Source of the DNA: a virus
Strand: one strand, 5' to 3'
IMG/VR virus record: IMGVR_UViG_3300044982_000040
Span: 1-38,503 of that record
DNA length: 38,503 nt
Part shown: positions 1 to 38,503 of the stretch, in pieces
Numbering within the stretch: position 1 is the stretch's first letter
How the letters are laid out: every line of letters starts with the position of its first letter
Notes under the pieces: generated by a model
What the model saw: the letters and a program-made list of their open reading frames with translations, nothing else
What the model was told of the DNA's origin: nothing
The model's database searches: none
Program-made: the position numbers and the translations under genes

Positions 1-42
1 AGGCAGGCCACGGAACGGGTGAAAGCCGAACCGTGGCCCTGA
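1..42 (+). CDS. C-terminal end of an upstream gene (partial)
   Basis: Frame 1 is open from the first base and ends at TGA 40-42, giving a 13-residue tail (RQATERVKAEPWP). The next gene starts 27 bases later on the same strand behind a GGAAGGG ribosome site, so this is probably the end of the preceding gene of the same operon. Too short to assign a function; it could be a chance open frame. Confidence 0.35.
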   Translation, partial: RQATERVKAEPWP

Positions 43-69
43 CCCCACCAGAACACACCTGGAAGGGCT

Positions 70-756
70 ATGCAGCAACCTACCAACGGCCACTCCGGCC
101 ACGCCAGTGACAAAGTCATCACCCCCCGGACAGACAGCCGCACCCCGCGTGTCGTCGGCTGGCTGGCACTGTCGGGCGTCTCCCTCATCGCCGGGATCGC
201 GTCGTACTTCCACGCCCTCGCCGTCGTCCAGGCCGCGGGCGCGACGCCGCCGGTGTCATACCTTGTCCCCGCCCTGGCGGATCTCGTCATCCTCGGGGCG
301 TCAGCAGACCTGCTCGCCGCATCCCGCGCCGGGCACGGCCGGCCCCGGCTGACCATGGTGGCGCTGGGTGTCGGCATCGTGGTCACCCTCGCCATGAACG
401 TGGCCGCCGGATGGCACCACGGGCCCGGAGGACGCCTGGTAGCGGGGTGGCCAGCCCTGGCGTTCACCCTGGCGCTGGAGTCCCTGGCGGGGCTCGTCCG
501 GCGCGGCCGGGGCGGTGTGAGCGTGCCTCCTGTCCCGGCCGCGCCGGACAGCCCTGCCGGATGTGGTCACGGGGTGTCGGAAACCCGCGAGGAACGCATC
601 GTCGACGCCTTCCTGCACCTGCGTGACTGCCTCGGTGCCGAGCCGTCGTTCCGGGACCTCGGGCGGGCGTTCGGCATCCATCACGACACGGCTGGCCAGC
701 TGGTCAAGGCGGCACTGAACGGGAGCGCGCCGGAGGGTGTGCACGCTGATGCCTGA
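70..756 (+). CDS. DUF2637-like membrane protein with C-terminal helical domain
   Basis: The 228-residue product has four hydrophobic segments at about residues 28-48, 62-82, 97-113 and 122-141, then a Pro/Gly linker and a soluble C-terminal domain (about 170-215) that looks like a helix-turn-helix. This layout matches the DUF2637 proteins of Streptomyces plasmids and integrative conjugative elements, where they sit just before the FtsK-like transfer gene and are thought to help plasmid spread. The next gene is exactly such a translocase and overlaps this one by 8 bp. The start is supported by GGAAGGG 8 bases upstream. Role inferred from family and context, not shown. Confidence 0.75.
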   Translation: MQQPTNGHSGHASDKVITPRTDSRTPRVVGWLALSGVSLIAGIASYFHALAVVQAAGATPPVSYLVPALADLVILGASADLLAASRAGHGRPRLTMVALGVGIVVTLAMNVAAGWHHGPGGRLVAGWPALAFTLALESLAGLVRRGRGGVSVPPVPAAPDSPAGCGHGVSETREERIVDAFLHLRDCLGAEPSFRDLGRAFGIHHDTAGQLVKAALNGSAPEGVHADA

Positions 757-2872
757 CGGCACCAGCCTGCCAGCCGTGGCCACCGGTGACGAGGTAGTCG
801 AAGGCGTGGTCGTCGACGAGACACCGCGCCCGGCGCCGCTGCGCGTCGTCCACGCCGTAGTGGTCGTCGTCCGCCACGAGCACACCAAGACGGCGGGGCG
901 CCACCTCGGCTACATCGGCGCGGGCGTGGCGATCGCCGCGCGGCGCGTGTGGGACGAGCGGACCACCGCCCGCTACGGGCGGATGCTGCGCGCAGCCGAG
1001 CTGACCGGCAACCACGAGGCGGCGCTCGACTGGGACGAGCGGCAGGCTGAGTTCCGCCGCGACCGGCACCAGCGGCGGATGGACTTCCTCGAGTTCCCGC
1101 TCAAGGTGCTGATCATGCTGCCGAAACTGGCGCTCGGCATGTTCGCGATCCTGGCCGGGCTCGGCGTCCTGCTCGGCATCGCCACCGGCCACGCCGCCGA
1201 GATCGCCGCGCCCATCAGGGCGGTCGCCGACGTCATCCTGTGGACGTGGATCGCGGTATCGGTCACGTGGGAGCTGGTCATCGCCCTGGCGGTGATGCTC
1301 GGGCTGGCCGCGCTGTGGCACACCGGGCGCACCTCAGGCAGCGCGCTGCCGTGGATGCGGACCTCCGCCGACCCCGATTCCGACGTGACGATCGACGAGC
1401 GGACGATCACCCAGGCGCTCGACGCGATGCGCATCCCGCAGATCCGCGACTACATCAAGCAGGGACTGCCGCTCCAGTTCCTGACCCCGTGCCGGCAGGA
1501 AGGCCGCGGCACCTACGCCGAGATCAGGCTGCCGAAGGGCGTCACGGCCGAGAAGATCGCCCGCCGCCGCGCCGACTTCGCCGCGGGCCTGTACCGGCTG
1601 CCGAAAGAGGTGTGGCCGTCGACGGGCAGCGAGGCGGCGATGCTCAAGGTGTGGATCGCCGACAAGGGCGCGCTCGAGGAAGGAGCCGGGCCGTACCCGC
1701 TGCTCGACGACGGGTACGCGGACTTCTTCCGGCCGGTGCCGTTCGGCCGGACGCTGCGCGGTGACCCGATCGGCGCGCCGCTGGCCGAGCGGAACACCAT
1801 CGCCGGCGGGATGCCCGGTCAGGGCAAGTCCTCGGCCGCCCGGATCATCATGGCGGGGGCCGCGCTCGACCCGACCGCCGAGCTGCGCATCTGGGTTCCC
1901 GACACCAACTTCGACTTCGAGGCATTCAAGCCGCGGTGCTCCCGCTACGTCATGGGCGCCGAGGACGAGTTCATCGAGCAGATCCGCGACGACCTGCTTG
2001 AGCTGCGCGCCGAAGTGCAGACACGCGGACAGCTCCTGATCGACCACGAGGTGCCCGCGGTCACCCGCGAGCTGGCCAGCGCCGGGGTCGGGCTGCATCC
2101 GCTGGTGTGCCTGCTCGAAGAGGCGCACGTGGCGATCACCCACCCGAAATACGGCAAGGAGATCTCACAGCTCCTAATCGACATCGTGAAACTGGGCCGC
2201 AAGCGCGGCATCCACCTGATCGTGTCCACCCAGGCACCGACCAAGGACAGCATGCCCCGCGACGTGACCCGGAACTGCTCCAACGGAATCGCGTTCGCGG
2301 TCGGCGACCACGTAGCCAATGACGCGCTGCTCGGCCAGGGCGCGTACGCCGCCGGCCACCGCGCCACGGAGCTGATCCCCGGCACCGACCGCGGAACGTG
2401 CCTGGTCAAGGGGTTCAGCGGGGAGCGGTCGGAGATGGTGCAGGCGTATTTCCTGTCGGCGGACAAGGGCAGCGGCAATGACCAGGTGACGCCGATCATC
2501 GACCGGTCGCTCGCCGAGCTGGCGCGCCGCGGCCGCGCGGTGCCCGGCACGGACACGGTGCGCCGCGCGATCGAGACGCGCGACCTGCTCGCCGATCTCG
2601 GCGAGGTGCTCGGCTCCGAGCGCGTCAAGCTGGCCGACCTGCCCGCGCTGCTGCGTGACCACGCGCCGGGGTGGGGCCCGTACCGGAACATGACGCGGCT
2701 CCAGCTGCGTGACCAGCTTGAGGACAAGGGCGTGCGGGTGACGAATACCGGCAACGTGATGCGCCTGGACCCGGCCGACCTGCGTGCGGTGCTGGCGCGC
2801 CGGGAGAGTGAGTTACATGGGTGTCATCTTGCGGATATGTGCTCTGGGGATGTTTCCGGAGGGTGCTGTTAA
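749..2872 (+). CDS. FtsK/SpoIIIE-like DNA translocase (TraB type)
   Basis: A 707-residue protein with an N-terminal soluble part, two membrane helices (roughly residues 118-150 and 165-195) and a cytoplasmic motor domain. Walker A GGMPGQGKSS lies near residue 353 and Walker B LVCLLEEAH near 452, followed by the STQAP sensor-like segment of the FtsK family. In actinobacterial plasmids and AICEs such single proteins pump double-stranded DNA between mycelial compartments. ATG 749 is preferred over GTG 737 because GGAGGG at 732-737 is the ribosome site for 749 and would overlap the GTG. The last 20 residues (Cys-rich) look like an unconserved extension. An alternative role in segregation of phage or plasmid DNA is possible. 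Confidence 0.85.
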   Translation: MPDGTSLPAVATGDEVVEGVVVDETPRPAPLRVVHAVVVVVRHEHTKTAGRHLGYIGAGVAIAARRVWDERTTARYGRMLRAAELTGNHEAALDWDERQAEFRRDRHQRRMDFLEFPLKVLIMLPKLALGMFAILAGLGVLLGIATGHAAEIAAPIRAVADVILWTWIAVSVTWELVIALAVMLGLAALWHTGRTSGSALPWMRTSADPDSDVTIDERTITQALDAMRIPQIRDYIKQGLPLQFLTPCRQEGRGTYAEIRLPKGVTAEKIARRRADFAAGLYRLPKEVWPSTGSEAAMLKVWIADKGALEEGAGPYPLLDDGYADFFRPVPFGRTLRGDPIGAPLAERNTIAGGMPGQGKSSAARIIMAGAALDPTAELRIWVPDTNFDFEAFKPRCSRYVMGAEDEFIEQIRDDLLELRAEVQTRGQLLIDHEVPAVTRELASAGVGLHPLVCLLEEAHVAITHPKYGKEISQLLIDIVKLGRKRGIHLIVSTQAPTKDSMPRDVTRNCSNGIAFAVGDHVANDALLGQGAYAAGHRATELIPGTDRGTCLVKGFSGERSEMVQAYFLSADKGSGNDQVTPIIDRSLAELARRGRAVPGTDTVRRAIETRDLLADLGEVLGSERVKLADLPALLRDHAPGWGPYRNMTRLQLRDQLEDKGVRVTNTGNVMRLDPADLRAVLARRESELHGCHLADMCSGDVSGGCC

Positions 2873-2975
2873 CTACCGGGAATCCGTTAACTCTGGTCAT
2901 TTCCGCAGGTCAGCGGGGATTACGCGGGTGGCGCGGCTGAGTGAACGAGTTAACTCGGTTAAGGCGCCGCGATGA
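2817..2975 (+). CDS. possible small protein overlapping the translocase end
   Basis: A 52-residue frame starts at ATG 2817 behind GGGAGAG and ends in TGA that overlaps the ATG of the next gene (ATGA, 2972-2975), the coupling style used elsewhere in the window. It overlaps the last 56 bp of the translocase gene and runs through the three GTTAACT repeats, each read as Val-Asn in this frame. No recognised domain. It may be a real coupled small gene, or only an open frame across a regulatory segment. Confidence 0.35.
   Translation: MGVILRICALGMFPEGAVNYRESVNSGHFRRSAGITRVARLSERVNSVKAPR
2868..2955 (+). repeat. three GTTAACT direct repeats
   Basis: The heptamer GTTAACT occurs perfectly at 2868-2874, 2886-2892 and 2949-2955, with a partial GTTAAG at 2958. 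GTTAAC is palindromic and unusual in DNA this rich in G+C. The first two are 18 bp apart. They sit between the translocase stop and the next small genes, where an operator for a regulator of the downstream genes would be expected. Confidence 0.6.
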
Positions 2976-3349
2976 ACTTCGTCGAGCGGCTGATCGACCG
3001 CAAGATCCGCAAGCCGGCGCGCGCCGCTGTCCGCCGCGCCGTGACCCGCTGGTGCCCTGAGTGCCAGAAGCAGGCCGAGCTGTTCCACACCTGCGAGATC
3101 AAGACGGACTTCCGGTCACGGCGCCGGACAGCTGAGCGGCGCACGAGGACCGTGCAGCGCCGGCAGTCCGCGCGGGACGCGGCCGGACGGCGGAAGGAGC
3201 GGCTGAACGAGCGCCGGAAGCTGACCGCCGCCGATCGCCGCGCCGGCCGGGCGCACCCCTACCAGGAGTGCACCGACCGGGGGTGCCGGCGTCCGCAGTG
3301 CCTCGCCTACAAGGAGGGCATCGCGAACTGCCCGCTGGAGCACATATAG
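2972..3349 (+). CDS. hypothetical basic Cys-containing protein
   Basis: The 125-residue product is very rich in Arg and Lys. It has an N-terminal CPECQ...C pair (about residues 28-40) and a C-terminal cysteine cluster (CTDRGCRRPQC...C), which together could bind zinc, separated by a long basic helical stretch. This suggests a nucleic-acid-binding protein, but I recognise no family. It starts at ATG 2972 overlapping the TGA of the preceding small frame and precedes a small membrane protein on the same strand, so it belongs to the transfer module. Confidence 0.6.
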   Translation: MNFVERLIDRKIRKPARAAVRRAVTRWCPECQKQAELFHTCEIKTDFRSRRRTAERRTRTVQRRQSARDAAGRRKERLNERRKLTAADRRAGRAHPYQECTDRGCRRPQCLAYKEGIANCPLEHI

Positions 3350-3358
3350 GAGGGAACC

Positions 3359-3556
3359 ATGCTCGCTGCCGCCGTCATCGCCCTGGCGGCCGTCGTCGTC
3401 TACTACGTCTCGCTGCAGGTGCACCCGTACACCTACTGCCGCCGCTGCCAGGGCGGCGGCCGGAACGCCGGGTCGAGCCGGAAACGCTGGGGTCACTGCA
3501 AGCTGTGCGGCGGATCGGGCCGCAAGGAACGGTTCGGCACACGGTTCCTGCGCTAG
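3359..3556 (+). CDS. membrane-anchored protein with two DnaJ-type zinc motifs
   Basis: The 65-residue product has one N-terminal membrane helix (about residues 2-20) followed by two motifs of the DnaJ cysteine-rich type, CRRCQGGG and CKLCGGSG, enough to bind one zinc. A strong AGGAGGG ribosome site precedes the ATG. Small proteins like this occur beside FtsK-like genes in actinobacterial mobile elements. The TAG stop (3554-3556) interlocks with the stop of the convergent endolysin gene in one CTAG. Function unknown; a redox or chaperone-like membrane partner is an inference. Confidence 0.7.
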   Translation: MLAAAVIALAAVVVYYVSLQVHPYTYCRRCQGGGRNAGSSRKRWGHCKLCGGSGRKERFGTRFLR

Positions 3557-4392
3557 ACGCCGAGCAGCGCGCCCCAGGTGACGGGCCCGACGATCCAGTC
3601 GACGGTCACCTTCGCCGCCGCCTGGACGTCACGGACCGCCGCCTCGGTGACCGGCCCGAACGACCCGTCGACAGGCACGGCATGGCCGCGTGCACCGCAC
3701 AGGCCTTGCACGGTCCGCACAGCGTTCGCGTTGGCCGATCCGGTGGTGATCTGGGGTAGCTCGTTCACTAGCTTCTCCGTCCAGTTAGCAGCCGGTGCGG
3801 GCGCCGGGGCGGCGACCGAGCCGAGCCACGCCGTCAGCTCCTCGGGGGTGCCGTTGAAAGCGTCGCAGTCGACACCGCCGGGACTGCCCCACTGCCAGAA
3901 TGTCCACCGGTCCCACGGCGCGACGCTCTCCGGCGCGGTACCGGAGGGCCATGCGGCCCACAGCGGGTAGCCGGTGCAGCTCGTCAGCGCGGCCAGCGTC
4001 GACAGGTCGCTATAGACCAGCACCTTGCAGCCAGGGCAGGCGGCGGCCACGATGTCGCACCACGCCTTGACCTCTGCCCCGGTGACGCCGCCGTAGTCGC
4101 TGGCGACGACGGCGAGCATGTCGCCCCGCTCGAGGCCCGCGGCTTTTACGGTCGCCAGGAAGTGCGCGGCCTGCGATGCGACCGGCGCCGACCCGGCCGA
4201 CCACAGCTCGTGGTAGGCGCCGCGATGGATGCCCTTGGCCTTGATTGTCGCCCAGTTGGCCGTGAAGTGCGGGTCGGTAACCCCCGGGCCCTCCGTGGCC
4301 TTGGTGAAGCTGAATGCCAGCCCGTCGAGGTCGGCGCTGGTCACGGGGGCCTGATAGCTGCTGAAGTCTTTTCCCTGGGCGCTGGTGCCCAT
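3553..4392 (-). CDS. GH25-type endolysin with peptidoglycan-binding domain
   Basis: The 279-residue protein has a glycoside hydrolase 25 (lysozyme) domain at residues 5-190: DFSSYQ at 9-14 carries the first acidic residue, KATEG follows at 31-35, and FWQWG appears near 165-169. An Ala/Pro linker (194-202) leads to a PG_binding_1-like domain (about 205-279). It would cut the glycan strands of the host wall at lysis. The usual DxE catalytic pair after the third strand is not seen: the matching stretch reads MLAVVASDYGG (92-102), with no Glu. Start ATG 4392 has GGAGCGAG upstream. It is the last gene of the virion operon, after the holin candidate. Confidence 0.85.
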   Translation of the reverse strand: MGTSAQGKDFSSYQAPVTSADLDGLAFSFTKATEGPGVTDPHFTANWATIKAKGIHRGAYHELWSAGSAPVASQAAHFLATVKAAGLERGDMLAVVASDYGGVTGAEVKAWCDIVAAACPGCKVLVYSDLSTLAALTSCTGYPLWAAWPSGTAPESVAPWDRWTFWQWGSPGGVDCDAFNGTPEELTAWLGSVAAPAPAPAANWTEKLVNELPQITTGSANANAVRTVQGLCGARGHAVPVDGSFGPVTEAAVRDVQAAAKVTVDWIVGPVTWGALLGV

Positions 4393-4428
4393 GCTCGCTC
4401 CTAACTGGTTACCGGCTGGTGTCTCGCC

Positions 4429-4728
4429 TTACTCAGCGAAGGCGTTGCGCCAGTGCTCGCGGATCTCCTCGGCCTGCTCGTCCCACGTGGGGAGAGTGTC
4501 GCCGGAGACGGCGGACACGCCGCCTGCGCTGCGCGCGTACCGCTCGTACCCGGCACGGGCGCGAGCCTCGCGCAGCTCGGGTGAGGAGTGGAGCAGCCTT
4601 CCCAGCTGGCTCCAGAAGCTGGCGACGTGCCCCCGGTCCTCGGTGACGGATATCGCGATGGGCCCGTGGGTGCAGTGCACCTCGACGGCGCGCTCGTCGG
4701 TCTCGCTGGCCTTGGCGAACAGTGTCAT
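4429..4728 (-). CDS. hypothetical protein, 99 residues
   Basis: A soluble acidic protein with a hydrophilic N-terminal half (VEVHCTHGPIAISVTEDRGH) and a helical C-terminal half rich in Glu and Arg ending in EEIREHWRNAFAE. No signal peptide, membrane helix or recognised domain. A GGAG ribosome site lies 6 bases before the ATG. It sits between a membrane protein and the endolysin in the lysis segment, so a role in lysis or its timing is possible but not shown. Confidence 0.6.
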   Translation of the reverse strand: MTLFAKASETDERAVEVHCTHGPIAISVTEDRGHVASFWSQLGRLLHSSPELREARARAGYERYARSAGGVSAVSGDTLPTWDEQAEEIREHWRNAFAE

Positions 4729-4812
4729 GACATTCTCCTTTGCTGTTTACTACCTGCTGGTACGCAAGTTTTGCTGTTTGGAATGAGGCGGATTACGTTG
4801 GTCTTCGTCTGG

Positions 4813-5184
4813 TCACCGGCATCCGAGGTCGGGGCTGAGCTGCGCGAGTGCCGCGTGCAGCTCCTGGTCATACGCCCTGCTCGGATTCGTGAGCGGGCTG
4901 CCGGGCGGCGGCTTCAGCACGGCGAGCCTGCCGAGGGTCGTGCACAGCTTCTGCTCGATGACCACGCCTGCCCGCTGCTGCGCCGCCTGCTCCTGGCGCT
5001 GCGCCGTCGTCGACGCGTGCACCTCGTGCGCCGTCCAGAACAGGTTGCCCACGCCGGACAGGGCGGCGATGAGGAACAGGACGACGATCGCGCGGCCCTG
5101 CAGGCGTGACAGGCCACGGTCACCGCGATCACCCTTCGCGCCGCGCGGCCCGGCCGGGAACCGCTCATTAGCCTCGGTGCTCAT
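4813..5184 (-). CDS. single-pass membrane protein with collagen-like stretch
   Basis: The 123-residue product begins with a short collagen-like run of Gly-X-Y triplets (GPRGAKGDRGDRG, about residues 12-24), then one membrane helix (about 31-49), then a Gln/Ala-rich coiled-coil-like segment and a tail with two cysteines. The topology suggests a cytoplasmic N-terminus and an outer C-terminal domain. It overlaps the end of the holin-like gene by 17 bp. A spanin-like or holin-regulating role is possible from position only. Confidence 0.6.
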   Translation of the reverse strand: MSTEANERFPAGPRGAKGDRGDRGLSRLQGRAIVVLFLIAALSGVGNLFWTAHEVHASTTAQRQEQAAQQRAGVVIEQKLCTTLGRLAVLKPPPGSPLTNPSRAYDQELHAALAQLSPDLGCR

Positions 5185-5437
5185 CAGCGCCCTCCTCTGG
5201 CGGCGAAGACTGCGATGGCTGCTCCGCAGGCGGGAGCCGTGATCCCGAGGATGACCCAGGCCCGGACAACACGGTGGTGACGGCTGAACGCGCGGCCGGC
5301 GCGATACAGACGAGGGCGACGGCCAGCAGCGCCCCGTTGGGGTCCGCGGCTTCCGCTTGCTTCCAGATGATCCACACGCCGAATCCGGTCAGCGCGACGT
5401 CCCGGATCAACTGCCACAGGATTTGAATCCACTTCAC
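5168..5437 (-). CDS. holin candidate (small two-helix membrane protein)
   Basis: The 89-residue product begins VKWIQILWQLIRDVALTGFG and has two membrane helices (about residues 4-26 and 35-58) followed by a Ser/Pro/Glu-rich charged tail, the usual design of actinophage holins. GTG 5437 is chosen because it overlaps the stop of the preceding gene (GTGA), like neighbouring pairs, and GAGGGG lies just upstream. Position one gene before a membrane protein and two before the endolysin fits a role in making holes in the host membrane at lysis. The longer frame starting upstream is a shadow. Confidence 0.65.
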   Translation of the reverse strand: MKWIQILWQLIRDVALTGFGVWIIWKQAEAADPNGALLAVALVCIAPAARSAVTTVLSGPGSSSGSRLPPAEQPSQSSPPEEGADEHRG

Positions 5438-5778
5438 TTCCCCTCGCTCTCTGTCTTGTCTCTCGCGGCCTGATGGTGCTTGTTGCAATAAGGCGTTCCG
5501 TCGACCTTGTGGCGCCCGATGCGCATGCACTGGTCCTCGTGGCAGTTGATGTGATGCCACATCCCGGCGGCGATGCCGAGCATGGTCAGCTCCTGCAAGT
5601 CGCTGCCGGAGCCGGAAAAGAAGTTGTAGTTCGGCGGCGCGCCCGGCGTGTTGCTGCTGCCGGTGTGGACGGCCAGCCAGTGCTGCACGCCGAGCCGCCA
5701 GAAGATGACGAGCAGCGCCAGGGCGATGACCGGTGCCCACTTGACGCCGCGCCTGGCTGTCCGGCTCAGCCAGCTCAT
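5434..5778 (-). CDS. membrane protein with Cys/His cluster
   Basis: The 114-residue product has one membrane helix (about residues 15-35) and a C-terminal part rich in Cys and His (WHHINCHEDQC...YCNKHH), which could bind a metal. ATG 5778 overlaps the stop of the small gene before it (ATGA), and its own stop overlaps the next start (GTGA), so it is translationally coupled at both ends. Found in the lysis segment; function unknown. Confidence 0.6.
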   Translation of the reverse strand: MSWLSRTARRGVKWAPVIALALLVIFWRLGVQHWLAVHTGSSNTPGAPPNYNFFSGSGSDLQELTMLGIAAGMWHHINCHEDQCMRIGRHKVDGTPYCNKHHQAARDKTESEGK

Positions 5779-5930
5779 GGCTTCACCGCCGCGACCGGGC
5801 AGCCGCACGCGCACGCCCGCGGCCTCTTGTCCCGCATCCGCCGGCCGATCCGCACCGCCGAGCTCGTCCCGCCGAAGTTCGCGACCGACACCGCGGCGAC
5901 GGCGGCGGCGACCGCCCACAGCCACGTCAC
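5775..5930 (-). CDS. small membrane protein, 51 residues
   Basis: GTG 5930 overlaps the stop of the preceding tail gene (GTGA) and the stop overlaps the next ATG (ATGA). The product starts with a hydrophobic helix (MTWLWAVAAAVAAVSVANF) followed by a basic segment and a short ACACGC cysteine motif. The tight coupling on both sides makes it a likely gene despite its size. A second holin-like or accessory lysis protein is one possibility. Confidence 0.55.
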   Translation of the reverse strand: MTWLWAVAAAVAAVSVANFGGTSSAVRIGRRMRDKRPRACACGCPVAAVKP

Positions 5931-6427
5931 TGCGTCTGCCAGGCGGAGAGCTGAGACCCCGGCAGCACCGTGGTCGCCGTCGCGTTGGGGGTGTTCTGCG
6001 CCCACTGCAGCTGCAGCGTCCCGGGTGTCGATCCGGTCGTGATGGTGCCGACCATAAGGACGCCCAATTGGTTGGTGGACCCGTTCGTGCCGACGCTGCC
6101 GCCGGCCGCGCCGCGCACGAACCCGGGCGTTCCCACGCCGCCGGTCCCGACACCGTTCAGCGTGTAGTTGATCGTGTAACCCGACGGCCCCGTCCACGCC
6201 CACTTCAGGTCGCTGTTGCCCTGAGTACCGCCCTCGTACAGCAGCCACAGGTCGAACCGATACTCGGCGTCGGCGAGCAGCGCGATGTACAGGGCGTCGT
6301 CGTTGACCAGCGTCGCACTGGAGGTCACCGACTGGCTCGCGCCCTTCTCCGCCGCGTTCGGCGCGATGGCCTGGAGCATGGCGGCAGTGATGCGTCCCCC
6401 GGCCTGGATGTTGCTCAGTGCTGTCAC
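5927..6427 (-). CDS. tail-associated protein, 166 residues
   Basis: The product begins with a short helical part (about 1-30, NIQAGGRITAAMLQAIAPNAAEKG) and continues as a Gly/Thr/Ser-rich beta-type domain with long Gly loops, ending LSAWQTQ. Such proteins follow the large minor tail protein in many actinophages and probably form part of the tail tip or fibre. GTG 6427 has a GAGGAG ribosome site, and only 10 bp separate it from the minor tail gene. No catalytic motif is seen. Confidence 0.65.
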   Translation of the reverse strand: MTALSNIQAGGRITAAMLQAIAPNAAEKGASQSVTSSATLVNDDALYIALLADAEYRFDLWLLYEGGTQGNSDLKWAWTGPSGYTINYTLNGVGTGGVGTPGFVRGAAGGSVGTNGSTNQLGVLMVGTITTGSTPGTLQLQWAQNTPNATATTVLPGSQLSAWQTQ

Positions 6428-6437
6428 CGGCGTCTCC

Positions 6438-9299
6438 TCACAGCATGGCCAGGATTGAGGGTGTCCACAAGCGCACGTCGGCGTCTGCGGCCTGGGCCTT
6501 CACGACGCCGTTGACGCTGCGGGTGACGGTGAAGGTCTGCGGGCTGGATGACCCGGTGATGTTCGTGACCGTGATCTGCTCGCCGCCGATATTGACGTCG
6601 AACGGGAAGTCGGCCGCCGCGGTGGTCCACAGGATCCCCGACGGCCCGGTGGTGGCCACCGACAAGGTGGTGGCCGTGGCGCTCACCGCGGCGGCCAGCG
6701 ATGCCCCGTCGGTGTCGGCACGGCCGTACACGGCGTCGCCGATGATCGCGACCTCATAGGGGGATTCGGGGACGCCGCACCAGGTGAGGGTGTAGTGGAA
6801 GCCGCCGAGCGCCTCGGTGACTTCCCATACCAGCTGGTTCACCGGGTCGTAGGAGATCTGGGCGAGCAGGTTCTCGATCTGCGCGTAGTCGCCGATGTCG
6901 GCGTCGAGCAGCGCCCAGTACAGGGTCGCTGTTATCTCGCTGCGTGCCAGGTTGAGCGGGATCTGCGGCCAGCGTGCCTCGTCGACGGTGCCGATGTGCA
7001 CCATCCACCCGGCCTCGTCGGGCAGCTGGCTGTCGTACTGGACGTTGACGGTGACCGAGTTCGAGTAGTCGCCGACGCCGACGGGCGGCGGGCTGATCGA
7101 CATGGCCGACCCGTCGTTCAGCTGGTACTGGAAGGTGGCGCCGGACACGTTGCCGCTGCCGCGCTGCACGATGAGGTCGTTGCGAGTGTACTGGTCGTCG
7201 TAGGTCGGCTCGAGACCGGAGTCGGTGCCGTCACCGTTCACCCCGCCGGGCTGGGACAGGCTGTAGTCGAGCTGGACGGCGGGCGTCTGGGTGCACATGC
7301 TGGCCAGCGTCCGGTAGCCGAGCCCGAGGCACTGCCGCGGCTCGAAGATCTGCCCGTTGTCGGCGGTCTCGCATTCCTGGAGGATGTCCAGGAGGGTGTC
7401 GACCGGCTGCGCGCCCATCGCGGCCGAGGTGTCCGGGGCGCCGATGATGCGTGCCTGGAGGCCGTTCTCTGTGCACAGCCGGGCGAACCGGTTCGCCGCG
7501 GTCTCGCCGACCCAGGCGTCCAGCGGCTGCTGCAGGGTGTACAGGGACTCCCAGGAGGACTGGACGGAGATGTGGCCGAGCACGCTGTCGGTGAGGCTGC
7601 CGGCAGGGCTGCCGTAGACGGCCTGGACGTTCCCGATGGTGCCGCTGAACGTGCCGGGCGTGATCGAGTACGCCTCACCGCCGTTGGCGGCGAGGAACAC
7701 CAGGTCGTAGGAGACGGTACCGGAACCGTCCGGGGTGAGCTCCATCGACATCCACAGGCCGCCGGTCATCGGCACCGTGGGGGTGAACGGGCCGGAGGAA
7801 AATACTGTGCCGCCGGCGGCGTTCTTCCCGATCAGGCCGAGACCGCCGCCGGTGTAGTAGAGGAAGGCGAGTTCCTGGACGGTGCCGCTGGTGATGACGC
7901 GGACGATCGTGGCCCCGTTCGCCGGGTCGGTGCTGCCGAGCTTGAATAGGAACCGCACCACGACCGCCCCGTTCGAGCTGTACCGGGGGACCTGTCCGTA
8001 CCAGCTGCTCCCGTTCATCGTCGGCAGCGCATTGCTGCACAGGAACGAGGTGTCGGCGGCGAACGCCGGGCCGGTGGTGGTGACCGACCCGTCGCCGGTG
8101 CCGCCGGTCACCGACATCTCCGGGCCGCCGGTCGCCGACCCGATCATGGTGGCGCCGGCCAGGTCCTCGCACGGCCAGTACTGCACGACCTGGAGTGTCC
8201 CGGACTGGGCGAGGAGCGCCCGCTTGATCGGGGAATACTCGGGTGCGTCGCCCTGGCCTAGGCGGCGCAGCAGGCCGCCGGACTGGACGGGGACCGCGAT
8301 GTCGGAGCCGGTGACGTCCCATTTCGGCGGGATGCTGGACATCTCGCCGTGGTAACGGTAGTTCCGGTCGCTGATCTCGGCGGTGCCGTTCAGCGTCCAC
8401 ACGTTGCCCTGAGCGTCGGTCACCGACGCGGCGCCAGCCGTGGCCGTGGTGAAGTCCGGGCTGGCGACGGGCGTCCCGCCGATGCCTGACAGGAGGTTGA
8501 TCGCGTACACGCTGCCGGTCAGGCCCGGGTCGCCGGAGGTGCCGAAGGTCAGCGACGAGGTGGATGCGTACAGTGCGCCGGCGGCGGCGAACTGCTGCGT
8601 GCTGCCGAGCTGTGTCCACGGGCCCGCGATCGTCGGGGCCGTGTACCAGGTGACGATGCCCGACGCATGGGCGTAGGTGATCCGGATGGCGACACGGCCC
8701 ACGGGGATCGGGAGAGTCGACGGCACGACCGCCGTGGTGGTGCCGTCCAGTGACCGCCAGAAATTCACGGTGCCCTCCGGCGTCACCTCCGTGTAGAAGG
8801 TGTACTCGCCGCTGCCGCCGTTCCACATGGCCAGCAGCGGGATCGCCTGCCCGGTGAGCGCGTACGCCAGGTGCGCGTCAACCTGGATATCGAGGTCGCC
8901 GGGAATGTTGAAGCTGGCGGTGTACGGGGCGCTGACCGAGGATGCGGCGTCGGTCTCGAACCGCAGGTAGGAGGTCTGCGCCGGGACGCTGAGGCGCAGC
9001 GGCGTGTTGCGGCCCAGTAGCCCGTAGTACGGCGATGTCGGCAGGAGCGGCGTGAACCGGCCGTCGCGGTTGTTGAGCTCGAGCGTCGCTGATGAGGCGG
9101 TGGCCTGGCTGGCCTCGTCGGGGCGGCCGCGGGTGATGGTGACCGGCGGCGAGTCGCCGCTGCGCTGGTAGACGTAGCTGCTGATGTCGGTCCACGTGCC
9201 GAGGTCGAGTTCGGCGCGCAGGTCCAGCGGCGAGCCGGGAAATGCGGCACCGTAGGTCGACGGGTAGTCGAGCGGGTAGACGGTCGTCGCGCCGGACAT
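6438..9299 (-). CDS. large minor tail protein
   Basis: A 953-residue protein with the opening seen in actinophage tail-tip proteins (LDLRAELDLGTWTDISSYVYQR, then a segment on RGRPDEASQATASSATLELNNRDGRF). It continues with two jelly-roll or LamG-like regions (about 105-270 and 370-560), a region like the baseplate hub of long-tailed phages, and a C-terminal beta domain. It would sit at the tail tip and contact the cell surface. AAAGGAGG lies just before the ATG. The order tape measure, tail spike, this protein places it in the distal tail module. Confidence 0.8.
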   Translation of the reverse strand: MSGATTVYPLDYPSTYGAAFPGSPLDLRAELDLGTWTDISSYVYQRSGDSPPVTITRGRPDEASQATASSATLELNNRDGRFTPLLPTSPYYGLLGRNTPLRLSVPAQTSYLRFETDAASSVSAPYTASFNIPGDLDIQVDAHLAYALTGQAIPLLAMWNGGSGEYTFYTEVTPEGTVNFWRSLDGTTTAVVPSTLPIPVGRVAIRITYAHASGIVTWYTAPTIAGPWTQLGSTQQFAAAGALYASTSSLTFGTSGDPGLTGSVYAINLLSGIGGTPVASPDFTTATAGAASVTDAQGNVWTLNGTAEISDRNYRYHGEMSSIPPKWDVTGSDIAVPVQSGGLLRRLGQGDAPEYSPIKRALLAQSGTLQVVQYWPCEDLAGATMIGSATGGPEMSVTGGTGDGSVTTTGPAFAADTSFLCSNALPTMNGSSWYGQVPRYSSNGAVVVRFLFKLGSTDPANGATIVRVITSGTVQELAFLYYTGGGLGLIGKNAAGGTVFSSGPFTPTVPMTGGLWMSMELTPDGSGTVSYDLVFLAANGGEAYSITPGTFSGTIGNVQAVYGSPAGSLTDSVLGHISVQSSWESLYTLQQPLDAWVGETAANRFARLCTENGLQARIIGAPDTSAAMGAQPVDTLLDILQECETADNGQIFEPRQCLGLGYRTLASMCTQTPAVQLDYSLSQPGGVNGDGTDSGLEPTYDDQYTRNDLIVQRGSGNVSGATFQYQLNDGSAMSISPPPVGVGDYSNSVTVNVQYDSQLPDEAGWMVHIGTVDEARWPQIPLNLARSEITATLYWALLDADIGDYAQIENLLAQISYDPVNQLVWEVTEALGGFHYTLTWCGVPESPYEVAIIGDAVYGRADTDGASLAAAVSATATTLSVATTGPSGILWTTAAADFPFDVNIGGEQITVTNITGSSSPQTFTVTRSVNGVVKAQAADADVRLWTPSILAML

Positions 9300-9349
9300 C
9301 GGTCCTCCTTTCCCGGTCGGTCGGCCGCCGGAAATCTATTCGGGTCAGG

Positions 9350-9625
9350 TCAAAGAGAGACGTCCGAGGCTGTCTCGGTGTATTCGGTCACGGTGACAGA
9401 GGTGACGGACTGCCCCTCCCAGTTGTTGGCCTCGATCCAGGAGGCGATGGCACTGAGCAGCCCCGTGTCGCTCGAGCCGCCGAGCCCGGGGGTTCCGGCC
9501 GGAAAAGAGTCGACGTCATTCCCGTTAGCCACAAAAAACCCGTAGGTGCCGTCCGTCGTATTGATCGTTACGAGGTAGGCCGGATAGTCGACTTGCTGGC
9601 CGTTGCCGACGAATACAGATGGCAT
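9350..9625 (-). CDS. hypothetical tail-region protein, 91 residues
   Basis: A small acidic protein, mostly beta-type (MPSVFVGNGQQVDYPAYLVTI...), ending in a Thr/Val-rich strand segment. It lies between the tail-spike and the minor tail genes on the same strand, so it is probably a small virion or tail-assembly component. No recognised family. Confidence 0.6.
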   Translation of the reverse strand: MPSVFVGNGQQVDYPAYLVTINTTDGTYGFFVANGNDVDSFPAGTPGLGGSSDTGLLSAIASWIEANNWEGQSVTSVTVTEYTETASDVSL

Positions 9626-9638
9626 CCTTTTTCTCTTC

Positions 9639-11396
9639 CTAGTAGAGCGCTGCCCACCAGGTGATCTGGGTCAGCGTGCTTGATGATGGGGTAAAGGAGG
9701 TCGGGAGCGCCGTGAGGGCGCTGCCGTTGGTGGCATAGCGGGCGGTCGCCGCCGTCAGGTTCCCGTTGGCGAACGTCGAGCTGCTGTTGGTGTTGCTGTT
9801 GAAGCTCGGCATCGTCGTGCCGTTGCCGAGGATCGCTATCCAGTACAGGCCGGGCTGGAGATCCAGGCTCCCGGTGGACTCAGCGGTCAGGGTCGCGTTC
9901 ACGAACTTGCTCGCGCCTGACCCCCACGCCGTGGTCTGGTCCGCGCTGTAGCCGACCAGCTGGCCAGCCGAGTTGTACAGGCCCACCAGATTCTCGCCGG
10001 TCGTGAGGGTTGCGCCGTTGCCGATTAGCTGAAGCCGGATCGTGCTGACTGTGCGCGGCTGCCGGACGCGGACGCCGATCAGGTTCAGCGTGCCCGCCGT
10101 GATGAGCCGGGTCGTGACATCCGACGTCAGCCATGCCTCATACGTCTCGGCGGCATACCCCAGGTCGGTGGCCGTCCAGTCGAATTGCGGCTGCTGCTGC
10201 TCGACGTTCGGCGCCGGAGCGGACTGCGTACCGGTGATCAGCAGGTTGTCGCGCCCGTAGAAGCAGTCGGTGTTGCTGCCGTCGTCGTAGGCGGCGGCGG
10301 TTGCGCCCCACAGTAGCGAGCGGGCCGCAGACACGTACTTGCTGGAACTGGTCACCGCCAGACCGTAGGTCGGGCCGTTGACGCTGGAGCCATTCAGCGC
10401 GCACGTCGTGTTCACGCCGTTGATGATCACCGGGTACAGCTGGGACTCGACAGCGATCGCCGCATAGCCGGTGCCCGACTGGCCCGCCCCGTTGTGGTAG
10501 CCACCGGTCACGATGACCGCGCCGGTGCCGTTGATCAGGATGCCGTTCTTGCCCACCAGGTTCGATGAGCAGCCGGTGAGCGTGACCTGCCCGTAGCCGC
10601 CGTTGCCGTTCAGGTTGAACCCGTTGCCGCCGGCATTCTCGGCGCGGCATCCGATCAGGTGGGTGTTGCCGCCAGGCGTGATCGCCCAGCAGTCCCCGCC
10701 GCTGGTGCCGCCGAGCACGTACACGTCGGTGAACGTGCTGTCCGGGCAGTGGCTCAGGCTGATGCCGCCGGTGCCGTTGAAGTTGATGATCGTCCGGAAG
10801 ACCTTCAGCAGGTCCGCGAAGTTGCTGCCGTCCGGCAGGACATTGAGCCCCCAGCCGGTCGGCCGAACGATGTTGACGTCGCTGATGACCAGGCCGTCGA
10901 CCGCGCCGTACACCCGGATGGCGTCGACCGACGCCGGGCTGGACGTGCAGTCAATCGTGATGCCGGTGATCGCGCTGTTCTGCGCCGCGCCGCTCCAGCC
11001 GCCTGCGGTCTCGTCGGGGACGTAGATGACCTCCGTGCCCGAGAAGCTGCCCGACGGGGCGATGATCGCGCCCGCCCGCGAGCCGATCGTGGTCTGGACG
11101 TTGATATACAGTCCCGGCCCCGCCAGCCGCACCCCCGGCGGTACGGTCAGCGGCGACGACACGGTGTACGTCCCGGGTGGCAGGCAGACGACATCCCCGG
11201 CCGACGCGGTGGTCAGCGCCGCGTTGATCGCTGCCGTGCTGTCCGTGGCCCCCGTCGGGTCCGCGCCGCCCGCATAAGCGGCATTCAGCACGTTGATGCC
11301 CGCCACCGCGGCCAGCGCCGCGTAAGCGTCGTTGATGTCGGACACGAAACCCGACTCGCCCGCGACCTTGTTACCCGGCGGGATCGTGAACGTCAT
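9639..11396 (-). CDS. tail spike with pectate-lyase-type beta helix
   Basis: The 585-residue product has a short N-terminal attachment region (about 1-35), a right-handed parallel beta-helix of the Pectate_lyase_3 type starting at AAYAGGADPTGATDSTAAINAAL (about 45) and running to about 370 with repeated Gly/Asn turns, and a C-terminal beta-sandwich (about 400-585) resembling carbohydrate-binding domains. It probably binds or cleaves a surface polysaccharide. ATG 11396 shares one base with the tape-measure stop (TGATG); an open frame continues upstream but lies over the tape-measure gene and is a shadow. Confidence 0.8.
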   Translation of the reverse strand: MTFTIPPGNKVAGESGFVSDINDAYAALAAVAGINVLNAAYAGGADPTGATDSTAAINAALTTASAGDVVCLPPGTYTVSSPLTVPPGVRLAGPGLYINVQTTIGSRAGAIIAPSGSFSGTEVIYVPDETAGGWSGAAQNSAITGITIDCTSSPASVDAIRVYGAVDGLVISDVNIVRPTGWGLNVLPDGSNFADLLKVFRTIINFNGTGGISLSHCPDSTFTDVYVLGGTSGGDCWAITPGGNTHLIGCRAENAGGNGFNLNGNGGYGQVTLTGCSSNLVGKNGILINGTGAVIVTGGYHNGAGQSGTGYAAIAVESQLYPVIINGVNTTCALNGSSVNGPTYGLAVTSSSKYVSAARSLLWGATAAAYDDGSNTDCFYGRDNLLITGTQSAPAPNVEQQQPQFDWTATDLGYAAETYEAWLTSDVTTRLITAGTLNLIGVRVRQPRTVSTIRLQLIGNGATLTTGENLVGLYNSAGQLVGYSADQTTAWGSGASKFVNATLTAESTGSLDLQPGLYWIAILGNGTTMPSFNSNTNSSSTFANGNLTAATARYATNGSALTALPTSFTPSSSTLTQITWWAALY

Positions 11397-13882
11397 CAGC
11401 CTGCTCCCTGTCCGAGGACCTGCTGGACGTTGCCGCCCTTGACCCGGATGTAGTTCCTCAATGCACGGATGAACGGATCGCCGTTGCCCTCCAGGCGGAT
11501 GATGAGCACCTGCGCGCCGCCGGCCGCCCCGCCGCCGTAGCCGCCGCGGCCCCCGGCGCCGATCGCGCCCGTCACCCGCTCCATCGCCGCGGACACATCC
11601 GATACGCCGCCGGTGAGGCCCTGCGCGATCTGGCGGGCGATGCTGCGGCCCGAGTTCTGCGGCGCCCCGGCACCCGACAGCGGGCCCTTTTTCGCCGGGC
11701 TGAACGGCAGGTAGCTCTTGACCTCGTTGATCACGCCGCCAATCGCGCCCGTCACATCCCCGGCCGCCGACGTGATGCCGTGCGCCAGGTAAGAGATGAT
11801 CCGCGCACCCGCGCTGAACAGGTCGCTCGCCAGATGGTCGACGATGGCGATGATGTCGGTGCCGAGATTCTCGAACCACGACGTGACGCCGTGGACCATC
11901 GACTCGGCGCCGGAGAGGATCTGCCGCCAGTGCATGGCGATGAGCGCCTCTGCGAGGCCGATCGGCCCCGTCAAGATCCCCAGCAGCAGCGGCCAGTGGC
12001 CCCGGATCCAGTCGAGCGCGTCGGCGACCGCATTTTTCACCGCGGTGAACGCGATCTTCGCCGCCTTTTCCAGGTCGGACCAGTGCTTGACGATCTCCAC
12101 GACGACGCCGATCAGGGCGACGATCCCGAGGATGATCGCGCCGATCGGGTTGGCGTTCAGTGCCACGTCGAGGATGGCCTGCGCGATCGACCACGCCTTG
12201 ACCGCGGCGACGATCACGAGGATGAACGGCGCCAGCCGCGCCAGCAGCGGCATGACGGCCGACAGCCCGGCGGCGAGCAGGTCCGCGAGGATCACGGCCA
12301 CCTTGGTGATAACCGGCACGAGCGGCATCAGGGCGGTCAGCAGCCCGTTAATCGCAGGCAGCATCTCCTGCAGGGCCTGCACCAGGCCGCCCATCAGCGC
12401 CCCGGCGATCTTCGTGACGGCGGGCAGCAGCGGCAGCAGTCCCGCCAGCAGTAGCGCCACCAGTGTGACGGCATGCTCCAGGATGGGAGCCAGGGCTGTC
12501 ACTGCGGACACCAGTGAGCTCTGCAGGATCCCGGCCAGCGACCCGAGGACGTTGATCAGCGGCGGGATGACCGGCGCCAGCCCGGACACCAGGGCGGTGA
12601 TCAGCTTCCCGATCGGGCCGACCAGCCCCTCGATCGCATCCTCGATGTCGTTGAACACCCCGCGGTTGTTCATCAGGTTGAAGACCTGGCCGAGGACCAC
12701 GGCAAGGGTATGGAAGGCGGGCGTGAGTGCCCGGACGAGCCCGACGACTGCTTCCATGCCGCCTGCCAGGTTGATGAGGAACGCCTTCGCGAACTGCCCG
12801 AAGATCGTCGCTATCCCGGAGATCACCGGCCCCATCTGCGTGAACAGGCTGGCGACGGTTGACAGGATCGGGGCGAGCAGGTGCGCCATCGTCCCGGCGA
12901 TCTGCCCGATGACCGGCAGCAGGCCGCCGAGGATGGAGAACAGCGCCTTCAGCGCCGTCGCGCTGGCGGCGACCGCCGGGGCCATGGCGGAAAACAGGCC
13001 GCCGAGGCTGGTTCCGAGGCCGCCGAGGATGCCCGCGAATGCCTGCATGGCGGGCATCGCCGCCTTGAGGATCGCGGTGAGTCCGGGCAGCAGGCCGCCG
13101 ACGAGCCCTTCCAGCCCGTAGATCAGCGGCTGGAGCATCGGGCCGACCGTCTTAAACATGCCCGACAGCAGCGGCTCGATCTGCGAGACAAACGAGCTGA
13201 GCTGCTTCAGGGCCGAGGTGATGAACGGAACCAGCGGCTTGACCGCCGTCTCCAGGGTGCCCATTACCTGCGAGCCGAACTTGGAGAACTCCGCCGCGAC
13301 GCCCGGGATCTTGCTGGCCACGACCGCGCCGAGGGCGCCGACCATGCCGACACCGGCGACCGCGCCGAGGGCGGGCAGCACGGCCAGCGCCGACGAGACA
13401 CCGGTGACCAGCGTCCCCGCCAGGCCGCCCAGCACCGTCGTCACGAAACTGTTATGGAAGAACCCGCCGTCCTGCGCCCCGGCGTCGGCCGCTTTCTGGC
13501 CGAGACCGGAACCGCCCAGCTTGCTCGACAGGTCGCCCAGACCGGAGCCGAACCCGTCGCTGAACGCCGTGCCCGCCTTCTTGCCGTCATCCTGCGACTT
13601 GTCGTCCAGGTGGTTCATGGCGGCCTCGACGGCGGTGAGCTGCGCCAGCGCCTTAGATGCGCCCGCCATGTCGATCCGCGGCGAGGCAACCTTCTTGGAG
13701 ATGGCCTCCAGCTTCGCGTCCAGGTCGGTGAGCTTGGCGTCGGCGTCGGCGCTATCCACGTTGGCGCGGGCCGTGGCGATCTGGTTCTTCAGCTCGTCGA
13801 GTTTCGCCTTGAGCTCGGTGAGGTCCGGCTTGGCGGTGTCGTCTGCCCGGATGGACAGGCGGACGTAGTTGTCGGCACCCAC
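11396..13882 (-). CDS. tape measure protein
   Basis: An 828-residue protein with an N-terminal coiled-coil region (residues about 15-75, LTELKAKLDELKNQIATARANVDSADADAKL), then long hydrophobic Ala/Gly/Leu-rich segments rich in PLVPVI and LLPGL motifs, and a C-terminal Gly-rich tail. This composition and its place right after the frameshifted chaperone genes identify the tail length-determining protein. Starts at GTG 13882, overlapping the stop of the long chaperone form by one base. By the usual ruler relation the length implies a tail somewhat over 100 nm. Confidence 0.9.
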   Translation of the reverse strand: MGADNYVRLSIRADDTAKPDLTELKAKLDELKNQIATARANVDSADADAKLTDLDAKLEAISKKVASPRIDMAGASKALAQLTAVEAAMNHLDDKSQDDGKKAGTAFSDGFGSGLGDLSSKLGGSGLGQKAADAGAQDGGFFHNSFVTTVLGGLAGTLVTGVSSALAVLPALGAVAGVGMVGALGAVVASKIPGVAAEFSKFGSQVMGTLETAVKPLVPFITSALKQLSSFVSQIEPLLSGMFKTVGPMLQPLIYGLEGLVGGLLPGLTAILKAAMPAMQAFAGILGGLGTSLGGLFSAMAPAVAASATALKALFSILGGLLPVIGQIAGTMAHLLAPILSTVASLFTQMGPVISGIATIFGQFAKAFLINLAGGMEAVVGLVRALTPAFHTLAVVLGQVFNLMNNRGVFNDIEDAIEGLVGPIGKLITALVSGLAPVIPPLINVLGSLAGILQSSLVSAVTALAPILEHAVTLVALLLAGLLPLLPAVTKIAGALMGGLVQALQEMLPAINGLLTALMPLVPVITKVAVILADLLAAGLSAVMPLLARLAPFILVIVAAVKAWSIAQAILDVALNANPIGAIILGIVALIGVVVEIVKHWSDLEKAAKIAFTAVKNAVADALDWIRGHWPLLLGILTGPIGLAEALIAMHWRQILSGAESMVHGVTSWFENLGTDIIAIVDHLASDLFSAGARIISYLAHGITSAAGDVTGAIGGVINEVKSYLPFSPAKKGPLSGAGAPQNSGRSIARQIAQGLTGGVSDVSAAMERVTGAIGAGGRGGYGGGAAGGAQVLIIRLEGNGDPFIRALRNYIRVKGGNVQQVLGQGAG

Positions 13883-14471
13883 TAGCCGTCCTCACCTCCC
13901 TCCTCGTCCTCGCCGTCTTCACGGTGTCCCTGCCGGTAGATATCGAGAAGCCGCAGCACCCGGGCGTCCTCGGCCAGCACCTGCGACGGCGGGCAGTGCC
14001 ACCGGTCGCAGAGGCCGATCACGATCTCCGCTGTTACGAGCTCGGCAGGCTTTTCGACATGGCCGCCATCGCTTCTTGTGCCGCCCCCGAGGTCCCGCCA
14101 GATGGCGAGCCTTTTCCCAGCTCATCGCCAGCCCCGGTGGTTCCGGTCAGCCACGCGCCGATGATCGCCAGCACGAAATGGGTGTCCAGCTTCCGCAGGC
14201 CCTCGTAGTCCGCGGGCACCGGCTCGCCGCGGCGGGTGACGTTCCACGACTCGAGGACGTCGCCGAACTGCTTGAGCAGCGTCATGATGGCGGGCGCGGC
14301 GGCCTGGAGATCGACGTTCTCGGCGGTGAGCCCCGAGTAGCTCTCCATGATGTCGGTCAGCATCCCGATCGGCACCGAGTCGACGGTGACCTCGAGGCCC
14401 TCGTACTTGGTGCCGGTGAAGTCCAGGATGCTGCCGGTGCCCGGCGCCTCGAAGCCGTCCGCCGGAGTCAC
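13882..14471 (-). CDS. tail assembly chaperone, long form made by -1 frameshift
   Basis: Ribosomes that slip one base back at GGGAAAA (14118-14112) leave the short chaperone frame and read on to TAG 13884-13882. The added part runs RLAIWRDLGGG...DRWHCPPSQVLAEDARVLRLLDIY... and ends in an acidic EDGEDEEGGEDG tail. The W..PPSQVLAEDA..LRLL signature is common in the T half of actinophage chaperones (analogues of lambda gpGT). It would escort the tape measure during tail assembly. The stop touches the tape-measure start, which fits. Confidence 0.85.
14034..14471 (-). CDS. tail assembly chaperone, short form
   Basis: The 145-residue product (LEVTVDSVPIGMLTDIMESY..., then NVTRRGEPVPADYEGLRKLDTHFVLAIIGAWL) lies between the tail-tube and tape-measure genes, the position of lambda gpG. 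GTG 14471 overlaps the stop of the preceding gene (GTGA) and is preferred to GTG 14477. The reading frame ends at TAA 14036-14034; the GGGAAAA slippery site lies 27 codons before the stop. It supplies the N-terminal part shared with the long form. Confidence 0.85.
   Translation of the reverse strand: MTPADGFEAPGTGSILDFTGTKYEGLEVTVDSVPIGMLTDIMESYSGLTAENVDLQAAAPAIMTLLKQFGDVLESWNVTRRGEPVPADYEGLRKLDTHFVLAIIGAWLTGTTGAGDELGKGSPSGGTSGAAQEAMAAMSKSLPSS
14112..14118 (-). promoter_or_regulatory. slippery heptamer for -1 frameshift
   Basis: On the minus strand the frame reads CTG GGA AAA GGC, giving the canonical X XXY YYZ heptamer G GGA AAA. A shift of -1 here joins the short chaperone to an open frame coding for a typical T-domain. 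The other possible join, at the later run GAAAAG before the stop, is a weaker slip site. Confidence 0.85.
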
Positions 14472-14884
14472 GCCCACGTCGGCACCGCGCCGTCGGCGAG
14501 CGTGCCGTCCGCCTGGAACGTCAGCGACCCGTCGGCCCCGCGGGTGAGGTTGTACGCCGAGAACAACAGGTTGGCCGTCATTACCGGCGTCGAGCCGGAT
14601 GCTGTCGGGTAGATCGACGTCGCCCTGTTGTTCGGCGAGGTCGTGATCGTCGAGAACACAGCGTGGCTCATGTTCGCGGCGAAGTTGCACGTCCCCTTGA
14701 AGGACTCGGTGAGGTCACGGAGCAGCGCCAGCTTCTGGTGCGCGCTCACGTCAACCCCGGTGACATCCTGCAGCGCCACCGGGGTCGCCAGCGTGAAGTC
14801 GGTGATGTCGTCGCTGATGGTCCGGCTGGTGCCCCCGCTGTCGGCCACGTCGATGGTCGCGCCCAGGCCGCTTATCTTCGCCAA
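14468..14884 (-). CDS. tail tube protein, short paralogue
   Basis: The 138-residue product (MAKISGLGATIDVADSGGTSRTISDDITDFTL...) has the all-beta composition and LTRGADGSLTFQADG motif of phage tail-tube proteins, ending in VPTWA. It sits just before the chaperone genes, the usual place of the major tail protein. The start codon is TTG 14884 with GAGAGGG upstream. A second, larger tail-tube-like protein with the related TRGTDGSL motif lies two genes upstream. Confidence 0.7.
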   Translation of the reverse strand: MAKISGLGATIDVADSGGTSRTISDDITDFTLATPVALQDVTGVDVSAHQKLALLRDLTESFKGTCNFAANMSHAVFSTITTSPNNRATSIYPTASGSTPVMTANLLFSAYNLTRGADGSLTFQADGTLADGAVPTWA

Positions 14885-14890
14885 GAGTGC

Positions 14891-15316
14891 TCACCCTCTC
14901 TTTTCCTGCTCGGCCAGGCGGCCGGTGTGCTCGGTGTAGTCCTCGGCCAGGTCGGCCAGGGATGTGTGCTCGCGGAGGATCCGGCCGCGCCGCTGCACGA
15001 CGAGGCGCCCCGGCCGGGTGCGGTGCTCGCGGAAGCAGCGCTGGCCGCTGTCAAACCGGAAGACGATCACCCGCGCATCCGCAGGCGCGGCCAGCTCGCG
15101 GTAGGTCCGTCCCGACTGGCCGGAGCGGATCATGTCCGCCACCATCCGGCCCTCCGGCGTGTCCAGGTCGCAGATGGTCTCCCAGCCGTTGCGCCACTGG
15201 TCGCAGTCCACGTCCTCGCACGCCGCCGCGACCGTGCGGTCACGCGGCATGTGGATCCGGTAGTTGCGGTTATCCGACTGCCACAGCGGCGGCGGAAGCG
15301 GGCCGAGGAACCCCAT
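14891..15316 (-). CDS. hypothetical protein between two tail-tube genes
   Basis: The 141-residue product begins MGFLGPLPPPLWQSDNRNYRIHMPRD and continues with a Cys pair (CEDVDCDQW) and a basic, Glu-rich C-terminal helix. ATG 15316 shares a base with the stop of the large tail protein (TGATG). A much longer open frame upstream in the same frame covers the tail protein and is a shadow. Position suggests a tail assembly role; family not recognised. Confidence 0.65.
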   Translation of the reverse strand: MGFLGPLPPPLWQSDNRNYRIHMPRDRTVAAACEDVDCDQWRNGWETICDLDTPEGRMVADMIRSGQSGRTYRELAAPADARVIVFRFDSGQRCFREHRTRPGRLVVQRRGRILREHTSLADLAEDYTEHTGRLAEQEKRG

Positions 15317-16248
15317 CACGCCTCCAGCGCAGCCTGGTTGACGTCCGCCATCACGGCGAACGTCGCCGACGAGAACGTGCCCGTCGTGATCACCCGCAGG
15401 TACCGGGCGACCGTCCCCGTCACCGGCACCCGCTGCCACGCCGGCGCCGCAGTGACCGCCGTGAACGCGGCCAGCGTCGTCCACGTCGCGTTGTCCGGCG
15501 CCTGCTGGACGGTGGCCGTCACGCTGGTGCCGGTGAAGCCGGTCACCTGGAGGTAGCACTGTGCGCCGTAGGCGGTCTGCAGCGTCCACGTCCACGTCGG
15601 CGCAGCCGAGTAGGTCAGGGTGATCGCCTGGCCGGACGGGACGGTGTAGGTGCCGTCGCCGGCGCCGACCGAGATGCCGTTGACGACGACGTTGCTGACC
15701 GTGCCGCCGGAGACAACCACCGTCGCAGCGATCGGCGATGTGTTCGTGACCGGCGTGCCACTCGCCGGGACGGCCGGGGTGATGAACCCGGCGCCCTGGT
15801 CGAGACTCGTCCCGTTGGTCGCCGCCGTGTCGGTCCGCAGCCCGGCGGTGAGCGCGATGCCCCACTCGAGGCCGAACCCGTCGCCCTGACCTTCGGTCTT
15901 CATCATCAGGCTGCCGTCGGTGCCGCGGGTCGGGTCGTAGTTGACCTGCCGGGCGACGAGGCTGGCGACGGGCGAGCCGAGCGCCATCGGAGGCGTCCAG
16001 AACTGCATCAGCGTGTCCGCGGTCGGCAGCGCCGACAGCACCGGATGCGCGTTCGCGGTGTCCATGAAGCAGGTGAAGCCCATCGACCCGTCCCGCTGGC
16101 CGACGATCCGGGCCTGCGCCGACTGGGTGATGTCCGTGCCGGGCAGCAGCCCCACGGTGCCGTTGATCTGGTCGAGGGCCTGTATGTCGCCGCTGATGTC
16201 GTAGCCGCCTACCAGGAGGCGGGCTCCGAGGCCGTTCTGCTTGCTCAT
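15316..16248 (-). CDS. tail tube protein with added Ig-like domains
   Basis: The 310-residue product has an N-terminal tail-tube-like domain (residues 1-150; YDISGDIQALDQINGTVGLLPGTDITQSA... and TRGTDGSLMMKTEGQGDG) followed by a Thr/Val/Gly-rich beta region with two Ig- or discoidin-like segments (about 165-305), which would project from the tail surface. ATG 16248 overlaps the stop of the terminator gene (ATGA). It may be the main tube protein, with the shorter 14468-14884 product as a second type. Confidence 0.75.
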   Translation of the reverse strand: MSKQNGLGARLLVGGYDISGDIQALDQINGTVGLLPGTDITQSAQARIVGQRDGSMGFTCFMDTANAHPVLSALPTADTLMQFWTPPMALGSPVASLVARQVNYDPTRGTDGSLMMKTEGQGDGFGLEWGIALTAGLRTDTAATNGTSLDQGAGFITPAVPASGTPVTNTSPIAATVVVSGGTVSNVVVNGISVGAGDGTYTVPSGQAITLTYSAAPTWTWTLQTAYGAQCYLQVTGFTGTSVTATVQQAPDNATWTTLAAFTAVTAAPAWQRVPVTGTVARYLRVITTGTFSSATFAVMADVNQAALEA

Positions 16249-16718
16249 GGCACCTGACTCCAGAGATCATCCACAATGACCGGCAGCACGATCTCGGCCA
16301 CCCGGTACGGCTTGTCGTCGTGCACGATGTAGCCCGCCTCGAAGCTCAGCGGCTCGCCGCACATGCCGAGCAGGTCGACGGCCATCACCTCGCCGCCGAG
16401 CGTGAACCCGCCCGACCAGACACCGATCAGCGCTGAGGCCAGCTCGAGCAGCTTCGGGTCGATGCCGTCTTCCGGCTTGGCCAGGAACGAGCTGTAGACC
16501 CGGGCACCGAACTGGGCGCGCCCCGTAGTGGACCCCTGCCCGGACATGCCGCGCGCCGGGGCCAGCGACTGAAGCCACACGGCGAGCGTCGGGTCCGTCT
16601 GCGGCGCGGTCTTCGGCTCGTGCTTCAGCACCGACGGGAACAGGTTGAGCACCTGCGCACCGGAGACGACGGCGGCGTACAGGGCGCTGATCCCGGCCTG
16701 GTTGAAGGTGACGCCCAT
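16245..16718 (-). CDS. tail terminator or connector protein
   Basis: The 157-residue product (MGVTFNQAGISALYAAVVSGAQVLNLFPS..., then a beta-rich half ending LPVIVDDLWSQVP) lies directly before the tail-tube gene and after a gp10-like protein, the position of the terminator that closes the tail tube at the head end. ATG 16718 shares a base with the preceding stop. The assignment rests on gene order more than on motifs. Confidence 0.6.
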   Translation of the reverse strand: MGVTFNQAGISALYAAVVSGAQVLNLFPSVLKHEPKTAPQTDPTLAVWLQSLAPARGMSGQGSTTGRAQFGARVYSSFLAKPEDGIDPKLLELASALIGVWSGGFTLGGEVMAVDLLGMCGEPLSFEAGYIVHDDKPYRVAEIVLPVIVDDLWSQVP

Positions 16719-17128
16719 CAGCCGCCGCCAAGTTCCGGCATGAGCTTGTCCAGCTCCTGCTGCCCGATCCTGGTGGCTTCCTTGTTCAGGACGGTGCGCG
16801 TCTTGCGGAACAGCCGGTAGCCCTTGAAGTGTGTCGACTCGTTCCGCCTCGACGTGCCTTCCAGCCACGGTGCCCACGTGACGCCGCGGATCATCGGGCC
16901 GGGCACCTGCGCGGCCGGGCCTTTCTGCAGCACCTTCAGGCTGGCCTGGAAACCGCCGCGCGAACGGCCGGTCTTGTCCATCGGGACGGCGCGCAGCAGT
17001 TCCACGGCCCTCGCACCGAGCGCGGCGGCGGTGTTGCTCGCCCACTTCTCGGTGACCTTGGCGGCGGTGCCGTCGGCGAGCGGACCGGACACGTCCAGCT
17101 TCGCCGTGATCTTCAGATCCCCGGCCAT
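16718..17128 (-). CDS. HK97 gp10-like neck protein
   Basis: The 136-residue product (MAGDLKITAKLDVSGPLADGTAAKV...) has a central AVELLRAVPMDKTGRSRGGFQASL segment and a basic C-terminal helix rich in Arg/Lys (GYRLFRKTRTVLNKEATRIGQQELDKL), the pattern of HK97-gp10-type head-tail joining proteins. It lies between a connector gene and the terminator and is coupled by overlap on both sides. Confidence 0.65.
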   Translation of the reverse strand: MAGDLKITAKLDVSGPLADGTAAKVTEKWASNTAAALGARAVELLRAVPMDKTGRSRGGFQASLKVLQKGPAAQVPGPMIRGVTWAPWLEGTSRRNESTHFKGYRLFRKTRTVLNKEATRIGQQELDKLMPELGGG

Positions 17129-17571
17129 CAGCCGACCACCCGCCGCTCTGTGATCCGGGGGGGCTCGTCGCCTGTACGGCTGAACGTCAGCTCGACCTGA
17201 TGGCCCTCCAGCTCGGGCGGCGCGCCAGAATCCTCGACCAGCACCATCCGCGAGTAGGCGTCGACGCGGCCCCCGACCTCGGCGATATGCAGACCGGCCT
17301 GATCGAAGCCTCGGGCAGCGTCCGATTCGCTCAGCAGCTCGTCAGCTATCTGCACCCAGTACCGGACGGCTCTCGGTGCCGCCTCGGCCATCATCGTGCC
17401 GAGAATTCCGGCCACGTCCAGCAGCCGCCTGTCGCCGATCCGCTGGACGTAGATCTGCACGCATTCAGCGGGGTTGACGTCGATGACGATCCGCAGGATC
17501 GAGTCCAGGTCGGTGACGACCCCGGCCTCTTCGAGCGCCTTCGCGAACTGGACGCTGGTCATGACGCTCAT
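17128..17571 (-). CDS. head-tail region protein with duplicated C-terminal domain
   Basis: The 147-residue product has an N-terminal part (residues 1-60; SVQFAKALEEAGVVTDLDSILRIVIDV..QIYVQRIGDRRLLDVAGIL) and a C-terminal part (about 68-147) that closely resembles the whole 78-residue protein at 30476-30712: both carry RYWV..ADEL and DGAP or SGAP..LEG..VELTF.R.G. AAGGAG precedes ATG 17571, whose first bases overlap the adaptor stop (ATGA). Function unknown; head-tail location suggests a virion or assembly role. Confidence 0.65.
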   Translation of the reverse strand: MSVMTSVQFAKALEEAGVVTDLDSILRIVIDVNPAECVQIYVQRIGDRRLLDVAGILGTMMAEAAPRAVRYWVQIADELLSESDAARGFDQAGLHIAEVGGRVDAYSRMVLVEDSGAPPELEGHQVELTFSRTGDEPPRITERRVVG

Positions 17572-18707
17572 ATGACTCTGCTCCTTGCCTTGCGGGCCGC
17601 GTAGGTGGCGGCTCGTCCCCATGCCGCGGCCAGCCCGATGCCCGGTGCGGGCACCGACGTGTCGCCGGCGGGGACGGTACGGGCATAGCCGGAGGTCTGC
17701 TGTAGCACCGTGTCCAGTGCCAGCGCGATCCCCAGTTCCCGCACCGGCGACGGGTACCGGTGCTTGTACACGGCGGTGCCCTCGGCCCACGACTGGGCGG
17801 TGGTGCCGAGCGCGCCCCGCTCGACGGTCAGCTGCCGCAGCGCATACACGGCGGCGTCGGTGTGGGTGGCGAGCATCGTGCCGTCCCACGCCCGCGCCAC
17901 CGTGGCGACGTTGCCGTTGACCTGCTCGATGAACATCCGCTCGGCGTCGAGCAGCAGCGTCTCCCCCGCGTTCAGGGCGGCGCCGTCGCCGACGGTGAGC
18001 TGGTTGTCCGCGCTGCCGGCCGTCGAGCAGCCCGGCCCGGTCTGCGACTGGCCGGTGGCGGCGAAGCTGACGTCCTGGACGAGCACCCGCTCACCGAGGT
18101 AGGGGGCAATCAGCCCGGCGTGGCCGAGCGTGTCATTCGGGAACGGCGGAGTGCCGCGGCTGTAGCCGATGATCAGCAAGTCACCCGCGCTGATCTGCGA
18201 CGAGTCGGTGACCACGACCGGGTTGGTGCCGGTGGTGGCCGAGTCCGCGAGGGTCGCGGTACCGGCCTGCGCCGCGTCGGCGGTGAACCCCCATGTGGCC
18301 TGCGCCATGATCGAGTTCTGCGGTGTCTGCGCGACACCGCCGAACGCCGCCGACGTCGACCGGTCCAGCTCGATGCTGGTGTACGGGAAACCAGGCTTGC
18401 GGTTCGTCGGACGCAGGAAGCACTGGTCCAGCGCGATCGGCGCGCCGCCGGACGAGAACGCGGTCAGGCACAGGATGTCGTTGCGGTCCATCCATGTGCG
18501 CCACGGGTAGGCGTACTGGTAGTTCGGCCAGTCGAACCACTTCGTGCCGTCCCACGGGTAGAACAGCCGGTGCAGGTTGCCCTCGATGTCGCGGGCCGCG
18601 CCCTGGATCGCCTCATCGACGCGGGCGATGTTCAGCACCGTGTCCTGGATGTCGGTGGCCCGCTGCACGTCGGTGCGGGAGCAGTAGGCGGGGGTGGTGA
18701 CGGTCAT
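17568..18707 (-). CDS. head-tail adaptor with large insertion
   Basis: The 379-residue product starts with a helical adaptor-like part (MTVTTPAYCSRTDVQRATDIQDTVLNIARVDEAIQGAARDIEGNLHRLFYP) and ends in a second helical part (RELGIALALDTVLQQ... AAAWGRAATYAARKARS), typical of the connector that docks below the portal. Between them (about 95-310) lies a long beta-rich Gly/Ala/Thr segment, so the family's compact helical fold is split by an insertion that may decorate the neck. Confidence 0.7.
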   Translation of the reverse strand: MTVTTPAYCSRTDVQRATDIQDTVLNIARVDEAIQGAARDIEGNLHRLFYPWDGTKWFDWPNYQYAYPWRTWMDRNDILCLTAFSSGGAPIALDQCFLRPTNRKPGFPYTSIELDRSTSAAFGGVAQTPQNSIMAQATWGFTADAAQAGTATLADSATTGTNPVVVTDSSQISAGDLLIIGYSRGTPPFPNDTLGHAGLIAPYLGERVLVQDVSFAATGQSQTGPGCSTAGSADNQLTVGDGAALNAGETLLLDAERMFIEQVNGNVATVARAWDGTMLATHTDAAVYALRQLTVERGALGTTAQSWAEGTAVYKHRYPSPVRELGIALALDTVLQQTSGYARTVPAGDTSVPAPGIGLAAAWGRAATYAARKARSRVI

Positions 18708-20386
18708 CCGTCCCTCCCCATCATCGCGCCCGGCACCGGCCGCACCACGTCCTGCGGCGAATGCCAGCCGCAGAACTTGCAGTACATGTTGATCCCGGAC
18801 CCGGCACCGGACGGGCCGGGCGGCGCGGGAAGCAGCGGCTCGCCGTCACGCGGGCACGCCTCACCACCGTCCGTCTCGACGAGCTGCGCCCACCAGTCGA
18901 ACTCCATCGCCCGGTCCTCGAGGACCGAGTGCAGACCCCACCACCCGCCCGTCTGCGCGGGCGCGGCCGGCGCGGGCGCGGTGCCCGTCGCAGCGAGCGC
19001 CAGCATCGCGACGCCCGTACCCGACCGGACCGACCGGCCCGTCGCCGACGCGGACAGGGTGAGGCTCGCCAGGCCCGTGCCGGCGCGCTCTGACGTGCCG
19101 CTCGCCGTGGCCGCCAGGCCGATAGCGGCACCGCCGGAGCCGGAACGCTGCGACTCGCCGGATGCCGTCGCGGCTAGGTCGATAGCAGCGGTCCCGGTGC
19201 CGGTCACCGGAGCCGACTGCGGCGTCACCTCAACGTCGAGCCCGTCATACTCGGGGTTGGTCGACGTCGCCGGGTACGTCCAGGTCGTGCCCTCGTGCCA
19301 CGAGTCGTTCCCCGGCGTCGCGGCGCTGTTGGCCAGGATCTCCAGCGGCCCCTGCGTGATCCCGCCGGAGAACGGGCCCGGGCTGCCGCCCCACCAGCTG
19401 GCCGACGCCAGGAACCACGGATCCGTGTTATCGGCCGTGAAGGTCGATACGACATATTCGGTGCCGGTGGCCAGCGTCACGCCGGAACTGGTGTAGTCGC
19501 ACGACACCCAGCCGCTTCCGGCCGCGCCAGACCACGCGGGTGACGAGTTGTCGGTGCCCGCGACCTCAGTCTGCGTGGCCGCGTCCCAGATCGCGCACCG
19601 GCTCGGCAGTACCGTGACCCCGGCCGGCGAGTAGTGCCAGATCCGGGTAAGCGCGGATTCCTGGGTGAGCTCGAAGTGCAGCCCGAGCGTGTAAGCGGCC
19701 GACTGGGCACTGGAGCCCGGGACGACGAACTCGGGGGCGTTCGGGAACGCCCGGTAGCTCGCCCCGGACGGCGCCTGATCGGTGACCTGGATGTCCAGCC
19801 ACAGGTTCGCGTCGTTGTCGTTCTGGCCGGGCATCGCCGACGTCGGATCACTCGATGACGTGCTGAACGGGCACTGCGGCTTGGTCCAGGAGAAAGCCGA
19901 GCCGGCGGCGGCCGAGCCGCCGGACGAGGACGGCGCGGCAAGCGGGCCGTTGACGATCCCGGCACTGTACGGATCGCCGGAGCCGAACTGGTTCTTGGTC
20001 TCCGGGAAACCCGAGGTGAACGTCTTGCCTGTCGCGGCGTTGTACACCGCCCCGTAGCTGTTGCCGCTCGATGGCGACAGCAGCAGCGGCGTACTGACCG
20101 GTATGAAGTTCCACGCGTCCGGGGTCAGCGCCCCGGCGGTGACGGTACTGCCGGGGACGATCATCCCGGTCGACGCGCTGGCAAGCTGCCACAGGCAGAA
20201 CACCTGCCCGCTGGCCGTGTCCCCGTTCGTGCCGGGCACCCACCACCAGTAGCCCTCGAACCACTGGCCGCCTTCGGTGACACAGAACATCGTGCCGACG
20301 ATGAGGGGCCCGGAGTAGGCAGTACCGGACGACGGGCCGCTGCCCGGACGGCCGGAAGCGCCGTCCATCAGTCGGCGGGTCGTCAC
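18704..20386 (-). CDS. DUF4082-like virion protein with repeats and zinc ribbon
   Basis: A 560-residue protein. Two related beta domains (about residues 25-200 and 220-390) resemble DUF4082 surface domains (YTLGLHFEL...IWHYSPAG...LWDAATQ or CAIWDAA...GW..CDY..GV.L..GTEYVVSTF). Residues about 394-470 are four imperfect 19-20 residue repeats of the type GTGxAxxxLAATASGxSxRS. The C-terminus (about 490-560) is a small domain with CPRDGEPLL ... YCKFCGW, a zinc ribbon. It sits among head-tail genes, so it may be a head or neck decoration protein; the fusion is unusual. Confidence 0.7.
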   Translation of the reverse strand: MTTRRLMDGASGRPGSGPSSGTAYSGPLIVGTMFCVTEGGQWFEGYWWWVPGTNGDTASGQVFCLWQLASASTGMIVPGSTVTAGALTPDAWNFIPVSTPLLLSPSSGNSYGAVYNAATGKTFTSGFPETKNQFGSGDPYSAGIVNGPLAAPSSSGGSAAAGSAFSWTKPQCPFSTSSSDPTSAMPGQNDNDANLWLDIQVTDQAPSGASYRAFPNAPEFVVPGSSAQSAAYTLGLHFELTQESALTRIWHYSPAGVTVLPSRCAIWDAATQTEVAGTDNSSPAWSGAAGSGWVSCDYTSSGVTLATGTEYVVSTFTADNTDPWFLASASWWGGSPGPFSGGITQGPLEILANSAATPGNDSWHEGTTWTYPATSTNPEYDGLDVEVTPQSAPVTGTGTAAIDLAATASGESQRSGSGGAAIGLAATASGTSERAGTGLASLTLSASATGRSVRSGTGVAMLALAATGTAPAPAAPAQTGGWWGLHSVLEDRAMEFDWWAQLVETDGGEACPRDGEPLLPAPPGPSGAGSGINMYCKFCGWHSPQDVVRPVPGAMMGRDG

Positions 20387-20393
20387 GGCAGCC

Positions 20394-20747
20394 TCAGCCC
20401 TGACCGGACAGCGTAGGCGTCAGCTCATACGTGCCCGCCGCGCCGAACGTCTCCTGGGCCGACAGCGGGCCACCCTCCAGGTACGTGCCGCCCGACGACG
20501 CCGACCACACGCCGAACCAGCCGATCGTCGTCGCCGCGGGCACGTTCAGCGTCACCTGCGAGCCCGCGCAAGACGACCCGGAAGCCGCACCCCAGGTCGT
20601 CTGCACACGGCCATACGAGCCGCCCGCGATCTCATTCGCGCCCGTCGTACCCGGCGACGCGTTGTGCAGCGAGATCCACGCACCAGCGTTGGCCAGCCCC
20701 GTCAGGGCGTCATCGACGGCAGCATTGGAGAAGTAGGTGTTCGCCAT
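20394..20747 (-). CDS. virion protein of tail-fibre or decoration type
   Basis: The 117-residue product (MANTYFSNAAVDDALTGLANAGAWISLHNASPGTTGANEIAGGSYGRVQTTWGAA...) contains the motif LHNASPGTTGANEIAGGSYGR seen in short actinophage virion proteins, followed by a beta domain. ATG 20747 shares one base with the stop of the zinc-ribbon gene. Probably a head or fibre decoration protein. Confidence 0.65.
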   Translation of the reverse strand: MANTYFSNAAVDDALTGLANAGAWISLHNASPGTTGANEIAGGSYGRVQTTWGAASGSSCAGSQVTLNVPAATTIGWFGVWSASSGGTYLEGGPLSAQETFGAAGTYELTPTLSGQG

Positions 20748-21145
20748 CAGTCCGCCGCCTTCGACGGCGGCCGCCGCGGCGGCGACTTCGGCGCGGGCTT
20801 GTCCGGAGCTGACGCCGGTGCCGGAGGCGTCAGCTCCGCAGACTCCGCCTCCGGCACCGGCACGTTCGCGACCTGCTCGCCCTCAGGCTCGCCAGGGACA
20901 GGCGGGTTGCTGGCCGGCGGGGACATCGTGCCGTCCGTCGGATGCTCGACGGCCATCCCGGGCGCGGCGGGATGCACATGCTCCTCGCCGCTGCCCGGCT
21001 CATGGCCCGGCTCATATGTCACGGTCCCGTCAGGCGCGATCTTCGCCACGTCCACCTCCTTGTGCTCACGGCCCCGGCAGCGCGGGCAGCACGGCGCCCC
21101 GGGAGCCCACAGGCACCCGCACGCCGCGCACACCCACCGGGACAT
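20747..21145 (-). CDS. zinc-ribbon protein with Pro-rich tail
   Basis: The 132-residue product opens with a zinc ribbon (CAACGCLWAPGAPCCPRC, residues about 6-23), then a short VDVAKIAPDGTVTYEPG segment and a long disordered Pro/Glu/Ala-rich tail ending in basic residues. Such ribbons appear near capsid genes of actinophages. Coupled to its neighbours by one-base overlaps. Role in head assembly or decoration is an inference from position. Confidence 0.6.
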   Translation of the reverse strand: MSRWVCAACGCLWAPGAPCCPRCRGREHKEVDVAKIAPDGTVTYEPGHEPGSGEEHVHPAAPGMAVEHPTDGTMSPPASNPPVPGEPEGEQVANVPVPEAESAELTPPAPASAPDKPAPKSPPRRPPSKAAD

Positions 21146-21585
21146 CAGGACGAGGCGCCCGACAGCGCCCGCAGGTTCGCCGGGGTCCGCTGCGTCAGCA
21201 GGTCCCCGGTGATCGCCAGAGCCACGCCGGTACCCGAGCCGGTCACCGCAACCTCGACGTACTCAGCGCCCGCCGGCAGGTCGCTGGCGTCGATGTAGAA
21301 CGCCACGCTGTCCCCGGCCGCCACCACCACGTTGTCCACCGCGGCGATATCGCCGGAGTCCGTCCACTGCGCGGCGCCCGCCTGGGAGGTGTTCGTGTAG
21401 TAGCGGGTAATCGCCGTCAGCGTCGACGTCGACCCGTTATACGTCGCCGCGCTGTTCACGGTGAACGTCTCCGGATCGGTCGTCGCCGAGCAGACGAACG
21501 TGATGCCCGCCGCGTCCTTCAGGCTGATCAGAGTGCCAGCCGCAACGGGGACGACGTTGAACAGGCGCCCCAACCCTTCCATCAT
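21145..21585 (-). CDS. capsid-region beta protein (decoration candidate)
   Basis: The 146-residue product is all-beta in appearance (Thr/Val/Gly-rich, LISLKDAAGITFVCSATTDPETFTV..., SVAFYIDASDLPAGAEYVEVAVTG). It follows the second capsid gene with a GGAAG ribosome site before ATG 21585. Position and fold type suggest a capsid decoration protein, but no family was recognised. Confidence 0.6.
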   Translation of the reverse strand: MMEGLGRLFNVVPVAAGTLISLKDAAGITFVCSATTDPETFTVNSAATYNGSTSTLTAITRYYTNTSQAGAAQWTDSGDIAAVDNVVVAAGDSVAFYIDASDLPAGAEYVEVAVTGSGTGVALAITGDLLTQRTPANLRALSGASS

Positions 21586-21654
21586 GTCTAGCTCACTTCC
21601 TTCCGGCGCTCTAGCCGCGCCACGTTGACCTGTAGTTATTGCTGGACAGCGGCT

Positions 21655-22785
21655 CTAACCCGCCGGGGGCGCCAGTACCACGACCGGGGACACCGCCGCC
21701 CCGGCCTCCGTCGTCGACTGGCTCTGAATCCAGTACCGGCCGTCGACCCGGGAGCGGATCCGGAAGTTGCTGGTGTCCTTGATGAACCCGGCACCGTCCT
21801 TCGACTGCTCGACGGTCATCGTCAGCCGGTCACTGATCACGTACTGGGACAGATCCGCGAGCATCACGTCGCCGGTGCTGCCGAGCGCAGGCTGATGGTC
21901 GGTGATGCTCGCGGGCAGCCCCAGGCCCGACGGGCCGATGTCGTGGCCGTCGCCGAACTGAAACCACTCCGATGTCGTGGCCGGCGTGATGTCGGTGCCC
22001 GCAGTCGACCCGCCGGTGTTCAGGTACAGCTCCAGCAGCTGGGGAAGCGCCGCCGACGAGATCAGCCACCGGACATGAGTCAGCCCCGGCGTCAGACCTG
22101 CCTGCAGCGCCGCCGGATGCAGCCCTGTCAGCATCGCCGCAATGTCCGCCACCAGCACCTTGTCCGAGGTTCCCCGGTTCACGGCCAGCGCCGCACCGCC
22201 GTTGGCCAGTGACTGCGGCTCCCCGGCACCGGTGCCGTTGAAAATGAACAGGTCATCCTCGAACCATGCCAAGCCCAGCGCGATGACCCGGGCGAGCAGG
22301 TCGCCCATCGCGCCGGCCGCGTCGTCGGTCAGCTCGTTCGGGACGCCCTGCAGGTAGGCGGCGATCTTCCGGGCCTCCAGCACCAGGCGGCCGAGTGCCG
22401 GGTTCGTCGCCGGGATCGTCTCCCCGACCTCGACGATGGAGAACGTGAGACCGCCGAGCGCCTGCTTGCCTGACGCCTGCGACGGGTTGTCCAGCAGCGG
22501 GATGCCCAGGCGAGGGCTGTCCATCTCCACCACCGTCGCCCGCGGGCGCACGATCGCGGTGGTCATGTAGGCCATCACCTGAGCGCGCAGCGTCTCCGGC
22601 ACGAGGAAGCCGCCCTCGCTGGGCACCCGCTCGGACCAGGTGTTCCGGATGACCCTCCTGGCCTCGCCCGCCGGGTTGAAGACGGCCTTCAGGTACGTCG
22701 CCCACGACTTCGCCCACGGCTGGTCGTCCAGCCGCGCGCCCGGGGCGTCTGGCCGGTAACCCGGCAGGTCGCGGAGGTTTATCAT
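21655..22785 (-). CDS. second HK97-type major capsid protein
   Basis: The 376-residue product has the HK97-fold layout (N-arm, then IVRPRATVVEMDSPRLGIPLLDN, GETIPATNPALGRLVLEARKIAAYLQGVPNELTDDAAGAMGDLL, FIFNGTG.GEPQ..., and a C-terminal VISDRLTMTVEQSKDG...RIRSRVDGRYW). It has only about 45 residues before the capsid core, so it lacks a scaffold domain. Residues 51-67 are identical to residues 186-202 of the other capsid protein, and the DNA is identical over 48 bp. Whether both proteins enter one shell is unknown. Confidence 0.85.
   Translation of the reverse strand: MINLRDLPGYRPDAPGARLDDQPWAKSWATYLKAVFNPAGEARRVIRNTWSERVPSEGGFLVPETLRAQVMAYMTTAIVRPRATVVEMDSPRLGIPLLDNPSQASGKQALGGLTFSIVEVGETIPATNPALGRLVLEARKIAAYLQGVPNELTDDAAGAMGDLLARVIALGLAWFEDDLFIFNGTGAGEPQSLANGGAALAVNRGTSDKVLVADIAAMLTGLHPAALQAGLTPGLTHVRWLISSAALPQLLELYLNTGGSTAGTDITPATTSEWFQFGDGHDIGPSGLGLPASITDHQPALGSTGDVMLADLSQYVISDRLTMTVEQSKDGAGFIKDTSNFRIRSRVDGRYWIQSQSTTEAGAAVSPVVVLAPPAG
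22589..22636 (-). repeat. 48-bp perfect repeat shared by the two capsid genes (copy 1)
   Basis: These 48 bp are identical to 23995-24042 in the other capsid gene. They code for the SERVPSEGGFLVPETLR segment. The genes around it are far more diverged, so the identity points to recent gene conversion or strong selection at DNA level. Confidence 0.95.
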
Positions 22786-22799
22786 CCCCAGTCGCCTCG

Positions 22800-23060
22800 T
22801 CAGAGCCCGGTCAGGCCGCCCGCGTCAGCGGTCACGACGAACGCGTCGAGAGCCGCTTCGGCGTCTGCCTGAGTTGCATAGCTCGGCTCCAGAAAGACGG
22901 TCACGTCAGAGGCCTCGCAGCCGATGTAGTACAGCGAGTTATTCGGCGCAGGTCCCCTGACCTCCAGATAGGGGACATCCTCCAACCGGTAGTACGTGTC
23001 AGTCGTGTTGCCGACATCCTGCGTCCAGCCGGTGTTGTCACTGGTGAGCTTGACGAACAT
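22800..23060 (-). CDS. small protein between the two capsid genes
   Basis: The 86-residue product (MFVKLTSDNTGWTQDVGNTTDTYYRLEDVPYLEV...) is acidic, with beta-type N-terminal half and a helical ADAEAALDAFVV segment near the end. A strong AAGGAGG ribosome site suggests high expression, which fits a head component such as a decoration or cement protein. Not recognised as a known family. Confidence 0.65.
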   Translation of the reverse strand: MFVKLTSDNTGWTQDVGNTTDTYYRLEDVPYLEVRGPAPNNSLYYIGCEASDVTVFLEPSYATQADAEAALDAFVVTADAGGLTGL

Positions 23061-23069
23061 CAGGCCTCC

Positions 23070-24596
23070 TTACGTCTGCTGGCCGAGCTTGACGATCATG
23101 GACAGGGTGCTAGGTGATCCGTTGGCCGGAGTGAGCGCGCTGCGCTGCCAGCCGCGGCCGTCCAGCCGCTGGGTGATGCGGTAGGACACCTCGTCGTTCG
23201 CGAAGCTGTACTCCGCTGAAGAGGCGACCTGCATCGCCTGCCTATCCCCGATGAGATAGCCCGTCGGGTCGTACAAGGCCAGGGCGCCGTCCGGCTGAGC
23301 GCCGGCGGACGCATCCGGGTAAGGCAGCTTCTCCGACACGCGGCCGGGGATGCCGAGCATCTTGAAGGTCATTCCGTCGGTCTGCAGGTTGGCGGGCATC
23401 TCGATCGCCTGCATGCCGCCGAGCATGGCGGGCGGCGCGATCGCCGTGCTGCCGACGATCAGCCCCATGCCCAGCAGCTGGCCGAACGCATCCGGGCTGC
23501 ACACCCAGCGAGCCCGCTTCAGCGACGGCGGCCACAGCCGCACCAGCATCGCGATAACGTCCGTCAGCGCGATCTTCCCGGCCGTCGTCGCGGGTACGGT
23601 GACAGCGCCGGGGCAGCTCAGCAGGCCCTCCGGCTCGTCGATGCCGGTGCCCATCAGGAACGCGTAGTCCTCGAAGAACGAGACAGCCTGCGGGAAGAAC
23701 GTGTTGAACCACACGTCCATCGGCGAGACCGAGTCCTGCAGCAGCTCGTTCGGGATCTGCGTGAAGGCGGTCAGCTTCGATGCCTGGAGCACGACCCGGC
23801 CGAACTTCGGCGCGGTGATGGTCAGCGCCGCACCCTCAGCCGTCCACTCGGCCGCCACGCCGCCGAACACGGTCGAGGTGTGCGACGTGTCGTCGATCGA
23901 CGGGAGCGGCACCCGCAGCGAGTCCATCGGGATGACGGTAGCCTCGGGACGCATCACCGCGTCCTCAAGCACCAGCGCCAGGATCTCGGACCTGAGCGTC
24001 TCCGGCACGAGGAAGCCGCCCTCGCTGGGCACCCGCTCGGACATGCCCGCGTTGCGGATCTCCAGCGTCTTCGCCAGGCTGCTCTTCAGGCCAAGCAGCT
24101 TCTCGGCCAGCTCGCTGTCGCCGTCCCGGGCCGCGACGTGCTGGCCCTTGATCGTCGCCCACACGAACTTCCTCAGGTCGCTGGCGTACTCCGAGTTGTC
24201 GATGTCGTCGGAGGCACCGAGCGCCCGCTCGGCGAACAGGCCCTGCTTGTCGAACAGGTCCGAGGCGTTCCGCACCCTCGAGCGCGCAACCGCCCGCTGA
24301 CGACGCGGGCTACGCCGGCCCTGCAGCAGGTCCAGCGCCATGCCGGGCCGGAAACCATCCCGCGGCACCGCGCCGTTCCGCTGCGCCTGATCCTGGAAAA
24401 ACTCCTGGATACCCAGCTGCGCCTGCTCCTGCAGCTGCGCCTGCATCTGCGGGCCGTACTTGCTCGCGGCCCACTTCTCCGCATAGTTCCGCACCAGGCC
24501 GGCGACGCCGCCATCCTCCACGGCGGCGCTCAGCCGCGCGGGATCGTGGAACAGCTCCTCCAGCTCGTCGCCGGTCTCCGGCATCACCGCTGTCAC
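23070..24596 (-). CDS. HK97-type major capsid protein with N-terminal scaffold domain
   Basis: The 508-residue protein has a helical, Gln/Glu-rich N-terminal region (residues 1-185; LQEQAQLGIQEFFQDQAQ) like the delta or scaffold domain of HK97-type capsids, which is normally cleaved by the head protease encoded just upstream. The capsid core follows: SEGGFLVPETLRSEIL, RVPLPSIDDTSHTSTVFGGVAAEWTAEGA, FGRVVLQASKLTAFTQIPNELLQDS, and a C-terminal LIGDRQAMQVASSAEYSFANDEVSYRITQRLDGRGW. GTG 24596 has GGGAG 9 bases upstream. It is the likely main shell protein. Confidence 0.9.
   Translation of the reverse strand: MTAVMPETGDELEELFHDPARLSAAVEDGGVAGLVRNYAEKWAASKYGPQMQAQLQEQAQLGIQEFFQDQAQRNGAVPRDGFRPGMALDLLQGRRSPRRQRAVARSRVRNASDLFDKQGLFAERALGASDDIDNSEYASDLRKFVWATIKGQHVAARDGDSELAEKLLGLKSSLAKTLEIRNAGMSERVPSEGGFLVPETLRSEILALVLEDAVMRPEATVIPMDSLRVPLPSIDDTSHTSTVFGGVAAEWTAEGAALTITAPKFGRVVLQASKLTAFTQIPNELLQDSVSPMDVWFNTFFPQAVSFFEDYAFLMGTGIDEPEGLLSCPGAVTVPATTAGKIALTDVIAMLVRLWPPSLKRARWVCSPDAFGQLLGMGLIVGSTAIAPPAMLGGMQAIEMPANLQTDGMTFKMLGIPGRVSEKLPYPDASAGAQPDGALALYDPTGYLIGDRQAMQVASSAEYSFANDEVSYRITQRLDGRGWQRSALTPANGSPSTLSMIVKLGQQT
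23995..24042 (-). repeat. 48-bp perfect repeat shared by the two capsid genes (copy 2)
   Basis: Identical to 22589-22636. It lies at the junction between the scaffold domain and the capsid core of the longer capsid protein. Confidence 0.95.
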
Positions 24597-24683
24597 CTAC
24601 ACCAACTCCCTCTCTGCCTTTTGGGGCTGGCGGGAAATCAGGTAGGCCGCCGCCGCCGTGATTACTTTCACGCACGTCTTCAT
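24597..24683 (-). CDS. possible 28-residue protein before the capsid gene
   Basis: ATG 24683 overlaps the stop of the protease gene (ATGA) and the frame ends at TAG directly before the capsid start. The peptide (MKTCVKVITAAAAYLISRQP...) has a short hydrophobic stretch and a charged tail. The coupling resembles that of known genes here, but it may serve only to couple translation of the capsid gene. Confidence 0.4.
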   Translation of the reverse strand: MKTCVKVITAAAAYLISRQPQKAERELV

Positions 24684-26281
24684 GAGGCAAACGCCTCCTT
24701 CAAGGCGTTGCCGAGCCGTCCCAGGTCAACGCCGGAGAGGGCTTGCCGTGCACTGTCTTCCGGTTCGTAGTCCGGGTTGACCTGCTTCATCGCTGCCTGC
24801 AGCGTCTTCTTCGCCTCGGCCTCGTTCGTCAGGTCCTGCGTCTGCGGGAGCCTGCCGAGCGCGGCCTTCACCCCGGCCGCGTTCGGCGGGTCGTCCGGGT
24901 GGTACTTGTACGGCAGCGCCCACGCCGCCTGCGTCGACTTGTCGCCCGCCTTCTGGCCAGCGCAGATCCCGGCGAAGAACGCGGCCGGGTCATCCGATGC
25001 CGTGCCGTTCGCCATCGCCTTGCCGCCGTCCCACGGCGAGTTGTCGACCTTGCCGTCGGCGTCCCGGATCGCCAGGCGGTAGAACGCCCACAGCTGCTCC
25101 TCGGCCGCGTCCTTCGCGACCGGGCACGGCGGGATGGGCTTGATCTGCTTGCCGTCCGGATCGAAGTAGTCATGGTCGGTGTCACCCTCGGGCGTCGAGT
25201 CGTCGTCGCCGTCGCCGTCCGGGTCGAACCGCACCGTGCCGTCAGCGCCCCGCACCCAACCATCGCCCAGGTCCTCGTCGCCAGCCGCGTTCCGCGCCCG
25301 GTCAGACGGCTTGTCGTCGTCCTGGCTGCCCTCCGGCACCCGGCCGGTGCCCTTGCACTGCGGGCACGTCACATGACCATCGCGGATCTTCCCCGACCCG
25401 TGGCACAGGTTGCATTCCTCGGTGGCGTCGTCATCGTCCTGGCCGTCGTCCGCGGCGTTCTGCATGCCGCCGTCGTCATCGTCGGCGTCGTCTCCGCCGC
25501 CTGGGGTATAGGTGCCCGAGCCCTTGCACGACGGGCACTTCACGCTCGCCTTGCCCGTCGACGGGTGCTTCAGACGGCCGGTACCTGCGCACGTCTTGCA
25601 CGACTGGCCGTCGCCGGCGGCGTCGCCGTCGTCCGCGGCGCGCACCCGTGCCTGCGGCATCGACCGCAGCCGCGCCGCGATCCGGCCCGGGACCGCGGTG
25701 AACGCGGCAACGTCGAGCCCGGCAGGCAGCTCCGCCTGCTCACCCGACACCTTGTCGGCCAGCCCCGCGACAACCGCCTCGTCAGCGGTGTACCACGTCT
25801 CGTCCTTCATCGCGGCCCGCCAGTCCTCCGGCGTGCCGCCGCACCGCTCCGCGTAGATCGAGGCCAGATTGCCCGACACCTTGTCCAGCGTCGCGGCCAT
25901 CTGGGCCATCTCCCCGGCGTTGCCCATGCAGCCGCCGAACGCGTCATGAATCATCAGCATCGACCCGGGCGCCACAACCCGCTCCTGGCCGGCCTGGGCG
26001 ATCACGCTGGCGATCGAGGCGGCCAGGCCGTCGACAACCGTGGTCACCGGCCCTTTGTGGCCGCGTATCGAGTTGCCGATCGTGATGCCGTCGAAGACAT
26101 CGCCGCCCGCCGAGTTGATATGCACCTCGAGCGCGCCCTTGATCGCGGCGAGCTGGTTCGCGAAGTCGGCCGCGGACACGCCGTCGCTGAACCAGCCGCC
26201 GCCGCCGATGTCGTCGTACACGTCGACGCGAGTCGAGCCGCCCTCGTTGCGGATACGGCACTTCAGCGGGTACACGGTCAC
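24680..26281 (-). CDS. ClpP-type head maturation protease fused to DnaJ zinc domain
   Basis: A 533-residue protein. Residues 1-200 form a ClpP/S14-like protease: HINSAGGDVFDG (54-65), catalytic Ser89 in GLAASIAS, His112 in MIHDAFGG. Residues 228-313 hold four CxxCxGxG motifs (C228, C249, C290, C306), a complete DnaJ-type cysteine-rich domain, spaced by a highly acidic loop. An Asp-rich segment (354-378) and a C-terminal helical domain (about 386-505; WALPYKYHPDDPPNAAGVKAALGRLPQ) follow. It would trim capsid scaffold. GTG 26281 overlaps the portal stop (GTGA); the open frame upstream lies over the portal gene. Confidence 0.85.
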   Translation of the reverse strand: MTVYPLKCRIRNEGGSTRVDVYDDIGGGGWFSDGVSAADFANQLAAIKGALEVHINSAGGDVFDGITIGNSIRGHKGPVTTVVDGLAASIASVIAQAGQERVVAPGSMLMIHDAFGGCMGNAGEMAQMAATLDKVSGNLASIYAERCGGTPEDWRAAMKDETWYTADEAVVAGLADKVSGEQAELPAGLDVAAFTAVPGRIAARLRSMPQARVRAADDGDAAGDGQSCKTCAGTGRLKHPSTGKASVKCPSCKGSGTYTPGGGDDADDDDGGMQNAADDGQDDDDATEECNLCHGSGKIRDGHVTCPQCKGTGRVPEGSQDDDKPSDRARNAAGDEDLGDGWVRGADGTVRFDPDGDGDDDSTPEGDTDHDYFDPDGKQIKPIPPCPVAKDAAEEQLWAFYRLAIRDADGKVDNSPWDGGKAMANGTASDDPAAFFAGICAGQKAGDKSTQAAWALPYKYHPDDPPNAAGVKAALGRLPQTQDLTNEAEAKKTLQAAMKQVNPDYEPEDSARQALSGVDLGRLGNALKEAFAS

Positions 26282-27681
26282 GAACGCGCTCCGATCCGGT
26301 TGTAGGCGGCCAGCTCGCGCCAGGCCGGAGAGTCCCATCCCGCCGAGGCGCGCAGCCGCTCCATCGCCGCGGCCGCCGTGGCGTCCGGTGCGCCCGCGGG
26401 CGGCGGGACAACCCACCCGGGCGGCAGCGCGGGCTGCTGTGTCGCCTGCTCGACGACGTTCATGTCCGGCACCCCGACGAACTGGAGCACGTCATGCGGG
26501 TCATAGCCCGCGTTCACCAGCACGCTCACCGCCGTTGACTTACTGGTCAGCTCGAGCGCGTCCTGCTCCCGGTTGACGGGCATCGGGAAGTCGAAGTCGA
26601 ACTCGACGCCCTGGCCGGTCTGGCCGAACATCGGCAGGAACTGGTGATTGAAGACGTCGCGCCAGCGGCGCAGCCGCGGGTTGATCTTCCAGATCGCGAA
26701 GATCTCCTCACCGGTCTGCGCGTTCGCCCGGTTGACGTCTTCCACGATCCCGGTCATCACCTTGTGGACACCCCACGCCTCCCGGATCCGGTCGCTGCCG
26801 GTGCTCAGGAGGTTCCCGAAGTCCATGTCCTTGGGTGTCGTGCTGGTCGCCTGCCACGTCGCGCCCGCCTCGAGCACCGCCACCCGGTGGGCACGCGCGA
26901 CGCCGCGGTGCGCCTCGCGCCACCGGTCGGTCAGCTCATCCCACTCCTCATCCGACAGGCGCTTGTCGACCTGGATCACGCCGTCCGGCCGCGCGCTGTT
27001 GGCGAAGAAATTTCTGTTCCACTCACTGGCGTAGCGGTTGCCGTCGATCTCCGTCAGCACGCTCTGAGCCGGGCCCGTCCCGCCGTACGGGTCCTCGGGG
27101 TCCGGGAGCGCGTTGAACACGACGTCATCGACGGCCAGCGGGATCAGCTCGCGGCCGTCCGGCGACCGGTACACCCAGCCCTTCAGGTACAGGTCCGGGT
27201 CCGGCACCGGATGCATCCGGTCCGGGCGCACCGGCCAGATCCCGATCGGGACACCGCCCCGCTTGTCGATCACCCAGTACGACTTGCCGGTCAGATCCAG
27301 CCACAACTGCGACATCTCGAACAGCTTGAAACGCGACCAGAACGGGTTCGGCCGGTTCAGGAGCGACAGCGCAGCGTGCCGCACCACCTCGACGCGCTGG
27401 TCACTGCCCTGATCGGAGGTGGTGTAGCGCACCCGGCCGTCCTGCTGCGAGCGGAACAGCCGCCACTGCGGGCCCGCCGTCGACTCCGCCAGCAGCGACA
27501 CGTTCGAGAAGACGGTGCCCTGGCTCTTGTACGCGCGCAGGTAGGCCGCGTCCTGGCTCACGCCGCCGCCGATCAGCCCCGACGCCAGCCGCGACACGCC
27601 GCCATCAGCAGCGCCGACCGGGACCGGCGGCAACGACGGCGCGGCGTTCCGCAGCGCCAGCGCCTTGCCGATCAGCGACAT
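26278..27681 (-). CDS. HK97-type portal protein
   Basis: The 467-residue product has the features of HK97-family portals: an N-terminal helix-rich region, SLLAESTAGPQWRLFRS, LLNRPNPFWSRFKLFEMSQLWLDLTGKSYWVIDKRG, and YGGTGPAQSVLTEIDGNRYASEWNRNFFANSARPDGVI in the stem or wing region, ending with a Pro-rich tail. It forms the ring through which DNA enters and to which the tail connector docks. It starts the virion operon next to the divergent large terminase. Confidence 0.9.
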   Translation of the reverse strand: MSLIGKALALRNAAPSLPPVPVGAADGGVSRLASGLIGGGVSQDAAYLRAYKSQGTVFSNVSLLAESTAGPQWRLFRSQQDGRVRYTTSDQGSDQRVEVVRHAALSLLNRPNPFWSRFKLFEMSQLWLDLTGKSYWVIDKRGGVPIGIWPVRPDRMHPVPDPDLYLKGWVYRSPDGRELIPLAVDDVVFNALPDPEDPYGGTGPAQSVLTEIDGNRYASEWNRNFFANSARPDGVIQVDKRLSDEEWDELTDRWREAHRGVARAHRVAVLEAGATWQATSTTPKDMDFGNLLSTGSDRIREAWGVHKVMTGIVEDVNRANAQTGEEIFAIWKINPRLRRWRDVFNHQFLPMFGQTGQGVEFDFDFPMPVNREQDALELTSKSTAVSVLVNAGYDPHDVLQFVGVPDMNVVEQATQQPALPPGWVVPPPAGAPDATAAAAMERLRASAGWDSPAWRELAAYNRIGARS

Positions 27682-27683
27682 GG

Positions 27684-27947
27684 CTAGCCGCCGATCGCGA
27701 AGTCAAGCGCGAGCAGCGACGCGCAGACCACGGTCCATCCAGGGGCCAAGCCCAGGTGAGGGATGTGGACCTGGAAAGCGCCGAAGTCAGCCGACGCCAG
27801 CGCCGCCACCGTCACCACGTGCTCGCGGGCCTTCACCGCGAACGCGGCGATAGCAGACGGATGCCGCCCGCGCGCCGCACCGCGACAGCGGGCGATCACC
27901 TTGCCGACGAGCGAACGTCGCGCACCAGGAGCCGTGGCGGCGACCAC
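27684..27947 (-). CDS. small protein upstream of portal
   Basis: An 87-residue frame with a basic N-terminal half and a more hydrophobic C-terminal half (EHVVTVAALASADFGAFQVHIPHLGLAPGWTVVCASLLALDFAIGG), probably containing one membrane segment. It ends 2 bp before the portal ATG. GTG 27947 is a plausible first start, but the ribosome site is weak and a later start is possible. Function unknown. Confidence 0.55.
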   Translation of the reverse strand: MVAATAPGARRSLVGKVIARCRGAARGRHPSAIAAFAVKAREHVVTVAALASADFGAFQVHIPHLGLAPGWTVVCASLLALDFAIGG

Positions 27948-28099
27948 GTAACACCGTCATGTCCGGCTTGCCCAGGAAGATCACGAGGTCAGGCTAGCAT
28001 TCGAATTGTGGAAAACCTAAAAGAACCGGATCGGCGCGCCGCAGGTGAGACGCACATTAGTCCGCTTCATGCTGTCCGCGTGCTGTAGGTAACCGACAA
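27948..28099. promoter_or_regulatory. divergent promoter region between portal operon and terminase
   Basis: This is the only place in the left two thirds where genes diverge: the virion operon leaves to the left and the large terminase to the right. The segment is locally AT-rich around 27990-28025 and contains the perfect palindrome ATTCGAAT (27999-28006), a possible operator. Exact -35/-10 boxes cannot be fixed by eye. Confidence 0.5.
28008..28088 (+). CDS. possible 26-residue leader peptide before terminase
   Basis: GTG 28008 opens a frame (MENLKEPDRRAAGETHISPLHAVRVL) ending at TAG 28086-28088, 11 bases before the terminase ATG. It could couple translation to the terminase gene, which itself has only a weak ribosome site. 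Low confidence because no ribosome site is evident before the GTG. Confidence 0.3.
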   Translation: MENLKEPDRRAAGETHISPLHAVRVL

Positions 28100-29623
28100 A
28101 TGGCGGCGCGCAAGCTACTCGGCCGGACCGAGCCACGGCTGTTCACCCCGCCGCTGCGCCCCCTCAGCCGCCGCACCAGCCGCGGATACGAGGCCGCCGA
28201 GTTCGCCGACATCATCGGCGAGCCGTTCCTGCCCTGGCAGCGCTGGCTCGCCATCCACGCCCTCGAACTCAACCCCGACATCACCTACCGGTTCCGCGTC
28301 GTCATCGTCCTCGTCGCCCGCCAGAACGGGAAATCGACATGCAAGCGGACCATCAGCCTCTGGCGGCTCTACGTCGACGGCGCGAAACTCATCCTCGGCG
28401 TCGCCCAGGACGTATCCCTGGCCCGCGAGCAGTGGCAGATGTCCCTCGACACCATCGAGTCAAGCCGCGAGCTGTCCCCCGAACTCGCCAAGGTACGCCG
28501 CGTCAACGGCGACGAATGGTTCCGCGTCGCCGAAGACCGCGACATCACCGCCGACGACGACGAAGACGAGTGGTACGACGTCGCCGCCGGCGGCCGGTAC
28601 AAGATCGCCGCCTCCAACCGCAAGGCAGGCCGCGGCCTGTCCATCGACGAGCTCAACATCGACGAGCTCCGCGAGCAGCGCAACTGGCAGGCCTGGTCAG
28701 CCCTGTCCAAGACCACCATGGCCCGGCTGCACGCCCAGATCTGGGCCATGTCCAACGCCGGAGACGACCAGAGTGTCGTCCTCAACCAGCTCCGCGACGC
28801 GGCACTATCTGGCCGCGACCCCAGCATCGGCCTGTTCGAGTGGTCCGCCGAAGACGACTGCCCCATCGACGACTGGACCCAGATCCGCCAGGCAAACCCC
28901 GGCCTCGGCTACACCGTCTCCGCCGCCGCCATCCGCACCGCACTCGTCACCGACCCCCCCGCCGTCTTCCGCACCGAAGTCCTCTGCCAGAAAGTCGACC
29001 AGCTCGACGGCGCACTCTCCTACAGCGCCTGGAAAGACGGCGCCGACCCAGCCAGCAGCATCCGCGACACCCCGGCGCTCCGCAAACGCGCCGCCGCAGT
29101 TGTCGACGCGGCCCCCGACGGGGAGCACGTCACCCTCGCCGTAGCCGCCAGGCAGCCAGACGGACGCCCCCGCGTCGAGATCGCCGCCGCATGGGACTCA
29201 GCCGAAGCAGCACGCCCCGAGCTCGCCGCCACCCTCGCCCGCATGAAACCCTGCGTCATCGGCTGGTACCCCACCGGCCCGGGCGCCGCGTTCGCCACCA
29301 TCATGCGCTCCTTCGACCAGGCCGTCACCATCGACCAGGCCGAGCCCGGCCGGCCGCACATCACCGAGCTCACCGGCAACCGCGTCAACGAGGTATGCCA
29401 GGAACTCGCCGATCTCGTGCGCGGCCGCCAGGTCGTCCACCCCGGCGATCCGCTCCTCGACGCTCACGTGCGCGGCGCAGGCAAGCTCTCCAGCGGTGAC
29501 GGCTGGCGGTTCACCCGCAAGGGCGGCGGCCACGTCGACGCCGCCTACGCCGCCGCCGGGGCCGTCAGCCTCGCCCTGCAGCTGCCCGAGCCGCGCCGGC
29601 CGCGCATCCGCATCCTCGCCTAG
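28100..29623 (+). CDS. terL: terminase large subunit
   Basis: The 507-residue packaging motor has an ATPase domain with the Walker A variant VARQNGKST (residues 72-80), a Walker B-like LSIDELNID near 180-188 and coupling segment IWAMSNAGDDQS, then a RNase-H-like nuclease domain (VVDAAPDGEHVTLAVAA near 333, GGGHVDAAYAAAGA near 473-486). It cuts and pumps phage DNA into the head. It is the only long plus-strand gene in the virion part, divergent from the portal and convergent with the small terminase candidate; the two stops interlock in CTAG 29620-29623. Confidence 0.93.
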   Translation: MAARKLLGRTEPRLFTPPLRPLSRRTSRGYEAAEFADIIGEPFLPWQRWLAIHALELNPDITYRFRVVIVLVARQNGKSTCKRTISLWRLYVDGAKLILGVAQDVSLAREQWQMSLDTIESSRELSPELAKVRRVNGDEWFRVAEDRDITADDDEDEWYDVAAGGRYKIAASNRKAGRGLSIDELNIDELREQRNWQAWSALSKTTMARLHAQIWAMSNAGDDQSVVLNQLRDAALSGRDPSIGLFEWSAEDDCPIDDWTQIRQANPGLGYTVSAAAIRTALVTDPPAVFRTEVLCQKVDQLDGALSYSAWKDGADPASSIRDTPALRKRAAAVVDAAPDGEHVTLAVAARQPDGRPRVEIAAAWDSAEAARPELAATLARMKPCVIGWYPTGPGAAFATIMRSFDQAVTIDQAEPGRPHITELTGNRVNEVCQELADLVRGRQVVHPGDPLLDAHVRGAGKLSSGDGWRFTRKGGGHVDAAYAAAGAVSLALQLPEPRRPRIRILA

Positions 29624-29994
29624 CGCTTACCCCGCTGCGACGTGGCGCGCGACGCACGCAGCTCAGCGAGGCGGCTCACCGGCCTTCCGCCGCCCTTCTC
29701 GCCGCCCATGCCGGCTATCTCCCGGGTTTCGGCACGTATCGCGCCCATAGTCCGCCGCAACTCGGCGGCAACAGCCGGATGAGCGGCCTTGCCGGCATCC
29801 AGGGTGGCCGCAAGGGCCCGCGCCATGGCTATCAGGCCCGGATTCACCCCGTCGGGCACCGCTGCGAGCCATTTCTCGACGTCAGGCGCGACCATTACCC
29901 GCGAAACCGGCTCTGGAACCGCCTCGAGGGCACCCTGTGCGGCCTTGAGCTTGTCGCGCCTGCGCTGCTGGCGTTCCGCCGGACTCATCGCCAC
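29620..29994 (-). CDS. probable terminase small subunit
   Basis: The 124-residue product is helical and basic at both ends (MAMSPAERQQRRRDKLKAAQGALE..., NPGLIAMARALAATLDAGKAAHPAVAAELRRTMGAIRAET...). This resembles the small DNA-recognition subunits of actinophage terminases. GTG 29994 has AGGGG upstream; ATG 29988 is an alternative. It faces the large subunit tail to tail with shared CTAG, an uncommon arrangement for a terminase pair. The assignment rests on composition and on the neighbouring HNH gene. Confidence 0.6.
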   Translation of the reverse strand: MAMSPAERQQRRRDKLKAAQGALEAVPEPVSRVMVAPDVEKWLAAVPDGVNPGLIAMARALAATLDAGKAAHPAVAAELRRTMGAIRAETREIAGMGGEKGGGRPVSRLAELRASRATSQRGKR

Positions 29995-30169
29995 GTGGCC
30001 ACCCCTGCATAAATATTCATCGCTAGTCACCGTCTGTGACGTGACGCCCGGAAAACCGGGCCGTGGAGGGGGGGAACAGTAGGGGCGTCGCTCTGTAGGG
30101 CGGGATCCCACTGGACTTCTGACCACGGACGGTGACCACACATGGTGGCATGACTGTATAAGTATTCAT
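29995..30169. other. gene-poor packaging-region gap, candidate cos
   Basis: Between the small terminase and HNH genes lies a G-run segment (GGAGGGGGGGAAC, 30065-30077), a hairpin GCCCGG-AAAA-CCGGGC (30046-30061) and a near-repeat of TGYATAARTATTCAT at 30006-30020 and 30155-30169. A 48-residue frame (from about 30173 to 30027, minus) is open but has no recognisable domain. In actinophages with HNH next to terminase, the cos site often lies here. This is inference. Confidence 0.4.
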
Positions 30170-30463
30170 TCACCATGCCGTCCTGTCGAGCGGTGCGGGG
30201 TCTGTCGGCCCGCGACCGCGGGCAGCGTTGCCTTGCAGTGCGGTGACGTGCTTGTGGCAGGGTGCGCAGGCGGCACGGAGCTTGGTGTGTCCTGGGTCGT
30301 TGGCGAGCTGGTCGATGTGGTCGACCTGGGTGGCGGCGCCGATGCAGATGCCGGGGATGCGGATCTCGCAGCGCCAGTTGGCGCTGCGCATGGCGTCGTT
30401 GCGTGCGCGTCGCCATGCGGCCTGGTTGTAGGCGGGGTTTTTCTTCGCGGTTTCCCAGCCCAT
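30170..30463 (-). CDS. HNH endonuclease
   Basis: The 97-residue product carries a compact HNH fold: Cys32 and Cys40, the TQVDHID motif with His49, and CAPCHKHVT with Cys66, Cys69 and His70. A very strong AAGGAGG ribosome site precedes the ATG. HNH proteins next to terminase are required for packaging of several cos phages, where they work with the large subunit. It may instead be a small homing nuclease. Confidence 0.85.
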   Translation of the reverse strand: MGWETAKKNPAYNQAAWRRARNDAMRSANWRCEIRIPGICIGAATQVDHIDQLANDPGHTKLRAACAPCHKHVTALQGNAARGRGPTDPAPLDRTAW

Positions 30464-30475
30464 CGCCGACCCTCC

Positions 30476-30712
30476 TTATAGTGCCGGGTTTCTGCTGCCG
30501 ATCATCGTCTTGTTTCCGCTGCGGGTGAAGGTCAGCTCGACGCGCTTGCCTTCGAGGGTGGCGGGTGCGCCGTCGTCCTCGAACAGCCACCATCGCATGT
30601 CGCCTTGCGGTGGTCCGTCTGTCGCGGCCTTGACCGGGCGGAATCCGTCGGGCCATTGCGGGTCGCTGTCCATCAGCTCGTCGGCGACGAGGACCCAGTA
30701 GCGCGCGCTCAC
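30476..30712 (-). CDS. paralogue of the C-terminal half of the 17128-17571 product
   Basis: The 78-residue product (MSARYWVLVADELMDSDPQWPDGFRPVKAATDGP...) shares RYWV..ADEL and DDGAP..LEGKRVELTFTRSGN with the head-tail region protein at 17128-17571. GTG 30712 overlaps the stop of the preceding gene (GTGA). A stand-alone copy of this domain in the early region suggests a soluble partner or regulator. Function unknown. Confidence 0.65.
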   Translation of the reverse strand: MSARYWVLVADELMDSDPQWPDGFRPVKAATDGPPQGDMRWWLFEDDGAPATLEGKRVELTFTRSGNKTMIGSRNPAL

Positions 30713-31188
30713 CAGTCGTCCTCTCCATCCGGTGGCCATTCGCCCGCGGCGACCCGGTAGGCGATCTGACCGAGCCGTGTCCGTGCGTCGCGGATCTTCC
30801 ACCTGAGCCGCGAGCGCCACGGGACCGGCTCGTGCTCGCGGGTGTCCGGTATGACGCCCTGGTCCATGAGCAGCTCGTTGGGTACCAGCATCGTGGCGGA
30901 CATCTTGCGCACGCTGTCGAGGAATGGCGGCGGCACGAGGTGGCCTTCGCCTTCTGTTAGCGCTGCCTCGTCGAACCATCGCAGCGCCTGGGGCATCATC
31001 TCGTCGAACCATCGCCCCAGCACATCACCGTCGACCGCGCGCCCGATCGCCGGATTGGCTTGCTCCCAGTCGTCGTCGCGCGCCTCGACGGCGCGGCAGC
31101 CTCCGACGAACGGGCATGCGGGGTCGAGTGTGCAGGTGTCGGCGCTGTAGCAGATGGTGTCCCTGATCCGGGTGTGGTAGTCGCTCAT
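30709..31188 (-). CDS. hypothetical protein with N-terminal Cys cluster
   Basis: The 159-residue product has four cysteines near the start (CYSADTCTLDPACPFVGGC), a helical middle, and a basic segment RSRLRWKIRDARTRLGQIAYRVAAGEW before an acidic tail. The Cys cluster may bind zinc. ATG 31188 overlaps the previous stop (ATGA). Not recognised. Confidence 0.6.
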   Translation of the reverse strand: MSDYHTRIRDTICYSADTCTLDPACPFVGGCRAVEARDDDWEQANPAIGRAVDGDVLGRWFDEMMPQALRWFDEAALTEGEGHLVPPPFLDSVRKMSATMLVPNELLMDQGVIPDTREHEPVPWRSRLRWKIRDARTRLGQIAYRVAAGEWPPDGEDDW

Positions 31189-31268
31189 AGCGCCCACTCT
31201 GGTTGTTCCGGGTCGTTCCCGACGGCATCCCGCAGCCGCGCGTTCAGGAATGCGATCAGCTCATCCAT
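31185..31268 (-). CDS. 27-residue protein, possible truncated DUF6221
   Basis: MDELIAFLNARLRDAVGNDPEQPEWAL starts at ATG 31268 inside the end of the preceding gene and ends overlapping the next ATG (ATGA). The MDELIAFLNARL opening resembles the N-terminus of the DUF6221 family of Streptomyces, which are much longer, so this may be a shortened relative. Coupling supports that it is translated. Confidence 0.45.
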   Translation of the reverse strand: MDELIAFLNARLRDAVGNDPEQPEWAL

Positions 31269-31671
31269 GGGTCGCGCCCTTCGTGCTGCCAGTGCAGGCA
31301 GGACGCATGATCGCGTGTTGTTCCGGAAGCTCGGCGTACCGTACATGGCACGCGGGGCAGCGGTCATCTCCGCCTTCCCCGTGCACCTTCGCGAACTTGG
31401 CCATTTCCGACTGTGACACGTAGACGGTGATGCAGTCTTTCGCGCCGTCAGCGTTGCGCTCGAATCCCTCGTCTTCAACCCGGTAGATGCGCCCGATCGC
31501 CCGGTTGCAGTCCGACCACGCTGATACAGCGTCCATCAGGCCGTAGCCGAGCCGGATGATGGCGGAGCAGCGCGGGCACTCTTCCTCGTCCGCGCCGAAG
31601 ACCTCGACCGGCACGAGGGTGACTTTGATCAGCGGTTGCCCGCTGGCGTCCGCTTGCGTTAGCTCGTCCAC
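31261..31671 (-). CDS. hypothetical zinc-binding protein
   Basis: GTG 31671 gives a 136-residue product. CPRCSAII (about residue 33) and CPACHVRYAELPEQH (about 108) form two CxxC pairs likely to bind zinc, around a beta-rich centre (RIYRVEDEGFERNADGAKDCITVYVSQ). Longer upstream frame has a poor composition and is not used. Function unknown; an early-region regulatory protein is possible. Confidence 0.6.
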   Translation of the reverse strand: MDELTQADASGQPLIKVTLVPVEVFGADEEECPRCSAIIRLGYGLMDAVSAWSDCNRAIGRIYRVEDEGFERNADGAKDCITVYVSQSEMAKFAKVHGEGGDDRCPACHVRYAELPEQHAIMRPACTGSTKGATHG

Positions 31672-31675
31672 TGGT

Positions 31676-31819
31676 CTAGTCCTCTTCCTCGTCTCGTTCC
31701 CCGACGCCGATCGCTGCCGCGATCTTGGCGAGGTCGACGCCGAGCTGCCGTGACGTGCGCACGATGACGCGCTCCAGCTGGCTGGCATGCTGCCGCGACG
31801 GTGAGCTGAGGGTGGGCAC
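31676..31819 (-). CDS. small helical protein, 47 residues
   Basis: GTG 31819 starts a frame reading MPTLSSPSRQHASQLERVIVRTSRQLGVDLAKIAAAIGVGERDEEED, ending TAG just before the next gene. The second half (LGVDLAKIAAAIGVG) looks like the recognition part of a helix-turn-helix, with an acidic tail. Other frames here give only Arg-rich shadows. It may be a small DNA-binding regulator. Confidence 0.45.
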   Translation of the reverse strand: MPTLSSPSRQHASQLERVIVRTSRQLGVDLAKIAAAIGVGERDEEED

Positions 31820-31845
31820 GCCCGTAGTTGTAGCGCATCACGGTG

Positions 31846-32151
31846 CTAGCTTTCGCCAGCAATAGCACGTAGTTCATCCACTTCGTTTTGCGTGCGCGAC
31901 CACAGTCGTTCGTCGTGGTAGCGCGGGTGCTCGGGCGGGATGGTCTTGAGCCGGAAGTTGCCGAGCTTCGCGACGCGTTCCCACTTCTCGACCCATCGTC
32001 CGCTGCGGGAGCGGACGAGGATCTTGACGTTTTCCGGCAGGTTGCCGCCGCGGCCGGTGATGACGAACGCGAGCGCACCCTTGGCGGCGACGTTCGTCGC
32101 CTCCGCGTAGTTGCAGGCGATGAGGTACTTCGGTTCAGCGCTGCCGGTCAT
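31846..32151 (-). CDS. hypothetical protein, 101 residues
   Basis: The product (MTGSAEPKYLIACNYAEATNVAAKGALAFVITGRGGNLPENVKILVRSRSGRWVEKWERVAKLGNFRLKTI...) has an alpha/beta start and a basic middle, ending in an acidic helix. ATG 32151 overlaps the preceding stop (ATGA). A longer upstream frame is Arg-rich and overlaps the neighbour, so it is discarded. Not recognised. Confidence 0.6.
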   Translation of the reverse strand: MTGSAEPKYLIACNYAEATNVAAKGALAFVITGRGGNLPENVKILVRSRSGRWVEKWERVAKLGNFRLKTIPPEHPRYHDERLWSRTQNEVDELRAIAGES

Positions 32152-32447
32152 CGCTTGCGCTTCCTGCCCAGCAGGCCGGTTACGGTCCACAGCCGCCGCG
32201 CCGCCTCGATGTGGCCGTGGTCGACGAGCCAGATCCCGATGTCGGTTATCACGCGCCTGACGGCCAGGCGCAGGCGGACACGGCGCGGCAGCGGCGTCAG
32301 CAGCTTCGGGTGTCCGCCGTTGCCGTACGCCTCGCGCCAGCAGCGTTCCAGCTGGGCTGCCTCGTCGCCGGTGAGCGGGGTCGCGGCAGCGATGAACGGC
32401 CACGGCGGCATGGGCACGATCCTCGGTTCGTCGGTCACGGCGGTCAC
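32148..32447 (-). CDS. hypothetical protein, 99 residues
   Basis: Helical basic protein with a Pro-rich start (RIVPMPPWPFIAAATPLTGDEAAQLERCW) and a C-terminal LRLAVRRVITDIGIWLVDHGHIEAARRLWTVTGLLGRKRKR. It is coupled to both neighbours by four-base overlaps. Function unknown. Confidence 0.6.
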   Translation of the reverse strand: MTAVTDEPRIVPMPPWPFIAAATPLTGDEAAQLERCWREAYGNGGHPKLLTPLPRRVRLRLAVRRVITDIGIWLVDHGHIEAARRLWTVTGLLGRKRKR

Positions 32448-32653
32448 CAGTGGTGCAGTTCTTCGGCGAGCGCGCGGAACTCGGCGGCGAGGATCACTTG
32501 CACGGCCGCGACTACCTCCGCTGGCATGTTGGCCGAGATGATCAGGTCGTCCTTCTCGATCTCCTTCGCCCGTGCGATCAGTGCCCGCTGTACGGGCATG
32601 ATGGCGGCTCCGAGCGGCTTCGGCTGGTCGCTGCGCTGGGGTTCACGTGCCAT
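32444..32653 (-). CDS. hypothetical helical protein, 69 residues
   Basis: The product has a basic N-terminus and helices (ALIARAKEIEKDDLIISANMPAEVVAAVQVILAAEFRALAEELHHW). Stop overlaps the GTG of the next gene (GTGA). Composition suggests a small DNA- or protein-binding dimer, but there is no recognised family. Confidence 0.6.
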   Translation of the reverse strand: MAREPQRSDQPKPLGAAIMPVQRALIARAKEIEKDDLIISANMPAEVVAAVQVILAAEFRALAEELHHW

Positions 32654-32722
32654 CGGGGTGTCTCCTCCGGGGTGTGGTGGTGAGCGCCAGGGCGGCGCGC
32701 CTGCTCGCCCTGGCGCTCACGT

Positions 32723-33226
32723 CTACTGGACGGGCTGGACGGCCGGCGCGGCCGGAGTCGCGTCCGGGGTCGCGACCACGGGAGCCGCAGGGGCGGCGAG
32801 GGGCTGCTGCCCGTACTTGGACACGAGGTCCTTGATGAAGCTGACCGCGACATCCTCGTACGGGGCAGGCAGCACCATGCCGGCGGCGGCGTCGACAAGC
32901 TTCCCGACGGTGGTGCCGCCGAGCTTGTCAGCGGTCTCGATGACCGACGGGGCGACGGCCTTGAGGCGGCCGAGCAGCCCTTCGGCGTAGTCCAGTCCGT
33001 CGGTGAGGTCGGCGCGGACATCGCCGGTGATGGTGTCAAGCAGGGACATGATGCGTTCCTCCAGGTTGGGTGCTGCTTTTACGGTAACCGGCCCGGCGGC
33101 CGGCGTCGGGGTGGCCGCTTGCGCGGCGTGGTGGTGGTGTAGGTGGCCGAGAACATGCTCGACGCCGCTGCTGGCACGCGCGAGGTCGCGGGCGATCTCG
33201 GCTTCGAAGTTCGGCATCCTGGCCAT
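32723..33226 (-). CDS. hypothetical protein with His cluster and helical domain
   Basis: The 167-residue product has an N-terminal helix with a HLHHHH run (about 30-36), a disordered Ala/Pro/Thr segment, a helical domain (LLDTITGDVRADLTDGLDYAEGLLGRLKAVAPSVIETADKL..., YEDVAVSFIKDLVSKYGQQ) and a long Ala/Pro-rich tail. ATG 33226 has GGGAGGG upstream, 2 bp after the stop of the IS110-like gene, so the two genes are co-transcribed. An internal start at the helical domain is possible. Function unknown; it could be a partner of the array system. Confidence 0.6.
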   Translation of the reverse strand: MARMPNFEAEIARDLARASSGVEHVLGHLHHHHAAQAATPTPAAGPVTVKAAPNLEERIMSLLDTITGDVRADLTDGLDYAEGLLGRLKAVAPSVIETADKLGGTTVGKLVDAAAGMVLPAPYEDVAVSFIKDLVSKYGQQPLAAPAAPVVATPDATPAAPAVQPVQ

Positions 33227-33228
33227 GG

Positions 33229-34287
33229 TCAGCCCTCCCTGGCTGCGAGATCGCGCGATGCTCGCCAGAGGTCGCGCAGGATTTCCTTGGCGACAGCCCG
33301 GAGCGCGCGGGCGTGCCTGTGGCCGTCTGAGAGCGGTGTTCCGGGCAGTGCGGGATGGTTCTTCGGTCCGCAGCGGACGCATTCCTTTATGTGAATGGCG
33401 TCCTTGTAGCGGTCGCGGGCGGCGTCGTAAATGGCGCGGTAGGGGCTGTCGCGGATTTTCATGCAGGATTCGGCGACGAGGAATGCACGCATCTTGGCGG
33501 TGGCGTTCCAGTTGGCTTTCTGGCCGCGCTTGCGGACCTGGGTGGCTGCGTCGCCGTAGCCGCAGTAGGACCACAGGTCGGAGACGCGGCGGGGCTGGTC
33601 TGCGGCGGTGTTCCAATAGGGGTCGCCGATGGCGGCGAGGAGGCGGGCGCCTTGCTTCTCGCCGATGCCCTTGACGCCCTTGATCCACGGGTTGAGGGGG
33701 TGGGTGCGCATGTGGCGTCCGAGGGTGAGTTCGGCTTTGTGCTCGGCGTCGGCGAGCATGGCGACGAGGGCGGCGAGGCGGGCGACGTCGGGGTGTGTCT
33801 CGTCGAGGCCGAATCCGTCGTCGTCGTGGCTGGTGAGGGTTCGGAGCCGGTTCTCGTTGGCGATGCGGACGTGCTCGAGGTCGTCGAGGATGTCTGCGGC
33901 GAACGCGAGCCACGCATCGTGCTCCGCCAGCTCAGGCGGTACGGCTATGGGGATCGATGCTCCCGTGGGCTGAGCTGGCGGATCTTGCTCCCCGGCGGCG
34001 CAGGTGGTTTGGGCACCGCTCGAAGTGTGGCCGCCGGGGAAGTCATCAGCCGCAGCGGATCCAGCATGGGGATCGCTCACAGCGTGGCTGCGGCTGGTCT
34101 TGCTCCCCGCAGGCGCTTGCAGCCTGGGTGTCGACTCAAGATTGGCCTGCGGGGAATTCTTGCCCTCAGCGGCGTGCCCTTTCTGGGTGCCGAAATTGCC
34201 CTGGCCGCTGAGGGGGTCTGACCCGGACGGCGGAGCTGCCATGGTTGCCGGGGCGCACTTGGCCGTCCGGGGGTCTGCGAGGGTCAC
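33229..34287 (-). CDS. IS110-related protein without nuclease domain; hairpin array in its 5' part
   Basis: From GTG 34287 (GTGA overlap with the preceding stop) the frame gives 352 residues. Residues about 119-352 resemble the coiled-coil and C-terminal Transposase_20 part of IS110 recombinases: long helices, helix-hairpin-helix VKGIGEKQGARLLAAIGDP (about 200-220), SDLWSYCGYGDAATQVRKRGQKANW (about 235-260), basic C-terminal helices with a CVRC pair. The N-terminal DEDD (RuvC-like) domain is absent and the S-S-G expected after the GYG turn reads AAT. Residues 1-118 are disordered and coincide with the six-hairpin array, so they may not be selected as protein. Likely an RNA-binding, not transposing, relative. 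Confidence 0.75.
   Translation of the reverse strand: MTLADPRTAKCAPATMAAPPSGSDPLSGQGNFGTQKGHAAEGKNSPQANLESTPRLQAPAGSKTSRSHAVSDPHAGSAAADDFPGGHTSSGAQTTCAAGEQDPPAQPTGASIPIAVPPELAEHDAWLAFAADILDDLEHVRIANENRLRTLTSHDDDGFGLDETHPDVARLAALVAMLADAEHKAELTLGRHMRTHPLNPWIKGVKGIGEKQGARLLAAIGDPYWNTAADQPRRVSDLWSYCGYGDAATQVRKRGQKANWNATAKMRAFLVAESCMKIRDSPYRAIYDAARDRYKDAIHIKECVRCGPKNHPALPGTPLSDGHRHARALRAVAKEILRDLWRASRDLAAREG
33923..33982 (-). repeat. array unit 1 (last on the minus strand, longest arms)
   Basis: Arms TCCGCCAGCTCAG and CTGAGCTGGCGGA, loop 33936-33969 (34 nt: two extra bases on each side). Minus-strand loop parts: CGGGAGCAT, core CGATCCCCA, TAGCCGTAC. The unit next to the protein domain is the one with the longest stem. 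Confidence 0.92.
33989..34040 (-). repeat. array unit 2
   Basis: Arms TCCCCGGCGGC and GCCGCCGGGGA, loop 34000-34029. Minus-strand loop parts: CACTTCGAG, core CGGTGCCCA, AACCACCTG. Confidence 0.95.
34047..34096 (-). repeat. array unit 3
   Basis: Arms CAGCCGCAGC and GCTGCGGCTG, loop 34057-34086. Minus-strand loop parts: CGCTGTGAG, core CGATCCCCA, TGCTGGATC. Confidence 0.95.
34104..34155 (-). repeat. array unit 4
   Basis: Arms TCCCCGCAGGC and GCCTGCGGGGA, loop 34115-34144. Minus-strand loop parts: ATCTTGAGT, core CGACACCCA, GGCTGCAAG. Confidence 0.95.
34163..34214 (-). repeat. array unit 5
   Basis: Arms CCCTCAGCGGC and GCCGCTGAGGG, loop 34174-34203. Minus-strand loop parts: GGGCAATTT, core CGGCACCCA, GAAAGGGCA. 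Confidence 0.95.
34222..34271 (-). repeat. array unit 6 (first on the minus strand)
   Basis: Arms CCCGGACGGC and GCCGTCCGGG, loop 34232-34261. Minus-strand loop parts: first variable segment AGTGCGCCC, core CGGCAACCA, second variable segment TGGCAGCTC. Confidence 0.95.
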
Positions 34288-34775
34288 GCGAACCACTCCC
34301 GAAGCGTCTCGTCGGGAAGATCGCGGACCCGCGCCGCGCTGCCGTCATCCATCGCGGCGGCGAGACGTCGCATCAGCGCCGCCTTCGCCTCATTCTGCGC
34401 CGCCAGCTCCTCAAGCTGCGACGCCACGAAAATCACGTCATCACGCGACATGTCACCGATACGGCGCACGCTCCCATCCGCCACCGTGTACCGGATCGCG
34501 TCCAGCGACCGCCGCCACGCCTCCCGGATACCCGCCAGCTTCGGCGAGCGCGCACGGCCCTTGTCGCCCGGCGCCGGCGTCTCGGCAGGCGGCCGGCGCA
34601 GCCCCGGCTTGCGGATCATGTCATGCATGAACGGGACAAGCGCCTGATCCAGCGCCTCACCGACAAGATCATCAGGAATGCGGCGGCGCAGCTCCTTCAG
34701 GATCTGCCCGAAATCCTCCGACGAATCCTCGTCAATCACCTGGCGCGCCAGCACGCGCAGCTCGAAGTCAGTCAT
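34284..34775 (-). CDS. hypothetical helical protein upstream of the array
   Basis: The 163-residue product has an N-terminal helical part (FELRVLARQVIDEDSSEDFGQILKELRRRIPDDLVGEALDQALVPFMHDMI), a basic linker and a C-terminal helical part (RRIGDMSRDDVIFVASQLEELAAQNEAKAALMRRL). ATG 34775 is preceded by GAGGAAG. Its stop overlaps the GTG of the IS110-related gene, so the array is transcribed from the same operon right after this gene. Function unknown. Confidence 0.65.
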   Translation of the reverse strand: MTDFELRVLARQVIDEDSSEDFGQILKELRRRIPDDLVGEALDQALVPFMHDMIRKPGLRRPPAETPAPGDKGRARSPKLAGIREAWRRSLDAIRYTVADGSVRRIGDMSRDDVIFVASQLEELAAQNEAKAALMRRLAAAMDDGSAARVRDLPDETLREWFA

Positions 34776-34811
34776 GGATCTTCCTCTGGTAGCGGCGCAT
34801 CGAGCGCATCG

Positions 34812-35111
34812 TCAGTCCTCCTCGGGTGGTTTCGGCGGAGGCCAGCGCCCCCACAGCTGATAGATGCGCTCGTCGCCGAGCTTGCAGCACACCGGGCTCT
34901 GCTTGGCCAGCTCCCGCCTGCGGGCACCCGGCGACCGCGCCCACGCCGGCAGCAGCGTGGCGGCGAAGATCCGCCCCAGGTCCAGGCTCGCGCCCTTCCC
35001 GTTGCAGCCCACCAGCGACGCCGGTGCCCAGTGACGGGCACACCACGGGCTGCCTTTCGGCGCGTCCGGCGGGCCGGTGAACTGGTCGAAGAACTCCGTC
35101 GCGGTGCTCAT
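34812..35111 (-). CDS. hypothetical Cys-containing protein, 99 residues
   Basis: Product MSTATEFFDQFTGPPDAPKGSPWCARHWAPASLVGCNGKGASLDLGRIFAATLLPAWA... with cysteines at PWCARHW, GCNGKG and PVCC, and a Pro-rich acidic end. ATG 35111 overlaps the TGA that would end the methyltransferase in its shifted frame (ATGA), which supports this start. An open frame joining it to the methyltransferase in one protein is not credible. Function unknown. Confidence 0.6.
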   Translation of the reverse strand: MSTATEFFDQFTGPPDAPKGSPWCARHWAPASLVGCNGKGASLDLGRIFAATLLPAWARSPGARRRELAKQSPVCCKLGDERIYQLWGRWPPPKPPEED

Positions 35112-35945
35112 GCGGACTCCATCTCGCTGAACAGGCCCGGCTGCATGGGCTTGGCCAGCCGGACGCGGGTGAGTGCCAGGGCTACCGGTGGGGCCGGTTC
35201 CGCAGAACGGATCGAGGACCGTGCCGCCGGGCGGTGTCACGAGCCGGACGAGCCAGCGCATCAGCTCAACGGGCTTGACGGTCGGCCACGCCGTGCCATC
35301 CTCAAGGCGGGGCCGCTCGGATGCCGAGGCCTTCGCCTGGTAGCGGAAGGCCGGGAAGAATCGGCTTGCGCCTCCGGTATCGCCGTAAGAGTCGAAGTCG
35401 CGTACCCGGGCAACCTTGTCGCCCATGATCCCGGCACGGTTCCCCGACTGCTGGTGTATGCCGTGCGCGGAACCGCCCGCCGGGCGGACGCCGCTCTGCC
35501 GGTCCAGCTCGGCTACCGGGCATGAATCGGAACACGACCACGCCTCGACGGTCTCCATGCCGTCCGCGTCGGCGTAGCCGCTGTCGCGGTCCTGGTCGCG
35601 CATCCCGTAATCGCTCTTTGTGGTGCGCCCCCCGCCGCGCCGGGATCCTTGCGTGATCCCCCGCACTTTCCGCGTCCCGGTCATCTCGCATTCGGGGGTG
35701 TGGCTCAGCAGGATGTTCGCCGGCCAGCGGCAGTCACCGAAGGTCGCGCCCGCGATGTACGCCTCGGGTGTCCGCGTGAGCGACCTCCCCTCGGCGGGAT
35801 TGGTCCGTGCGCCGGACGGCCTGAACGTGTCCCACTCGCGGCCCATGAACTCAAGCCCGTACGGCGGATCACAGACGACCGAATCCACGCTCGCGTCCGG
35901 CAGCGGCAGGTGCGCGGCGTCCCCGCGCAGGATGACCACGCTCAT
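35108..35945 (-). CDS. DNA methyltransferase, probably frameshifted near the C-terminus
   Basis: From ATG 35945 the product reads MSVVILRGDAAHLPLPDASVDSVVCDPPYGLEFMGREWD, with DPPY motif IV near residue 26-29, a target-recognition region with several cysteines, then WPTVKPVELMRWLVRLVTPPGGTVLDPFCGTG (motif I, FCGTG) near the end. This is the order of N4-cytosine/N6-adenine methyltransferases of the beta type. After FCGTG the frame loses sense, while the +1 frame gives VALALTRVRLAKPMQPGLFSEMESA and ends at 35108 in ATGA with the next gene. One extra base, perhaps in CCCC near 35193, would explain it. The enzyme probably modifies phage DNA against host restriction. Confidence 0.75.
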
Positions 35946-36097
35946 GGCGCGCTCGGCGTGGCGTACGGCACGGCGCACGGGCAGCGGTGCGACGGCGGCG
36001 GAGGCGGCACGTGGGCGGCGCGGACGATGACGACGGCGGCGACGAGAGCAGCGGCCAGGATGATCGCCGTCCCGATGAGATGACCGCGGGCGTTCAC
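35942..36097 (-). CDS. small membrane protein, 51 residues
   Basis: GTG 36097 overlaps the preceding stop (GTGA) and the TGA overlaps the methyltransferase ATG (ATGA). The peptide has one membrane helix (LIGTAIILAAALVAAVVIVRAA) and a Pro-rich tail with a CPC motif. Function unknown; a membrane accessory protein of the early operon. Confidence 0.55.
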   Translation of the reverse strand: MNARGHLIGTAIILAAALVAAVVIVRAAHVPPPPPSHRCPCAVPYATPSAP

Positions 36098-36423
36098 TTC
36101 GCGGGTCCTGCCTGAACCCGGGCCTTGGTCCAGTTGTACGAGGAGAGGTCGAGCAGCGCCGACAGTATCCAGTCAGCTTCCTCCTCGCTGTACAGCCCGT
36201 AGACGCCTTCGATGCCACCCTGGTCATGCCAGCCTTTGACGAGCACCCACCGCGGTTCTTCGTCGGACGTGACCGGCGCGGGCGGGTGCGGCGGCCGGAT
36301 CCACTGGCGCAGGTACTTGAGGAACTCGTCGCGAGGGTCGCCGCTGATGTTGATCAGCAGGCGCACCGGCTCGTCGCGCTCCGGCGCGCCCAGCCGCACT
36401 GGTGGTTCCGGCGGGATGTTCAC
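36094..36423 (-). CDS. hypothetical protein, 109 residues
   Basis: Product MNIPPEPPVRLGAPERDEPVRLLINISGDPRDEFLKYLRQWIRPPHPP... then EEPRWVLVKGWHDQGGIEGVYGLYSEEEADWILSALLDL. An alpha/beta fold with a GLYS..EADW segment, reminiscent of small actinobacterial proteins of unknown function. GTG 36423 overlaps the preceding stop. Confidence 0.6.
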   Translation of the reverse strand: MNIPPEPPVRLGAPERDEPVRLLINISGDPRDEFLKYLRQWIRPPHPPAPVTSDEEPRWVLVKGWHDQGGIEGVYGLYSEEEADWILSALLDLSSYNWTKARVQAGPAK

Positions 36424-36731
36424 GGCGTTCCCTTCCTGCGCGTCGGCGTGCGCCTAGCGGCCGGTTTGGCCGCTGGCGGCTTCGGCGAGTCGGCAGGGGC
36501 GGTCTCCGCCTGCTTGCGGACCCACACGTCGAACTTCTGCGGGTTGCGGCCGATCCACGCCTCGATCGCCTTGTCGTCCGGCTCTGGCGCGGCCAGCAGT
36601 GCCGCCTTGCGGTCGAGGGCATCCAGCTCGTCGAGCAGCGGCCCGATGGTGCCGTGGAAGTCCTCGTCGAGCCGTCGCCGGTAGGACCGGATCAGGTTGC
36701 GGCGGTGCTCGCGGAGGTCGTCTAGGGTCAT
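36420..36731 (-). CDS. hypothetical helical basic protein
   Basis: The 103-residue product starts with a coiled-coil-like region (MTLDDLREHRRNLIRSYRRRLDEDFHGTIGPLLDELDALDRKAALLAA), followed by a short WIGRNPQKFDVWVRKQ segment and a basic, Lys/Arg-rich, Pro/Ala tail. It may bind DNA. Overlaps both neighbours by four bases. Confidence 0.6.
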   Translation of the reverse strand: MTLDDLREHRRNLIRSYRRRLDEDFHGTIGPLLDELDALDRKAALLAAPEPDDKAIEAWIGRNPQKFDVWVRKQAETAPADSPKPPAAKPAARRTPTRRKGTP

Positions 36732-36940
36732 GCTTCGTCCCCCTTCCGGTCGGGGTCTTCTGGGTGGCGTTCCTCGCGCAGGACGTACTTGAGTGCGTTG
36801 GTCTGGAGGTTGCCGAGGATGATCGCCATCTCGGTCCAGGACAGGTCGTGCTCGTCGGCGACGTCGCTCAGCCGGTCGTGAAGGTCCCGTTCGGCCTTCT
36901 GGACGACCATCGTGCGCGGATGGAGCTTGATGCCGGCCAT
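36728..36940 (-). CDS. hypothetical helical protein, 70 residues
   Basis: ATG 36940 shares a base with the preceding stop (TGATG). The product MAGIKLHPRTMVVQKAERDLHDRLSDVADEHDLSWTEMAIILGNLQTNALKYVLREERHPEDPDRKGDEA is helical; LSWTEMAIILGNLQTNALKY could be a DNA-binding helix pair. A longer upstream frame is a shadow. Confidence 0.6.
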   Translation of the reverse strand: MAGIKLHPRTMVVQKAERDLHDRLSDVADEHDLSWTEMAIILGNLQTNALKYVLREERHPEDPDRKGDEA

Positions 36941-37035
36941 CAGAACGGCTCCACTTCGCCGGGCTCGATCGCCTGCGCCGACCATTCGGCCTGCTGGCGG
37001 TCGTAGGCGGCCGTGCGGGCGAGTTCCTTGGTCAT
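36940..37035 (-). CDS. 31-residue protein
   Basis: ATG 37035 overlaps the preceding stop (ATGA), and the TGA overlaps the next ATG (TGATG). The peptide MTKELARTAAYDRQQAEWSAQAIEPGEVEPF is amphipathic and acidic at the end. The double coupling supports translation; function unknown. Confidence 0.5.
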   Translation of the reverse strand: MTKELARTAAYDRQQAEWSAQAIEPGEVEPF

Positions 37036-37364
37036 GTGCTGCTCCTGGTGGTGAGTCCGGCGCGGGTGCGCCATTTCGCGATCTGCACCTGGCCGACACG
37101 GGCGGTGTGGCCGGATCCGGAGGGCCCGAAGTGGCCGAGGATGTCGGCGATGACGGCCTGGAGGTCCTCGCAGTGGCGGTTGGCGTAGTCGAGCTGGAGG
37201 GCGAGATCACCGCGTTCGGCGTCGTCGGCCTTGATGACGGCCTCGGCGCAAGCGTCCAGCGCGTTCTGCGCTACCGGGTCGAGTGCTTCCCACGGCTCGG
37301 TGGGCATGCCGATGGCGGCGGCGTACGCCTCGTAGCCGGCCTGCGCCGGTGACTTCCCGGTCAC
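37032..37364 (-). CDS. hypothetical protein, 110 residues
   Basis: GTG 37364 overlaps the preceding stop (GTGA). The product (MTGKSPAQAGYEAYAAAIGMPTEPWEALDPVAQNALDACAEAVIKADDAERGDLALQLDYANRHCEDLQAVIADILGHFGPSG...) has a helical GYEAY...W..L....Q.ALDA segment common in small actinophage proteins, then a coiled coil and a basic tail. Function unknown. The same frame is open further upstream, but there it overlaps the neighbouring gene. Confidence 0.6.
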   Translation of the reverse strand: MTGKSPAQAGYEAYAAAIGMPTEPWEALDPVAQNALDACAEAVIKADDAERGDLALQLDYANRHCEDLQAVIADILGHFGPSGSGHTARVGQVQIAKWRTRAGLTTRSST

Positions 37365-37597
37365 AGGTCCGCCTCTTCGATTCCGGCGGCCTCGAGCGCG
37401 TCGGCGGCGATCTTGCGGATCTCGGGCCGCCCGAACGGCTCGTCTGGGTTGTCGGCGGCATCGAGGATGTCGAACAGCGCCCGGCGCGTGATGCCGAGCG
37501 CCCGCTTCACCGGATCGGGCACCAGGGCGCCGTCTTCGCGGACGGAAAGCCACGCGCCGGCCGGGTATGCGGCCAACCCGATGAGGGCTTCGTTCAC
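37361..37597 (-). CDS. hypothetical protein; main part of a probably frameshifted gene
   Basis: From GTG 37597 the product is VNEALIGLAAYPAGAWLSVREDGALVPDPVKRALGITRRALFDILDAADNPDEP..., 78 residues. The likely true start is ATG 37700, coupled to the preceding stop (ATGA), which encodes MTKTIIVVESNGRERHYAADEWTPGDNLGLLIA in the -1 frame; skipping one base near 37604 joins the two into LLIA-TVNEALIGLAAYPAGAW, a natural continuation. So the gene is probably 37361-37700 with a frameshift or a base error. Function unknown. Confidence 0.5.
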   Translation of the reverse strand: MNEALIGLAAYPAGAWLSVREDGALVPDPVKRALGITRRALFDILDAADNPDEPFGRPEIRKIAADALEAAGIEEADL

Positions 37598-37696
37598 TGT
37601 TCGCGATGAGGAGTCCCAAGTTGTCGCCTGGTGTCCACTCGTCAGCGGCGTAGTGCCGCTCCCTGCCGTTGCTCTCAACGACGATGATGGTCTTGG

Positions 37697-38032
37697 TCAT
37701 GAATTGCTCCCTACGATTTCGTCGATGTGCTCGCGCTCAGGTCGTTTATCGGTCGCGCCGGGCATTTCGTGGTGGCCGCATTCGCTGTTGTCCCATTCGT
37801 AGACGACGACGTGGCACGTCGGGCAGCGGCGGTGCTGGGCGAGCTGCTTGCGGCGGCTGGGGTGGCACTGGGTGCAGCGGGCGGGCTGGCCGCCGGGTGC
37901 GCCGATGAGGCGGCTGCGGCGGTCGCAGATGCCGCACCAGGGCGGCTTGCCGTCGGCGGCGAGTTCGGCGGCATACGGGCATTCCGATTCGATGTGGCCT
38001 TTCTCGCCGCAGCCGTAGCATGTCGCGGGCAT
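37697..38032 (-). CDS. multi-zinc-motif protein with CCHC zinc knuckle
   Basis: The 111-residue product starts MPATCYGCGEKGHIESECP, a perfect zinc knuckle (CX2CX4HX4C), followed by CGICDRRSRLIG, CTQCHPSRRKQL and CPTCHVVVYEWDNSECGHH, so it can bind three or more zincs. It is the first gene of the long early operon. Zinc knuckles bind single-stranded nucleic acids, and the CX2C ribbons suggest a nucleic-acid role. Start at ATG 38032 is preferred to the upstream open frame because the knuckle begins there. Confidence 0.7.
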   Translation of the reverse strand: MPATCYGCGEKGHIESECPYAAELAADGKPPWCGICDRRSRLIGAPGGQPARCTQCHPSRRKQLAQHRRCPTCHVVVYEWDNSECGHHEMPGATDKRPEREHIDEIVGSNS

Positions 38033-38040
38033 TCTGCTTT

Positions 38041-38130
38041 CCACCGCCAATCTCAAAATCTGAATTGTCGAATTCGCTACTACAGTTCTGTTAGAACGGA
38101 TATATCTATCTCAAATTACGGTGAGCAATT
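38041..38130 (-). promoter_or_regulatory. AT-rich leader with operator-like palindromes
   Basis: Upstream of the zinc-knuckle gene the DNA becomes AT-rich. It contains the 13-bp dyad GTTCTGTTAGAAC (38085-38097) and the repeated GAATT pattern (GAATTGTCGAATTC, 38062-38075). It is probably the promoter and repressor-binding region for the minus-strand operon. No gene seen here. Confidence 0.5.
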
Positions 38131-38153
38131 AATGCACCGTTCGGGGGGTTGGA

Positions 38154-38177
38154 TACGTAGCAGCGAAGCTGCACGTA
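38154..38177. other. hairpin at the edge of the control region
   Basis: TACGT-A-GCAGC-GAA-GCTGC-ACGTA forms a stem of 5+5 bp with one bulged base and a GAA loop. No T-run follows directly, so it is more likely a structural or protein-binding site than a simple terminator. Confidence 0.5.
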
Positions 38178-38194
38178 TAACTGCCTCTGCCTCT

Positions 38195-38245
38195 GCTTGA
38201 TTTTTGCTTGGCGTTTGCTTGAGCAAGTGCTTGAGCGTTTGCTAG
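38195..38245 (+). repeat. helically phased GCTTG repeats, cluster 1
   Basis: GCTTG or GCTAG starts at 38195, 38206, 38217, 38229 and 38241, spaced 11-12 bp, with flanking similarity (TTTGCTTGAGC). Equal spacing near one helical turn is typical of iterons bound by a replication initiator on one DNA face. Confidence 0.7.
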
Positions 38246-38299
38246 ACCCAGATCCCTGTGACCTGCGGCGATCTGTTTTCGGGAGGTCTCAGGGTGCCC

Positions 38300-38308
38300 T
38301 GTGGATAA
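38300..38308 (-). promoter_or_regulatory. DnaA box
   Basis: TTATCCACA on the minus strand is a perfect match to the consensus DnaA box. It lies between the two GCTTG repeat clusters and beside a 40-bp dyad, as expected in a replication origin. Confidence 0.6.
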
Positions 38309-38320
38309 CGCGAAGTATGT

Positions 38321-38360
38321 GACCGTGTGTTAGTGTGGTCGACCACCCTAGAACACGGTC
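38321..38360. promoter_or_regulatory. 40-bp imperfect dyad with GTGGTCGACCAC centre
   Basis: A 12-bp perfect palindrome GTGGTCGACCAC (38335-38346) lies inside outer arms GACCGTGT (38321-38328) and ACACGGTC (38353-38360). The two 20-bp halves match at about 17 positions. It may be an operator, a partition site or part of the origin. Confidence 0.7.
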
Positions 38361-38391
38361 GTTTGTGCCATCCCGTGACCTTGTGCGTCCG

Positions 38392-38463
38392 CAAGCACTT
38401 GCTAAGCACTTGCTTGACCGCTTGCCTGAGCACCTGCTTGAGCATTTGCTTTCCGTTTGCTTC
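38392..38463 (+). repeat. helically phased GCTTG repeats, cluster 2
   Basis: GCTTG-like pentamers start at 38401, 38412, 38424, 38435, 38448 and 38459 (11-13 bp apart), continuing the motif of cluster 1. Most of the cluster also codes for the end of the partial minus-strand gene, where it is read as an Ala/Gln/Ser/Gly tail. Confidence 0.65.
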
Positions 38464-38503
38464 CCCCCTTGCGGCCAGCCTCGGCGCGCTTCAGCGACAG
38501 CTC
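38402..38503 (-). CDS. C-terminal end of a minus-strand gene (partial)
   Basis: The frame entering from the right end reads ELSLKRAEAGRKGG, then a basic SKRKANAQ stretch and an Ala/Gln/Ser/Gly-rich tail, ending at TAG 38404-38402. The AGRKGG basic motif suggests a DNA-binding or helicase-like C-terminus. Its tail is encoded by the phased repeats. The rest lies outside the window. Confidence 0.5.
   Translation of the reverse strand, partial: ELSLKRAEAGRKGGSKRKANAQAGAQASGQASA

Follow-up and report, generated by a model that had tools for sequence, protein, structure and literature searches.

A plasmid-type DNA transfer module with a putative clt-like repeat array in temperate actinophages

Why should a tailed phage carry, next to its endolysin gene, genes that resemble the DNA transfer apparatus of AICEs and Streptomyces plasmids? 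The question is raised by a 38,503-bp linear IMG/VR virus record (IMGVR_UViG_3300044982_000040), the whole of which is here called the window. The window is a phage of soil actinobacteria. The remainder of the record encodes tail proteins, a tape measure, two capsid-type proteins, a protease, a portal and TerL, which together with the endolysin identify a tailed, siphophage-like member of the Caudoviricetes. It is not an AICE, i.e. virion genes predominate and no Rep or Prim-Pol was found in the 38.5 kb. A DNA-level search against cultured phages returned nothing beyond a 3% tail-gene match. The features of the window that are relevant here are the following:

70-756, plus strand: membrane protein of 228 aa with a DUF2637 domain, encoded by the first module gene (PF10935, E=3.2e-6; three hydrophobic segments)
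749-2872, plus strand: FtsK/TraB-like DNA translocase, 707 aa (membrane segments at the N terminus, then a RecA-like motor and a predicted winged helix at the C terminus)
2558-2869, plus strand: translocase C-terminal domain, with a predicted winged-helix fold (AlphaFold pLDDT 81, H-H-H-E-E order)
2810-2965, plus strand: putative array of clt-like repeats that overlaps the translocase gene at its 3' end (sequence-model match)
2972-3349, plus strand: small basic Cys-containing protein, 125 aa (GC3 0.93)
3359-3556, plus strand: small membrane-anchored DnaJ-type zinc-ribbon protein, 65 aa (hydropathy, weak DnaJ Zn-finger match)
3553-4392, minus strand: GH25 endolysin with a PG-binding domain (PF01183, 5e-21; PF01471, 2.5e-8)
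38190-38470, no strand assigned: iteron-like TTGCTTGAGC repeats, at the opposite end of the window from the module

The transfer module consists of the DUF2637 gene, the translocase gene and the two small genes, all on the plus strand and all at the positions given by the first-pass annotation. The description of the module as convergent with the endolysin and without a gap is also correct, since the last plus-strand gene and the endolysin gene share 4 bp (3553-3556). The endolysin closes the convergent late operon and is thus a neighbour of the module, not a part of it. The DUF2637 assignment holds as well (27.6 bits against a Pfam cut-off of 22.8). Of 21 related phage records, 13 have the domain, 9 of them above the cut-off, and it went undetected in the other 8; the copy in G024 is 79% identical to that of the window, and cultured phages gave no match. 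As to the small genes, both show coding-type GC3. The product of 2972-3349 has no family match in Pfam or NCBIfam, and that of 3359-3556 combines a transmembrane segment with a CxxCxGxG..CxxCxGxG layout. Proteins resembling the latter are encoded downstream of the array in five phage records (G012, G014, G015, G017 and G018) and in one AICE (L011). No known Spd or Rep genes were found alongside the module.

The translocase was likewise recognized as FtsK/TraB-like in the first-pass annotation, and a match to phrog_1358 (phage FtsK/SpoIIIE-like, E=2.2e-24) bears this out. The Walker A (GGMPGQGKS) and Walker B (CLLEEAH) regions of the RecA motor are intact and strongly conserved in an alignment of 11 homologues, hydrophobic segments are present at residues 116-150 and 152-194, and a profile search against structures gave a weak match to the FtsK motor 2iuu (E=5e-4). 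An alternative GTG start at position 737 would give a protein of 711 aa. The score against the Pfam FtsK model was under the cut-off, and the match to the NCBIfam plasmid TraB model NF041214 was weak (E=3.7e-8, 32.3 bits against a cut-off of 800). As the AICE homologue L007 also falls under this cut-off (25.2 bits), NF041214 covers another TraB subfamily. A structure search with the C-terminal domain gave mostly generic winged-helix matches, none significant by itself, and neither FtsK gamma nor TraB structures were matched significantly by the model. FtsK gamma was absent among the matches listed, which we do not count as evidence against the assignment.

Homologues of the translocase with 51-66% identity were found in 21 other IMG/VR phage records and in 9 isolate genomes. 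The closest relatives in isolate genomes (57-63% identity) are located in elements that carry Prim-Pol, AAA_25 and a tyrosine integrase, some of them beside gyrA. This is the anatomy of AICEs, i.e. an integrase, a replication module (RepSA, RepAM or Prim-Pol) and Tra (PMC3218068). Searches of 50,697 cultured-phage records gave no close homologue and one distant Geobacillus phage motor (26%), and plasmids gave matches of 24-33% only.

Directly behind the translocase gene, and overlapping its 3' end, lies a repeat array. When 23 other loci, with the window left out, were used to build a sequence model, this found the array once in the window (2810-2965, 27.5 bits, E=5.6e-8). The array contains GTTAAC at 2868, 2886 and 2949, GTTAA at 2958, a core TTTCCGCAGGTCAG at 2900-2913 and a palindrome CGAGTTAACTCG at about 2946-2957. 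GTTAAC occurs three times in the 38.5 kb and all three copies are within the array; the probability of such clustering by chance is 1.6e-5. The model recovered the site behind ftsK in the window and in 11 of 11 close held-out loci, and gave no match in six distant FtsK loci or in 80 kb of Actinomadura DNA. To judge from these sequences, a conserved repeat array behind the translocase genes of AICEs and phages is a new observation. The repeat word (TAACTC type) shifts in concert within each genome, i.e. it is GTTAACT in the window and GTAAC, TAATT, GCAAC or TCAC in others, and it is strongly enriched in the arrays (e.g. CTAAC in G018, 7 copies against 0.08 expected). Three phages have the array in the opposite orientation with respect to the gene; this favours a site acting at the DNA level over an mRNA feature. 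An mRNA structure or terminator was rejected on this ground and also because repeats outside the dyad vary. A replication origin of Prim-Pol AICEs is disfavoured, as the array accompanies ftsK even in phages that have no Prim-Pol behind it.

Array and translocase together resemble a clt site that is read by its own translocase. In plasmid pWTY27 the clt comprises 16 bp within traA and 159 bp behind it, and TraA binds its 7-bp repeats (PMC3583192). A candidate reader in the present protein is the C-terminal winged helix, as suggested by the predicted fold, for which the structural matches are not significant, and by covariation with the repeat. Residue 668, at the predicted wing tip, is Gly in the window (codon 2750-2752). 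An alignment and a column test showed that it is Asp in the three TAAT-repeat phages only (G014, G017, G019), and it is the sole residue of the entire protein that is exclusive to them. The TAAC to TAAT switch of the repeat accompanies the change of Gly or Ser to Asp at this residue. The switch occurred twice independently, in G014/G017 as compared with their TAAC-repeat sister G018, and in G019 as compared with its TAAC-repeat sister G013; in other words, the covariation comprises three sequences and two events.

What would such a system do in a phage? We consider it probable that the module is a dsDNA transfer cassette of the AICE and Streptomyces plasmid type, carried and maintained by temperate actinophages, that would move phage DNA between mycelia. 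Anchorage in the hyphal membrane, possibly with formation of a pore, would be provided by the DUF2637 protein together with the helices at the N terminus of the translocase. The winged helix would bind the putative clt array just behind the gene and load the hexameric FtsK-like motor on the phage's own DNA, and the motor would then pump phage DNA, excised or replicating and in double-stranded form, into an adjacent hypha or compartment. Intermycelial transfer by the module is plausible.

The module could also be DNA from outside the phage, i.e. chromosomal or AICE DNA that adjoins a prophage through an assembly or boundary error. Several linear records, the window included, have the module near the contig end. 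The family as a whole contradicts this reading and its probability is close to nil: three phage genomes that contain the module are complete and circular, as shown by 127-bp direct terminal repeats, and in the 38-kb prophage of Actinomadura sp. WMMA1423 the module is enclosed by 34-bp att repeats, which are located at the 3' end of a tmRNA gene. The convergent order with the phage late genes is also found in nearly all records. The earlier claim that plasmid or AICE-type transfer genes belong to a phage is thus upheld, with the matching repeat array conserved, and in this family the module is not a chromosomal neighbour or a separate element. Nor does it look like a functionless piece of an AICE that the phage acquired recently. 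The translocase tree, with four or more phage/AICE label changes, does indicate repeated exchange. Against this stand a deep phage-only clade of 10 that includes the window (support 99/97), dN/dS values of about 0.2-0.4 between phage pairs, which indicate purifying selection, the fixed position convergent to the late genes and the concerted change of array and translocase, and we regard a passenger status as very improbable.

The first-pass annotation went further and saw a true phage-plasmid, replicating extrachromosomally and spreading both by virions and by mycelial transfer. Iteron-like repeats are present at 38.19-38.47 kb, the end where it noted an origin-like region, no integrase was detected in the window, and there is a precedent in pZL12, which has tra genes according to a citation in PMC3583192 and whose phage record, ZL12, has parA/parB. 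Yet this view is unsupported and, in our opinion, improbable. The repeats were found in none of the related phage records, tyrosine integrases or serine recombinases are encoded in 16 of 21 relatives, Pfam searches found no rep or par genes in the 38.5 kb of this truncated record, and ZL12 has no homologue of the window translocase. The absence of an integrase is uninformative, since the window stops 69 bp upstream of the DUF2637 gene and the integrase of the nearest relative lies about 1 kb further upstream. A circle made by joining positions 1 and 38503 was rejected, as the record has no terminal repeat and, in the nearest relative, DUF2637 is preceded by an integrase and regulators. Somewhat different is the suggestion that the module spreads or segregates prophage or replicating phage DNA within one mycelium, across cross-walls or sporulation septa, and not to another. 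Septa are the site of action of FtsK/SpoIIIE motors, Spd proteins are required by Streptomyces plasmids for spread inside the recipient mycelium (PMC12857230), and a membrane protein, a translocase and a cis site would be equally suited to this task. In plasmids and AICEs, however, it is TraB-type proteins with clt sites that carry out transfer between mycelia, and an integrated prophage is already segregated with the host chromosome, so that a site of its own would add little unless the element is excised. We consider a purely internal role unlikely.

The proposed transfer cassette has its nearest counterpart in the transfer modules (TraB/Tra with clt) of AICEs such as the Prim-Pol AICEs of Pseudonocardiales (L006-L013), where the translocase is 57-63% identical, the same array lies directly behind it and another gene directly in front. 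The array supplies a predicted clt for an entire AICE family; for the archetype AICE pSAM2 no clt is described (PMC9513070). AICEs differ in having a module for replication (Prim-Pol, AAA_25 or RepAM) and in lacking virion genes, whereas the window is a siphophage with no plasmid-like part other than the module. The phage gene contains a recognizable DUF2637 domain and its AICE counterpart does not. The Streptomyces plasmid systems pWTY27 TraA/clt and pSVH1 TraB/clt are also similar, with a single FtsK-like translocase bearing TM segments at its N terminus. Their clt, made up of short repeats in direct and inverted orientation, begins inside the tra gene and runs on behind it (PMC3583192). The repeat sequences differ, however (TGACACC in pWTY27), the carriers are plasmids and not phages, and binding is experimental in these systems but predicted for the window array. 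The Streptomyces phage-plasmid pZL12/ZL12 likewise unites virion and transfer genes in one element, but it is 90 kb long with parA/parB, whereas the relatives of the window are integrative prophages. In gene order and late operon the window is like integrative temperate actinophages with a tyrosine or serine integrase, and in many relatives the integrase is just upstream of DUF2637. In the literature searched, mostly outside subscription journals, we found no report of a transfer module in such phages or of a prophage-borne TraB/clt.

Tentatively, and with slightly less than even confidence, we propose an integrative temperate actinophage lineage with two horizontal routes, virions and TraB/clt-type dsDNA transfer, in which translocase and address sequence co-diversify and each phage moves only its own DNA. 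Module-bearing phages may thus have a second, virus-free route of spreading. Should the module be functional, a single integrative element would combine viral spread with spread of the conjugation type, and this in at least 22 phage records and not in one phage-plasmid alone. It would explain how prophages could move through dense mycelia with no need for lysis, and the boundary between AICEs and prophages would be blurred. The natural specificity switches, TAAC to TAAT along with residue 668, make the DNA-recognition rule of the translocase directly testable.

The five genes that the first-pass annotation placed at the left end of the window are real, and the plus-strand set meets the endolysin as described.

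Genes of the module and selected genes of the window
70-756, plus strand, DUF2637 protein, left end
749-2872, plus strand, FtsK/TraB-like translocase (ftsK), left end
2972-3349, plus strand, small gene, left end
3359-3556, plus strand, small gene for a 65-aa membrane zinc-ribbon protein, left end
3553-4392, minus strand, GH25 endolysin, converging on the plus-strand genes with a 4-bp overlap
28100-29623, plus strand, TerL, the remaining late genes being on the minus strand
33229-34080, minus strand, TIGR-Tas type protein, 'transposase' of phrog_4285 (NCBIfam NF052498, E=3e-66)
34812-35945, minus strand, N6/N4 DNA methyltransferase (PF01555), early region

The rest of this linear 38.5 kb IMG/VR virus record is a siphophage genome, i.e. 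tail, tape measure, two HK97-type capsid proteins, protease and portal, all on the minus strand. The tandem minus-strand genes 21655-22785 and 23070-24596 both match phrog_10, the HK97-type major head protein family, and may be two capsid proteins or the product of an MCP duplication. TerL is transcribed divergently from the portal and the other late-operon genes, which is unusual, and a small CxxC/HNH-like gene (30170-30463) lies on the strand opposite to it.

The translocase scores below the family cut-offs of the FtsK and TraB models. No close homologue was found among 50,697 cultured phage records, and plasmid matches reach only 24-33% identity. The nearest kin in isolate genomes (57-63% identity; Pseudonocardiales and other actinomycetes) mostly lie, where examined, in elements that also encode Prim-Pol, AAA_25 and a tyrosine integrase and in some cases are inserted next to gyrA; this is the anatomy of AICEs, actinomycete integrative and conjugative elements (PMC3218068). 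A strong match in 7 of 394 actinomycete genomes surveyed suggests that the subfamily is uncommon. A profile search gave 21 IMG/VR records with a 51-66% identical translocase; DUF2637 was detected in 13 of them, and many have tail, portal, TerL or capsid homologues in common with the window. We found no description of a prophage-borne module of this TraB/clt type in the open-access papers searched.

The first-pass annotation had regarded these transfer genes as phage DNA, and for the family this holds. The module lies in related records G002 (53 kb), G018 (46 kb) and G022 (51 kb), whose identical 127-bp terminal repeats mark them as circular contigs. In the prophage of Actinomadura sp. WMMA1423 an integrase at one end adjoins a 34-bp repeat that forms the tmRNA gene's 3' end; 38.0 kb from there, past DUF2637 and ftsK, the repeat occurs again. 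The module and the late operon are convergent in almost every record. In the translocase tree the window falls within a phage-only clade of 10 (support 99/97), seven further phage copies are interleaved with AICE copies, and at least four phage/AICE label changes are forced; the tree thus indicates that AICEs and phages exchanged the module on more than one occasion and that it was also kept within a phage lineage. Translocase dN/dS in close phage pairs is 0.2-0.4. A stretch of ~38 residues in the early protein at 37032-37700 is 82-84% identical to a G002 protein (52576-52752), the two genomes being far apart outside it.

It was also proposed that the window is a phage-plasmid, which is not supported. 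Recombinases occur in 16 relatives (tyrosine integrases in ten, serine recombinases in six more), rep or par genes were not found in the window, and the iteron-like repeats at its right end occur in none of the relatives. The left edge lies 69 bp upstream of DUF2637; in the nearest relative, G024 (DUF2637 79% identical), a regulator and an integrase follow about 1 kb further upstream. pZL12, the only phage-plasmid known to carry tra genes, has no member of this translocase family.

In the relatives a non-coding array lies immediately 3' of ftsK. In it a 5-7 nt word, mostly CTAACTC or CTAACCC, recurs several times and in both orientations (often 5-9 per 280-nt stretch versus about 0.1 expected), together with a core TTNCGCAGGTCAG and a dyad GAGTTAGAAACCTAACTC. 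When a sequence-only model was derived from 23 loci, the window left out, it matched the window just once, at 2810-2965 (E=5.6e-8), where the word reads GTTAACT; the three copies of GTTAAC in the 38.5 kb all fall inside 87 bp. The model also matches 3' of ftsK in every one of the 11 close loci that were held out (E 1e-7 to 1e-20), inverted relative to ftsK in three of them (L020, L032 and L033, from records G009, G021 and G022), and has no match in six distant FtsK loci or in 80 kb of Actinomadura DNA.

The word varies in concert inside each locus: CTCAC in the AICE L010, and among the phages GTAAC in G012, TAATT in G014 and G017, CTAAT in G019, GCAAC in G020 and GTTAAC in the window. The C-terminus of the translocase is a predicted winged helix (pLDDT 81) with residue 668 (window 2750-2752) at the wing tip. 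Asp668 occurs in exactly the three phages with a TAAT-type word (G014, G017, G019), which come from two lineages; their sisters G018 and G013 have a TAAC word and Gly/Ser. In the full-length alignment this is the sole position with a residue exclusive to these three, and of 264 control triples 13 had a residue exclusive to them anywhere in the C-terminal domain. The simplest reading is that the predicted winged helix reads the array.

The array has the same placement relative to the translocase gene as clt of pWTY27, which takes in the final 16 bp of traA plus the 159 bp that follow and contains 7-bp repeats bound by TraA (PMC3583192). TraB moves unprocessed double-stranded DNA between mycelia together with membrane Spd proteins (PMC12857230). 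From evidence that is computational throughout, we infer that the phage module may act likewise on phage DNA that is excised or replicating: the translocase would pump it as a double strand between mycelia, DUF2637 would take a Spd-like role beside it, and the 65-aa protein, common to other loci, would perhaps also be Spd-like. The main rival to such transfer is that the module acts within one mycelium only. The 65-aa product is tiny and membrane-anchored with a DnaJ-type zinc ribbon; such a protein is also found 3' of the array in phages G012, G014, G015, G017 and G018 and in one AICE, L011, and is a possible new Spd-like partner.

The TIGR-Tas type product also matches PDB 9mty, an IS110-C-terminal-domain protein (E=4e-18). 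Five inverted-repeat pairs at 33989-34271 (10-11 nt arms, 30 nt apart, period about 58 nt) overlap a possible 5' extension of the gene and look like a TIGR guide-RNA array. Relatives of the protein occur in 86 cultured phages, mostly of Mycobacterium, where they are annotated as transposase or hypothetical.

Follow-up and report, generated by a model that had tools for sequence, protein, structure and literature searches.

A TIGR-Tas stem-loop array probably located within the tasA reading frame of a tailed phage

The DNA analysed here, a virus record of 38,503 bases referred to below as the window, most likely carries a TIGR-Tas locus of the stem-loop-array type with a TasA effector, with the array enclosed in the tasA reading frame (probability about 0.85). 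Membership of the system in TIGR-Tas, taken by itself, is almost certain. Its relatives point to a wider arrangement that we consider likely: many actinophages would carry dual-coding TIGR guides, with whole units and their spacers in frame in tas and in a partner gene, a held codon phase through which spacer changes seldom create stops or an unsuitable peptide, and one transcript yielding effector or guides. The window contains the genes of a tailed phage (terminase, portal, protease, head, tape-measure, tail and endolysin), and its source is a tailed phage related to actinophages through the tas gene.

The hairpin array and its homologues

Six successive perfect inverted repeats occupy positions 33923-34271 of the window on the minus strand, with arms of 13, 11, 10, 11, 11 and 10 bp and loops of 34, 30, 30, 30, 30 and 30 nt in ascending order, which confirms the six repeats with 10-13 bp arms reported in a preliminary description of this DNA. 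The linkers measure 6, 6, 7, 7 and 7 nt in the same order; the reported lengths of 6-7 nt hold, whereas the reported similarity of the linkers extends only loosely to their sequences. All six units share the plan stem-C/CA-N9-CG-N4-CCA-N9-C/G-stem (minus strand, slashes marking the loop boundaries). The earlier count of five 30-nt loops and one of 34 nt is correct, but the exceptional loop is the standard 30-nt plan, in which CCA-N9-CG-N4-CCA-N9-CG is intact at 33937-33968 and one C.C mismatch separates the closing C-G pair from the 13-bp arm.

In the present reading of the alignment, CCA may be named box C and CG box D. Each hairpin would then be one guide unit, with a closing stem of 10-13 bp whose sequence is not fixed and with the order box C (CCA), spacer A of 9 nt, box D (CG), a short connecting segment, CCA, spacer B of 9 nt and CG. 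Box C and box D occur at both guide ends, as expected of a symmetric protein dimer. Numbered in the sense of tas, with all units on the minus strand, putative guide unit 1 spans 34222-34271 (10-bp stem, 30-nt loop; spacer A 34251-34259, spacer B 34233-34241), unit 2 spans 34163-34214 (11-bp stem; A 34193-34201, B 34175-34183) and unit 3 spans 34104-34155 (11-bp stem; A 34134-34142, B 34116-34124). They are followed by unit 4 at 34047-34096 (10-bp stem; A 34076-34084, B 34058-34066), unit 5 at 33989-34040 (11-bp stem; A 34019-34027, B 34001-34009) and unit 6, the 34-nt-loop unit, at 33923-33982 (13-bp stem, C.C mismatch, closing C-G and 30-nt loop; A 33957-33965, B 33939-33947).

Elsewhere in the window, five other inverted repeats of at least 9 bp with loops of 24-42 nt are present, none of them on an exact match to the motif. 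The exact motif itself occurs nine times, six times in the array and three times outside it (6642-6673 on the minus strand, 210-241 and 25906-25937 on the plus strand), with at most three flanking pairs at each outside site. The array RNA (33917-34290, minus strand) is predicted to fold into six hairpins at -188 kcal/mol (z = -5.9), and none of 100 shuffles was as good; this result, together with the excess of 30-nt loops in homologous loci (226 vs 5 in shuffled sequence), substantiates the claim that the regularity lies beyond chance. The window yielded no Rfam family at gathering score, and a tRNA/tmRNA search found none. Direct repeats in the array comprise short two-copy families only. A CRISPR array was rejected, as it had been earlier, on the grounds that conserved direct repeats are lacking and that the stems differ from unit to unit.

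A tas homologue was detected by tblastn in 86 of 50,697 phage records, which by record name divide into 76 for Mycobacterium (as first word of the name), 5 for Gordonia, 2 for Salicola and one each for Arthrobacter, Rhodococcus and Microcystis; among the annotations listed, the homologues are called 'transposase', 'DNA binding protein' or 'hypothetical protein'. The PLSDB plasmids contained no tas homologue (tblastn, E 0.001). Partly overlapping collections of 20, 80 (of 81) and 10 loci were obtained by scanning IMG/VR and genomes; together with two mycobacteriophages and one Mycobacteroides prophage they form a set of 112 loci. This set was reduced to 110 loci with a usable match and to 71 after removal of near copies, defined by tas identity above 90% between equal-length matches, a coarse criterion under which some relatives may have been retained or lost.

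Across the 112 loci, copies of one contig included, 226 distinct inverted repeats had a loop of exactly 30 nt, while no other loop length between 15 and 60 nt was represented by more than 29 inverted repeats and triplet-shuffled sequence gave 5. The consensus of these 226 loops, CA-N9-CG-(ACAC)-CCA-N9-C, leaves the spacer positions near unconstrained. The inverted-repeat search of related sequences that had been proposed earlier thus recovers the pattern, with 30-nt loops dominating, and both stem pairing and loop-length conservation, whose absence had been named as grounds for refutation, are present in the homologous loci. The minus strand, the same as that of tas, is supported as the functional strand of the array: 581 units lie on the tas strand of the 112 loci (copies included), 16 on the opposite strand and 7 in shuffled sequence, and for units defined by motif only (110 loci) the corresponding numbers are 374, 11 and 3.

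The covariation of the stems was measured on 362 units from the 71 non-redundant loci; because these units were chosen by the loop motif alone, the covariation is free of selection for pairing. Standard pairs filled 83% of 3,620 arm cells, compared with 48% after column shuffling and 59% (maximum 63%) after swapping arms among units of one locus, in agreement with the covariation described from the six window units. The first eight stem pairs were 88% paired in register and 35-45% paired when slid by one or two bases, and double changes numbered 1,224 vs at most 505 and 790 in two controls. The number of standard pair types (60) was also reached by shuffles and is an uninformative measure. On the tas strand, units were missing from five of the 71 loci (L006, L081, L086, L097 and L098), and several of the remotest loci have few units, with 8-9-bp stems.

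The preliminary description knew of no described array of exactly this form, but the form is on record: the main text of Faure et al. 2025, Science (PMC12045711) reports TIGR 'stem-loop arrays' with variable palindromic stems. According to that text, one stem-loop array with a nuclease-less TasA was cut into single hairpins, as seen by pull-down sequencing, and the stem-loop locus tested was a contig from the Peromyscus gut. The window resembles the arrays described there in its nuclease-less Nop-domain protein, tandem hairpins and variable palindromic stems, and in both cases the stem arrays have a middle part of fixed length and sequence. Because the window array shows each sequence-testable feature of the published stem-loop arrays, its type is already known. 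Box D is CG here and UG in the TasR arrays, and boxes diverge between loci in the same main text (PMC12045711). TIGR dual-repeat arrays (TasR/TasH) share with the window two 9-nt spacers, a homologous Tas core, box C as CCA (TasR) and the repetition of box C/D at both guide ends; they have conserved edge repeats, whereas the window units are flanked by long stems varying per unit, with no nuclease. Box C/D snoRNPs (Nop5, fibrillarin) and the window share the box C/D logic, the window arrays being phage-borne.

Guide units in the tas reading frame

As proposed here, the tasA coding sequence extends over 33229-34287 on the minus strand, from a GTG at 34287, and encodes 352 aa, of which about residues 6-122 would be encoded by the array and about residues 118-352 (33229-33936) form the conserved Nop-domain core. 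The position of the array in the tas open reading frame was absent from the preliminary description. The frame was analysed in 42 of the 71 loci, whose arrays had at least two units at most 150 nt from the core; 46 of the 71 have any adjacent unit, and single-unit and more distant arrays lie outside this test. The tas frame was open through 29 of the 42 arrays, and the other two frames through 16 and 9 (Fisher p 5e-5 for the tas frame against the pooled other frames). It was closed in the remaining 13, and array translation is therefore no rule of the family.

A start codon at most 40 nt away that overlaps an upstream stop was found for 25 of the 29 arrays open in the tas frame, vs 3 of 16 and 1 of 9 in the other frames; the upstream ORF in this comparison is an open stretch of at least 60 codons, not a called gene. 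The 25 starts are in-frame ATG or GTG codons in the ATGA/GTGA/TGATG pattern of coupled genes. The window locus is among them: in the GTGA at 34284-34287 (minus strand), the tasA GTG (34287-34285) overlaps the TGA (34286-34284) of the partner gene. Translation of the window TasA most likely starts at GTG 34287 and would be coupled to the partner gene. A well-placed GTG is no proof of use. Across the open-frame loci, the array is probably translated.

The best-surviving alternative, which we consider unlikely, holds that the array is an untranslated TIGR leader, that the open frame is a by-product of high G+C content and that TasA starts after or inside the array. The openness of the other two frames across 16 and 9 of the 42 arrays agrees with it, as do those closed-frame relatives, the mycobacteriophages among them, in which a clear Shine-Dalgarno start follows the array, and the window itself has in-frame starts inside the array, namely a GTG (unit 4) and an ATG (unit 1). 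Between the array end and the core, however, the window locus (L001) has no in-frame ATG, GTG or TTG, and the 25 coupled starts and the near absence of one codon phase described below speak against an untranslated leader. The same holds for units deeper in the gene: 38 units lie between conserved stretches of tas in other loci, where non-translation would need splicing or skipping.

These 38 belong to 50 units found inside tas beyond the core start in 24 of the 71 loci (45 units in 21 loci under stricter criteria); they precede the last conserved stretch, 8 follow it and 4 are unplaced, and five of the 50 are weak, with two motif mismatches. In 15 loci a unit begins at most 20 residues after the conserved LWxYCG stretch of Tas. 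Under the dual-coding reading, the sites for units in tas are a 5' extension, one preferred core site and a C-terminal extension. Annotated genomes give examples of the layouts. In the GenBank annotation of Gordonia phage BENtherdunthat, gene 59 (tas) overlaps gene 58 by 4 bases, and eight units lie within the annotated tas CDS. In the case of Gordonia phage Morrissey, the annotated tas CDS contains one unit and is preceded by four and followed by two, and in Rhodococcus phage Peregrin the single unit found lies after tas; the embedded arrangement is therefore not universal.

Codon phase was defined by the codon position at which the loop starts, positions 1, 2 and 3 being phases 0, 1 and 2, and the counts for 5' and partner-gene units were restricted to units with a 4-nt connector. 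Embedded 5' units fell into phases 0, 1 and 2 in the ratio 63/3/63 (n=129), compared with 18/18/12 (n=48) for the units of the 13 closed-frame arrays. The 50 units inside tas past the core start gave 37/0/13, the 45 stricter ones (21 loci) 33/0/12 and 21 units in partner genes 15/0/6. Because the units of one array are non-independent, we rely on the count per locus, in which phase 1 is missing from 28 of 29 embedded arrays vs 4 of the 13 with a closed frame (Fisher p 1.4e-5); the exception among the embedded loci, L056, has three of its four units in phase 1.

A spacer in phase 1 comprises three whole free codons, and in the other phases two, with the remainder shared with fixed bases. Of 326 distinct units, 32% would contain a stop if translated in phase 1, compared with 18% and 9% in the other phases. 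Selecting open frames would by itself lower phase 1 to about 28% by arithmetic, against the observed 3 of 129, and in non-tas frames that are open by chance phase 1 accounts for 35 of 87 units. The plain reading of this bias is that the arrays are translated, in a frame tolerant of changing spacers.

The Tas protein and its partner gene

The structural model of the window TasA is divided at the end of the array. The first ~100 residues, nearly all array-encoded, have a pLDDT of 42-53 and lack structure, and the core from about residue 121 is modelled with a pLDDT near 97; on the basis of this model, the array-encoded N-terminus is taken as disordered. A profile of phage homologues matched TasR (PDB 9mty) with E 1.3e-20 when built from 18 sequences and 1.5e-30 from 60 sequences, and TasH (21kl and others) with E 1.1e-14 and 2.2e-19, respectively; 60 of the 71 Tas sequences are included in alignment A3. 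The predicted structure (352 aa) likewise aligned with TasR 9mty_B (Z 19.6, rmsd 2.0 Å, 187 aligned) and TasH 21kl_B (Z 19.4, rmsd 2.9, 214 aligned). Its match to Nop5 (1nt2_B; Z 8.4, rmsd 3.9, 149 aligned) was tied with unrelated helical proteins, and this structural match alone would be weak evidence. By tblastn, tas also reaches Salicola phage CGphi29 (28%, 68% covered, E 1e-7), the source of SpTasH in the main text of Faure et al. (PMC12045711). A Pfam search with the 355-aa ORF found no family at E 0.001 and no nuclease domain. These sequence and model comparisons support the assignment of the array-adjacent gene as a Nop-domain Tas protein, the nuclease-less TasA, and the earlier suggestion of a guide-RNA array beside an IS110-like gene is supported in the form of a tas gene and units on a two-spacer box C/box D plan.

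A second alternative, an IS110-type mobile element whose transposase gene is accompanied by hairpins that serve insertion or inversion as bridge RNA or as end structures, is highly improbable. PHROG and several GenBank records name the homologues 'transposase', and the predicted TasA fold does match IS110-family recombinases (ISCro4 9t56_D, Z 14.2, rmsd 3.5, 178 aligned; IS621 8wt6_A, Z 14.0, rmsd 3.3, 175 aligned), but the matches to TasR and TasH at Z 19 are closer. Searching for the DEDD RuvC-like domain, N-terminal in IS110, gave no Pfam match of such kind in TasA, where the low-confidence, array-encoded N-terminus stands in its place; we regard the domain as absent because this N-terminus is short, modelled without a fold and free of any Pfam domain. 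IS110 recombinases with their bridge RNA and the window have in common a Nop-like RNA-binding domain and paired guides in a loop; IS110 has one two-loop RNA, whereas the window has several single-loop units and no DEDD domain was found. In addition, tas occupies one place in each of the 86 phage records and is preceded by the partner gene in 59 of 71 loci, unlike an insertion element.

Still less probable is a structure at the protein level, namely a repetitive, fast-changing disordered tail that is selected as protein and whose codon repeats produce the hairpins incidentally. The restriction of embedded units to phases 0 and 2 would agree with it (peptide or stop avoidance therefore matters), but it is opposed by the identical unit type, which where it lies outside the tas frame occupies every one of the three phases, by arms that covary by base pairing and by a loop length fixed in nucleotides; moreover, the array-encoded peptide is not conserved, since a single array can hold units of phase 0 next to units of phase 2.

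The gene immediately 5' of the window tasA (phrog_4604; 34284-34775, minus strand, 163 aa) belongs to a conserved partner family. A partner ORF of about 145-315 codons precedes the array and core in the 59 loci mentioned above and falls into two sequence groups of 38 and 21 loci (34 of 38 ORFs aligned in A5, 21 of 21 in A6), which are related to each other by profile comparison (probability 98.1, E 1e-13). Own units, 22 in total, are found in 14 of the 59 partner genes, and the gene before tas in BENtherdunthat, Morrissey and Peregrin is a member of this family. The window partner is modelled with confidence (pLDDT 90). Compared with the PDB, it gave no sequence match (best E 0.32) and no fold match (E up to 0.001); among viral models, four fold matches were obtained at E up to 0.001, two of them to uncharacterized proteins and two to nameless ones. 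Among downstream ORFs within 1.5 kb, the largest related set covers 5 loci. A Cas4-like gene that follows tas in mycobacteriophages was rejected as part of the system, tblastn finding it in 1 of the 71 non-redundant loci. Since no other neighbour is retained so often, the partner is a candidate participant in guide processing or in the action of TasA. In the main text of Faure et al. (PMC12045711), TasA is without clear protein associations, with a ParB-like gene in some loci; the conserved upstream partner gene is a difference from the TIGR-TasA arrays of that text.

Spacer turnover, proposed mechanism and implications

Spacer turnover was followed in 13 mycobacteriophage-type loci with nearly identical Tas, comprising two named phages and eleven IMG/VR contigs, a few of the 13 being near copies of one another. 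Linkers, flanks and most stem bases are nearly constant among them, the spacers are wholly different in many units, and pairing is mostly kept where stems differ. Swapped spacers on a nearly constant background are what hypervariable guides would look like.

Targets were sought as spacer A followed by 0-2 nt and the reverse complement of spacer B, a geometry derived here from the cleavage geometry in the main text of Faure et al. (PMC12045711). A scan of 386 spacer pairs against 882 kb of loci plus the window gave no clear excess over permuted pairs (8 matches at 1 mismatch and 106 at 2, compared with 4 and 111 for permuted pairs); the 8 include two sites that each count double, since one contig is present in two loci. 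Exact scans of IMG/VR with window units 3, 4 and 5 matched 2, 7 and 2 contigs, which we take as chance level; the seven unit-4 contigs share one homologous site, with a gap of 2, in a lambda-family portal gene (Pfam) and therefore count as one independent event. The six window pairs had no target in the window at up to 2 mismatches in the expected geometry. Nor did 26 mycobacteriophage-type pairs in 50 kb each of Pinto and ConceptII; in two other geometries, one pair matched ConceptII at 2 mismatches in each, beside its own array, and permuted controls gave one such match in each of two Pinto runs. Three predicted mycobacteriophage targets with a gap of 0 had no match in INPHARED, one target from locus L107 had 0 matches in three genomes, and one mycobacteriophage target had 0 matches in 198 genomes of one genus. 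None of these scans, which together took in part of the sequence where targets could lie, yielded a convincing target.

By homology to TasR and TasH, a TasA dimer would hold one unit through its two box C/D pairs, and the guide-loaded protein may open 18 bp of DNA, with one strand read by each spacer. Translation from GTG 34287 would read all six guides as a disordered N-terminal tail, and a single transcript would serve as both TasA message and guide precursor, probably cut at the linkers into single guides. Because one transcript serves both, guide excision would use up the message; that this trade-off between effector and guides has a regulatory role is a tentative suggestion, to which we would give slightly less than even odds. 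The most likely role of the nuclease-less TasA would be to block or bend the DNA of competing mobile elements, with no cutting. A guide-directed role without cutting has been suggested for TasA in the main text of Faure et al. (PMC12045711).

The array form itself is published; guides inside the gene, the codon-phase bias, the partner gene and the mycobacteriophage spacer swaps were not found in the main text of PMC12045711. Full-text searches of the TIGR-Tas/tigRNA literature, including that main text without its supplements and PMC12385481, likewise brought to notice no guides inside tas, phase rule, partner family or mycobacteriophage arrays. Compared with the TIGR-TasA arrays as presented in PMC12045711, those described here lie mostly in the tas frame and sometimes in that of the partner, and avoid one codon phase. 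A guide RNA that overlaps the coding sequence of its effector is also known for TnpB and its reRNA (PMC11844463). Unlike TnpB, the window has several complete guides, spacers included, inside the gene. The reRNA of TnpB provides one guide, with its targeting part beyond the gene.

The 86 phage records provide a testing ground for the natural role and targets of TIGR-Tas. Loss-of-function and guide tests are feasible in a native host, because M. smegmatis mc2 155, a strain that is easy to handle in the laboratory, is the listed host for most of these records. If the dual-coding reading is true, spacers would turn over without breaking the gene, and the effector dose and the guide dose would be set against each other. 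Guides in the effector's own gene, under a codon-phase rule, would then represent an uncommon genetic organization, in which a coding sequence accommodates guides that change and in which message and guide are inherently traded off against each other.

Unit arrangements in related loci

At L015 (4700-4836), one of the loci compared with the window, adjacent hairpin guide units have an arm in common: the 3′ arm of each unit doubles as the 5′ arm of its successor, which allows no more than every second hairpin to fold at a given time. Overlapping units also occur at L016:1798-1885 and L017:7324-7407. In a Gemmatimonadaceae contig (L109:2-307), four units, each with a 12-bp stem, follow one another at a pitch of exactly 84 nt, whereas the pitch of the window array is 57-66 nt. 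Gordonia phage BENtherdunthat carries further units within and directly after gene 57 (L126:306-477 and 726-778), which lies two genes upstream of the effector gene tas.

A probable chance match to the predicted target of unit 4

The target predicted for window unit 4 (spacers 34076-34084 and 34058-34066, joined across a 2-nt gap) is matched exactly in seven IMG/VR contigs (L115-L121), all at one conserved site within a lambda-family portal gene. This match is probably due to chance, because the seven contigs represent one homologous site.

Genes near tas and annotation of tas

At locus L021, a Cas4-like exonuclease gene (3681-4484) overlaps the end of tas. This overlap is seen in two mycobacteriophages examined, and tblastn detected the exonuclease gene in one of 71 non-redundant loci. 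In GenBank, mycobacteriophage Tas homologues are labeled "transposase", "DNA binding domain protein" or "hypothetical protein", as exemplified by NC_024368 gene 70. In the window, a DNA methyltransferase-like ORF (34812-36227, minus strand), matching N6_N4_Mtase and UPF0020, immediately precedes the partner gene, the conserved ORF upstream of tasA.

Other ORFs of the phage record

Close to the end of the record, a 711-aa FtsK/SpoIIIE-like ORF (737-2872, plus strand) matches phrog_1358 (E = 2.2e-24); translocases of this type are known in conjugative elements. Two separate minus-strand ORFs, at 21655-22785 (E = 1.3e-20) and 23070-24596 (E = 5.9e-36), show similarity to phrog_10, a family of major head proteins, which suggests that one phage encodes two head-protein paralogues.
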